A DNA stretch of 64,000 bases from Crossaster papposus (taxonomy: Eukaryota; Echinodermata; Asteroidea; Velatida; Solasteridae): assembly GCA_037893245.1 (NCBI GenBank), contig JBAIAA010000414.1, positions 558,001 to 622,000 of the forward strand, read 5' to 3'. A program made the translations under genes and the position numbers. The stretch's first letter is position 1. Every line of letters starts with the position of its first letter. The notes below the pieces were generated by a model. The model did no database searches. It was not told where the DNA came from and was given only the letters and a program-made list of their open reading frames with translations. Of the stretch, positions 1-64,000 are shown piece after piece.

Positions 1-879
1 ACTAATTTGCGTATAACCGTAAGATTTTGGCTTATAAAGACAACATATAAGCCTGCTCTTATTCCTTCATGAAATAATCAAAATCAACTTGTAGTTAGTT
101 TTGTACCATGGGCTTCGAGCAGAGAAGACAACATCAACTTGTCTCTGAAATTCTCTTGATTTTCTAGAGAGCATGCATGGCTCTGACCATGCTCCTAATG
201 TAAACCATGTGGGAGGGTAACCATCATGGAAACTCCCAATGAGTAATGTTGCAATTTGTGTGATATTTTTGTGAGAGAATTGTGTCATTTTCGTTCTGGT
301 ATTTCATTATTGTATTGTCAGATTGTAGCATGTATACATGTACAAGTAAAGTGCAGCTCACCACTTGTTGACATTTGACCTTCATGTTCTATTGCTGTGC
401 CATTTTATTGTACTACAGGCTTAAATAATACTGTGCATTCAGTGTAATAAGTGTTGTCTTGTAAAATTGTTCCGAAATACGGTACCCTCTGGAGACATGA
501 ACACAATGTGTACAATGGAGACAAAACGTCTCCGGAGGGTAAATTTCTATAGATGAATAGGTCTCCATTGGGAATTTCACGAATTAGATTTTTGGATTTT
601 ACTTAAATTACTCAAAAACTAGGATTAGGATGTGGGTTAGGGTTAGTGTTTGGGTTAGGGTATAATATAGGGTTTATTGGGTCGAAATTTCAACCCAGGA
701 AAAAAATTATGGTTAAAATGGGAGCATTTTGAAAAACGTGCTCGACTTTCTAACCATTTTGTACACGAGAACAAAGCCATGTCTCCACAGTGATACAAAA
801 ATGCGAATGTGTTTATTCAGGAGATACATGTAGTCGTCATTATACATAGCCATTAGTCTCTGTTTAATTTACGTGTGTA
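1..879. other. Non-coding, nothing recognised
   Basis: AT-rich, with GTCTCC/GGAGAC inverted motifs at 487-540 and 780 and a short GGTTAGGGTTAGTGTTTGGG stretch near 630-660 that recurs at 9120 and 28750 as part of small dispersed repeats. No coding signal. Confidence 0.5.
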
Positions 880-1349
880 AGCCTGCAACGGTTACATGGT
901 TAACCGACCGTTCAAACGGTTACAACCATTCAAACGGTTACACGGTTACATTTTTTATGTTCGGTTAAGTTTTTTGGTTTTTTTTGTTGTTTTTTTTTGT
1001 TTTTTTTAATATTTTTTTTTTATAACCCCACCAATTGTCAACTTATTGTTTACTTTGCGTGGGTTTCGTTGGAGCAGGTCACAGTACAATTGAATAAATT
1101 TTGTATGGACATTGATAGCTTATCTAACATATAGCCAGTCGGCCTATAAAATTTGATGCAGACAATTAGCAATCGCAGAACTGCGATTATCAACACGTAC
1201 TACGCGCACACACTAAATTTTTTAATGAAGCAGCGCTAATTACATGTAGATATACAATGCAGGCCCATGCATTTTTAAAAATTTTTTTTACCGTAAACGC
1301 AAAACAAAGGTTACACAGTTAATTTAATAACCGGAAACTGGCAGCCTTA
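880..1349. mobile_element. hAT-like element, CGGTTACACGGTTAACC family (copy 1)
   Basis: Starts AGCCTGCAACGGTTACATGG and ends CTGGCAGCCTTA. It includes CCGACCGTTCAAACGGTTAC and a TTCGTTGGAGCAGGTCACA block shared with the other two copies. The CAGGGCTGCAA-type end suggests hAT. Confidence 0.65.
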
Positions 1350-1800
1350 GTTTAATTGCATATTTTGTTAAATGCTCGTCCACTTTAATAAGAGGACCAA
1401 TCCTCCTTCCTTCCCCTCAATTGACGTGGGTGTGGTCCGCTACATTGACACTGCACATTATTCTGTGTAATTAAAGTATTTAATTATGTACATGTAATTT
1501 ACTTGTTCATATTCTGTCTGGTTCTGCGGAAGTGAAATCAAAATTGAAAAGAACTGATATAATTGCTGACATCTTAAGCAGTCCGACTGTGAATAAATAT
1601 ATACAGTGCCAGGCTTAAGTATACAATTAGAAAATGTCAATCAGAAATCAGAGTGTAAATAAATATACACAGTGCAAGGCTTGGATATGAAATTAGAAAA
1701 TGCCAATCAAACACGAAGTCAAATTAGGGTTTTGCGAGTATCAGAAAAGAGGATAAAATTCTTCTTTCAATACTGTTTGTTGCACTTCAATTACACAAGT

Positions 1801-4800
1801 TAAAGGTAGGATACACCATTGGTAATTGCTTGAATTATAATGAATGGGTGGACTTTGGGGTTTGTACATGTATTTTATAGTAAATATCGTTCAACTTACC
1901 TATTAGACCACAGGGCATGGCCGATTATCTTGCACTTTCTTGACGCATATCGTGAATCTATATAAATCTTACTTTAAACTACTTAGCAAGTTGTTGGGAA
2001 ACTCACAAATAAAATCCCCAGACGATCTGCGAACCAGTACTCGATAAAATCTTCATTTAAAATTCATGTTTTTCCCGTTTCGATGCACAAAACTGCCCAG
2101 TAAACAATTACGTCATTATTTTTCAACGACCAATCAACGAGGCCCTTTTGTCGTGGTGCGGTACGTTTGTGCGAATAGTGGGCAAATGGACCAATAGCGG
2201 GCGCTGTAAAATAGAGCGAGCGTAGGCGCTGTTTACAGCAAGATGGCCGACGACACGAGCTGCTCAGATGACAGCGATTCGAACACGAAAAAGTGTATTA
2301 TGCACGTTTCAGATGCAGATTCCAGGGTTTTGTCGTTCACTGAAAAAGGTTGGAACAAATTCCACGCTTGTGCCGATAGGTGGAAGAATGTTTCTACTTC
2401 TACCAAAGCAGAAATCGCCGAAAAAAGCAGAGTCAGAGATGATCCTCGGCATTCCAATCGTACACGCACTGGTTGATGTACGGCCGGAATCAGTGTCAAA
2501 GGTATGTGATGATGTAGTTGAGTAGATTCCGTTAAAAAAAAGGAATAGGGCTTTTTCAGCATTAATTTGTCTTAATCCAAGAACCACCTATTCCTTCTAT
2601 GTCCCCATAGATTGTGTAATTTGCACTAAACATGTTTTAAATGGAGATTAAAAAGAGTTATGACCATTGTTGACAATTTCTGTCGGGTCATAATTCGGAA
2701 CCCATAATTCTTAGAGAGTTTTTATACCTCAAGCGATCTTCTTCAATTCCACAAGGGCAAAATAAAATAGTTCTGCTTCCAGCTCTAAATAGGCATGCAA
2801 CTTGGTCACATGGAAATTGAAACTAGGGTAGGAACATATACATGTAACTTGTCACTAGTACTGAAAGCAGTTATTACTTTATATTAGGGGGACAACAATT
2901 TAGGGGGGGGGGGGGGAGAGGGACATTTATATAGTACATTTTCCAGTACATTTTTCTATTCTTAACCTGGAAGCTCATAATAACGTCCTTATTTGTCAGT
3001 ATTTTTTATTTCCTTGCCTTTTTTTTTCCTGGAAATAAAACAACAAAAAACCTGCCTGCTTGTCTAATTGTATTCCTTTACCCCCTCACTGTCAATATTT
3101 ATGTTTTGTTTAAATTTCGTTTTTTCCCTCCAATTGTATTTATTTACTTTCCTGTGATTACACAATGTCCAGAATAGTATAATAGTACGAGTTGAAAGAG
3201 GAAATGTTACATTCTACGAGGCGAAGCAAGAATGCAACATTTATGAAGGATATTTTGCATGACGGAGCAAGAAAAATATAATAAAAATACCTAGAGCAGG
3301 GGTCGGCTGGAGATACAATGTAGTCTTCATGTACACATTTAAGGTTTTAGTCAGGGTTCCATAGTTTTAAAGTTAAATCAATGTGAAAAATACGGCATTC
3401 CTGGAACCTGTACTTTGAAAAGAATGTTTTTCTCATAAACAAAATGCATTCCATGTTTGTGTTTATACCTGTGTCTTTAATAAATTGTGGACAGATATGC
3501 TCTACTTTATAGAGTGGAGTGAAGCATATCTGTCCAACATTTTTAGATGTTGTTGTATGTATAATTTTACCCATTATTAATTTATCTCCAGATTTCAATT
3601 CATCGGGCACTCTATTTATAAATATTCCCATTTCCCTCCCCCCCCCCCCCCCCCCCTCCAAATATTCTCAGATGCAGATACTACGGGGAAAGACACATGC
3701 GAATGCAGCACTGAGCCCCCAAGGAGAAAACTGCGTTCAACCTCTGGCTTCTTTCCAAGAAACCAACCAAAACTTCACAATACTGCCACGTATATGCATC
3801 ATCTGCAAAAAGACAGAGGTGGAGGTTTGGACAAGAAGACCCGAACAACTGTCCTTGACAAACTTTCACAATGCCAGACGCTAACTGCAGGAAAGCTTCT
3901 GGAAGCAGCGAGGAAAAAAGATCAGTGGGTGCTCTCACAGATCGAGGGAAAGGATCTTGTCACCACAGAAACATTGTATCACACAGTCTGCTTTCCATCC
4001 GACTCTCCTTAATAAAAACTCAGCTGGAAATGGGCAAAATGTTTGTTATAACAGAATTGTGTATGTAAATCAGTACGAGTTGTTGTTCACCCACTCAAAT
4101 GTACATTGTTAAAGACATGGACAAATTTAAGTTTTACCGTTAAGAATAAACATGTATCAAAGGCTAAAGCTGGAAAACCCTCTGGTCGTGTATATATTTT
4201 TTTCATACAATTTAGATTTTGATTTTTACCACCCCCCAAAAAAACCAAAAAAACAACAAATACTTAACACAAATTAAATTATAATAAAAAACCAGAAAAA
4301 GAAAAAAGAAAATGACACTTTATCCAAAAGTTAAAAATATGGCAATAACAAAATGAAAATTTGTATTGGGACATCAAACCACACCCTAATTCCTCCTAAT
4401 CGAATTCTGTCTCTGTATAGTCCCTTTTTAGCAAGCAACAGCAATGAGCAATCAATTCCCATTGAAAATGTACACAGATTTCCAATCCTGGTCAATAGAG
4501 GGCGCCCTCTATATACAGGTCATTAAAAATGCAAATATTTAATTAACTGGTGAACTTGCGATTGGGGATTTTGGTTTTTCGTGATCCACATGATCCCAGC
4601 TAACAGACTGCAGTGATTCCACTTAGATTCAAGAGGTGCGCCAAGGAAATCAATTTCTGAGCACATTTTGCAGCCATGCCCTGTGGTCTATATTTGCAGT
4701 TTTACAATGATGAATGCCAAGAAAAGCAAAAACTACAGCATTCGTGGTCCTCTTATGTTGTCCTTATTTTTTGCAATCGCCGGACTTATACAATTCAATT

Positions 4801-5412
4801 TTTCGTAACAATTTCAGAATATCTAGTGCAAAAATTTTGCTGGATGCCTAGGATCATAACAGTGCGAGGACCCGGTTATTACTGCGTGATAATGACCGGG
4901 TTGGGGGATGACCGCTGGTAATGAATCGAGCCGATGCATGGTACCCTGTCTCGTCAATATGTGTTGTTATTATTATCCATACTTTGAGACCAGACTACAT
5001 GTAGCTGACCACTGATGCCCACCGTGCACAGCAACGCGCTAGCGTTAACGGACAAAACGCGCATTTAAAAAAAAATGCCGAACGTATAGATACAACCGTT
5101 TTATGAGTACATTTATAGCATGCCGTATCAAGATTTGACGAGTCCTTGTTACAAGTTACGGTAGAACTGTTGCATTCGGCCAATCATTGAGTTACATGAT
5201 GCTTGATTAATGCTGGTTCAGGGGACATTTATTCGCTTTTTCTTGAAAGCCGGGTTATTACTACATAATAATCCCCTCCACGTGATTGAGTCTCGACCAA
5301 TCAAAAGCCATCAACTCTCTTAGGTATTTATTAATTTCAAATAAGCAAGATATTTCTTAATAATTCGGTAGTAAACATTGTTTATATAGTGCAAATAGTG
5401 TATCCTACCTTT
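1801..5412. mobile_element. TTAA-type MITE (AGGTAGGATACACC family), broken by two insertions
   Basis: The left end AAGGTAGGATACACCATTGG (1804) and ~100 bp are intact to about 1906, the middle resumes near 4695-4862, and the right end runs from ~5320 to GTATCCTACCTTTAA. Insertions occupy ~1907-4694 (with the degenerate Cys/His gene) and ~4863-5320. The MITE itself is inserted in a duplicated segment (1640-1803 plus 5412-5990). Confidence 0.65.
2243..4012 (+). pseudogene. Degenerate two-exon Cys/His-domain gene of uncharacterised invertebrate family
   Basis: Exon 1 starts MADDTSCSDDSDSN and contains LSFTEKGWNKFHACADRW. The frame shifts at an A-run near 2420, after which another frame runs to an AAG|GTATGT donor (~2503). 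Exon 2, after a TTCTCAG acceptor at ~3671, reads PPRRKLRSTSGFF, then needs the frame carrying RICIICKK (CxxC) for a short stretch, and then returns to LSQCQTLTAGKLLEAARKK and LVTTETLYHTVC (HxxxC) with a stop at ~4010. This arrangement recalls a Cys/His module at the N terminus of many uncharacterised invertebrate proteins, some tied to mobile elements. At least three frame breaks make it a probable pseudogene. It sits in DNA that interrupts a MITE (1801-5412). Confidence 0.5.
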
Positions 5413-6358
5413 AACACAAGTTAAAAAGATATTAAAGAGGGCATAGACTTAGACCGTTACAATAGCTTAATATTTTATATTTTTAAAGGTGTAATAGAAT
5501 TTTAATTTGAAAAATATCCAAGATATAAATATCATTAATGTAGGGACACAGCCATTGCTATAGTTTCTAGCACACCAAATGCCGATTGTTAAATTTAGGG
5601 GTTCGTATTTACTTATAACAATCATGTGGATGCGCGGCGATGTTTACTCTGCTGTAATACAAAATACAGGTCAACTTTGTCAATTGCAAAACATAATTAA
5701 ATATTAGACCGTCTACAAATTATTTGTAATTTGTAAGATATTTGTTACTTTGTGTGGTGTATCGTGTGCAGCCACCGCGCTGTGTGTTGTGTAGCGCTGT
5801 GTATAGCGCTGTGCTTAATAGCACGGTGTGTACCGCTGCACTGATTTATATGTAAGCGTTGTATCGCTGGCGGGCTGCACTCAACTCTGACATGATTGAG
5901 GCCCGTTTTACGAATATAAATATGCACAACGCTACATTTCTTTAATAAATAAACTTTACTGTATACATTTACATGTACATTTCAGTGGCCAGAAAAACAG
6001 CTTGGTTCATCAGTATCTGGTATTCTCATTGTGATGTACGGTCCTGTTTTCGTCTTGATCAGATGAAATTAGAGCCGTCTGTACGAAGAACTTAGTAACT
6101 GGATTTCAGAAACAATCAGGTTCAGATGGTACATGTATGTTAGCAACTGGTAGGAGGATCACCCTGGTTTCATCTTAGACTGGTTAAGTCTCCTGGCAAA
6201 AGACTCAGACTGTCGGCAACACAAACTAAAAAGAATCCAAGATTTGGGTGACAGAAATGATCAACTGATTGTATGCAAGTGGCTGGTGGCAATATTCTTT
6301 GGAATTGAGTATTTCCAAATCAATTTCTTGATCAGAACACCAACAACATTTTTTAACC

Positions 6359-7296
6359 ATGAATGTGACAGGAATGAACAACACGCTAGACGTAGTTACC
6401 ACGGAAGCTTCGATGTCTCAAACAAAGCCCCTCGTCATTTTTGCTAACGTCGCCATGGCTCTGAACATCTTCCTGAATGTCGTGCTGAATCCATTATGCC
6501 TTGTTGCTCTACGCCGGGCCAACAACATCCAAGACACAACCAAGATTTTCACGGCTTCTCTCACAGTATCCGATCTCTGCATTGGCATTTTCTGCGGCAT
6601 CCCACTCTTGACCATAAACCTGACAGGCAAATTTGTCTTTGGCGGTCTCCTGTGCACTCTCAGCGGAATTCTGTATCCAATATTAAACACCCTGAACACA
6701 CTCTCTCTTCTTCTCCTAACAATCGACCGTTTCGTTGCAATCGTCCACTCCCTGCACTACCCGACATTGGTAACGTTGCACAGAGCTAAAATCATTATTG
6801 CATTTCTGTGGATTTCCACATTCCTAACATACACCATTTTACTTGGCATTTTCAAACAAAGCCGTCTCATTGGTGCGTGCCCACTTGCGAGTTCTGTCAC
6901 TACATTTATATCGGCTTGCTGGTAATTCCGCTAGGAATCATCCTGATAATGTACATCTGGATTCTGAAAGTCGCCCGCCGTCATGCTCGACAAATCGCAG
7001 CTCAAAATAACATCGGTGACCCACAAGTACGGCCCAACGCTGAGCCGAGAATCTGTACAAAGTCAGCGACTACCATATTCATCATCGCTAGTGTGCTTTG
7101 GCTCTGCTGGACTCCAAACATGGTCTTGTTGGTGCTTCTCTCACAGGGTATCACTACACCTAACAGTAGTCTGTTTATTATCACACAAAGTCTCGTCTAC
7201 ACTAACTACTGGCTGAACGTAGTCATTTATTACTGGAGAAACAGAGAGCTTCGAGGGGCACTGCACACTTTCATCTTCACAAAATGTTGTTGTTGA
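6359..7296 (+). pseudogene. Class A (rhodopsin-type) GPCR, single exon, split by one frameshift
   Basis: Seven-helix receptor in two overlapping frames: 6359-6925 (TM1-4) and a second frame used from about 6890 to 7296 (TM5-7). First part: NxT glycosylation sites at N2, N7 and N87, TM2 with SDLCIG, TM3 Cys99, DRF (residues 123-125) in place of DRY, and an extracellular Cys174. Second part: TM5 GLLVIPLGIILIMYIW, ICL3 KVARRHARQIAAQ, TM6 LWLCWTP, TM7 NYWLNVVIYY (degenerate NPxxY), then a CCC tail that could be palmitoylated. Helix order and spacing are intact except for a one-base loss (or two-base gain) near 6880-6900 in extracellular loop 2. It is either a fresh pseudogene or an assembly error in an intact receptor. 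The ligand cannot be inferred. It resembles the lineage-expanded orphan receptors of echinoderms. Confidence 0.82.
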
Positions 7297-7497
7297 GAGT
7301 GATGTAACTTTTGCTAAAGAAATAGCTCCTCAAGTACAAAGGTTGTATTTTCATCTTCTCATAACTGCTGTTGTAGCCAAATCTAGCAAATCTTTTAAGA
7401 ACATTGTTCATAGTGTTTTCCTTAATAAGCCACCTGCTCACAATTTGTGAACTTTGGTGGTGGTTTGTTTAATACCGGTAGTTTCTTGTTCGCTTGT

Positions 7498-7785
7498 AAA
7501 GTCTGTCCCGAGCCAATATGGCTCATCAGGCCGGTGTTTAACTCCGGTTTCTGTAGCATGAAACGACTGAGAATATTTCTATTCCCCCCTGGATGGGATG
7601 CTGGTCCATCGCAGGTTACTCCCCAGCTAATGCCAGTACCCATTTATACTTCTGGGTTGGGAAAAGGGATTGAGGGTTAAGTATAATGTAGCTTGCCCAA
7701 GGACACAACATATGGCCAGCAGCTGGATTCAAACCCCTGAACCTCTGATCATGAGTCACGAACTCTAACCGCTAGGCCACACTCG
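7498..7785 (-). mobile_element. tRNA-derived SINE
   Basis: Minus strand: the tRNA-like head GTGTGGCCTAGCGGTTAGAG has an A-box, and GGGGTTTGAATCC (7725-7737) is a B-box. GTGTCCTTGGGCAAG follows, then a long body with GCGATGGACCAGCATCCCAT and GGCCTGATGAGCCATATTGG, a layout common in deuterostome SINEs. Confidence 0.75.
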
Positions 7786-8199
7786 ACAATTCTTCTTACA
7801 ATACTGTCTGTTGCACTTCGATTACACGTTAAAAAGATATCAGAAGAGCATAGACTTGCACCGTTACAATAGCCTAAAATAGCTTTAAATGTCTAAAAGG
7901 TATAATAGATGTTTAGTTTTAAAAATATCCAAGATATAAAGATCTTTAATGTAGGGACCTGGGGCCTTGCAATAGTTTCTAGCACACCACATGCCGATTG
8001 TTAAATTTAGGGGTTTGTATTTACTTGTACATGCAACAACCATGTGGATGTGCGGCAATGTTCGCTCTGCTGTATATAAAATACAGGTCAACTTTGTCAA
8101 TTGCAAAACATTATTTAAATATTCTTTCCTTTTACAAATTGTTTGTAATTTGTAAGATTGTCTATACTTCATATTTATTTGTTTATGCAGAAGTGTAAA

Positions 8200-10324
8200 C
8201 ATGTAATTGCTTTGTAATACAAATTTTATTAATGGCGGAGTAATTACAAATTATTTCTTTTTTTGCCCACGCATAACTCTTCGGCCCTTTTGCCATTTGC
8301 GTGCTCGATGTAAATCAAGGTGAAACTTTGCTCCCTAAATGTCTTACTTTTGTTGCCATTTGTAAACATTAATTCACTTATTCATAGTCATCAACACTAA
8401 TACAGAAATATACATAGACAGTTTTCATGGAAAAAAAATATGTGTGCTTTAGATAAATGTGATTTTAAAGAGGTTTTGTTTGCACAATAGTTTTCAACTG
8501 TTTGGTAGCGTCACTTGATAAGACTGCGCGTATGCTGTAATGTGTTGTTGCACAATGACAGCCAAACTTTATATGCTGTGTATTGTGTGCAGCGACCTCA
8601 ATGTGTGTTGTATAGCGCTGTTAGCGTTGTGTTTAATATCGCTGTGTGTAGTGCTGTATTTGCTTTGTAGTGCTGAGCTAAGTTAGTCTTGCATATGCAC
8701 TGTGGACATCCGAACAATATAGGTCCACACGATGCGGGAAGAGGTTACGGTTTGTGGACTTGTCCAGGTCCACAATCTGTTTTTCAGTCTCTGAAAAAGA
8801 GCGCTAGAAAAAAAAACGGGTTAGGGTTATATATAGAAAAAATAGAAGGAACAGCTGAGAGGCCCAGAATCAAAATTTGAGGTTAAATTTGTCTTGGGGA
8901 AGCGAAAAAAATTAGTATTTATTCATCGATTTTAAACTACACGAAGACAAAGGATTATCCACAGTCCGTATGTGAGGTACATGTAAACCTAATTGCGATG
9001 TTTTGTGTATTGCGCTGTTTTGTGTTTAGTCCTGTTCTGTTTGGAAAAAACAGACCGAGTAGTGGGGACATTTTCGTGTCCCCATAGTGTGTTGGGTCTC
9101 CAGTAAAGGAGTTTAAGGGTAGAATTGGGTTAGGGTATAATAAAAGAAAATGTATAAGAAGACAAATTAGGATGATTGAAAATTTTGAGTTTAGAGAGAT
9201 TTCCCTTAGCACACAAACTCTATGAATTGTCCCCATAACGTAATGTACGAACAGAATGTGTAGCGCTGTGCTGCATGTAAACGTTGTATCGCTGGCGGAC
9301 CACACTCAACTCTGACATGATTGAGGCCTGTTTTACAAATATGAACATGCACAATGCTGTTGCTTTAATTAATTGACTTTACTGAATACATTTACATTTA
9401 TTTGATTGTGTAGATCATTATGCCTAAGCTGCTGATTAAGCATTGTATTTATAGATCCATCCAGTTACTGGCTTGAGCACAAGCACAAAGCCATTTTATA
9501 TCAGGTTAAGAACCATGTAGTAATTCTCACATTCAAAGGTAGGATACACCATTTACAGATATCAAAACTATTTACTACCAAATTATTAAGAAGAATCTTA
9601 CTTATTTAAAAGTAAATAATGATTGTAGACATCCAGCAAAATGCTTGCGCTAGACATCCTGTAATTATTCTTAAAACAAAATTGTATACAAAAAATATTT
9701 GCGATCGCCAGATGGTGATCGCGAAAAAAACAAAAAATAACATAAGAATAACTGCCCAACGCCGGTTGAAAACAAACGCTGTTTTTCGTGCTTTTCTCGG
9801 CATCCACGATTGCAAAACTTTAGACAGGTCAGTTAAACGATAGTACTATAAAATACAACCCCCCCCCCCCCCCCCCCCCCCCCCCAATCCATCAATTAAT
9901 GATAATTCAAGCAATTACCCATGGTGTATGAAAATTGTAATAAAACCTTTCTGGGGGTGCTCTCAATATTATTATTGCTACAATGTAATCAGTCCATCAA
10001 TTACTAGGCCTAAAAATAAATTCTTGGATTTATCAGTTCATCAATTACTTAAAATCAATTCTTGTATTTACATAAGTGAAACTGTCTGTCTTTTGTTGAC
10101 AGGCTTTTTCTTTTAATTCTCCCTTTGTGCGTGAATCATCAAATAAATATGTTGGATTGTACAAGTGCTCTCCAAACGTCTTCGTCATTTACCCTATATA
10201 TTCATTTATTCGTGGATGAACCATTAGCCCTAGTTCACTTCGGGGTTCGGCCGTGCCGTTAACAGCAGCATCCAAGCGGTTATTTCGTTGACAGGTAGCA
10301 CCACTACATTATTTAATAGTCACA
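8200..10324. other. Repeat-only stretch before the last visible dynein exon
   Basis: Copy B of the flanking duplication, small TIR-like insertions, a TTAA MITE and then ~400 bp (9930-10324) with no feature. No dynein exon was found. Confidence 0.5.
9535..9928. mobile_element. TTAA-type MITE copy with C-tract expansion
   Basis: AAAGGTAGGATACACCATTT at the left, GGTGTAT at the right. The short C-run of the family consensus (ATACAACCCCC) is expanded here to ~27 C at 9859-9885. Confidence 0.8.
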
Positions 10325-10561
10325 TTAACCAGTTCGCGCCGGAGGACGCATATACATGCAAAGTTTTCCCCAGATTCAAAACGGATGGCGCATAAACACG
10401 TCACGAGCAATGCCGGAAATGTCTGTCAGCAGCGAGCAAGGCCGGAAATGCGTGGGTTTGCTTCCCGGTACCATCGGCTTGAACCCGCCTCGGATCGAGT
10501 TTTGTGAAAAATAATCCCGCGTCTCGGCGATGTGAAAATATTCCCGGCGCGAACTTGGTAA
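10325..10561. mobile_element. MITE with TTAACCAGTTCGCGCCGG ends (copy 1)
   Basis: The left end is TTAACCAGTTCGCGCCGGAG and the right end GGCGCGAACTTGGTAA. The interior has the family blocks GAGCAAGGCCGGAAATG and CCTCGGATCGAG. It lies 145 bp beyond the last visible dynein exon. Confidence 0.85.
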
Positions 10562-10705
10562 TATGGCAAACGAGTTCAAGTAGCATGATTCCAATGTCGG
10601 GGCATACAAATTTAATTCCCTAAAAAACAAAAACACCACCAACAACTTATGACAGAAGCATGTGTTGAAAGGTGAAATAGATCTTAAAGATAGAAAGGGA
10701 CTAAC

Positions 10706-10827
10706 CTTGGGAAGAATAGTCTCTTCTTCTCCAGATAGGCATTCAGACCCTTCAGGATGTCGTCTAGATACTTGTTGCTGTTAATGAGCTTGTCTAAAAT
10801 GCCAGTCAATGAGGTTGCTACCAGGAC
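10706..10827 (-). CDS. DNAH12: DNAH12-like exon 17 (last visible exon)
   Basis: Residues 1000-1040: [15 protein letters not shown] and [14 protein letters not shown]. The GTTAGT donor leaves phase 2, so the transcript must continue. The expected next block (FFFLSNDE type) was not found on the minus strand between 1 and 10700. Confidence 0.9.
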
Positions 10828-13800
10828 CTAGACAGAACAAACAATCCTCAATATAAAGTGTCATCTTGTTTTTCAACGCAGACTCTGTTCACACGTGGTT
10901 TTGTATCCACACAAAAGGTTTTGCATTATTCGTAGTGGATGGCAGATAAACATGCGACGAGCAAGGCCAAAAATATCTGTCAGCTACCAGCTCGCAGCGA
11001 GCGAGGCCAAAAAATATCAGGGTGTGCTACCCACAGATGCTGACCTGAACCCATCTCGGATCGAGGTTCGTGAAAAACAATCTTTTGCCTGGGTGCGGTC
11101 AATGTAAAAAAAATTAACCCTGCGCCAACAGGCTAAGCAGCGGTATAACATTAGAAAAATATTAATAAAAAAAGTTGGGGTGGGGCACGAATCATTCTTT
11201 CTCGCATCCGAGAAGCTGAATTGCACAGAATATGGCTACAGAGTGATCGAGCACAGCCAGAGATTGAAAGATTTTTGCGGATGAAGAAAAACCGGAGAGT
11301 CAGACAAAAACCTTGAGGCACAGGAGAGGATCAACGAATAACTCCGAGCTGGGCTTCGAACCTGAGCCAAATTGCTAAGAGATGAACGTATTACCCACTA
11401 GCCACCTATGCCATCTTAACTCGCAGCTGAGAAGCTGAAAAAATTAACACACTTACAATTGTGGGGACTATTTGAAGAAAATCATATACATGTACATCCT
11501 ATACACTTTTCCACAAAACCCCACCCACTCTCAGTTATAATGCAAACCTTCGCTATAATACAAACCTTCCCTTACAATAAATCCTCCCTTATTGTGTTAA
11601 TATTTCAAAAGTCTACCCTGAGCCCAAGTGGCACCTGTCACTAACAGTAACTCTACTTATGTTGTCTGTCTTTGTCAGTGTTCATCCCAGTTCAGCCAGA
11701 CTTTGAAAATGTTGTCTGTCTTTGTCAGTGTTCATCCCAGTTCAGCCAGACTTTGAAAATAACTTGTTAGATTAATACTTGTAACCAAACTTGCTATGGG
11801 CTTGCGATGGACTGGACTGCCATAAGCTGCCGTACCTTAGGATCCTTGACGGTGTGTTTCATGATTTCCTTCCAGTTCTTGTCCACCGTCTGGAACATGT
11901 GTCCTTCCTCAGGCATCTGCTGCATGATGTCTTCCGAGCTGAAGATGGGTTCTAGGTACAGCCATTGAGATTGAACCTTCAGCCATTCGTCGATGGTCTC
12001 CTGGACGCGTAACAACTTCTCTTCCCATTCCTAGCCATAAAAATTACAATTGTCATCTATTGTCATCTGTTTCAGATTAATACCTTGCCAGGATTTTGTT
12101 TGTTTTTGTTTGTTGTTCTTGTTTGTTCCCACTCCTCTGGTTTCTCCCCTTTCTTGTAATACTGTTGCCCACCTTTTCCTCACAACCCCCTTCCCAATTA
12201 CCCCCAGTCACACTCCTTTGTCAGTTATTCCCCTTGATCTCCACCCTGGTCCTTGTGGTTTTACCCCTTCCTTGTTTGTTCCCCACCCAGGTTTTAACCG
12301 GGCCGTTTACCCCCTTGGTCTGCCTTTTAGCCTACCCACTCTGACCTCTTTCATTCCTTCATTATTCATTCACTCATTCTTTCATTCAAAAACTCACTTG
12401 AAAAAAAATTATCGAACAACTATTATTGGAAATTGATACAAAAATTCCACATTTTGTGAAAATGACAGCACACCATCATTTCACAGGTTGCTTGAGACTA
12501 TATTTCACTTACAGTCAAGTAACATATTTCAGAATAATGCAAATGTTTTATATTACCCCTAAGCATACAAATAATTTGCCGTTGGGTTCCCACATAGTAA
12601 AGAATATTTAGGAGTCCTTAAAACTACCTTGAGGTTGTGGGTTACTTTCTGTAACTCTTAAAAAACATAAGCACTTACTGAAAATATCTCAACTGAAAAA
12701 ATGTTTCTGATCTTTTACCTTAATGAAACATTAGCCTTAGCTCAAGTCCCACACCCAAAACACCTACAATTTAAAGGTAGGATACACCATTTGCAGATAT
12801 CAATACATTTTACTACCAAATTATTAAAAAATATATTACTTATTTGAAAGTAAATAATGATTCTACATGTAGGCATCCAGCAAAATGATTGCGCTAGATT
12901 TCCTGTAATTGTTCCTAAAAATTTAATTTGACAAACAAAAATAACTAAATTCGCAAAAAAAGAAAAGAACAAGAACCTGACGCCGGTTGAAAACGAACAA
13001 CGTTTTTCTTGATTATAAAACTTTGGACAGGTCAGTTAAACTATAAAATACAACCCTTCAAATTCACCCAGTACTGATAATTCAAGCAATTACCAGTGGT
13101 GTATCCTAACTTTAACTTTAACGACAAGAGCTTGTGGATAAAGCTTTTTTTTCCTGCAATATTGTAAGTGTTCATGAATGAAAAATGGGGGTTATACAAA
13201 GGTTGTTATTTTTCCTCTCTTACTTTAATTTCTTTCTCAAACGGCTTGATGAACGGCGAGCCACGCATCGTCTGTGTCTTCACAATCTGATCATCCAACA
13301 TGGTCTGTATGTCATCCACCGAGGCAAGGATCTTGACTCCAGTATCACGGTACGTCGTCAGGTTAAACTGAACTTGCTCCCATTCATCTACCATCTTACT
13401 CATGGCCTTCTCCAGGGAATATTCCTGAGGAATCATAGATCATGGATACAACATTATTTCTAGTGACGAGGGCCAATTTTACGGTGTGGCATATTTTGAA
13501 AATGGTGCTCAGCATTGCATGGCATCTTGGCTAATAATTACCTGTTTTTGTTTAGCAAATATTTTAGCTAAAATATAACCGTGAAATAAGCATTAGAGAT
13601 GGGTCTGACTTCATTAATACACAGAAATTAACAAGTTAGCGCCGGGATTATTTTAACATCACCGAGCCGAGGCGCGGGATTATTTTTTAACGAAACTCGA
13701 TCCTAAGCAGGTTCAGGCTGCCAGTACCGAGAAGCACACCCACGCATTTCCGGCCTTGCTCGCTGCTGACAGGGATTTCTGGTCTTGCTCGCTGCTGACA

Positions 13801-16800
13801 GGCATTTCCCGGGCTTGCTCGTGGCGTGTTTATGCGTCATCCATTTTGAATCTGGGCAAAACTTTGTGTTTATATTCGTCATCCGGCGCGAACTGGTTAA
13901 CAAAACTCGATCTGAGGCGGGTTCAGGCTGATAGTCCCGGGAAGCACACCTACACATTTCTGGCCTTGCTCGCTACTGACAGACATTTTCAGCCTTGCTT
14001 GTGACGTGTTTATGCGTCATTCGTTTTGAATATGGGGAAAACTTTGAGTGTATATATGTCCTCCAACGCGAACTGGTTAACAGCTTAGCCAAAACAGAAT
14101 ACCAGTCAATATGTCAGGCAATGTACTAAGCCTGTCACTGGTTCCCATCTGATTCATGCTTAGCACATCAGTTTCCTAAGCAATAGTTTCTGTGCATAGT
14201 ATCTTGCATCTTGTAATCTCCTAAAAGCATTGCTGCTATCTTAGAAAGGGTGGGTTTCAAGTATGCTCAGTTTGTGCATTCCCGTCTCATGTTGGTTTCT
14301 GTAAGGGTGGCAGTGGTGGTGCTGTTAATTAGTCCTAAGATAAATTGGTGGCTACATCCCGCTTATGGCTGGCAGTGCCTCTCTCTGAAACCCTTTCAGG
14401 CTGGTTGTAGTAACAGCAGTCACTGGTACCCAGTTTCCTGCGCAAGGACTTTTTTTATCCGTCAAGACTTTGTAATGTTCCACTGGAAATTGTCTGCTCA
14501 CATTACAAAAAACCTTGTTCTCAAAATGATTTCGGAAACTTTCAGTAACCAGGTCATGAATGAGATTGAGACGAAATAAAACATAAATGAACAAAATAAC
14601 TGGCACAGGGTTTAGGAGCCACCAGGAATTTCTTAACAAATTTCCCCCCTGCCGGGTGAAAACAAAAAACTCTCACAAGAGAATGGATCACTCCTGCTTG
14701 TCAATCAAACACAGTGTATTGACCAATTCACAACTTTGGACAGGTGCAATGTAGGTGGGGCTTATGGCAAAACCTGGAACAGTCCATTAACCCAAAGGTG
14801 AGACTGAGCTTACAGCTGATGTTTTCTTGTTACCTTTGAGGCTGCTGCACTAATAGAGTCAAACTTCTCCATGTACGGGTCCAGATTGAGCTTAAGGACT
14901 TTACGCATTGTTGTACCGGAGTCGGGGGTCAGATCAAAGCCAGCGATGTCCGACATTTGACTCCAATGACGAGTACGGATGCCTGGGTTGCACATGATTG
15001 CGATGGTCGGGATGTTTTCCTGTATCGGAAAAATAAACCATGAATTTAAAGATTGATAAGTTTAAGTCATTTCTCCCAATTTTCTTTTAGGTCAATTGGT
15101 CATTTATCTTATTTGTGAGTATTTGAAGAGAAATTATGATTTCTCGGCCAACCCGAAAGTGAACTACCTAAAACTGTTCTCAAATTGAAGCTGATGCACA
15201 ATCGCATCTATACCCTACGGTTACGATATTTGGTTTCCCTATAATCACGGCTTTAGCAACTGTTGCATTTTGCGAGAGACGTTATGTAGTGAGGTATCAT
15301 GTTTCAACAGCAGCTCACCAACCCTAACTTCCCTGAATCCACCAGAATCCATACCCCTGTTTTAGATTTCAGGATACCTCCATATTAAAAACTGCGGAAT
15401 TTTGATGGATTGAGAATTGTTAGCCTAGCGACACTGCAGGATTTTGATGGTTTCAGGATACCTCCATATTGAGCAGTCACCAACACCAACATTTTTGTGC
15501 GTGACAAAATTGGTAGATTTTGGCGGATTCAGAATACTTTCTAGTAAAGATACTCAAGGGATTAGGGTTAAAGTCTCTGACATGTATTTCCAAGTTTGCA
15601 GAATTACCCTACAGGTTTTGGCTCATTAAAAAAATTGAAAGTGGGCATTGCAACAATATCATTTGCCAAAAGAAAGGGTAGGTTTTTTTAGACGAGAGAA
15701 GAAAAAAGGTGCACATTTCTTGGTTACCTGGAACTCCTTGACCTGCTGCTGCACCACGTTGCAGACCTTGAGAGCCGCCCCTCCTTCCTCCTCCTCCTTC
15801 TCCTCAGGCTCCTCCCCTTCCTCCGCCCCTCTTCTCTTCTTCTTGGAAGTGGCTGCCTTGGCCTTCTCAGCATCTCGTTTCTTCTTCTGGGCTAAGAAGG
15901 TCTTGGTGGTCTTGTAGATGTCTCGCCAATAGTCGTCAGCTTCGTTGCCGATGGACTCGGAATCTAGCTCCATGAAGGCACCGTCCATCCATCTGAAAAT
16001 ACAGGTAATACAAACTTTAATAGCGAAAGTAGTTTCAAATTATTCTAAAGATTTAGATTAACTTCGACATTTTGAAACAGTTTTTTGAAAAGACATTTTG
16101 AAAAGATCGACTGTTGCGGTCGCTAGAAATAAATCACATGTAGGTGTCAGCTCATTGTAAAATGTGTAGAATGCTACATGCAAGGTCCAGTGGTTACGGT
16201 GTTTGACTCATGTACAATAGTGCGTGGGTTTGAATCCTGCCAGGAACATGATGTTTGTGCTATTGGGCAAGATACTTAACTACAATTCATAAATACCTGG
16301 GACAGTTTAGGCATTCCTATTGGTCGAGAGCCCGTCACGTGGCCGGTATTAAACGGACGATAAAGACATGGCTGAAAGTGTTTAAAACCAGCTGGCAACA
16401 AAACCCTGTCGCATTATACCTGTCCCCAGGGCTCACTTTATTTCCAACCGTACCTCATTTCCAATAGTAAGAGCGGGTAGTGTTGGACGCGTACAGCTCT
16501 ACACCCTGGGAACGAGGTTGCCAATGGCAGTAATAGTCTGGTTCATAGTAAATACGCTTTATTGCATGTATTGTGTAGAGCGACAGAGGCGGAAACATGT
16601 CATTTGAAACACACAGAATGGCGAAACACCGAAATTTACTTGCAACAATTTTTCGGGATTTTGGGGGCTTTTGGGGCTGAATTTTACAAAAAGGTATTTA
16701 TGAATGGGAATAAATGTGTGTTTGGTCAGTATTAATTACTCTGTTTAATACCGCTTGGAGTCTGGGTGCTGATAATTACCCTCGCCTTCGGCTCGGGTAA

Positions 16801-19800
16801 TTATCAGCACCCAGACTCCAAGCGGTATTAAACAGAGTGATTAAAACCTCTCGAACACACATCTATTCCCTTATTAACTCTCTTCACCCAGAGGTATAAA
16901 CGAGTGCTGATATCAGGTGCTTATATCGGCTGCTGTGTGGCCTGATAAACGGGGTAATAATTGTAAAGCACACTGAGATTGTTGATACGATGGAAAGTGC
17001 CGTATAAGCATCATGATTATTAGTTATCAAATTGAGTATTCATTCACCCATCTGAAACAAAATTTAATTGGACTTCAGTTACTCTAAATACAGCAGTTAC
17101 ATTGTAAGTGCAACTCAGAAACATTAGTCTGAAATAGTTGTAACTCCTCCTACTTTTACAGTACTCTTTTCAACTCTTTTCAAAAAATGATGAAAAAATA
17201 TCTCTTGCACCTTAAAGTATCTACTCATTTAAAAAAAATCAAACTTTTTAAATCTGATAGCATTAGAAACTCTAAATTCTCTAAACCTACTTAAGATTTA
17301 AGCAGTTTAGGCTTATATCTACCAGTACGCCGCATGATCAAGACCTTCTTGGTCAAACGATGATTTCCTTGAAGGGGAGTATCAAACCTTTGCAAGGGCA
17401 ACTGGAAAGACTCACTTTTTCTCGGCTCGCTGCCATTTGACAACCAGGCTGAAGAGTTTCATGTACGGCTCGATAGCCACAGTGATCTCCTCTATCTCAG
17501 GGTAGGTGGTGGCGTCCCATTTGAATAGCTTCTCTTCCTAATAGTCCACAAGTGATTACAAAGTATTACTATTTCAAAGGGAACAAAGAAATTGGCAAGG
17601 CGGGACTCGAACCTGCGACCTCCGGAATACCTGACCGGTGCTCTACTAACTGAGCTATCTTGCCTTATGTTGGCGGTCTCCCAAATTGTTTGTATTTTTG
17701 TTCGAGGGCACTAGTCAGAAGTCATAAACACTAGGATTCGTGTGGCCAGGGATCACACTCAATTTTACAATATAACCTGGGAAGCGACATTGTGGGGATC
17801 ACTCAATGAAGATACGACTTTTACTATTGTCGTTCAAAAGCCCTGTGTATTGATGACATCACCCAATGTTTATCGCATGACATTGCAGATTTCAGTGGGG
17901 ATCACCGCTAAACGCTCGCTACATTTTTTCGTGCAAAATGCAGACACATGATCAGTTTCAAGCCTAGAATACATGGAAGATATTAGGCCCGTACGCAGGA
18001 TTTGTTATGGGGGGGTGCGAATTTTTACTGATGGGACCAAAAATGGAACCAACAATTTTCGTGTGCCAGTACCGTTATTTCTACATCAAAATACTATTAT
18101 TTACCCTGGAAAATGTCGTAATTTGGGGGGCGAATTTGTACTGACGGGACCAAAAATGGGGCCAAAATTGTTCGTGTGCCAGTACAGTTATTTCTTGGTA
18201 ATTTTTGTAATTTTTGTGGTGCGTACGCACCCGTCGCACCCCCCCCCCCCCCCCCCCCCCCCCCATTCCCCCCTTCCCCTTTCCCCCCTTTCTCCCCCGT
18301 ACGGGATATGAATACGTCAGAAGACTGGGAAAGTTCATGACTGTGCAGGAGCTTTACCTCGGGAATCACAGAGTTGAGAAATGAGTGTGGAGAGTGCTAT
18401 TGTATAAACCATGGCGATGACCCCCACTGTCTCTCATGACGCACTGCGGTAAACAGTGCGTAACGTCGTCAATACATAGGGCTATTATAAGGCCAAGTCA
18501 TAATTTAAACAAATCATTTCGGATAGGTGTTAAAGAATTTACAGTTCTGGTAACTTAAATGATTTTGTTGAAATTTTTATTTTTTTCCGAAAGTTTTAAC
18601 AAGAAGTGTAATTGTCCAGGTTAATTGCAAAATTTAAGATATTCTAAAGATAATATCTAAAACTTATACAAATGCAACTTTTGAATGCATTCTGTGCCAG
18701 GGTCCGTCGATATGAGAATTTTCAATGATCGATATATCAGGGATCCAATATCATCTGACTTACACAAACACCTTTGAAAGACAATTAAAGAAGAAGTAAA
18801 ACTCTAACCGTTCCTTGGTGAATCTTACCTTGTTGATGAAGCCGATAGTCTCAGTCACCTCCGCGATACGCTTCTGCACTGCCCTTACGTCGTTGACGTA
18901 CTGTACCATCATGTCCAACTCACCGTACTCTGCAAACTCTGCCACTCGCTTGCGGATTTTATCCAGCTCTACCATGACCTTCTCTCGTTTCTCAAGCAGC
19001 TCGCGCTCATTCTTCTTCTTGGATGCTTCCACAAGCTACAAGAGAACAAAATCACAAACAAATGGGATTGGTTTGACTAAGCCAAATCGGCCCGAAACAT
19101 TAAAAATATGAACCGAATCTGAACCGAAACCGATCAAACTCCCCAACCCGACCAGGAAAACCGACCTGAACCAACAAAAACGTAACCGAACCCCTAAAAA
19201 ACACAATGTTTGTCTTAGGCAAATCATCTTAATTTTCACAAAATGGTGTCCAGTTTTGTGCCTGAACCAGTATCACATGAATATCAATACATCAAGCAAC
19301 TTCCGCCTGTTTAACTGAACATCCCGTGGTAGCCATTCCACTACTAACTTTATTCTCATCAAACACAGGCTTTAACTAAGCCATTTCACTACTAACCTCA
19401 TCATTCTCATCAAACACAGGCTTTAACTAAGCCATTCCACTACTAACCTCATCATTCTCATCAAACACAGGCTTTAACTAAGCCATTCCACTACTAACCT
19501 CATCATTCTCATCAAACACAGGCTGTAACTAAGCCATTCCACTACTAACCTCATCATTCTCATCAAACACAGGCTGTAACTAAGCCATTCCACTACTAAC
19601 CTCATCATTCTCATCAAACACAGGCTTTAACTAAGCCATTCCACTACTAACCTCATCATTCTCATCAAACACAGGATACTAAGCCATTCTACTACTAACC
19701 TCATCATTCTCATCAAACACAGGCTGTATACTATGCCATTCCACTACTAACCTCATCATTCTCATCAAACACAGCCTTTAACTCAGCCATTCTACTACTA

Positions 19801-22800
19801 ACCTCATCATTCTCATCAAACACAGGCTGGATGTTCCTAGGCCACAGCAGGACAGTACAGTTGAGATCAATGTGTTCCTGGCTGAAGAAGTAGACATCTA
19901 GAAGATAGTTCATCCGCTGCTTGCTGACATTGATGCGACCGTTTAGAGCCTGGATACCCTCCACGCGAGCCTTCCCAATGTAGGCGATCATATCCATCAT
20001 CTCGCCAGAGTCTTCTGGCACTTTGAGTGCTCGTTCCTTGATAGTCTGAAACTCACCGCAGATGCTGTTACAAAAACCAATTTCAAAAAATTATTTGTAA
20101 ACAAATTTAAACATTAGTTTGCTTAATCGACCACGGGCACTATGATCTCTTTTTTTAAACTGTTGTCTGTCAGTAAATGAGAAAAACTGTTAACGTGACC
20201 TACCAGTGGGTCTACACATTGTAGACTGTTTGTCGAACCGCAAAACACATGTGCAATCGCACAGAGGTTGTAGTACAAATTGTAGTACAAATGCAATTAC
20301 GAGCGTTCATTTCTTCACTAACTCCTGGCCATAAGGAATACATAAACAACGCTTCAACTATCCGTGGGATATGATACTTTTGTACCACGAAAATTTCAAA
20401 ACTGTTTCAGGGTTTTTTTCTTCAGTTTATTTCATGTTTTTCACAAGATGGCTAAACCGACCAGGTCCGACCCGAACAGCCCAAGCGCAAAACCAAAACC
20501 GACCCGATCTAAACTGTAATGACAGAAAAACCAACTACACCCGACCCGAATTAGGTTTCGGGTCGGGTCAGTTTCAGTTTCAGTTCAGGTTGGCACAACA
20601 TTACAATGGTTATAGTCTCTGACAATGTTACATGCGTCGGGACCCCCGACAGGAAACATGGTATTTGCGTTCCTGGACAAGACACTTTACTAACATTGTG
20701 TCTCTCCAGGAGTATAATTGGCTACCTGTGTCAGGCCTTGAATTTGGCATTTTTTTAGGGCAAGGCCACTTTGGCCTTGATTGAAGCGCGGAGGCTAAAA
20801 TGAAAAAAAAAAATCTTACGCTCCAGCTGCCTGGGGTGTGTGGAAAATCCTATTGAAATTTTAGGCTGTTCACTTTACGCGATCCTTGCGCAGCATTGTT
20901 GATTTTTCTGATTTTCTTCCTCACAAATTCAAGGCCGTTCATTCAGTAGGATAACTTCATCAACAACTTTGGACAATTGGAGCACCGTCCGCCTGCAGGG
21001 TGATCGTGACGACTATCGTTTGCTTCGTACACGAACACACATACGTATTGTGTACCGCGCGTGTAAATAGCACTGAGAAAAAGAAAGTCAGTTGACTTTG
21101 CACGTAAGATCTGCCGTACTTACTCCAGCTGCACGTGTGTGTAGAAATATAAATTACAGACATTATTTTTGCGGCGGAGTGACGCAGCTGCTAGAAGTAT
21201 CGGCACACTCCAAAACTAGCTACTCGACTATAAATATAGTGTACGCTGGCTGCATACCTATGCCGCATACGTTATATTTATTTATGCTATTTACTTTATG
21301 TACAGTACATAGCGAACGCTATATTGATGGGGCCTGATCGCGAAGCTAGATTCAGTTTGTGTCGTTAACATTGCTGCGTTCGTATGCAGCGATACTTTTT
21401 AGAACAATGATTCAGTGATTAGAATACTAACGTAGGCTCAAGTCAAAGGATGTTTTTGAGAAAAAAAAGGGCACGACGGCCAGGGTAGAAATGGGGCAAG
21501 GAAAACTGGCCGTGAAGACGGCAATTTTGAGTGGGGCACCTCGGCCATTAAAAAGGCAACGACGGCAATGGCCGTCGTGGCCGTCGTTTAATTCAAGCCC
21601 TGCTGTGTGAGTAACAAACTTGAACTTAAAAAGGCCAACATATCCACCTCTTGTTTTCTTTCCGGTGGTCAGCAGCCATTCTGTCCAGCAACATATCGGC
21701 GAAACTCTTGGACTTTTCAGCCAATCCTCGTTTGAGATCCTCACAGTCCAGTTGCACCATGTCATAGTGTACAATGCCATCTTGTAGCATGATCTCCTTC
21801 GCTTTGCTGCGAAATTCCTCAATCAACTAAAAACAAGAAAAAATACTAGAATTTGTCCATATGTTTCTATCCAAAATGATATTTCTTATTAATAACAATC
21901 CAAGTTTGTATACATGCAAAATAAGAAAAAAAATTGATAGACGTTTTGTCTATGCTCAAAACTTTTTTTTGTCTTACATGCTAATGTTTCCATTATAAAT
22001 AATCTTGCAAGGTTTAAACTTGTACAATGTACAGTCAAACCTTGATATAGCGGCCACCGACGGTGCCGGTTTTTGTGGCCACTATACGCAAGTGGCCACT
22101 ATAGCAAAATGTACATGTACATACATGTACACATGTGCTCGCATAATGAATGCATGTACGTACATGTACAAGTACATACATGTACATGTAGTACGTGTGC
22201 CCACCATATGAACAACACAACTATATCAATCTGAAAGTGAAACAGAATTTTTCTGAAACACAATTTGTGTTTATTTCTTTCCAATTGAATTGTATTTATT
22301 TATTTTAATCTCAAGGCACAAGAATGGCAAGAAGAAACTTACATAATATACTGTAAATATTATTTCTTTCCAATTGTATTTATTTATTTTAATCTCAAGT
22401 CACATGGATAGGCAATTCACACTTCAAAATGATGAAATAAAACTCAGCACACCCACGATCTGACGTTTAATAAAACGAACACGTACGTTTACATGTGTCA
22501 AGACGACAAGAACTATTTTAGTCTGTGCGCTCGGTACCGTTTGTATAAAACACGAGTATGAAGTCCAGGAACCAAACAACAGGGGAAATTCCAAGTCAAC
22601 AGAGGGCGCACTTCATTTTGAAGGTCGGAGTACACAGGTCTTACAGCAATGCAATTGTACACATTTTATTTGCTGTGGGCTATTATAGGTTGGCCGCTGG
22701 CTGCGTTACGCAGTGGCCGCATTAGCAAGACGTGGTTAGGTATGTTTATGCAAGAATCAAACTGGGACCAAGCAAAGGTGGCCAGTGAAGCCAGGTGGCC

Positions 22801-25800
22801 GCAAAGGCAGGTTTGACTGTATTTACCATGCCATACAATGCCTACCTAATATGTGAGGCGTTCAGGCAAAATGAGACGGAACTGGGCAGAGGTTGAAATG
22901 AGGGTTCTCGGGTATTAGCAAAGAGGATAACATTCTCCTTACAATGCTGTTTTTTGCGCTTCAATCGGACATTCCATTAACAAGTTATGGCTGTTTAAAG
23001 TTCGCATTTATCAACATGTCACAAAAGTAAAATATTGAGAAAAAGGCCTTTAAAGTTTCGAGTTTTGTACATGTGATATGGACAAATGCCAATTGTTTTC
23101 CTTTGAAAACACTTTTATTCCATTACTTCCATACTATTTCTTAACAAAATATAGTTAGTAGGCATACCAAAGATTACAAATATTAATAAATCTGAAAATT
23201 AAATAAATTACCCATTATTCATTATTTTGTAGTTTTCTTCACTATGCCCTTTTCCCATCTGTCTCATTTTGCCAGAACGCCTCACATATATTAAGATTAA
23301 AATTGAAATTGAATTAGGAATCCACAACAATAATGAACAATGATGTTACGCCATCTTATATTGTTTACCTGGCAATATTCATCAAACGTGTGTTCTTCAG
23401 TCATGAATACATTGACTTGCCTCAGTGCCTCACCGTTACATAGATACTCATATCTCACCACTGAAATAAAAGATCAAATTAAACAGCAAGATATTTAAAT
23501 AGACTGACGGAAAGTAATTTTCTTTTGAAAAACTTTTAAAATGGATCACAGACGATCGGGACTTTTGTCAGACGGCTGACTTGAGCCATTTGGCGAGTTA
23601 TTCGATGTCGCCTTGGCCGGAGTTTACTGTAATTCAAAATTAGTGAAGTAATAATTCAATATAAACTAAACATGGGCCAACTTTTTTCGGGAGGTGTCTG
23701 ATAGATCATCCAAAAGTGAACAAGTGTTGTATTGCTAGGGGACAAAAATTGGCAATTTAGAAAATAGTGAAAGTAAAATAAAAAAAGAATGGGGGATTTT
23801 TTGTTTAATTGAGACGGAAGCATACCAAGGCTAAACTTTCTTTGGATGTGGAAAGCATAACATTGAACTCACTGTATGACTGAAGGTGCTCAGTGGGCCG
23901 CTCAAAATTCAGCTTGCAGGCCTCCTGGAGTTTCCTCACAGCTTCAGCGACAATGTGATCAGCGATGGCCACATCGATGTTGTTGAGGTCATTGGTTCCG
24001 GACAGCCAGGACTGGACGGTGGGGACGCCCTGCATGGTCTTGGTCAGTTGAGTGATCACAAAGAGCAGACACTCCTCTAGGTCAGAGTAGTAGGGGTAGA
24101 ACTCCATCTTATCGTTGTCGTACGTTAGTTCCATCTTGAAGATGGGGAGGTGGGACTTGTCGGCTGGGTTGTAGAGGTCAACCCAGGCATCGATGGAACG
24201 GACGACAAGATTCTTCAACTGTGGAGGAGTGAGAGACAAAAAGTGAGACTTGTATTAAATATTTATAACTCTAAAACTCTGACAGACACAGGCAGTGCAT
24301 CAGGTATAAAAAAGTCTGGTGTACTTTGATGCATTCAGCTATCAACACCAGTGCATAAACAACCACAGTCTATTACTATAAGAGCTAATCCCCATTGAAC
24401 AATGCCAGAGATGGATTCTGCTGCGTTCTGTAACCGAAGACTCTGAGGCAGTTTGACCATGAGATTTCTGACCTTATAGATTTCGCTGCACTGGGCAGGG
24501 TTGTCACTTTGACAAATGATGCATGTTGCTGCGTGTGGCAGGAAACTCACAGAATACCTCGTGGGGGTTCGGGCTAAAAACATTATTTACGTCATCTTTA
24601 ATGAGGGTAAACTCCATTCAGTGCACAGCACTGCTTTCCATGGAGGCCCTCAGTTCAAATACAGTAACAATAAAACGCACATCATACAACTACAAGCTAC
24701 ATATAAAAAACATTAGCTATAAGGCCATCACAGATTTATCCTTTGAAGAAATATAAGTAGAATAACAAGCAATGGCAGCCATATAAAAAGAATTGAAAAT
24801 TGCATGTTATTTCACCTATGTTTTTCAAAGGACAAATCTGCCATGGCCCTATAGCCAAATATCTTTCTCATCAAGACATACTCTGACTGTGTGCTAAATT
24901 CTATGCTTGTATCATCAAAGGTACAATTCCCCCAAATATTTCCAAATATCTGCCCCAAATATTTCCAAATATCTGCCCCACTATAAAAGATGGTACTACA
25001 ATCAAACTATTCATATTAGGGTGATGTACATTTTCGGTTTTGCCCTTCACTAATGTTTTTAACCAGTTCGCGCCGGATGACGAATATAAACGCAAAGTTT
25101 TCCCCAGATTCAAAACCGATGATGCATAAACACGCCACGAGCAAGGCCGGAAATGTCGGTCAGCAGCAAGCAAGGCCGGAAATGCGTGGGTGTGCTTCCC
25201 AGTACTGGCGGCCTGAACCTGCTTCAGAACGAGTTTCGTTAAAAATAATCCCGCGCGTCGGCTCGGTGATGTTAAAATAATCCCGGCGCGAACTGGTTAA
25301 CAAACACTGGAGGAAAGGGGTGAAGAGGTATCTTAATACAAGCGAGCAGCCCCCTTGGTACAGACCTGATTTGAGACAAGAGTAGACGTGCAGTTGTAGA
25401 ATGATTCCAGCTCCTCAGCCGGGACATCAGCAAAGTTCTTCCTATCCACAAAGACATTAAGAACCTCCGGCCACCAGCTGTGCATCTGTTTCTCCTCCAT
25501 CTTTTCACATTCTAAGATGACGTTATTCTGTCAAAGCAAGAACGGTAAACATGAAGACGCCAACAAAAATGAAGTCTGTCTAATGAGCTATGGATCTATA
25601 AAGACACATTTGTTGTCCTCATGAAAAAAAAGTAGGAAAAGGAGAAGCAAGGTAAAAGAAAACAGGGAAAAAGTTGGAAATCCGGGGGGCTTGAACCAGC
25701 GACCTCCAGGTTGCCATTCCGGTGCTCTACCAACTGAGCTATCCAGCCCTATGCTGTCAGTATTTGTCAATATCTTTGTTCAGGAGACGCAATTCCCTCT

Positions 25801-28800
25801 GTGGTTTATAAATCCCGTACTTAGTTTAAATCTACAAAACCAAAGCCTGGCATAGGTGTTATTGAAATCCCAGAGGCAATACCTTTAGATGTTCACATTC
25901 CACGGGTCCCTGTGACCTCTGACCGCTGAAGTCAACTAGGGTCAGTTGGCCTAGGCTGTTCTGACAGAGTCGTAGCACCGTCTGCATGGAGGGATGTGTG
26001 ATGTGTAAGGACTTGGTCATGAGATCCCGGGCTTCTACGTAGCTGTCGTGCCACGGTCGGGAGTAATCCAATCCTCTGAAAAATAACAAATAATCTTTAC
26101 TCAGATGTATCATTTACCTTCAATCTAAACCTGCATATATAGTAGCTGTAATAGGGTACTGATGTACCAATACCTGACCAAACAATGGCAGGTACCCAGA
26201 TCAGCATTGTTTTGCGGTTTATTTGCTGAAACTTTTGGGATCCGAAAAATCCTCTGAATGGGAAGTGGGTCAGTTTATAAATGTGACCAGCTCTACAAAA
26301 AGGTGCATTAAGTCGCGCTGTGCGCTATCATGTAATGACCCGCTCAATGTTGAGAGGGTAAACATTTCATCAAAATGCAGGCCTCGAAATAGTACTAGCC
26401 CGGCGTACAAAGTCTAGCGAAAACTGCTCCGGGCTACCCAGACCCACTTCCTTGGTTGCCCGGTGGGCTAGTGAAAATTTCAGTAACCTACCTGTAAAGG
26501 TTTAGATCAAAATACATGTTAAAATTGTTATTGTCTTTTTGTGTATTAAATAAATATCGGATCAAAATAAAGTCTTTTGTTTGTGTTTTTTGGCATGATT
26601 ATTGATAGCCTGCGAGCGCTCGATCCAAGTATGCATGCAGTGCACTGCGATCTCACGTACAGAGTAGACTGGTGGGCTTCAGTGAGATTAGTATAGTATA
26701 AACTACGGCGCAGGGTACCGCACATATGTGCACTATTCTCTTTCACATCGTTTAGCCTTTCTTACCATAACGGCCCACTGCGTAGCTGTATAGTACATGA
26801 TCGTTCTGCCGTGTCACTAGTAGTAGCGTCTGATACAGAGTCTGTTCAGAACAGCGCCCTCTGTGTACGTTACTATGGATGTACGTATGTGTACGTGCGC
26901 GCGCCGAACGAATAGTTTGCATTGTGCATACGGGCTAGCAAAAATGTAAACGGGCTGGTAAAATCTGCAGTTTGCTAGCCCGGTGGGCTACCCAGGATAA
27001 AAAGTTAGCGCTAGGCCTGAAAATGTGATTTTTATTTTTTGTCATGAATGCGTTTTCAATTCCTACAGTTTCAGGTTTCATTCAAAGAAATGTTGATTTT
27101 GATGAATAAAGTGGAAACAAAATACCATTTTGTGTGCATCGTTCTGTTATACCGGTAGTACAACAGAGCCGGCTATTTCAACGCGCATTTTCTCAGTTGT
27201 GTTATTTGAACTCCAAGGAAGTAATCAATATGTAAACACGTCATATCTCCATAATAAGAGGGGCTATAGAGCTCTATCATATACCAAATGAAAGCGACAT
27301 AATTTGCGACATAATACACCTTTTTGCAGAGAAGGTCACATATATCCCGTAGACTCTGTGTTGCTTTAGAGCTCTTGGACCCTCAAATCCTCTGACGATC
27401 ATTGCACAGATTTCTCACCCCTGCTTCATTTATTGGGATTACAGGAAATTAAGCTGATTACTGGAGACAACTTACTCTGGTTCTTCAGGCAGCTCGCCAA
27501 TCTTGATATTTTCCAGCCCCTTGACGTCTGGCTTGATAAGCACATGTTGAACTACGAGTTAAACAAAAATATAAACAAAAATAAAAATCAGAAAACTCAC
27601 AACAAAAGTTAAAGGTGTAACGCTCGGTTCAGATAGGCGTTCCACAGTCGCACCGAACCAAATTTAAATCAAGTCGCTCCTGAGTCGCTCTAACAACTCT
27701 AGCAGTCGATCGTTCGCCGTCTGGCACGCCTTGTCGCCCTTATTCATTTAAGACGTCGGACTCAATTCACTCATTTGGTTCGGCGCGAGTGGGGAACGCC
27801 TGTCTGAACCGAGCGTAATATTTCCTTTAATGACACAAACAACTAGTTCACACACAGTAGTCAATACACCAGATGATGTCACAATTTGTTACATGTGCGC
27901 TTTTCTATAGAAGCTAGGTGGAAATGAGATCCACTAATCTCCCAAAGGAAAATGCGTATGTAAACAAAGCATGGTGTCATTTTGTAGAGTGTAAAAAGAA
28001 ATTTACAATTATAAGATTTGAAAAGATTTTAGATAAGCTATTGCCCTTAACCGATTCGCGCTGGGACTATTTTAACATTCCTAAACCGAGGCGCTGGATT
28101 ATTTTTAACGAAACTTGATCCGAGGCGAGTTGAGGTCGATGGTATTGGGAAGCACACCCACGCATTTCCAGCCTTTCTCGCTGCTGACAGACATTTCCGG
28201 CCTTGCTTGTTTATGAGTCATCCGTTTTAAAACTCGAGAAAATTGTGTATATACGTCCTCCGGTGCGAACTGGTTAATAAATAGAAAAACGAATCAATAA
28301 ATAAATCAATCAATTTAAATTTAATAAACTAAGTTATTAAAATAAAAAAGAATAATAAAATAATATTTTATTTTGTTTAATAATATCTGGTACACTGAAT
28401 TGTTCACACAGCTTGGCACAGTTTGACTTTAAATTATCCAGACCAAATACACTGTAGCTATATCACGTGATTCGGGGCAAGCTCTTCCATAGTTACGCTA
28501 GAGACACTCAGCACCAATACATTGTTCACAATGGTTGAGAATGGTACAAAGATACCAGACCATTCCAGAGCCGGGGGTTGCTAGCTGGAGAATTTAAATG
28601 TAAACTGTGCCAAGCTGTGTGCTCTTGTATCGTATTACGATCGAGGGTCGAAACAAAAAAGAGAACAAAGGGAACAAAGGATCCTCGAAGGACGGTTTGA
28701 ATGTCCAAATTCGGTCCTCGATTGTTGGGGCAAGCGCTAAGGTAATAGGGTTAGGGTATAACATAGGAATACAGAAAAACACAATAGGGGATCCTCGATC

Positions 28801-31800
28801 GTTATGTGGTTCACGACTATGTGAACAAGTCAGTGTACCAGATATTATTCAAATTCCACACGCAAATGGTCAATTTCTATGTTGTCAACATACCCATGGA
28901 TTTCTTCATACTACTTGTCCAGTTTTCCTTTACTTCCTGAAACAGCTCCTGGATAAACTCCTGCATGTTGGGATTCTGGGTCAGATAGTCTGGGATCAGA
29001 CTCAGTATTTCTTCGAACCAGTGCGGCTCCATTGTTGTCACCGGACTGCTTTCCACACACTGCTTCATGAAGAGATAGTTTTGCTGTAGGATGATGGAGG
29101 ATAGAAGTCGTTAGTGTTTTATAAACAATACCATAATCAACCTGATAATGCATACCAAATAATTCGGGCGATTCACAATGCAGTGCGCCACCAAGCGTTT
29201 GACTCAAAACAGCCACTTTTAAACTTTACGGTCGACTTCTTCCGTATATCATACTGTAGTGAAATATCTATTCTTCATTGTTCACGGCGAGGTACAACAC
29301 AAACATAAATGTATTCGGAAGCGTCGTTGATTAAAACATTGTTATTTGCAGAAAAAAATTGGAACTTTAATCGTGTGCGTCCAAAAAGACGTAAAAACTG
29401 ATGAGTTCATGCAAAATGAATACCGTTTTTTCAAACTGATGCCGACTTTTTCCCATGATGCACTGCGGGTATAGCAGGATTTGCGCCTCCAACGGCAGCT
29501 TCTAGGTATTGTGAATCGCTCGAATTGCCGAGGCTAAACCTAAACTTCTTGATAGTTTGGCGCAAGGCTTCCTTGAACTGTCCCAAATCAAACCCTGAAA
29601 TAATGCTTTATTTCTCCATGTACCTACATGCACAAATGTTGAAAAGCCACGAACCTGGGACTGAGAAAAATGTATAATTTTGATAGAAAATACTTTTAAA
29701 TTACACTCAACTCTCTATAGTCTTGTACACAATTTTTGTTTAATATGGGAGGTAATTTATCTGATATTTCTCAGATCCACGAAAACATGTTCTAAGTTTG
29801 TAACTACCGTAAATGATACAATGATTACAATGTGGTCATATACATCATTTTGTTGTTCCTGATTTTTGTCTTTTGCATATCTTCAAACCACAAACTCAGA
29901 TGATAACAAAATACATAATGCAGAGTTGTATTCGAGTCTCTGCATAACCAGTCACAAGTCCAGTCACAAGTCCTTTCATAAAGTCAGTCGCAAGTAACTG
30001 GTTAAACATTGACAAAGGAATGCTGACAAAGGTGTTCCTGGCTGACACAGCCTCTGTCTACGGGGTTCTTCTGGCTTACGAGCTACAGTGCCTTGAGCGC
30101 GTTTGAAGTATCCTTGAATTCATTACCAGAAAATAATAATAATAATAATAATTATAATTTGAAGAGATAGGGACTTGACTTGAGACTGAAGGACTTGTGA
30201 TGGACTTACAGGGACTCAAATACAACTCTGCTATAATCTGCTGATCCACGACATTCTTGGTAGCGTACTAAAAGACCTTTTTAATTTTAGACCTCTAGTT
30301 TACAGGTCACACACAATTTATCCAATCAGAGCTCAAAGCGCACTTTCCAGCGCCAAGTATGGTAGGACCGAGCAAATGTGTGCAGACAAAACCTGAGCAA
30401 TAACGTGTAGATGGGAAAACCACTATCTGCACTTACCCTGTGCATGCGATCCTTGCTCATCATCTGCATGTTAGTGAGTGATAATGGGGGATGGTTGGGT
30501 GTTTAGAAGTTCACGACAGAACAGAAATTGGTTTATGATCAGTTTGTGTTAGCAATGGGTTGGGAATTTGAACGAATTGAGCAAAATGGTAGATTTGAAA
30601 TCAAGATATGGTATTAAAGTGTGAATTTGGGAGGATAGAAAAAAAACGAGAAAAACAAAAGGTCAGAACAAGTTTCAAAACCACTAGACAAATTTCTTTA
30701 AATAACAAACGAACACAGCTTTAGTATAAAAGATTTTTAATAAATTCTGATACAATAACAAAACAGCTTTTATGAACAAGAAAGATTTCAATGAAAGCAA
30801 CTAGGGCTGCAACGGTTACACGGTTACACGGTTAACCGACCGTTCAAACGGTTACACGGTTACATTTTTCTGGTTCGGTTAACCCCCTTTTTTTTCCTTT
30901 TTTTTCTTTTTTTTTTTAATACAAAAAACCTACCAATTATCAACTTTGTCCGGGTTTCGTTGGAGCTTTTTGGTTGGGAAAAGGGATGGTTTCGTTGGAG
31001 CAGGTCACAAATAGTACAACTGATTAAATTGTGTATGTACTGATAGCTTATCTAACATATAGTCGGCCTACATTACACAAATTGATGCAGACAATTACCA
31101 ATCGCAGAACTGCTCAAATTAGCAGCGCTAATTAGATATGCATTACAGGGCCGTGCAATTTTTCTTTATTTATTAGTATTTTTTTTTAAATATTTTTTAA
31201 ATATTTCTATATTGCTACGGTTACGGTTAACCGTAAACGTAAAACGAACGGTTACACGGATAAATTAATAACCGCAAACTGACAGCCTTAAAAGCAACGT
31301 TAATGCAAATTTCATATCGGCAAAAGCATCTAGAAAATAGAAACAAATATATCTTGGGGAGTAAAAGAGCCTCCTTCAACTTTTTAACCAGTTCGCGTCG
31401 GATGACGTGTATACACGCAAAATATTTATGCAGAAATACACGCAGAAATATTTGTCAGCAACCGGCTAGCAGCAAGCGAGGCCGGAAATATCAGGGTGTG
31501 CTACCCATAGATGCCGGCCTGAATCCATCTCGGATCGAGGTTCATGAAAAAAAATCCCAGCGCGAACTGGGTAAAAAGCCTGGACAAGAAACAATTTTGT
31601 TTTTGACTGGTATGGAGAACTTGATATACATGTATTATTAAAGAATAAGTCAGTCAACAAGAAAAGATTACCCGGCTATTGCTTACCGATGTTGGATAGG
31701 ATGGATTCTGTGCTGCTAGGGGCCTTTTCTTATTAATATCCCCAATCTCCAGCTCTACCTCCTTAGCATCCTTGTACAGGATATCCGTCAGCAGATCCTG

Positions 31801-31980
31801 CATCTCTTTAGCACGTCTATGCTTCATGAGTTTGCTCTGGCTGTAGTTTTTGTTGCTGGAGGATAGTACGCTGGCTGGGGTGTTGATTGGGGGGAGGCGG
31901 GGTACCCCGTTGGCCATGCGCTTGGTGCCGTTCTGGCTAGGCCTGCTACCCCCACGCTGGCCGTTCACACGTGCGGCCAT
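10706..31980 (-). CDS. DNAH12: Axonemal dynein heavy chain 12-like, N-terminal part (17 exons)
   Basis: Inner-arm single-headed dynein heavy chain, an ATP-driven motor of ciliary and flagellar axonemes. Coding exons, in transcript order: 31980-31687, 30463-30437, 29083-28894, 27551-27476, 26075-25883, 25527-25366, 24218-23873, 23460-23369, 21826-21648, 20064-19803, 19035-18829, 17537-17416, 15992-15728, 15019-14834, 13424-13224, 12030-11836, 10827-10706. All junctions are GT-AG and phases agree, giving ~1,040 residues of tail and linker. Recognisable blocks are [66 protein letters not shown] and [14 protein letters not shown]. From memory of the family, the order and the [15 protein letters not shown] blocks fit DNAH12 better than DNAH3 or DNAH7. 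The ATG follows an AG acceptor directly, so a 5' UTR exon lies upstream. AAA+ motor exons are absent: the gene either continues past position 1 through an intron over 10.7 kb or is truncated. Confidence 0.9.
10925..11133. mobile_element. Diverged copy of the TTAACC MITE family
   Basis: GCAGATAAACATGCGACGAG and CATCTCGGATCGAGGTTCGT match the family interior. The ends have decayed. Confidence 0.6.
11661..11760. repeat. 50-bp perfect tandem duplication
   Basis: GTTGTCTGTCTTTGTCAGTG... is repeated exactly at 11661 and 11711, just after dynein exon 16 in transcript order. Confidence 0.95.
11836..12030 (-). CDS. DNAH12: DNAH12-like exon 16
   Basis: Residues 935-999: [20 protein letters not shown], then [20 protein letters not shown], the signature of the dynein linker. 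65 codons, phase 0. The donor GTACGG follows KDPK. Confidence 0.95.
12771..13114. mobile_element. TTAA-type MITE copy
   Basis: Flanked by TTAA. Left AGGTAGGATACACCATTTGC, right GTGGTGTATCCTAACTT. Lies in the intron between dynein exons 15 and 16. Confidence 0.85.
13224..13424 (-). CDS. DNAH12: DNAH12-like exon 15
   Basis: Residues 868-934, the most conserved linker block ([35 protein letters not shown]). 67 codons, phase 0. The donor GTAAGA follows FEKEIK. Confidence 0.95.
13629..14083. mobile_element. Two head-to-tail copies of the TTAACC MITE family
   Basis: Copy one runs 13629-13899 to GGCGCGAACTGGTTAA. A second interior (CAAAACTCGATCTGAGGCGG...) follows at once and ends GCGAACTGGTTAA at 14083. 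The first copy carries a doubled TTGCTCGCTGCTGACAG block. Confidence 0.8.
14834..15019 (-). CDS. DNAH12: DNAH12-like exon 14
   Basis: Residues 806-867, start of the linker region: [20 protein letters not shown] and the DSISAAASK end. 62 codons, phase 0 at both ends. Confidence 0.93.
15728..15992 (-). CDS. DNAH12: DNAH12-like exon 13 with charged insert
   Basis: Residues 717-805: [14 protein letters not shown], then a low-complexity run of Lys/Arg followed by Glu, then the conserved VKEFQ at a GTAACC donor. The same position is a variable charged linker in vertebrate DNAH12, but the acidic stretch here is unusually glutamate-rich. Confidence 0.87.
16179..16985 (+). repeat. SINE fragments around a palindrome
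   Basis: A tRNA-like head (GTCCAGTGGTTACGGTGTTT, then GGGTTTGAATCCTGCC) lies at 16183-16245 with a TATTGGGCAAGATACTTAAC trailer. A SINE 3' body ending AGTGCCGTATAAGCATCATG lies at ~16870-17020. A 165-bp palindrome (16706-16870) and unrelated DNA separate them. Confidence 0.5.
16706..16870. repeat. 165-bp near-perfect palindrome
   Basis: The arms pair about a centre at 16788. The inner 47 bp (TACTCTGTTTAATACCGCTT... on the left) match with one mismatch. Loop CTCGCCTTCGGCTCG. The outer GGGAATAAATGTGTGTTTG is also matched. Confidence 0.93.
17416..17537 (-). CDS. DNAH12: DNAH12-like exon 12
   Basis: Residues 677-717 ([18 protein letters not shown], then [11 protein letters not shown]). The acceptor is CTATTAG and the GTGAGT donor leaves phase 2. 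A tRNA-like SINE head (17594-17664) lies just upstream in transcript order. Confidence 0.87.
17594..17664 (-). ncRNA. tRNA-like sequence (SINE head or tRNA pseudogene)
   Basis: Minus strand: GGCAAGA..TAGCTCAGTTAGTAGAGC (D-arm, A-box) and GCAGGTTCGAGTCCCGC (T-arm, perfect B-box). The acceptor GGCAAG pairs with CTTGCC. The anticodon loop lacks U33 and is misfolded, so a functional tRNA is unlikely. Confidence 0.6.
18829..19035 (-). CDS. DNAH12: DNAH12-like exon 11
   Basis: Residues 608-676, 69 codons, phase 0 at both ends. It is rich in Lys and Glu and probably coiled-coil ([19 protein letters not shown]), ending ETIGFINK at GTAAGA. Confidence 0.9.
19330..19836 (-). repeat. 51-bp minisatellite derived from a dynein exon/intron junction (10 copies)
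   Basis: Unit starts (CCATT) fall at 19333, 19381, 19432, 19483, 19534, 19585, 19636, 19684, 19736 and 19787, so the period is 51 bp with single 48- and 52-bp units. Each unit repeats, on the minus strand, the last ~24 nt of dynein exon 10 (encoding VFDENDE) and its GAG|GTTAGTAG donor. Only the outermost copy (ending 19803) is the true exon end by homology. The unit is 17 codons, and the first two extra copies remain open in frame. Confidence 0.95.
19803..20064 (-). CDS. DNAH12: DNAH12-like exon 10, ends in a minisatellite
   Basis: Residues 520-607 with [24 protein letters not shown] and [14 protein letters not shown]. The donor used by homology is GAG|GTTAGT at 19802. The exon end and this donor are copied at least nine more times downstream as a 51-bp tandem repeat (19330-19836). 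The first downstream copies stay in frame, so longer alternative exon ends are possible. Confidence 0.88.
20732..21602. mobile_element. 871-bp TIR element in dynein intron
   Basis: Ends are CAGGCCTTGAATT and AATTCAAGCCCTG. CTGTGT flanks both sides, a 6-bp duplication. It carries long GGCCAAAGTGGCC-like and GGCCGTCGTGGCCGTCG motifs internally. It splits a SINE body whose left part lies at ~20630-20731. Confidence 0.65.
21648..21826 (-). CDS. DNAH12: DNAH12-like exon 9
   Basis: Residues 461-520 ([20 protein letters not shown] block). It ends in phase 2 at GTGGAT, a weaker donor, confirmed by the join to exon 10. A terminal-inverted-repeat element (20732-21602) lies 45 bp beyond the donor. Confidence 0.88.
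23369..23460 (-). CDS. DNAH12: DNAH12-like exon 8
   Basis: Residues 430-460 with the [15 protein letters not shown] block. The acceptor is TTTCAG and the donor GTAAAC. Phase 1 in, phase 0 out. Confidence 0.85.
23873..24218 (-). CDS. DNAH12: DNAH12-like exon 7
   Basis: Residues 315-430, the longest exon here. It contains [18 protein letters not shown] and [10 protein letters not shown], strongly conserved in the tail of this dynein subgroup. The exon ends in phase 1 at GTGAGT. Confidence 0.92.
25059..25300. mobile_element. TTAACC MITE family copy
   Basis: Full-length with both TTAA-bounded ends. Confidence 0.88.
25366..25527 (-). CDS. DNAH12: DNAH12-like exon 6
   Basis: Residues 261-314, exactly 54 codons, phase 0 at both ends. 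It contains the [12 protein letters not shown] block and ends TSTLVSNQ at a GTCTGT donor. A TTAACCAGTTCGCGCC-type MITE (25059-25300) lies 66 bp into the following intron. Confidence 0.85.
25682..25749 (-). ncRNA. tRNA-like sequence, SINE head
   Basis: Minus strand: GATAGCTCAGTTGGTAGAGC (A-box) and GCTGGTTCAAGCCCCCC (B-box). The anticodon loop would read GGC, but the acceptor stem does not close. Related to the 17594-17664 sequence. Confidence 0.6.
25883..26075 (-). CDS. DNAH12: DNAH12-like exon 5
   Basis: Residues 196-260, beginning [16 protein letters not shown] and ending GPVECEHLK at a GTATTG donor. This is part of the dynein tail (DHC N-terminal region 1). Confidence 0.88.
26378..27019. 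mobile_element. 642-bp TIR element in dynein intron
   Basis: Ends are CAGGCCTCGAAAT and GCGCTAGGCCTG, with AAAATG on both flanks (6-bp duplication). Inner GCTAGCCCGGTGGGCTACCC blocks occur near both ends. Termini resemble the 20732-21602 element. Confidence 0.6.
27476..27551 (-). CDS. DNAH12: DNAH12-like exon 4
   Basis: Residues 171-196 ([13 protein letters not shown] block). The exon enters in phase 1, leaves in phase 2 at GTAAGT, and joins both neighbours without breaking the frame. Confidence 0.82.
27621..27815. mobile_element. 195-bp Harbinger-type MITE in dynein intron
   Basis: Inverted ends CGCTCGGTTCAGATAGGCGT and GAACGCCTGTCTGAACCGAG, with TAA duplicated outside. Confidence 0.7.
28047..28276. 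mobile_element. TTAACC MITE family copy
   Basis: Left TTAACCGATTCGCGCTGGG, right GGTGCGAACTGGTTAA. Confidence 0.82.
28381..28847. mobile_element. 467-bp TIR element in dynein intron
   Basis: Ends TAATATCTGGTACACTGAAT and CAGTGTACCAGATATTA, with GTTCAC/GTGAAC continuing inward. The interior contains CGATCGAGG/CCTCGATCG inverted blocks and a GTTAGGGTATAACATAGG stretch also seen near 650 and 9130. Confidence 0.7.
28894..29083 (-). CDS. DNAH12: DNAH12-like exon 3
   Basis: Residues 108-171, opening with [14 protein letters not shown], the most DNAH12-like block in the gene. The acceptor is CTACAG and the donor GTATGT leaves phase 1. A 467-bp inverted-repeat element (28381-28847) ends 46 bp beyond the donor. 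Confidence 0.88.
30437..30463 (-). CDS. DNAH12: DNAH12-like microexon 2 (27 nt)
   Basis: Nine-codon exon (MMSKDRMHR, residues 99-107) between an ATGCAG acceptor and a GTAAGT donor. It is phase 0 on both sides. It fills exactly the short gap expected between the exon 1 and exon 3 homology blocks. Confidence 0.75.
30803..31290. mobile_element. hAT-like element, same family (copy 2)
   Basis: Starts AGGGCTGCAACGGTTACACG and ends ACTGACAGCCTTA. It lies ~400 bp downstream (in transcript order) of dynein exon 1. Confidence 0.7.
31384..31574. mobile_element. TTAACC MITE family copy
   Basis: Shorter copy (TTAACCAGTTCGCGTCGG ... GCGCGAACTGGGTAA), 113 bp from the donor of dynein exon 1. Confidence 0.82.
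31687..31980 (-). CDS. DNAH12: DNAH12-like exon 1 (start codon)
   Basis: Residues 1-98, ending in phase 0 at a GTAAGC donor. The start ATG is preceded immediately by a TATTTTAG acceptor. The segment is basic and low in complexity, then carries a [14 protein letters not shown]-type block that matches the N terminus of DNAH12 proteins. Transposon copies flank it on both sides (30803-31290, 31384-31574, 32092-32488). Confidence 0.85.
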
Positions 31981-32091
31981 CTAAAATACACAAAGTGGAA
32001 AAAATTTCAGACACGGAATCACAACAAAATTCAAGTTAAAAAAAGGGGAAACAATTGCTGACCCGTATCGGGTAGGACCTACGGTACAGTG

Positions 32092-32488
32092 AGGCTGCCA
32101 GTTTCCAGTTATTAAATTAACCGTGTAACCCTTGTTTTGCGGTTACGGTTAACGGTTAACCGTAACCAACATTTAAAAAAATATTTTTAAAAAAATTTAA
32201 AAAGAATTTTAAAAATTTAAAAAAAAATTAAAAAAATAATAAATGCATGGGCTTCATCAAGAAATTTAGTGTGTGCGCATAGTACGTGTTGATAATCGCA
32301 GATCTGCGATTGCTAATTGTCTGCATCAAATTTTATAGGCCGACAGGCTATATGTTAGATAAGCTATTAGAAATGTCCATACAAAATTAATTCAATTGTA
32401 CTATTTGTGACCTGCTCCAACGAAACCCGCGCAAAGTTGACATTTGGTGGGGTTTCTTTTATTTAACCGTGTAACCGTTGCAGGCTTA
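32092..32488. mobile_element. hAT-like element, same family (copy 3, inverted)
   Basis: Reverse orientation: AGGCTGCCAGTTTCCAG ... GTGTAACCGTTGCAGGCTTA. CGGTACAGT is repeated on both flanks, fitting the ~8-bp hAT duplication. It lies ~110 bp upstream of the dynein start exon. Confidence 0.7.
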
Positions 32489-32875
32489 CGGTACAGTAGT
32501 AAACTTTCATTTAAACAGAAGTTTAACTTCCCAATCCCATTCAAATTATTATTAATGACATTCAATGTAGGCCCAACATTAGGTCTGTATTCTCGAGGTC
32601 GGCAAGACGTCACAAAGGGACATGCCGACAATAGAAATATGCATTAAACCTCAAATTTTCCCTTTCGTGCATGAACAATGGGAAGATAAACGAGGTTTCA
32701 CAAGAATTTATGTTAATGTTAACTAACGTTAACTATATGTAATCGTTAGTCACATCATCTTTCTTATGTGTGCAGTTATGTGGAAAGTAAAAGCTTTTCC
32801 TGTAAGTATTTTGACAAAATGTAAAAAGAGAGTAAAATCTGTTACTACATTGACTACCAAAATACAAAACAGCGC

Positions 32876-33259
32876 TTAAAGGTAGGATACACCATTTTCA
32901 AATATCAACAAAATTTATTACCGAATTATTAAGAAATATCTTACTCATCTGAAAGTAAATAATGATTCTAGGCATCCAGCAAAATGTTTGCGATAGATAT
33001 CCTGTAATTATTCTGAAAAATAGAATTTTATAAAGAAACATTTGTGATCGCCGGATGGCAATCGCGAAAAAACACAAATAACATAAGAATAACTGCTTGA
33101 CGCCGGTTGAAAACAAACACTGTTTTTGTGCTTTTCTCGGCATCCATGATTGTAAAACTTTGGACAGGTCAGTTAAACGATATTTACTATGAAATACAAC
33201 CCCCAAAATTTACCTATTCGTGATAATTCAAGCAATTACCAATGGTGTATCCTACCTTT
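32876..33259. mobile_element. TTAA-type MITE copy
   Basis: TTAA on both sides. Near-complete element with the internal GCGATCGC-like palindromic centre and GACAGGTCAGTTAAACGA block. Confidence 0.85.
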
Positions 33260-34255
33260 AAATACGGTACATTTTCCCCAAAACTACTTAAAAAATCACT
33301 GAGCTCTTGGACAGTGCTGCACATCTAGCTCTGACTAATTGCAAATGATTTTCGCTAAACAACAGAGGGCATTATCAAAAATATGAAGCCTGAAAAAAAT
33401 TGGTTTTTATTCACAATGTTTGAAATAGGATAAGTAAACAATCGAAAACAACATTTTGGGGGATTTCAGAACATAGTGCCCCTTTAAGGTTTTGCATATT
33501 TTATATAAAGGGCAGGGGGGGCGGAAGGGGACCCCAAAAAGTGCGCCACCAACGTTAAAATGTATCTCATTCATTCTTCCACTCCCACGAGCCGCACATC
33601 TCATACAGTAATACGTATAGATCGCTACCTCGAAGTGCAGCATTGAAACACGTACAAATTTGCACTCGACGAGCTCCGTGCATCGCTCCCCGAATTCAGT
33701 GATTTCCGCTACGTCCGCAAAGCCATTTTCATACAGTACAGGCATGGCGTAAACTTTCGTGTTTGAGAATTGGCAGAAACCATTTTTTTTTTTAAATTAG
33801 AAAAAAAAGGTCAAATATCTAGAGGATGTACCGAGGGATTTTTATTTAACTTTCAGGAATGAAAGATCTCTTCCTAATTATTATGTTAGTGAAAAAAAAT
33901 CAGAGGATGAATGATAATTTTTTCACATTATATCGATATTTGTAGCCATTTTAGGGGAGACGTTTTGTAACGAAATTCCCACCTGGACCCATTCATACAC
34001 GTTAGCTGCTGCAATAAACCAACGGAAAATTGTCGGTAATATTTTTACACATTTTATTTAAAACTAAGCACCTCAACAATTGAAAATACTCTTTCAATAT
34101 AAACTATTATGTTTTCAGTGCTGTTAAAGAGAGAATTTTAACAGTTTACATGGATTTTTTATTTATTATTTATGTTTAATTAATGGTCATCACCTTTTTT
34201 TAAATGGAGTGTACCCAAACTGCGATTGCAAATGATTGCGCAACACCCCTTCCGC

Positions 34256-34283
34256 CCCCCCCCCCCCCCCCCCCCCCCCCCCC
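34256..34283. repeat. Poly-C tract (~28)
   Basis: Uninterrupted C run. Similar tracts lie at 3640-3657 (~18), 9859-9885 (~27) and 18240-18264 (~25). G runs lie at 2906-2917, 46751-46766, 52966-52985 and 53008-53021. Confidence 0.9.
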
Positions 34284-34627
34284 GATAAAGGGGTAGCATT
34301 GACGTCACGCACGGTACGCGTACGTGCTAATAGCACTAGCAACCGGGCCAAACGACCATTTTTCGAGGTCAAACAAAGTGCAGACGATACATTACCGTGA
34401 TTACGCAACCACCTCATTGGGGGCGGTGTCGTGAAGTGCGACGTGCATGTGACGTCATATGCGACGTCATATGCATGAACTTTATTGATACGGCAATAAA
34501 GGGTGCACTACACTAATTGAAGTGAGAATTTATACGCGAGCTCATTATTTAGAATGAAATGTGCACCCACAATTTTGTTGGAAAAAGAAGGCTGTTTAGT
34601 TAAAAAAATGTTGTGATTGTGTAAATG

Positions 34628-34763
34628 TTGAGCGCAATCTTGAGTTTTGCGCAAACTTATTGTACTCCCCTGGAGTTATTTTCCCTTTGAATAAAATCCA
34701 TTCAAAGGAAAATGAACTCTGTAGCAAAAACATTTGCGCAAAACTCAAGATTGCATTTAACAT
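34628..34763. repeat. 136-bp interrupted palindrome
   Basis: The arms carry GCAATCTTGAGTTTTGCGCA and TGCGCAAAACTCAAGATTGC. The centre ATTTTCC..TTTGAATaaaatcCATTCAAAGG..AAAAT is also inverted. It lies between the CRE-like sites. Confidence 0.85.
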
Positions 34764-35929
34764 AAATATAGCCTGGGATCACCTCCCTGGTTTTCCAGCT
34801 TCAATCAGAGGGCAGACTTGATACAATTACGGTTGAAAAATGGTGCCAATTGCCCGAGAAGAATGTGAAGGGTTGTCACAAAAATTGAAGAGAAATGAAA
34901 AGATAAAGAACAAGACAATAATTTGATTGTTGTTTGAGAAACCCCAGTGATGTCGGTTTGCATGAAACTTGGCCCTGAAGTGAGGCTGAACGTTGCTGAT
35001 TTTGACTGTTTTCGGGCTTGAGATAGGCTAGTGAGTAGTGTCATGGAGGAATAATAAACTCCATGGTAGTGTACACCGGCCCTGATGGTTGTTTACACAG
35101 TAAACATTAAAAGATGGCGACCTCCAGTTCCATACGTTCTGCATGCGCATGCAGTTTAAGTTTTAAAGAAGTTTGACTAGTCGCAAAAAAACGGAAATTT
35201 GTATCTTTTTACAGCACAACAGCACTTACTTTTACCACGATAAATCAAGTAAAGGGATCTCCCCTGTAGCTTCTGTAGCCCTATTGTTTATTCATGGCTT
35301 AACATTCAAAGACAAAACGTTATTTTGGTTTTTGACAAGTCTTCGTTCAGCTCCTCAGCCGTAAATCCAATCGTTTATCTCGTCGCCAGGGCGAATTCCG
35401 AAAGTTGTGTACCGAACACTATTAATGATGAGTTCGGAAAATCTCGCGAAAGCTAGGCCGTTCTCAAACCTGTGGCCGTGGCTCGCGGCCCCATGTCCAG
35501 CCCATTGCTAAATTGTATGAATGAAGCCTGACAAAACTAAAGCTCGAGTTTGGAAAACGGCTCGAGTAAGCGGCTCGAGGCCAAAGGTCATTGTTGTAGT
35601 AACGCGAGCGCTAAGCAACGTGACGTCACTGACACCATAACATGTATGCCGCCGATCGGTACGTACGCGGTATGTGTAGTCTGCAAAAATTAATCTTTCA
35701 TTTTTGAACAGCGTTGATTTTTGTGATTCGAAGAATTGTGCGGAAGTCTGAAGGTGGCTTGTGCATCAGCAGATCTTTCAGACAGGTAGGTCGTGACATA
35801 TAATGAAAGGAAATGTACGACTGAGAAGCAAAACTGGAAAAATCCGCGTTACCGATTACCGGTTATTGCAGTGCAGCTGCTGTACGTGTAGTTGGGGTTC
35901 GATTGCCCGTCTTACATGATGTGTACGCA

Positions 35930-36850
35930 TGTCAGCATCGGTCGCGCATTGTGCGCGACCGGTCGATATGCGCAATCGGTCGATTGCGTTGCGCTATCGG
36001 TCGATTTGACGGATATCTCGGACTTTACTTATTAGGCTACCTAAAAAAAATTCCTCCACAACCATGAGTTACATGTTCGGCTGGTTGCAGCACGATTGAC
36101 CGATAGTGTCAGTGTCATGATCAACTTAGGTCATTTAAAATTAATAAATAGGTTTACATCACTAAGTCTAAGTCTAAGATTTCAAAAAAATAGTGGGGAG
36201 GGGATTTTATATTTTATATTTAACCCTGAGAATGACTGAAACCGCAAGGCGCTTTTCCCGCCAAAATACATCGTCAATCACTCAGACAGTTATACATGTG
36301 AATATTAAATTGAAATAAATTGAAATTGAATTGTATGTACGTAGCGATCGTTCATTGTTTATTAAATAGCATCAATACAGCGTGGCTTGAACACATTGGA
36401 ATGTCACTGGAAGGAATAGGACCTACATCTGACATCGTTAGCCACCTGTCCAGCGTGCAGCGACTTGCCCTGTTGACTGACGATCTTTGCAGAGCGCGCT
36501 ACATGCCGTCATAGCCACGTGATGCGACTTTTCTGATTTTGATGAAGCGATCGCGTGCATCTCCCTACAAGCACTGCATGGCGCACGCAGTTGTTATCGA
36601 CGATCCTAGACCATCAATTGCATGCACAGAAGTAGAAAAAACACAGTTTTAGAAAAAAATATAAAATATAAAAAAATATTGGGACGGAGCTAAAAATCGA
36701 AACAGACGGTGATGTAAACCTATTTATTAATTTTAAATGGCCTTAGTTATACTGATGATAATATTGGGAATGATAGTGATGATTGATAGCGCAACGCGAT
36801 CGACCGATCACGTACATCAACCGATCACGTACATCAACCGACCGATCCCA
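35930..36850. mobile_element. Inverted-repeat element upstream of IQUB
   Basis: TTAATAAATAGGTTTACATCAC (left, to 36162) pairs with 36709-36730. Further out, GCGTTGCGCTATCGGTCGA pairs with TCGACCG-type sequence at 36786-36805. The interior is AT-rich with a 64-codon frame of no known type. Confidence 0.65.
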
Positions 36851-37791
36851 ACAAACAAATCTGCATGGAATTTCATGGAGATTTAGTCAGACAACTCTAG
36901 ACCCGCAAACGTGGCGTTGGTATACGTTGGTCTGTTACACGGTAAAAACTGGCAAAAATGTTCATTTTATGAGCTGAAATTTCATCGGCCTTAGTCTATG
37001 GCCCTGCACTAGAGTAGACACTGTGCTGTAGGACATACCGCCTTGACTGCGCAAAGCACAGTTAATTTACTTTATGTAACAATTTGTTAATTTATGTAAC
37101 AAGCACACAAATATAGGTTTCGACGGCCATTGTGAAATTGTATGCTAGTTCTGTTGAAGATAACAGCCGACTTGATCAACTATTTTTGTTTTGCTGTGCA
37201 TTTATATTATTAGTTTTCTTCATATCCATGTACTGTTTGGCTAAAGTGTATTTAATTTCTGATTTCATGTTCAATTGCATACATCGCCAATAACGTTTTC
37301 ATGATAATCTACAACTAAAATTTGTATAAGAATTTAACAATGCTTTACAGCTTTTTAATTCATCTAATAATATTTTGGAAAAGAATTTGAATAATGCTGA
37401 ACTGAAGGTTTACCTTTCTGTTTGAACGTAAAAGAATTGGGAGAGTTTGATTTTTGCGGTGGAAATTAAAGGAAAGATGTATGTGTACGATTGGGAGCAG
37501 TTTAATGAAGTTTAACGTCAGATATTGCAAAGAGAATTTGTCTGAAAAGTGTCTGTCTTCGTGACGTTATCTGAAATTCCCCTTCTCTACTTCACACGAA
37601 GTATTCTCGTGCCTCTTGGCCGTACTCTAAAGAGCTAATGCTCTACATTAACAAGATTGTCAGTCTAACCTAACATTAATGAAAAAAAAATAGGCCTCAA
37701 CCTAATTTTTGCTTTTTTTGGTTTTATTGTTTGTATTCATTGTTTGTTTATTACTTGTTGTTATTTACAGGGCCAGAATCAATAACCATTA

Positions 37792-38425
37792 ATGGCAGAG
37801 GAGGAGAGTCAGGTTCCAATGGAGCCAACTGAGGAAGACAAGGAACAACAGACGGATGAACCCAGTGAAATAGCAGGCAACGCAGGCCAGGAAATGGCAC
37901 AAAATGAGGACCTATCAGAAGATGGGCCGACAGAACAAGCAGAAAGGCAAGAGAAAGAAGTAACACAAACTGAGGGTGAACAAAAGGTCAAAGGTGAAGA
38001 GGGAGAGGTTGAAGGTCAAGACAAAGTCTCTGCCAACCAGGCCCAAGATGTTTCCAAAGCTGAAAAGGAGACGGCAGGACAATATCAGATCACAGAGGAA
38101 GGTCAGGAGGTCGCAGGTAGAGATCAGGAAGGCAAAGGTCAAGGAGAGGGTGATGATGCCGAGGTTGTCAAGGAAACAGCTCCGGATGTAGCCCCTGGGG
38201 AAAGTCAAGAGGCTATTGAGGAAACAGTTTCCCAAGAGGATAAACAGCAAGAGGCTTTGGAGGAAGCTGGAGGTGCAGAGACTGAATCAGGAAGAGATGA
38301 GAAGACTGCATCCAAGGTGAAGAAGGAGACGGTTGGCATGGAAACAGAGCAGACAGATGAGGAACATGAGGTCGACCCTCACGCAGCGTCTCCTATCCCA
38401 GATCCTCTCAATGCTACTGCAACTG
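37792..38425 (+). CDS. IQUB: IQUB exon 1 (coding), acidic low-complexity N terminus
   Basis: Residues 1-212, almost entirely Glu, Gln, Lys, Thr and Gly with repeated GQ/EGQ/KET motifs, so it is predicted to be disordered. Vertebrate IQUB also has an acidic, poorly conserved N terminus, but this one is longer. The coding part begins 21 bp after a TTTACAG acceptor. Donor GTAACC, phase 1. Confidence 0.88.
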
Positions 38426-41400
38426 GTAACCTTTACCCCTAAACCCCTCCCCAAACAAAACTACTCGTCCATCTTGCAATTTTTAAGGGTATATTGGTGC
38501 CTTTTGGGTTTTTATGCTATTGAGCAAAACTGGGATGTCATTCCGGGCACAAAGCTTAATGTTAAAGCACAAAAGTTGCTAGAATTTTTAGCTGTTGTAA
38601 ATTGTCATTTCTTTGATGATTGGCTGTTGTGTCAGTAAATGGCAGCATATAGCAAGGATGGCAGTAAGCCAATGAGCAGACGTTTCTTACAAATGTTTTC
38701 AATGAGCACATTTTGGGTTCACAATTTACCCAGAAAACCTTTAAACTGAACAGTGTCTTCCTGAAATGACATCACAGCGTCAAGCACCCTTACATGTATG
38801 TGTCCAAAAAAGCTTGGACAATTTTTAATGCTAAGAAGTACACTTTTCAAAGAAAATTGTTTTCATACATTTAAGAGGAGTAGAAGTTTGCACAAAATGT
38901 GTTCCTAAAGCCCAAGTCCCAATAGAAGATACAACAACTTACGGCCAGGCTTCGAATGGAAATCTCAGGCAATCGCAGGTAATGTTAGAAAAGTCGTGGG
39001 CACGACCGAAATCAGTCGCAGAGAGGTTTTTGAGAGCCAAAAACCTGGCTGCGACTGAAGTAGTCGCAGCCTAGTCATTTGTCATGCGATGGTCGTGGGA
39101 CAGGTCTTGGATCGTCCTTCATTGTCGTGGCTGATCGTAGGATTCTCCTGTCGTATGACAGTGTCACGATCTGTAGCCAGAACCGTGCCACTCGTATGTA
39201 GTCTTTGGTAGTCTTGCGACAGTCGTGCGTTAGTGGTGCTATCAGTCGGCAACAAGACTTCTACAGGTTTGACGACTGGTCTTACAATGTGACTGCTAGG
39301 CTCAAATCGTAGGAAATATCCCCGACTACCTACGATTGGCCCTAGTCGCATGACTGAACTGGTCGTGAGAAATCGCAGGTTCTAGTGAGACTTGGGCTTA
39401 ATAGAAAATGTCAATGCACGTACCTTTTAAAAGTAGAATACACCATTGGTAATTGCTTGAATTATCATGAATGGGTAGACTTGGGAGGTTGTATTAGTAA
39501 ATACGTTTAACTGACCTGTCCGTAGTTTTACAGTCATTGATGCCGAGAAAAGCACGAAAAACAGCGTTTGTTTTCAACCGGCGTCGAGCATTTATTCTTA
39601 TGTTATTTTTGTTTTTTCGCGATCGCCGTACGGCTACCGCAAATTATTTTGAAAAAATTACAGGATATCTAGCGCAATCCTTTTGCTGGATGCCTACAAT
39701 CATTATTTACTATCAAATAAGTAAGATATTTCCTAATAATTTGGTAATAAAATTGTTTGATATCTGCAAATTGGTGTATCCTAGCTTAAAGTGTCTTCAA
39801 TTGTTAATTCTGCATCCATCTCTTGCGTGTTGTTTTTATTCCTTTCAGTGAAGTTTGTGTTGATGCCTAGTGGTCAGGTAACCACCATGGCCTGTGCTCT
39901 GAGTCAGACAATGCTGCAACTCAGCGCTCACTTTGCCAGCGAGTTACGCATGCAAGCAGATCAACTGGTCTTCATGTACGACGGTGAGTAACAAAATCTT
40001 TCGCGAGTCACTCACAAGTTTGGTTATCGCAAGTCAAGCAACGACCTATTCAAATTACGTGACTGTGTTCATTTTTTGTCACTTATCTTGTCATTTATCC
40101 TTCTGACTTCACTACCTCTCTGGACATAATTTCACGGGATATCAACTTCGGAAAGATAGTTGAAAAATTGTTTATCACAAAATATATAACCAAGCAACAA
40201 CAAAAATCCAAAAAATGACAAATACACAAACACTTACAAATAACAGAAAATAACAAATACATAAATTATTACATAAACTGGCCTGAATTTTCAGGATCTT
40301 AAGAAGCAAAATTACAGTGTACAAGAAACAAACATTTCGGAATACACAAGCATACAGACACAATACATCTCAGCACAATCTAAAGACCGGTTAATACTTC
40401 ATTCGCAAAAGCAAATTTTATACAAATTTGATGTCACAAAGCATTCGCTGTGAACATTCACCGGAGTTGAAATGTGTTCAACTTTTGCAAAGTCGCAGAG
40501 CAAAAACTCCCTGTGACCTCAGAAATTTGTGTTTGTGTTTAGTTTCAGGCCGAGTACTGTATGAGGCAAGCTTTAGTGGGACAATAGACCAGTTGTGCAT
40601 TGTTATCGTTTGAAGCAGCAAAAGTGCTCAAAATCTAAAGAAAGGTGTTTGACAAGTAACCTGGTAAAGTTTTAGCTCTGTGATCTTGATGCTTATTCTG
40701 GAAAAACAATATCCTCGGACTTCAATTTCAATTCAAAATTTGCAGAGTCACAATTTAAATTGCGACCACAATCTGCGTTAAGAGCGCATCTCTTAGCCAG
40801 CTGATTGCAGCTACTCGCGTATCACGCACTGAACTGACCAATAGTAGCACCAACCGCACACTATTTGTAGAAATGTCCAAATGTGCGTCTCTTAAAGGTA
40901 GGATACACCATTGGTAATTGCTTGAATTTTCATGAATGTGTAGATTTGGAGGGTTGCATTTTATAGTAAATTTCGTTTAACTGACCTGTCCGAAGTTTTT
41001 CAATCACGGATGCCGAGAAAAGCACGAAAAACAGCGTTTGTTTTCCACCGGCGTCGAGCAGTTTTTCTTATGTTATCTTCGTTTCTTCGCGCTCGCCGGA
41101 CGGCGATCGCGAATTTTTTTTTATAAAATTCTATTTTTCGGAATAATTACAGGATATCTAGCCCGATCATTTTGCTGGATGCCTACAATCATTATTTACT
41201 TTCAAATGAGTAGGATATTTCTTAATAATTAGGTAGTAAATATTTTCGATATCTGCAAATGGTGTATACTACCTTTAAGACGCACATTTGGAAATGACAT
41301 TCTTTTGGTGTTTTCTTCAAAATGACAGCATGCCAGACAGAATAATTTCTCAGGGAGTTAAAAATCATTATTGTCTTTACAACAAGTAAGCTTTTCAACA

Positions 41401-43235
41401 GTATTTTGGTTGGTTACTTTGTTGATAGTTGGTATTATATTCCACCTTTAAAATAAGTTAATTTAGAAATTACAGAACAAAGATACGTGTACTTGTTGTA
41501 TTTAAAACCTCAATTACATTTACACCTTAATAGTTCTTAACCAGTTTGCGCCGGATTTATTTTAACATCTCCGAAACGAGGAGCGGGATTAATTTTAACA
41601 AAACTCGATCCGAGGCGGGTTCAGGCCGATGGTACCGGAAAGCACACCCACGTATTTTCAGCCTTGCTCGCTGCTGACAGACATTTCTGGCCTTGCTCGT
41701 GGCGTGTTTATGCGTATCCGTTTTCAATCTGGGGAAAAATTTGCGTGTTTACGTTCTCCGGCGCGAACTGGTTAAAGTATGTAGAGAGAATTGAAATGTT
41801 CTTCTTGGAATAAAATGCCATTTCATTTCCTTCTGTCTTTAGGGTCAAATGTCAGTGATGAGTTGACCTTGCATGACCTCGGTGTTGGTCCCAATGGTGC
41901 AGTTCAGATGGAGATTTCATCAGCTGATCCAGAGAATAATCCCTTGAAACCACTCAAACCAAAACCTTCCTACATCATGCCTGACGTCATTATGGTCAAA
42001 GTACAGAGAGGTCAGTTCACAAGCAAGGGAGTGTCTTCACACTTTGTTAACTCTGCACGTAGCTTTTTTTGTCCAGGATGTACTTCTTTTTTTTTGGAGG
42101 GGGGGGGTGTGTCCATATTTTATAAGTAGTTTGCGGTAGCACCATGTGGTAATTTCCTTTTGTAAGATGTGTGGTTCGGAAAAAGGACCGGGGGGAACAC
42201 AACTTTTTGGACTGTATGCTCATTTCGTCATCAGGAGAATGGATTCCATCAGTCCGGAGGGTTGTTGTTAGAATCTCGATGAATCCTATCGGATTCAGGT
42301 GGTTTCATATTTCGATTTCATAATAGCAATGTTTGTTTGGTGCACTCAAACAAGGCTACTGTAGGAACAAAATTATAACAATAAATATATATAAATCACT
42401 CTATACAAACACACTTGGTTGTCATTATTCTGAGTTTTGTTTGTTACGAAATGTTACGAAACTTTAAAACGTAAAGTTTCAGAAATTTCAGAAATTTCAG
42501 AAATTGTAATGCAAAAGTTGAACAAAAGACTCATTCCAGGATTATATATGTCTGCAAAAAAAAGCAACTGTTACGCTCAAATTTGATTTTAGAAATTTAC
42601 AAATCTCACCTCTGTTTGCAGATGGCGTGCAAGAGGACATAGTCGTGGAGATTGAGCGTTCCATGCGACACAAACCATTCCTAGGAGGCTTTAAACACCG
42701 GCACACCGGTCTAGAGTTTTACAACGCCTCGGCCCAGACCAGACCCAAGTCGCGTAAAAACAACGGCATCGAGAAGTTCTGCCGCGATACGCAGACGGCC
42801 AAACAGAAGAACATCCGACAACAGACGACGATCAACACGGCCACGCAGATGACGATGATCGGGTGCTACGTCTCCAATATGACTGATAAGCTATTGGTGC
42901 CCGGCAGATATCAGACTGCCGAGGCGTATCATGCAATACGACTCAAAAAGGTAATGTTTTGCTTGGGGTGGACTTGTATTAGAAATGAAGAGGAATCTCT
43001 ATGAAAAATAAAGTGCAGTTTTCATTCAGTAGTGACAATTATCCCGACTTAACTTGAAGTGGTTGGTATGTGGTAGATATGTGTATCTTGAAGCAGAACT
43101 ATTTTATTTTAGGGAACACAAATTTCTTAGATTTTAAAATACTAGTGCAGTGCCCATTTAAAATGTGCCTGTTCTGAACGGGCAAATCGCTTGGCCTCCT
43201 CCGGTAGACCCACAAACGTGGCGGTATTGAGTGCA

Positions 43236-43267
<32 letters not shown>

Positions 43268-46200
43268 AGTGTTTGAGTATAATTTAATTTAATTGATTTT
43301 TAATTGTAATCCTTGCAGTATCAGGCTAATTTCTGGCCTGAGAAATTGCCCCAACATAAAATAGGCTGTTTCGATTTAAGGCCCATTTCCTAAAAGAGAT
43401 AAAAACAAAGCTTTGGGCAAAGAAATTCAACGTAGAACATTACTTATTTATTTCTAAATTCTCACGACGTAAATCTCTGCAATGTTTTGTCATCTTTAAC
43501 TTTGTTTACCCGTAGGTGATTATCCTACAGTCCTACTTCCGTCGCTGGCAGGCCAAGCACCAGGTGGCTAAGCTGAGAGTGGACCTGGCCAAGCGAGTAG
43601 AGTTCGAGAGACAGGAAGCCATCCGTAAGGTGAAGGAGAAAGAAGATCGCATCCGGAGAGAGTTTGAGAAGCGCATGAACCCTAAGAGCAAAGAGGACTT
43701 TGACTTGCTGTATCATGCACTAGAAAGTATGTGGCTTGTTTTTTTTTAATGAATGATTATTCATGGATAAGTTACATCGAGGACCAATGGTTGACTAGTT
43801 GTTGGTTTGTGCTGTACCTAGCGCATGCGCACTGAAGTTGAAGTCTGAATGACTCTAGTTGATCTATTGTCATGCCAACGGCCATGAGAAAATGTGATAT
43901 TATCATTTATTTAATCTAAAATAGTGATACATAGTTTTAAATTGTGGTAGTTTAGAATCTCTTCCGAAACCACCGTTTTTATCGTACAACGGTGACAAAA
44001 ATGACTAGAAAAACTATGACATTTTGTACAGCAAAGTTAAGTTACTGTTCTTGTTGTCCACTATTTTTGTTGATAGTTGGTACCCGCAGCACTAATTTGT
44101 GGATTAACACAAATTTTGTTTCATTGTTTTGTTGATCAGAATGGCGCAAGGAGGAGCTGGATCAGATCAACGCGACTCTGACGGGAGCCCAACGCAAGGC
44201 TGCCCTGTGTCATCTATTGGATCAGGAGACTCAGCTGATTGCTTCCATTGGTAGACACAAACTAGAAGCTGACACCGGCAACAAACAGCAGGCTATACAG
44301 AACTTCCTGGATAAGGTAAACTTGCCAATTCCTTATACCACTTACAATATCTGTGAATCATTTGGGCCTTTTTGAATCTCTGGCTTTGTCTCATCTTAGG
44401 CTATTTTAGGCTCCCAACTGTGGGAAATCCAGGCACAATCTGGGGCCTGACATTTAAAGTGCATTGTGCAAAAATGCACAGAAATTGTGTATTTAAAGGT
44501 TACACCATTTGCAGATATCAAACATTTTTACTACAAAATTATTAGGAATTATCTTACGTGTTTGAAAGTAAATAATGATTGTAGGCATCTAGCAAAATGA
44601 TTGCGCTAGATATTTTGTAATTGTTTATACAAAATAAATTCACTATTGCCAGACCGATTGCAAAAAAACACAAGAACAACATAAGAGACACTGCACGACG
44701 CCAGTTAGAAACGAACGCCGTTTTTCTTGCTTTTCTCAGCATTCATGATTGTAAAACTTGGGACAGGTCAGTTAAAGGTAGGATACACCATTGGTAATTG
44801 CTTGAACTTTCATGAATGGGTAGATTTGGGGGGTTGTATTTTATAGTCAATATCGTTTAACTGACCTGTTCGAAGTTTTACAGTCATTGAGAAAAGCACG
44901 AAAAACAGCGTTTGTTTTCAACCAGCAGAATATTGTTATGTTATTTTTGTTTTTTTGCGATCGCCGTCCAGCGATCGCTAATTTTTATTTATAAAATTAT
45001 ATTGTTCAGGATAATTACGGGATATCTAGCCCAATCATTTTGCTTGATGCCTAGAATCATTATTTACTTTAAAATAAGTAAGATATTTTCTAATAATAAT
45101 TTTTGATATCTGCAAATCTTACCTTAAAACGATATTTACTATAAAATACAATCCCCCCAACTCCGCCCATTCATGATAATTCAAGCAATTACCAATGGTG
45201 TATCCTACCATTAATCAATAAGTTTTAGCCACATCAATAGACAATGATTTCTGATCCCGACAGGCCGCCGCACCCAAGAAATGGCGTTCAACAGACGGCA
45301 AATTCACAGAGATGGACACCGCCTACACCGTCAGGGCACGCGAACTACGTGATATCTACAAAAGTCTCAACATGAAGTACTTGACGCAAGACGAACGACT
45401 GGACGTACTGCTGACACTCAAACACACTGTCAAGGTAAACATGGAAAAATCTAAACCAACTTTTAATAAAATATCATTTTTTTACACATTCAACAGCATA
45501 ATTTATAAAGAAAATAATTTTGTATATAAACTGTAAATGCTATGTTTTAAGTGTACGTGATATACAAATGAAACATTTTTGTTTGTGCGATGATAAGAAT
45601 AATTGTATGAGGTGACAGATGGAATGTTCTATTCCACGAGGCGAAGTCGAGTGGAATTGATCATTTCATCTGTCTGAATTATATTATTTTTTCTATCGCA
45701 CGAACGTGAAACATTCATTATTTGTTTTCTATAACACCTGAATAAATCCTCGTCATTTGATTGGTCAGAGCACGACAGTGCCGGTGATTGTGGTCAACAA
45801 TTCACCAATCAGAGGACGGGGATTTATTGAGGTGTTGTATAATATATGAATAATTATCACTTATGCTCTCTTTTGTAATTTTCAAATTGGAAATGTCCGT
45901 CAGCAGCCGGAAATGCGTTGGTGTGCTTCCCGGCACTATTGGCCTGAAGACGCCTCGGATCAAGTTTCGTTAAAAATAATCCCGCCCGTCGGCTCGGTGA
46001 TGTTAAAATAATCCCGGCGCGAACTGGTTAAATTAAGAAAACTTCCAATATCCTGTAAAATTTGAAAAGTGAAGTCAAGTTGGAAAATCACCCAATCTAG
46101 AAATCACTACATTCACTGAGATCTAACTCAAATGTTCTCATTTCAATACATTTGTAATATTTGTTGTTTGTCTTTTGTAGGAGCACGATTGCAAACTAAC

Positions 46201-49200
46201 CCAGGAAATCATAGAATTGATTGACCGTGAGGCTGACCTCTTGATGCGAGGGGTCAAGGAGACCAACCTAGAAGGTTTACGTAAACGCATCGCGACGCTG
46301 TTTCTTCAGTACGTCAAGACGCCCACGTTTAACGCTGAGGCTGCCAGGCTGCTCAAAGTGAGTAGGGACTAACGCTTGTGTCACCACGTATATGGTCTGG
46401 ACACATTACATGTGCGCACAGGCTCCTATGTGTAAAGTGCATACACGCAAAGTACACACAACTTATTTTCAGGCATGCAACCTTTCCTGGTTTCAGCTGA
46501 TTTCCTCATTTCACTTCACACTATATGCCGATAAAAATGGAAAAACACGGTAAAAAGTCTTGTACAGATTGGAATTTCCTTTTTTTTAATTGTATTTCTT
46601 CCAAGTTGCGTGCCTGTAATTTTAAATGTGCACAAAATATTTTTGGATTTGTTTTTATATAAAGTTAGGGTTTTTTAAAAGAGGGGGGAGGTGGTTGGGG
46701 AGAGGGGTGTACATGTTTGTTTTTTTTATTTTTAAAGTTTGTTTATTTGGGTGGGGGGGGGGGGGGCTTGAAATCAAGAAAGAAACAAGCAAATTTTGAA
46801 CTAGAGATCTCATCCCTTCACAATAACAACTTTTTATTTCAACATTTTGTTTATTTTAATCACAAAATCTATTTTTTCTCTCAATTCATCCATCTCCGTC
46901 TTGCAGGTACCTCAGGACCCGTCTTCCCTTCGCAAGAACATCTACTTCTGTCCTAGCTGCAACAGCTACCTACCCTCCACCGAGTTCCCACTGGCGTCCA
47001 ATTCCCACAACGTGGGTCGCTGCCGACGCTGTCAGAAGATGGACAATGATGCCAGGGCGCGTCATGATTACAGCATCTATCGTTACATGCTCAAGTCACT
47101 GCGCCGATACGAGGAAGCTAAGAATGACGGCTCACGCATTGCATTCCTGATGCAGGTATTGCAATCAGAGTTATGTGCAAAACCAAAACAAATTCGGTTT
47201 GGGTCAGGCCTGTTTTTCCATCATTTCAGTCGGGTCGGGTCAGTTTGTGATTTCCGGGTCGGTTTCGGTTTTACCTTTGTGGTCGGGATCGGTTAAGCTT
47301 TGCTGTGAAATTATTTTTTTTTAAATGAATCGAACAAAATGAAACAAAAAATTTTCTTTTTTACAGCTTCAGATTACAGCAAAATTTACATTTTGGTTGC
47401 GGCACATCAAAATATGAAAAAGAAAAGTAGACCGGAATTGCGCGTACAAAAAGATACATTGTAATTCTTTACATACCCAGTTAACCAGTTCGTGCCGGTA
47501 TTATTTTAACATCACCGAGCCGAGGCGCGTTTTTTTTAAAACAAAACACGATCCGAGGCGGGTTCAGGCCGATAGTATTTGGAAGCACACCCACGCATTT
47601 CCAGCCTTGCTCGCTGCTGACAGAGCCTTGCTCATGGTGTGTTTATGCGTCATCCGTTTTGAATCGGGGGGAAAACTTTGCATTTATTTACGTCATCCAG
47701 CGCGAACTGGTTAAACAGGCGGATGTACGTTGCTTAATCGACTGATATTCATGTGATACTGGTAATTTAAAAGGCACAAAAAGGACAAATATTTGTGAAA
47801 TTTAGGATGGTTTGCTTGACTCAAACATTCGGTTGTTTTATTCGGGGGGGTTCGGGTTCGGTGTCCTTTTTGTTTGTTCGGGTCAGGTTGAAGAGTTCAG
47901 ATTGGTTTCAGTTCGGATTTGGTTTATATTTTTAATTTTTCGGATCGGTTTGATGCACATCATTAAATTGGAGAGACAATTTATCACTGTTTTCACAAAG
48001 AGGGAAAAGTCTGTCTGTGGAGTAAAACAATATTTTCGAGAAAATCGCATGTAAAGTTGGTCTTTTTTTTGGCATCATGCATTTCACTGTAATTTAGCAC
48101 TCTGTTTACCTAACACGAAAGAACACATGCTCTGAAAATGCTCTAAAAACCCACAAAAAAGGAATTAATTAAAACCGCTTAATTAGTAATGAAACATTTT
48201 CTTCGTGCATGTTGGCAGTTTTGCCCACCACAAAACGGCAATCAATGCCTTCTGAGAAAAGGAAGGTGTTGCACAGAAGGTCCATAACAAAATGGTTATA
48301 AGCAAACTCTTGTGACTGGTTATTAATCACATTTAACCCTAACCCCAAGTATAATTTACTAGGAATCCTACCCATCCTTGCAAAATTCTACACCATCATT
48401 AAACTGATGGACTATGATTTTGGAGGTACAGTAAGTATGCCTAACCCAGTGTAAAAGACAATCGGTTTTAAAGTCCAGTACCCATCCTAACAGATTAAAG
48501 TGCATTCAGATTTGTCAAGAGTAACATCCTTTTTGAAATTCAGCCTAGGTCTAATTTTCTATTTTCTTTTCTTTTTTCTGCGATCTGACTAGGAGGGTGA
48601 CTTGAGGTATCTCGTGGAGAACATCTGGAGTTCACAGAGTGCTCTGAGCGCCTGGAATGACATGTATGACCTGGTCTTGGTGCGTTGGGATAAAGACGAG
48701 GAATGGTCACCATGGAATTGCATCTTACTCACCAAGGATGAAGCCACTACGCATGTACAGATCGAAGAGCTGGAGAAGGTAGGCGATAGAAACAAAGACA
48801 GAGTTTCAAAATCGAAACGATTGAGGATTAAAGTAATATCTTTGTTGTTCCTGTGGCCCAAAGTGACCTGAAAAGCATAAGTTGGCCTTACACCCCAAAA
48901 AGAACTAATAGTTCTGCTTCCAGTTACCCTACCTGCCCTTTTGTCACCGCCCCTCTCCTAATTTTGTTTTTGGAGAAAAAAACACACCAAAACCATCAAT
49001 GACTACAAGCAGACACCTACACTATGATGTGCACCAATAAAATTGACCCCCAAAAAACAATTTTTTCTACAACAAAATTTCCTATCTACCCTATTTTCAA
49101 ATGTCATGTAATCGGAAGCAGAACTATTTTTGTTAGGCCTTGCTCGTTGACATCTAAAACCACGATATTTACAAATATTAACTCTGATATAATTTGTTCA

Positions 49201-49396
49201 GTAGCCTGAATGTGTCATTTTCTTCTTACAGGGTTACGGGCGTGTCTTCTGCCACAAAGTTAACACCAAGCACACCTTGGCTCGGAATTACTTCTCTCGT
49301 CTGCCCGGCATGGCGGAGCACATGAGACATAAAGCCAGCCAACCAAAGCCAGGAAACTCTATCGTGGCTCAGCCTGTCTTACCAACCAAAGCATAA
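37792..49396 (+). CDS. IQUB: IQ and ubiquitin-like domain-containing protein (11 exons, complete)
   Basis: Axonemal protein linked in animals to radial spoke 1 of motile cilia. Exons: 37792-38425, 39849-39983, 41843-42010, 42622-42950, 43516-43726, 44140-44315, 45264-45434, 46181-46357, 46907-47155, 48593-48778, 49232-49396. All are GT-AG and in phase, giving 866 codons plus stop (human IQUB is 791 aa). Order: Glu/Gln-rich tail (1-211), ubiquitin-like fold (~212-285), [20 protein letters not shown] block, IQ-like motif [14 protein letters not shown] (~425), [10 protein letters not shown] helix region, [15 protein letters not shown] block, paired CPSC/CRRC motif (exon 9), [20 protein letters not shown]. 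An in-frame TAA at 37783 precedes the ATG. The acceptor at 37769-37770 implies a separate 5' UTR exon. It diverges from the dynein gene. Confidence 0.94.
38906..39400. mobile_element. Harbinger-type MITE in IQUB intron 1
   Basis: Ends AGCCCAAGTC / GACTTGGGCT are flanked by TAA on both sides, the TWA target typical of PIF/Harbinger. The interior is full of short GTCGTGxG/TAGTCGCA motifs, many of them inverted. Confidence 0.65.
39429..39788. mobile_element. TTAA-type MITE copy in IQUB intron 1
   Basis: Starts AAGTAGAATACACCATTGG and ends TTGGTGTATCCTAGCTTAA. Same interior as the other copies. Confidence 0.82.
39849..39983 (+). CDS. IQUB: IQUB exon 2, ubiquitin-like fold (first half)
   Basis: Residues 212-257: [20 protein letters not shown] to QLVFMYDG, the beta-grasp start of the ubiquitin-like domain. 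Acceptor CTTTCAG, donor GTGAGT, phase 1 to 1. A TTAA-type MITE (39429-39788) ends 60 bp upstream. Confidence 0.88.
40892..41280. mobile_element. TTAA-type MITE copy in IQUB intron 2
   Basis: TTAA on both sides. The flanks are also inverted (CCAAATGTGCGTCT / AGACGCACATTTGG), so this copy landed in a pre-existing palindrome or carries longer ends. Confidence 0.85.
41537..41775. mobile_element. TTAACC MITE family copy
   Basis: TTAACCAGTTTGCGCCGG ... GGCGCGAACTGGTTAA, 67 bp before IQUB exon 3. Confidence 0.85.
41843..42010 (+). CDS. IQUB: IQUB exon 3, ubiquitin-like fold (second half)
   Basis: Residues 257-313: [20 protein letters not shown] closes the ubiquitin-like domain, then a proline-rich linker. 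Acceptor CTTTAG, donor GTCAGT, phase 1 to 1. Confidence 0.88.
42622..42950 (+). CDS. IQUB: IQUB exon 4
   Basis: Residues 313-422 with the IQUB hallmark [20 protein letters not shown], then FCRDTQT and [14 protein letters not shown]. It ends YHAIRLKK in phase 0. Confidence 0.95.
43516..43726 (+). CDS. IQUB: IQUB exon 5, IQ motif
   Basis: Residues 423-493. [16 protein letters not shown] is the IQ-type calmodulin/light-chain-binding helix. A basic, Glu-rich probable coiled coil follows ([20 protein letters not shown]). Donor GTATGT, phase 1. Confidence 0.93.
44140..44315 (+). CDS. IQUB: IQUB exon 6
   Basis: Residues 493-551 ([20 protein letters not shown] to IQNFLDK). Acceptor GATCAG, donor GTAAAC. 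The frame joins exactly to exon 5. Confidence 0.92.
44492..45213. mobile_element. TTAA-type MITE inserted inside another copy of itself
   Basis: Outer copy: 44492 to ~44776 and ~45127 to 45213. Its GTCAGTTAAACGATATTT block is split at TTAA by an inverted second copy (AGGTAGGATACACC...CTTACC, ~44777-45126) with TTAA kept on both sides. This shows directly that the family duplicates a TTAA target, as piggyBac elements do. Confidence 0.8.
45264..45434 (+). CDS. IQUB: IQUB exon 7
   Basis: Residues 552-608: [31 protein letters not shown] and [15 protein letters not shown]. 57 codons, phase 0. A nested pair of MITEs (44492-45213) sits just upstream in the intron. Confidence 0.94.
45890..46031. mobile_element. 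TTAACC MITE family, truncated copy
   Basis: Only the right half remains, ending GGCGCGAACTGGTTAA. Confidence 0.75.
46181..46357 (+). CDS. IQUB: IQUB exon 8
   Basis: Residues 609-667: [39 protein letters not shown]. 59 codons, phase 0, donor GTGAGT. Confidence 0.94.
46907..47155 (+). CDS. IQUB: IQUB exon 9, Cys-pair motif
   Basis: Residues 668-750. [14 protein letters not shown] and [10 protein letters not shown] form two CxxC pairs that probably bind zinc. The exon ends [10 protein letters not shown]. Phase 0. Confidence 0.94.
47481..47714. mobile_element. TTAACC MITE family copy inside another repeat
   Basis: Full-length copy that splits a CGGGTCGGTTTCGG-rich repeat (47180-47960). Confidence 0.85.
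48593..48778 (+). CDS. IQUB: IQUB exon 10
   Basis: Residues 751-812: [38 protein letters not shown]. 62 codons, phase 0, donor GTAGGC. Confidence 0.94.
49232..49396 (+). CDS. IQUB: IQUB exon 11 (stop codon)
   Basis: Residues 813-866: [20 protein letters not shown], a short basic tail, then TAA at 49394. No AATAAA is seen before the MITE at 49536. The first downstream AATAAA is at 49859. Confidence 0.92.
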   Translation, partial: GYGRVFCHKVNTKHTLARNYFSRLPGMAEHMRHKASQPKPGNSIVAQPVLPTKA

Positions 49397-49535
49397 ACTC
49401 ACAAACGATTCGCTGATCTTTTTTTAATACTGTCGTCAGATTTTACCAGGCGTAATAGGGGCACATTTTAAGGCACAGCTTAAAGCTGTAGTACACCTTT
49501 TGCAGCTATTCAAAAAGTAACCAACCAAAATACTG

Positions 49536-49776
49536 TTAACCAGTTCGCGCCCGGATTATATTAACATCACCGAGCCGAGGCGCTGGATAATTTTAACGAA
49601 ACTCGATCCGAGGCGGGTTCAGGCCGATAGTACCGGGAAGCACACCCACGCTTTTCCGGCCTTGCTTGCTGCTGACAGGCATTTCTGGCCTTGCTCACGA
49701 CGTGTTTATGCGTCATCCCTTTCAAATCTGGGAAAAACTTTGCAAGTATATACGTCCTCCGGCGCGAACTGGTTAA
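49536..49776. mobile_element. TTAACC MITE family copy downstream of IQUB
   Basis: TTAACCAGTTCGCGCCCGG ... GGCGCGAACTGGTTAA, 140 bp after the IQUB stop. Confidence 0.85.
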
Positions 49777-50218
49777 AAAGCATACTTCTTGTAAAGATAT
49801 TATTAGACACCAAACTCCCTGTGAAATTATTCCTTCTGGCATGCTGCTCTTTGGAAGAAAATAAAAGAATGTCACTGCCAACGATGCATTTCAGAGATGA
49901 ATTTTCATTAGAAGTTGGTTTGTAATCCGCGTATGGTGCGCGCAAGCGTTCGAAGGACAACACACGCGGTGCATGGGCGCTATTATTGGTCGATTAATTG
50001 CTAATTAAGCATGCGCCTCAGATACTGATTGTCCGTGGGCACAATTTGGGACTCCGCCAAATTTGATTTGAAATCTGAATCTTAGAAGATTGTTTTCTGG
50101 GAATACATAACAGTATTCACAGAGATGAATCAGGTTATTTTAGTCGAGCACCTTTCTTTAGATCTTGAGCACTGTTGCTGCTTCAAATGATAAAAGTGCA
50201 CCACCATAATGAACAGAT

Positions 50219-50620
50219 TTAAAGGCAGGACACACCTTTTGCAGATATCGAAAATCTTTACTACCGAATTATTAGGAAATATCTTACTTATTTGAAAGTA
50301 AATAATGGTTGTAGGCATCCAGCAAAAGGATTGCGCTAGATATCCTGTAATTGTTAAAATCGTTAAAATTGTTAAAAATCGAATGTTATAAAAATAAATT
50401 CACGATCGCTAGATGGCGATAGCGAAAAAAACAAGAACAACATAAGAACCACTGCCTTAAGCCGGTTAAAAACAAACGCCGTTTTTCTTGCTTTTCTCAG
50501 CATCCATGGTTGTAAAACTTTAGGCAGGTCAGTTAATCGATATTTACTATAAAATACAACCCCCTAAATCCAGCAGTTCATGATAATTCAAACAATTACC
50601 AATGGTGTATCCTACCTTAA
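50219..50620. mobile_element. TTAA-type MITE copy downstream of IQUB
   Basis: Left TTAAAGGCAGGACACACC, right GGTGTATCCTACCTTAA. Full-length. Confidence 0.82.
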
Positions 50621-51263
50621 ACAGATGACAAAAAAAGGTTTGCTTGTCTTTTGCTGTGCTAACTACTTATGGTCTCTGTGACATACATGAATATTCAGTA
50701 CAGTTGGCTGCACCATGAAAAAGGCCTAAAATCTACAGCAGGTGCATGGTTGTGTTTAAATTATAGTCAGATTTACATTTTGTGTTTTTAAATTTTCACA
50801 ATTTATTTTATAACTGGTAGAAATAGGAAAGATTTTGTTTATGCCCATGTTTACTTAAAACAAATTTAGTCGCGTCATCAGTTTCCTAAATTGTATTCAG
50901 CACAATTCTTGACCTGCAGAGATGGAAAGCCCTAGTTATAAAACAAAATATGAGGTGTCCAAATAAGTTCTCGTTATTTCATTAGCCAATTTTGAAGTTT
51001 CAAATCAATTTTTAAAGGGGAGTTTTCTTCAACATGTCCATCTGTTTAGAAAGACTGATGTTAGTGTATTTCAATACATAATTTATATATCCAGTATATG
51101 GCGTTTGGAGTGGCATGTGATAAAGTTTTGTAAATATTTATACATGTACTTAAACCCCAGAATTGTGACAGGGAACCAGACAATATGGTTTCTGCAAGTA
51201 AATATGAATGTTCAGTCATAACATTAGTCTGGTGCTTTCCAACTTCAATGGCCTACTTATTTA
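50621..51263. other. Intergenic, nothing recognised
   Basis: AT-rich, no ORF or repeat structure noted. Confidence 0.4.
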
Positions 51264-51455
51264 GGGTGCGTTCGTTTAGATCACACAAGTCGACACGGGT
51301 TACCCCAGGTCGTTCATTTAAGTGCGACGTCATACTCGGGGCTCACCCGGGTCAGGCACCACAGATCCTGCTCGGGAAGCAGATTCACTGGTGAAAGACG
51401 AAGAGTTGTAACAGGTCACTGATTTTTGTGACTCGAGTCGAATTGAATTATTTAA

Positions 51456-51637
51456 AATCGCGCCGGGATTATCGTAACATTTACCGAGCTGAGGCGCCGG
51501 TTCAGGCCGATGGTACCAAAAGCACACCCACGCATTTCCGGCCTTGTTTGTTGCGTGTTTATGCATCATCCGTTTTGAATTTCAGAAAAACTTTGCGTGT
51601 ACATGTATATATACGTCCTCTGGCGCAAACTGGTTGA
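51456..51637. mobile_element. TTAACC MITE family, shortened copy
   Basis: Left end trimmed to CGCGCCGGGATTA, right end GGCGCAAACTGGTT. Nested in the 51264-56034 element. Confidence 0.75.
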
Positions 51638-51861
51638 AGAAGTGACTCAACTCTAGTCAAGTCATTAGGTCAAGAAGGTCGAGTCAAGTCAATTTGAGTC
51701 GCAAATATTTGAATACTACACAATAAATAAACACATTACAGAAACACAAGGTGGAAGTCCACGACACGGTGTAAGTTTGGTGTATAATACAGGAAAGAAA
51801 ACAGTCAGCAACTGTATGTATACTACGAAGGCCCATTAGTGCCAGCAAAAAATATAATTCA

Positions 51862-51963
51862 AATCCGTTATTACGGATTAGCAATCCGTTATTACGGATT
51901 TGCAATCCGTTATTACGGATTTGCAACCCGTTATTACGGATTTGCAATCCGTTATTATGGATT
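51862..51963. repeat. Palindromic satellite array, 5 copies
   Basis: Five 21-bp units whose core is the 18-bp palindrome AATCCGTTATTACGGATT. The left subterminal array of the 3.58-kb transposon. Confidence 0.95.
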
Positions 51964-53989
51964 CACTCATCCCTAGAGGGCGCTATTTACTGGTCACTCT
52001 CAGAGCCGTAGATAGAGAGAGTTGCGACAACTACGGATTAGAAGCCATTTTGTTTCCACGTAACGCCGCGTGCGCTATCCCTGTTTTTGTACTACATGCA
52101 CTCGCTGCATGCGTTTTACGCACGACTTGGCTGATCAATCGTTGTCATTGAAAAACTGCTCATCAAAGTGACTCAAACATATAGAGCTAATTAACAAATT
52201 AAAAAGTTTCAGGCTACAAAAGTAATTTGGAAAGTCATTTTCGAAAGGAAGAACTATTTACCCAAGGAGCTGAAGCACTGATTTCGCGTTTTGTATTCTT
52301 TTGTTTTCTTCAAGATTTTTTTTTTTTTTAATGCCAAGAATGAAGTATACTGTATATGATTTATTGAAATACCAGGCCAAACAGAAATATATTTAGTCAC
52401 AACAAACAAAAGTAGTCAAAAGTACGACCCAGCTGGATGTTTTAATTTCTTAGATATTAAATTTTCAGAAAATATCTATAAACAAAGTGGCAAAAAGTCA
52501 ATTTTAAGTGTTTAAGTTTCAAGTTTGATTGTCATTTTAGTCTGGATTCATTTTCAAGTAGGTTAACACGTAAAAGTAAACTAATGAAATACATGTACAG
52601 TGAAAATCCATTTGTTCTAGTAAAAAAAACAACTTGAATTTTGAATCTTTGGCTATTATTTCAAGACAAAGGATTTCTTTCTTCAGAAGTTCAGAGTGTA
52701 CTGTTCCTCAGGCGACACATCATTTCTAATACTGCTTGTTTGGAATGAACACGCATGTTTTTACAAATCCAAGCTCATTATACAGCCACTCAAGTCAAAG
52801 CAGTTCATTTTGATCTGGCTAGGTCAACAATATTTGTTTGTCTTTCAACTTATTGGGGCAAGTGTTCATGACAAATCTTGATCCATGATCGCAGCAATTG
52901 ATTTGAACCAGTAACATCAGTGTACATGTACTTCAAGTACCAGCAGCATAACTTGTGTTGAATTTGTAGGGGGGGGGGGGGGGGGCACCTTCTAAATTTG
53001 AAAGGGAGGGGGGGGGGGGGTGGTATAGTTACACCACTGCCGAGTACAAGCGGACCTGCTGCATGAAGGCAGTGTCAGCCCAAACTGCTTTGCAAGAGTA
53101 GCCAAAAAGTTAATAAAACTAACACAACAAAAGTAAAGGTACATGTGAAACAATGCTTCTACTGCATGTATAATTTTTAATTTAATTTTAACAATTTACT
53201 TTTCTTTTTACAAATGTCATGGCACAAACTGCAATATGACGAGGAAAAGGATTTCTCATTCCTAAACAGTGTTCTCCAACTTTCCAAAGTCAAGTGCCCT
53301 TTGTGGAAAGGCCGTGGCTATTTTTACGTGACCGTAAACCTACGTACTTTTGCTATTTTTATGCCTGGCGAGTTCTGGTTGTGCATGCGCAGTCCCTAGT
53401 TAATTGTATACAGTTCCTAGTATTTCGTATACAAGACCTTTATACCTTTTTCTATAAGACCCTATCTAGATGAGATTATTAACCAATAATTTTGGTTAAA
53501 TTTTGGTATAAATCGTGTATACGAAAAAACTAGGGACTGTATACAATTAACTAGGGATTGCATCCATTTATTTTGGTGAATTATGGCTGTCAACCGTCGT
53601 TGGCCTTCATATGTTCTGCGCGTATTGAGTTTCCCTTGTCTGTGTCGGGAACCAGTTATATCACGTTCACGTAATAGCCACTTTGTTGTGGAAATCCTTG
53701 TGATAAGCTAGTTGTAAAGACTTGCAGGAACTTCAACTTTCTGTCAGCCTGTTGAGGCTTTCCTTGCCGTCAAGGAAAGTTCTCCTACATAAAGGGAAAG
53801 AAAGGGTGTTGTTAATACTAAATTTGAAAAGTGTAATCATTTGAACAGACACAACTATATAAGGCATGCTTATACAAAATAAAAAAAATGTAAAAGCAGT
53901 GTACATGCAATCCAGTTGGGCATACGGGTACATGTATTTTAAGCCAGAACATTTGTATTTTCTGGTGCCATACAAATCAGAATACAGGT

Positions 53990-54592
53990 CAACTCGTACG
54001 CAAGCCAACTCGTATGCGAACCAACTCGTACGCGGTCCAACTCGTACGCGTGCCAAATATTTTGTTGTTATCTTAAAAATACTAATCAAACGAAAACATT
54101 AGTCTAAAAATATCTATTATTATACGATTATCTACGATGATTACGAAATTAAAACCAAGATGTTTTTACACTAATGGAATGCCTTTGTAAAAAGAAAAGT
54201 CTTAAGCAATAGTCTTCTTAAAAACCGAAAGAGATGAGACTGTACAGACTGAATCGCATGCAACTTGTGCATTGTTACATTTAATGGAAATATAATAAAT
54301 TGTTGACGAAAATGTATACAAGGCTAAAGCCCAAGGTTTAATAATGCCAAAAAGGTTCATAATGCCTAACAAGTACTAACACTAACATCGTGTATTCTTT
54401 GTAATTTTGGTCTGTGCATTTGTTGATGTTTCCCGAGAAATAAAATAGAGAATAGAGAATAGATTCGCCTTGGATGCCCAAAGTATCTGCCTTTTTAATT
54501 GATCAACACAACCCAGTCCCGTACCCGTGAACCACATTTTTAAACCGCGTACGAGTTGGTTGGTGTACGAGTTGTACCGCGTACGAGTTGGC
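53990..54592. repeat. Element bounded by inverted CAACTCGTACGC arrays
   Basis: About four CAACTCGTACGCG-like copies at 53990-54053 (15-16 bp period), and three inverted copies CGCGTACGAGTTGG at 54546-54592. No ORF lies between them. It is a second, unrelated example of subterminal short arrays in inverted orientation, nested within the 3.58-kb element. Confidence 0.65.
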
Positions 54593-54920
54593 ACCATTCG
54601 CACGTTACAAGTCACGTAAAATCGCAAATATTTTCGCGAAATCTTTGCCAAATTGCTTAGGCTTTCACAACTCATCGTGCTCACAAAATCTAGAACTTGC
54701 ATTCAACTTGCCTTCCAGTGTTTTCTTCCGAGTAGAATGGCTGTGAACCTTGTTGTATTGGTGTACTGTTACAGACAATTTTACACCCAAACAAAATACA
54801 TACACGCCGGAAACGCTAAACACCGCGGCACTGCACTTTGGAACCAAAATGGCTCCATACACCACGTGACCTAGCCGTTTTGAGTCTGTCATGTCGCAAC
54901 TCTCTCTATCTACGGCTCTG

Positions 54921-55255
54921 GTCACTCTGCATCCCTAGAGTGCGGTGTGGTGGTACGTACGTACATGTTTTCAACGTGATTGAGTGACCGAAGAGCTATT
55001 GTGATTATGAATCCGTAATAACGGATTGCTAATCCGTAATAACGGATTGCTAATCCGTAATAACAGATTGCTAATCCGTAATAACGGATTACGAATCCGT
55101 AATAACGGATTGTGAATCCGTAATAACGGATTGCGAATCCGTAATAACGGATTTGAATTATATTTTTTGCTGGCACTAATGGGCCTTCGTACTCAATCAC
55201 GTTGAACACGTGTACGTACCACGTACCACACCGCACTCCAGGGATGCAGAGTGAC
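54921..55255. repeat. Nested inverted repeat around the 7-copy array
   Basis: The left arm GTCACTCTGCATCCCTAG...GCGGTGTGGTGGTACGTACG...CAACGTGATTGAGT is matched by the complementary right arm ending GGATGCAGAGTGAC at 55255. It splits the outer element's right subterminal block, so it looks like a later insertion of a related element into the parent. Confidence 0.7.
55010..55154. repeat. Palindromic satellite array, 7 copies
   Basis: Seven 21-bp units of the same palindrome starting at 55010, 55031, 55052, 55073, 55094, 55115 and 55136. They form the loop of a nested inverted repeat (54921-55255), and the array is followed by its own copy of the GCTGGCACTAATGGGCCTTC terminus. Confidence 0.95.
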
Positions 55256-55284
55256 CAGTAAATAGCGCCCTCTAGGGATGAGTG

Positions 55285-55366
55285 AATCCGTAATAACGGA
55301 TTGCAAATCCGTAATAACGGATTGCTAATCCGTAATAACGGATTGCGAATCCGTAATAACGGATTT
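55285..55366. repeat. Palindromic satellite array, 4 copies
   Basis: Four 21-bp units starting at 55285, 55306, 55327 and 55348. The right subterminal array of the 3.58-kb transposon. Confidence 0.95.
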
Positions 55367-56294
55367 GAATTATATTTTTTGCTGGCGCTAATGGGCCTTC
55401 GTAGTATACTATGTTATTGTGTATTTATGTATATAAATATTCGTGAACATAAACTGGCACTGGTGTCTGTTTTGCTCTTATTTGGGGGACTCAAGTCTTG
55501 TTAGACTAATTCACTCGAGTCGGGTCAAGTCATTCTGATGAGGTACTTATAATTAAGTCGAGTCATTTGACTGCAGTGATTCGAGTTATGTCATTTACCC
55601 ATTTGCCAAAAAAATGTGACTCAAGTCCAAGTCAAGGAATTGACTCGGGTCATTACAACTCGGGGAAGACGTCACACGCATGCATTGTTCGGTCCAAAGC
55701 AACGAACAAATATGGCGGCCGGACAGTGGATACGTTAAATTAACTTGATTAGAGGTCTAAACATAATTATTCATTGAGCTCATTTTGACTCTAGAAGCTG
55801 ATATTTCAGCCCAACGTTGTTAGTTGTTTGTGACTGACAGAAAGCAGTAAATTAAATATGCAAGGAAGCCTCAGTCCGATAATGACATGTTGTCAATGGA
55901 TACGGCTACGAGCATTGAGCACCACGTGTAGATTATAATGGCTCAGGTTTGAGCGTTTGTTTATAGCACGGCTCTCGTGGCTAACCTGACTGACTTTACC
56001 CGTGTCGACTCGGGTGAGCTGAACGAACACACCCATAGAAGTCGATTATTAATGCACAGATAGATCAAGGCCCTTCATAACAAACTAGCGGATGCAATCG
56101 TAACTAAATTTTTATTTTTTTTTGCTTTTTTGGCAAATCTGTTTCTTGAGACTTGGAGTAATTAAATATTAAACAATAATTATCTCTACGAAAACACCCT
56201 AAACGTATCGCTATTATGCAAAACATAACGTTCATGTAGAAAAAGTGACAACAATGTTTCACCAAGGTTTATCACGCCCACTAGGGGTCAACAT

Positions 56295-58488
56295 CAGGCC
56301 CGTCAGATGGGGGGGGCGACGGTTGCGAACGCCCCCCCTTTGAAAATCTTTTTTTTTTTTTTTTTTTTTTTTAAGGTAAAAATTGCGTTTTTGGTTAAGA
56401 GAATGATGGCGCTTTCCCATCCAGTGACATTCCTCTCTCTGTGACTTGTATGGCTTAATTTAAGCACGAAATAGTCTAGGCCCGTTATGTCCGAAATAAA
56501 TGGAGTGGGCGAACACTAAAGACTAGATGACCGTATGGTATAAGATAAATCAAATGTGATTTTATTTGGGGTGCGAGGGGAGAATTGTAATCGCAAATTC
56601 TCTTGTGTTAGCAATAGCAGTGCTTTCGTGTCTTTACTGTTATGACACTCGTCAGTTGCAGGTAGGTGATTCCATGGTAAGGAATCGGGTCTAACTCGCA
56701 AGGTGTGTGGGTTTGGTGTGGTTACAATCAATGAACGTGAATTCCAGGTATTTGGAACTTAGCCATATTATTTATATTGGGTCCGTATTATTTCTCTTGT
56801 ATAGAGAGCAGTATGTTGGGTTACAACTGTGTTTTTTTACTGCTTGGTGTTTTAATTGTTACGGTCCGGTTGTTTATGGCTCGGTTGCTGATTGGAATTG
56901 GCGTTTTTGCGTTCGCATTTGCCAGAGAAGAGGTTTGATATTTGTTGGTTAAGTGATCTCATTGTTACCTTTTTTCGGTTTATTTCTTGCCATGGCTTTC
57001 CTATGCGGAAATTGTATATGAATATAATGAATATATTCGGATTGTGGGGCACATTGTAGGCAAGAAAAACCGTTTGGTTTGTTTTGGTTGATGAGATGTT
57101 TTAGGAGGGATGTTTCCCTGGTTTTGTTGGTATTCTCTGGGGTATATATGTACAGTTTGCGTACGTAAGATGGGTAGCGTGCAAAACGGCGTGGCCCGGT
57201 GGATGATACCGTGTTGTGATTGGTCATCTTATTATCCAATGGGTGCTCGGATGCGATAGAGCGGAAAACAGAGCATGGGTTGTGAACTCATGTTGTGGAT
57301 TTGGGCTAAAAGTGTGTTTGTTTTTTGTTTGAAAAAGCCATTATTTATATTTTCCTATTTTGGAAAATAGTTAAATGAGGTATGGGCTTTTAGATAATTT
57401 TTTCTTCTATCTTTTGATAGTTGTTTAAGAAAAAATCAAAACATCTAACCGTGTGCGGTGATGGAAAGATACGTTTTTTTTGGTGTTTGAAAAAGAAACA
57501 TATGGTCAAACCGTGTGCGGTATTTGGACAAATATGTTTTGGTCGGCCCTTTGTTTATGAGTATAGCGGCTACGTTGTGGCTGGTTTGTTTCAAATGTTA
57601 TAATGTATTGTAGGTGGAATAATCCCGTCTGCGGGTTATTTGTGTTCCAAATTACAGATTTGCTGATGTGCGTTCAGGTTTTTATTTGTTTAAACAAACG
57701 AGATGGCCGGGGTTTCCATGTTAGGATATTTGTACTGGTTGTTTTCCGAGTGCGAATGTGTGTGGGATATCGATGTCATGTGACGTCTTATGTGTGATAG
57801 ACTTATTAAAGCCAAGTCTGTGGTTGTACATGAGTACTCAAAGCAGAGAGAGAAACAACCTAATTGACTTAAGCAACTACAGTTTGTAGTAGTCTCTACA
57901 GTTTGATCCATTGTAACTTCCTAACACCATTTATGCATTTGCTACAATGTTCCTCAAAGTTCCAACTAAGGGCTAGGCTGACGTCATTAATGCGCAAACA
58001 GACTACTGCGCATACTTATTATGCACGAACGGACATGTGCTTTAGTGTTGCTACGACAGTTGATTTTTAACCCGGATTTTTAGTACTGATTAAGACATGG
58101 TTTTGAAACAATAATCTGACATAACGGTGTTACTTAGTCTATTTATGCAAATCACGACTTGGAATTAAAAGGATAGAAGGGAAATAAACGGTGTTTTCTC
58201 ATTTCCTTGTACACTTATTTACACACGTGACCATGTTTTGTCACGTGATCACACGCTGCAACTCGTCAACGGACTGGTGGTGGAAGGTTGTTAAGATTGT
58301 TGTAGAATCATGTCAAAAACTACTTCCGGTATTTCTGTGCGTCGACCAACAAGAAAGGTAAACTATGACACCATAATGGAACATTAAAATAAGAGAATGA
58401 GCGTGTTTTCGAAGGAAAATTTTTTGTTTGACTTTTTTGTTGTTGTTGAAAACGCCCCCCCTTTGAAAAAAGTGTCTTACGGGCCTGA
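56295..58488. mobile_element. 2.19-kb non-autonomous DNA transposon with 5-bp target duplication
   Basis: Termini CAGGCCCGT...ACGGGCCTG are flanked by AACAT on both sides (56290-56294, 58489-58493). A second inverted block, CGCCCCCCCTTTGAAAA, lies inside each end (on the left followed by a T25 tract). The interior is GT-rich with no recognisable transposase. Superfamily not assigned. Confidence 0.75.
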
Positions 58489-58493
58489 ACATG

Positions 58494-59015
58494 TAAATTG
58501 AGGTCACCTGATAGTACCCCATTTACCAAATATTACCAGGGAGAATGTAACCAATATTTCTGGCATTTTAATGTTATTAACAAGGTACAATGTAACCCAT
58601 ATTACCTCTCATTACCCTGTTATTACTCGGTAAAATGTCGGTTTCAATAGGGTAATAACAGTAATTTTTGGATTAACAATTATTTTTCTCATTAGAAACA
58701 TAGCCTGTCGGCCTCGAGGATAATTTATATCTAATCCTTATCCTCAGATACCAAATATTAAGGAATTTATAACACTTTCATTATCACACAGGTAATATCA
58801 TTTGGGTAATAACACGGTAATATCGGTAATATTTAGTCTTGGTCAAATTTTAGGGTGATATTATCGGTAATGTCGGTAATCGGTAACAAATTGCCCAGTG
58901 GGTCATTCCGTGAAATACCTTTTAGGCAAACAAGTAATCTTTTGGAAGGTGCGGTCAGGCACAATAACGATATCTGCTCAACAATCCTACAAAATTGGAA
59001 TAATTCATCTCCATT
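58494..59015. repeat. ATTACC/GGTAAT-rich stretch
   Basis: ATTACC predominates at 58510-58640 and GGTAAT at 58780-58890, so the two halves are roughly inverted. This may be the decayed end of the neighbouring Harbinger element or an independent MITE. Confidence 0.4.
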
Positions 59016-59545
59016 CTAACGCAGTTTGTAAGGTTTTTTGTATAACTGTTCACCATTACAAATTTTGTGTTTTTTATGTTTGTGTGATTTGCAGTATCGA
59101 AAGTTCCGTAAATCAAGTAAAAAAAAGACTAAAAAGGCAATCTTACCAAACTTGTGCAGACAGAGCCACCTCATTTTCCATCGCCCAAATGTGGCCTCTA
59201 TCTTCTGCTGTCGAGTCCTGCGATGATGTCTGTTAAAACGAACTTCCGCTTCATCTTGTGGGTTGGGTACAGGCGTGAAGAGCCACTGGCGCAACGGATA
59301 GGCGCTATCGCCAAGAAGGTACGAGTTTTTACCGATTAGGCCAGTCTGAAATTCATGGTTGAGGTAACAGTTTTCCCATATAAATGCATCATGCGTGGAA
59401 CCGGGCCATTGCACAACAATGTTCGTGAATTTCAAGTCATGGGAACATATTCCTTGAATATTGATTGCAAGGAACTGCTTTCGACAAACGTATGCATCCT
59501 CATCTCGAGCCGGCATTTTTTTGATTGGAATTTTAGGGTCCTAGA
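59016..59545 (-). CDS. Harbinger transposase, catalytic C-terminal block
   Basis: The frame can be read from a TTCTAG acceptor at ~59545 (an internal ATG lies at 59516). WPGSTHD and IEATFGRWKMRW supply the remaining Asp and Glu of the DDE triad. It ends with a Lys/His-rich tail at 59016. Confidence 0.78.
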
Positions 59546-59562
59546 AATGTGGTTTTTATTAG

Positions 59563-60807
59563 TAGTCCAGGCAAAATACATAATTTTGTTTTGTTGACCT
59601 CAAACAAATTGCAACAAATTGTTTTTCACCACAGTGCACTTCTATAAGGTCCCTAGAATGACATACTAAAAATCTACAAGAATCCAAGTGGTGGAAATAT
59701 GTCTAATTTGCATAAATCGTTAATCCCTGCCGTGTAATATGTTTATATTCCCATATTTGGGTATATATTTTATTTTTATTTTTTGAAAAGTTTATTTTGG
59801 CGATTATACTTAAACATCCTTACTTCAATAACATTTTCTAAAGCATGTAAGTGACTAAATAATTATGAAAATAATAGTAATGGTCCAAAATTACTACAAT
59901 TATACCCTATCATTTGCACGCATTTACCTTGTCTCCAGATATCATCAAGTAGTAAGTATTGAAGTGCTTTAAATTCACCAAGTTGCTTACTGGCACAGTT
60001 ATCATATTAAAACCTTATGAAAAATCATATGGACAATGATAACATTGTGATATTTAGCCCAGCAAACAAAAACTTGGAAAAAATGATGTGTCCCTAAATT
60101 GGGCTAACAAGTAGGTGAAGGGTTGCCTAAGGTGAGAAACTTGAACAAGTTCAAGGAAATCCCCAAAATACATTTTAACGTAGATATGATTATTGTAAGC
60201 AACAAAAATCTTAAATTTGGGGGGTTTCCTTGAACTTGTTCAGGTCTCTCACCTTAGGCAACCCTTCACCTACTTGTTAGCCCAATTTAGGGACACATCA
60301 TTTTTTCCAAGTTTTTGTTTGCTGGGCTAAATATCACAATGTTATCATTGTCCATATGATTTTTCATAAGGTTTTAATATGATAACTGTGCCAGTAAGCA
60401 ACTTGGTGAATTTGAAGCTCACCAATACTGACTACATGGTGATATCTGGAGACAGTGTAATGTGCGCACATTTATAGGGTCACAAAGTTGTCATTTTTGA
60501 TAATTACTGTGTTCTCATAATTATTCAGTCACTTATATGCTTTAGCAAATGTTATTCAAGTAAGGATATGTAAGTAGAATCACCAAAATAAACTTTAAAA
60601 AAAATAAAAATAAAATATATACCCAAATATGGGAATAAACATATTACATGGCAGGGATTAACGATTTATGCAAATTAGACATATTTCCACCACTTGGATT
60701 TTTGTAGATTTTTAGTATGTAATTCTAGGGACCTTATAGAAGTGCACTGTGGTGAAAAACAATTTGTTGCAATTTGTTTGAAGTCAAAACTTATTTTTCC
60801 TGGACTA
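59563..60807. repeat. Large fold-back (inverted repeat) element, ~1.24 kb
   Basis: The left arm begins TAGTCCAGG at 59563 and the right arm ends CCTGGACTA at 60807. Arms of ~590 bp run inward as near-complete reverse complements with a few indels to a loop around 60165-60220. For example, GCCTAAGGTGAG on the left matches CTCACCTTAGGC on the right. There is no ORF of note. It lies within the intron of the Harbinger transposase. Confidence 0.85.
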
Positions 60808-61088
60808 TAGTTTAAATGGAAGATTATAACTAATTGAGTGATTTTCAGTTTATAAAAGTTTTATTTTGGGGTAATTAATATGAGAAAAAAAATAATAAAG
60901 TGCTTTGGGGGACCGGCCCCGCCCCTAGAATGGTAGCTTATTAACATATAAAATTTGCATAATTGTGAAGTATGTTCGGGAAGACTTCGACGTCGCGACT
61001 AGCGCCACCATTTGTCAGTGTTTGAACTTGTGAACTTTTATACCATTTTATCACCCCTGGTCTTGTTACTTACACACCAAGGCACATT

Positions 61089-61631
61089 TTAAATTATTAA
61101 ACAGCAATTCTCCTCGAAAGGTCTGCGTAGAACATTTAAACTTCCATCCACACACCCCAACACATTCGGTATTTTATGACGATTTTGGTAAAAGTCTTTC
61201 TTTAGTATATCCTGACTTTTTAAATCTCTTGGGAATGTAATTATTCTCTGAAACTTCCTTTGGAGTGCAGTTGCTACACGTATTACAATTATTGAAACCG
61301 ATGGTTGGCTGATTGCACTTAAGTCCCCACAGACAAGTTGAAAATTTCCAGTGGCAAAGTAACTCAATGCATACATAATCTGCAATGATGCCGGTATGGC
61401 CTGTGATCTCCGGGTGGGATGTGCTACAGCATCGTTGATTAGGTCGATTACTTGTAAGATAACATGCCGATACAATCTATACCTTTTAATGAGTTCTTCA
61501 TCGTTGTAAGAATCTAGTGGCTGAAACCGGTCACAGAAAACCCGCTTGCGCTGAAGAGCACGTTGTTCAACTTCCTGATTCAAACATTCCGCTATATGAG
61601 TGCCGCTATTTTGACGCTCGAGACGATCCAC
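61089..61631 (-). CDS. Harbinger transposase, N-terminal block
   Basis: Open frame from ATG 61631. It contains CLNQEVEQRALQRKRVF, a long helical domain, and IPNVLGCVDGS with the first acidic catalytic residue. The last ~15 codons after GCVDGS do not match the family and probably run into the intron. Confidence 0.75.
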   Translation of the reverse strand: MDRLERQNSGTHIAECLNQEVEQRALQRKRVFCDRFQPLDSYNDEELIKRYRLYRHVILQVIDLINDAVAHPTRRSQAIPASLQIMYALSYFATGNFQLVCGDLSAISQPSVSIIVIRVATALQRKFQRIITFPRDLKSQDILKKDFYQNRHKIPNVLGCVDGSLNVLRRPFEENCCLII

Positions 61632-61926
61632 GCAAGTTTTTATTTATTCCATTTCTTTACCCAGGGTGTGCCCAAACAGTTTAAAACTGGTTTTCATTGG
61701 GGCCCTGCATACATCATCAAATAAAATAACAGTACATATTATAAATACAAGGATATTACAGGAATTCTAAACATTAATACTAATTCTGATTTACGAGATA
61801 GGCGAAAACCCGCCAAATAAAAAAACCTTTTAGGTGAAAAATAAGAAGGGGAAATTCCTATCCGGCTCCACATTAATATAGTGGCAACCAAGTTCTAACT
61901 TCGTAGATTGGCATAATATCTAACAC

Positions 61927-62292
61927 TCAGATGGCATGTCGGAGCTCTGATTTAAATGTGCTTAATGAGTCCAATGTTCGCAATTGTTCGGGCAGATTAT
62001 TCCAAATATTTGCACCACTCACAGCGAAACTTGTGGCGTAGCATTCTTTTTTGGCGAAAGGAACTTTCAGTGCCGTGTGGGTTGATTGCCTTGTTTCGCG
62101 AATTACTGTAAGTGGAATAGTAGTTGCGGGATGTCTTGAGGTCCCGCCAATGTTCGAGTGGTTTACGGGCACACGCAGATTTAAGGGTGTTTTGTGATTT
62201 ACCCGCAAGTGCTTACGGGAGGGTTGCGGGGAAGTTGCGTGCCCGTAAATCGTTGCGGGTGTTTTGTGAAGAAGGACCCTTTCCCCTGGCAC
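61927..62292 (-). mobile_element. Non-LTR retrotransposon fragment, C-terminal end of reverse transcriptase ORF
   Basis: About 120 codons ending ANIWNNLPEQLRTLDSLSTF plus a short tail, preceded by REKxxxTxxKVPFAKKE-like text. The IWN-LP...S.STFK ending is typical of the last residues of LINE polymerase ORFs. The upstream polymerase is missing, which fits a 5'-truncated copy. Confidence 0.6.
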
Positions 62293-62512
62293 ATACGCAA
62301 ATGCAGCGGGCCTATCCCCTTTAACACATACGAAAATACAGCGATCCTATCCCCTATGACACACACGCAGATGCAGTGGGGACTATCCCTTATAACACAT
62401 AATAATAATTATTATTAAATGCGGAGGGGCCTACCCCCAATACATACGCAAATGCAGCGCGGCCTACCCCTTATATTACACATACGCAAATGCGGCGGGG
62501 CCTATCCCCAAC
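62289..62512. repeat. Tandem array of ~36-47 bp ACACATACGCAAATGCAGCG units
   Basis: About six imperfect units (near 62289, 62325, 62372, 62395, 62441, 62478), each with GGGGCCTATCCCC-like text. A second short cluster of the same unit is at 63279-63390. Confidence 0.8.
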
Positions 62513-63656
62513 CATCCTGAGCTACGCAGCGCTTTTACGAGCTTTCTACTAATAGCTCTCAAACCCCTGCGGGCACTGGGCAAGATCCGTGATCATTTGG
62601 CGCAAAGATCAGAGCCTCCGTTACAAACAGACCAAGGCATGCGAACCAACCTCGACCACAGGCATGAAATTGCAGTTTTTCATTCATAAAACGCCGAGGT
62701 TGGCTTACAAACAAACAAGATGGCGGACGACCCTCAATTCGATTTTTTTTTGAAGGAAAACATTTTCGAAAAGTTCCGTGTTCCGTGCCTAAATGACCTA
62801 TGAAAACGCACCATGAGGAAGGCTCGTATGATGAAGGCTCGAATGTTATAGTGTGTTCTAAGACTGAGAGCGGTAAATCCCTGATGTACCAGCAGACAAT
62901 TATTGGCTTTTTCACCCGATCTTCCCGAAGTTCTTCCGCGACGCGCAGTTCTATTTGTCCATTCGCTTGGGCATCCGAGGTGTTCTCACAAAGTTTTATC
63001 CTCCCACGTAAAAATTAAAATTATTCGGAGAAATTGTAGAAATCAACGTATAGCGTGAAATAAAGCTTTGCTATTATAATGTTACACACAATGAGAAACA
63101 TAAAACACTGAAAAACTACGTAAACGCCAATAACATTATAGGTGGTAGAAATTGTCGATTTACCAGGGGTGGACGTTCATATAATGTATTGGCCAACTTG
63201 TTTAATGGCAAATAGTCGCAGGGTTCGAGGGCAATAATTCAAGAGTCCGTTAAACTCTGCGTGGCTCAAGATGATCCCCAACACAAACGCAAATTCACCC
63301 CAGCCTATACACTAACACATACGCAAATGCGGCGGGGCCTACAACTAACACAACACAAATGCAGCGGGGCCTACCTCTTAACACAAAACATGCCCTGGAG
63401 GCGGACGTCACTCATTATAGGGAATTCATCATTTTAACAGAGAACTCTCTCAAGTGTGACAAATAAATACTGGTAGTAGGTGCAATTTAAACGTAAGACC
63501 GAAGTGCTATGTGGTTGCGAGGTAGAATCGCCTTTAATGGCCGTCCATACCTTGCCAACAGCGTAGACACGTACCGTGCGCTATAGGCGGATCGTAACCG
63601 TCTACATTTTGAGGTGTGCTGCAAGTCCACAGAACAATCAAAGACAGACTATAAGT
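62513..63656. other. Upstream region of the SLC16-type gene
   Basis: Open frames on both strands at 62559-63018 match nothing known. The short repeat cluster (63279-63390) is the only structure before the start exon. Confidence 0.4.
63279..63390. repeat. Second cluster of ACGCAAATGCGGCGGGGCC units
   Basis: About three units of the array described at 62289-62512, separated from it by ~770 bp of other sequence, 270 bp upstream of the SLC16-type start exon. Confidence 0.7.
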
Positions 63657-63861
63657 ATGACCAGCGACTCAGGTGAGAACCGCCAACATTCCTGGCGGTG
63701 GATGATATTATTCTCTCGCTTCATGTGGTCGTTTATCGGCCTCGGTAAACTAAAAGCCATGGGAGTTTTTCTTCCGCACATCGTAGTTAGCTTTTCCACC
63801 AGCACAGCCGTCGCAGGGTTCGTGACAAGCGCCAGTGTGGGCGTGGGGAGTGCAGTATGCG
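63657..63861 (+). CDS. Probable monocarboxylate transporter (SLC16 type), first coding exon
   Basis: ATG at 63657 opens 68 codons ending at a GCG|GTGAGT donor (phase 1). After a short polar start, a WxW motif (HSWRWM) leads into a hydrophobic helix. GKLKAMGVFLPHIVVSF and a second helix follow, ending GSAVCG. This matches the start of SLC16-family carriers, where a (D/G)GxWxW motif precedes TM1 and a KSxGVFL segment lies between TM1 and TM2. Substrate class would be monocarboxylates or relatives, at a membrane. The rest of the gene lies beyond the window. Confidence 0.6.
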
Positions 63862-64000
63862 GTGAGTTTGTAACACTTTGTTGACAGTATATTCTACCAT
63901 GGAAGTAGACGTATATTATAGCGACGACATTAGGCCGTTTTGTTGCACGTATATATTACAATATTATACACATATATAGTTCATGTCTATGCGCCCCGAG

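Follow-up and report, generated by a model that had tools for sequence, protein, structure and literature searches.

A length-variable minisatellite copying an exon end and its 5' splice site in a DNAH12-type axonemal dynein gene

A DNAH12-type axonemal dynein gene carries, at the end of one of its exons, a tandem array in which about ten units repeat the last bases of the exon together with its 5' splice site, and a second contig holds the same region with 14 units. We consider this array, with a probability of about 80%, to be a tolerated and nearly neutral boundary minisatellite that turns over at a splice site. It lies in the window, the whole stretch of 64,000 nucleotides that was analysed (on contig C414), where TRF reports 9.9 copies of a 51-bp unit at 19331-19828 (94% matches, score 868), overlapping the exon end at 19803-19828. 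The features concerned are as follows:

19331-19828, minus strand: boundary minisatellite of about ten 51-bp units (48-52), each with about 27 nt of intron start and about 24 nt of exon end
19803-20064, minus strand: DNAH12-type axonemal dynein exon that supplied the exonic part of the repeat, with the open frame ICGEF...VFDENDE
20064/20065, minus strand: putative acceptor of the source exon, AACAG/C (here and below a slash within a motif marks the splice boundary), placed from sequence
19797-19802, minus strand: authentic 5' splice site GTTAGT, from which splicing yields the ungapped junction FDENDE/LIE as in two DNAH12 chains
18829-19035, minus strand: next exon (LVEASKKK...FINK) with the acceptor TTGTAG/CTTGTG

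In minus-strand orientation each unit consists of the exon end GTGTTTGATGAGAATGATGAG, followed by GTTAGTAGT and then about 18 more intron bases. There are ten GTTAGTAGT sites on this strand of the window, with the G of the donor GT at 19802, 19751, 19699, 19651, 19600, 19549, 19498, 19447, 19396 and 19348; nine of the ten, the authentic donor counted, read GAG/GTTAGT and the last reads AAA/GTTAGT. The 21-base core GATGAGAATGATGAGGTTAGT matches the window nine times with up to three mismatches, always within the array, whereas 100 shuffles gave 0.00 matches on average; this rules out chance repetition as the origin of the array. The TRF result, the site count and the shuffles together confirm the original prediction of a ten-unit minisatellite made of the exon end and the GAG/GTTAGT donor; the unit length of 51 bp that it gave holds for most units, but units 2, 3 and 9 measure 52, 48 and 48 bp. 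With the array as query, the genome (1.02 Gb, 1841 contigs) gave matches in at least two places, the window and contig C279, and a dispersed repeat was rejected because these two contigs alone were hit among the matches listed. Within the dynein gene, 14 exon boundaries (eight donors and six acceptors) were tested for nearby copies of themselves, and the donor at 19802 alone was positive, with eight further sites inside 3 kb (up to four mismatches in 24); the other 13 boundaries have no tandem copies within 3 kb. On the plus strand of 19331-19828 each donor GTTAGTA reads TACTAAC, which is the consensus of the yeast branch point.

The intron that separates the source exon from the next exon is 767 nt long, and the two exons joined across it (19803 to 19035) match the DNAH12 chain 8j07_g1 without gaps (phmmer, E=5.1e-51, query 1-156 on chain positions 506-661), as they do the DNAH12 chain 9fqr_PW (E=6.6e-50, 156 residues without gaps). 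DNAH7 chains are weaker matches for the exon pair (phmmer, E=8.2e-15 and 2.9e-13), and the two Pfam matches to it were both under the cut-off. FDENDE stands in the same position in both DNAH12 chain sequences, neither of which has an insert at the junction. This ungapped match identifies 19802 as the ancestral donor and FDENDE as original exon sequence, so that the intronic copies derive from the exon tail; by homology, the exon-proximal copy is thus shown to be the authentic coding end and donor. This supports the view that each repeat unit combines an exon end with the donor that follows it, and that the array holds many identical donor sequences.

The effect of the extra donors on the reading frame was assessed on products assembled in turn from the exon, the extension that each donor would add, and the next exon. 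Three parts of the array can be told apart in this way:

19752-19802, minus strand: unit 1, the sole unit open in frame (17 residues), with GAG in place of the TAG of most other units
19746-19751, minus strand: first extra donor, GTTAGT, with the sole open product among the extra donors (+17 residues); TTTAGT in C279 (C279:976141)
19331-19745, minus strand: remaining units with eight extra donors (19699 to 19348), each meeting an in-frame TAG

Use of the donor at 19751 would add 51 nt, or 17 residues, in the window and leave the frame open, since GAG replaces in unit 1 the TAG of most other units. The other eight of the nine extra donors in the window run into TAG after 23 extra codons, the unit after unit 1 reading VSSGMA-stop, and because one unit has 52 nt the donors from 19699 onward are also out of frame. 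The prediction that every donor is usable and would lengthen the protein by 17 or 34 residues does not hold beyond the donor at 19751, and the addition of 34 residues is rejected because of the stop codon in the second extra unit. Predicted pairing with U1 is -6.3 kcal/mol for GAG/GTTAGT and ranges from -4.5 to -9.5 kcal/mol for eight other donors of the same gene, one of which is also GTTAGT and most of which were placed by open frames and consensus, not by homology. Pairing is predicted to be much weaker for the degraded last donor (-1.2 kcal/mol) and for the broken donor of C279 (-1.3 kcal/mol). Eight extra donors share the nine bases of the authentic one, so local strength does not explain why the first donor should be chosen, and its choice would have to rest on position or exon context. 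We infer that the first donor (19802) does nearly all of the splicing.

The window is collinear with C279:951262-1015058 over 33 chained pieces (46.9 of 64.0 kb aligned, mean identity 94.5%). The source exon and the authentic donor are intact in both contigs; the source exon differs at three synonymous and three nonsynonymous nucleotides (A27S, G30Q) and the next exon at three synonymous positions only. At high identity the exon protein is found just in C414 and C279, with two weak matches (26%) to an exon that the analysis labels DNAH7-like. Among the matches listed, this DNAH7-like dynein exon is likewise present twice, on C209 and C566, which are 97.3% identical there across 2,678 nt; this, together with the collinearity of the whole window, suggests that C414 and C279 are most likely two haplotypes of an uncollapsed assembly. 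The exon series of the class III Adh gene, in contrast, is on one contig only (C379), so that not every gene appears twice, which counts against a fully two-haplotype assembly. A segmental duplication was considered for C279 on the same evidence, the collinearity and the paired DNAH7-like exon favouring an allele and the single-contig Adh opposing it.

The predicted variability in repeat number is borne out by these two contigs, with 14 units in C279 and ten in C414. Their first five units have the same type and order and are one base change apart, unit 1 being identical; the irregular last two units also correspond, and most of the length difference is interior, where some C279 units measure 55 and 57 bp (one 4-base and two 6-base insertions). 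The single base change in the first five units falls on the first extra donor (unit 2), which is GTTAGT in C414 and TTTAGT in C279, and all 12 intact extra GT donors of C279 meet an in-frame stop, none giving an open product. The array is thus length-variable, and the extra +17 isoform, having lost its donor in C279, is not conserved. Shared first units and a shared irregular end around a differing interior form a pattern such as minisatellite turnover would give.

The comparison of the two contigs also brought out other differences. Over the last 9.1 kb (54912-64000 against C279:1005950-1015058) identity rises to 99.6%, from mostly 83-98% elsewhere, as if the putative haplotypes shared a recent segment there. 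Gaps in the alignment, such as 20731-21603, 28381-28872 and 29164-29523, are insertions in one contig only, with an overlap of a few bases at the junction of the other contig, as is expected of mobile elements with target-site duplications. At 11659-11760 TRF reports a perfect tandem duplication of 50 bp (2.0 copies, 100%); the alignment breaks at this point and its flanks overlap by 50 bases in C279, which suggests that this contig has the segment only once. Three separate arrays in the window, at 51862-51963, 55009-55153 and 55285-55365, have nearly the same palindromic 21-bp unit (AATCCGTTATTACGGATT...).

We propose that the array began with the tandem duplication of a segment that reached from the end of a conserved dynein exon into the first part of the intron, and that it then grew and shrank within the intron, probably by slippage or unequal exchange. 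Copies downstream of an intact donor would be removed with the intron at little cost, leaving the array to drift in length with near-neutrality. Mistaken use of a downstream donor would nearly always bring in a stop codon and give an unproductive transcript, and one haplotype could in principle yield a rare form with 17 more residues. The coding sequence being intact in both contigs and the sole open extra donor being lost in one of them support such a tolerated array. Against it, eight extra donors have the 9-nt sequence of the authentic one; both contigs have the same open unit 1, as a functional +17 form also predicts; and the donor hexamers are intact in 23 of 24 cases across C414 and C279, which could reflect either constraint or the youth of the array. 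Inspected by eye, the alignment of the units has changes in both the exon-like and the intron-like parts.

Copying of exon boundaries by tandem repeats is already known from amphioxus mirages, from human IFI6 and from intron gain by tandem duplication. Mirages are described, in the available text of the reports, as minisatellite-like tandem duplications of exon-intron boundaries in the amphioxus Adh3 and globin genes (PMC3087553), and are also cited for TnC and PGBD5 (PMC3902484). The globin gene BflGb6 has six and three units in its two haplotypes, the Adh3 array is present in both B. floridae and B. lanceolatum, and a role in intron gain has been proposed for these arrays (PMC3087553). Many of their units carry splice signals, and regular splicing was not disturbed as judged by RT-PCR (PMC3087553); both reports, as far as their available text goes, give arrays of like build as leaving splicing undisturbed (PMC3087553, PMC3902484). 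The present array resembles what is so described for Adh3, BflGb6 and BflGb9 in that tandem copies sit at a boundary, splice signals stand within the units and copy number differs between haplotypes. Here the repeat unit spans an exon-intron boundary whose position is fixed by DNAH12 homology, and the difference of ten against 14 units is one between haplotypes if, as we infer, C414 and C279 are alleles and not products of a recent duplication. It differs in lying in a DNAH12-type dynein gene; a search of the literature found no description of DNAH12 in combination with a minisatellite. It differs also in that Adh3 of the present genome, unlike that of B. floridae and B. lanceolatum as described, is free of an array across the matched exons: eight of 13 matches to class III Adh identify the gene on C379, and none of the seven TRF rows in the 9.9-kb region there overlaps any of the eight matched exon stretches. 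The presence of two copies and their strong divergence would suit a lancelet host. The GFP family, taken as a lineage marker, gave no match in a search whose control gave none either. In human genes within segmental duplications, variable internal tandem repeats at exon-intron boundaries are described in the available text (PMC2812944), and the change in minisatellite copy number at such a boundary is common to them and to the present array; they differ from it in concerning recently duplicated human genes with transcript support.

An unlikely alternative is that the array acts as a device for length-variable donor choice, in which U1 picks among identical donors to give varied dynein tails or regulated unproductive transcripts. 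Its nine GAG/GTTAGT sites, authentic one included, its varying copy number and the open first extra unit with its 17 residues would all suit such a device. So would the human IFI6 (6-16) minisatellite, which Turri et al. reportedly described in 1995 as giving multiple splice donors. The downstream units of that minisatellite, according to the available text, are used as splice donors and give several mRNAs (PMC4526556), and like the present array it is a tandem repeat located at the end of an exon, with candidate alternative donors in its units. Unlike in IFI6, however, seven of the eight extra GAG/GTTAGT donors and the degraded last one are here predicted to meet a stop, and among the nine extra donors in the window one would give a translatable product, while the 12 intact extra GT donors in C279 would give none. 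The single productive extra donor is TT in C279, and both DNAH12 chains are without an insert at the junction. In-frame donor choice could thus contribute no more than a minor product, and that from one haplotype only. A more specific form, and a very improbable one, is an allele-dependent splice switch, in which the haplotype with an intact 19751 donor would make the normal dynein tail and one longer by 17 residues, the 14-unit haplotype with the broken donor would make the normal tail only, and the number of decoys would set the share of transcripts diverted to unproductive mRNA; if true, the dose of axonemal dynein would be adjusted by a heritable rheostat, the number of repeat units at a donor.

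It is very improbable that the array represents early intron gain or a boundary shift, in which AG/GT units are later spliced to each other (the Rogers model). Since the duplicates are already part of an intron, splicing from unit to unit would leave the mRNA unchanged, and inspection of the unit shows no tract of pyrimidines ahead of GATGAG. A unit of about 51 nt is moreover very short for an animal intron. AGGT does occur within every GATGAG/GTTAGT unit, and tandem duplication of AGGT-containing segments is described as an accepted route to new introns (PMC4974935), and new introns that arise from boundary repeats are reported for duplicated human genes (PMC2812944), within the text available for both. 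The present array shares the AGGT-containing tandem segments with the former but, unlike it, has its duplicates within an existing intron, with no new AGGT-bounded intron and no inserted exon relative to the DNAH12 chains. An assembly artefact, by which one or two true copies were misassembled into an array, is scarcely credible: tandem arrays are often misassembled, and an aberrantly assembled boundary array is described for the amphioxus draft (PMC3087553, available text), but here two separately assembled contigs share variant units in order and have different interiors.

Taken as a tolerated boundary minisatellite, the array by itself reveals no new mechanism, and nothing in these sequences shows that new protein forms are made from its extra splice signals. 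As a clean natural instance of a conserved gene with a whole series of identical 5' splice sites, in two putatively allelic lengths, it lends itself to testing how the spliceosome picks one donor out of several that are the same. Such an array may be a kind of raw material for new introns or splice forms. If the host is not a lancelet, it suggests that boundary minisatellites occur beyond the few amphioxus genes in which they have been described.
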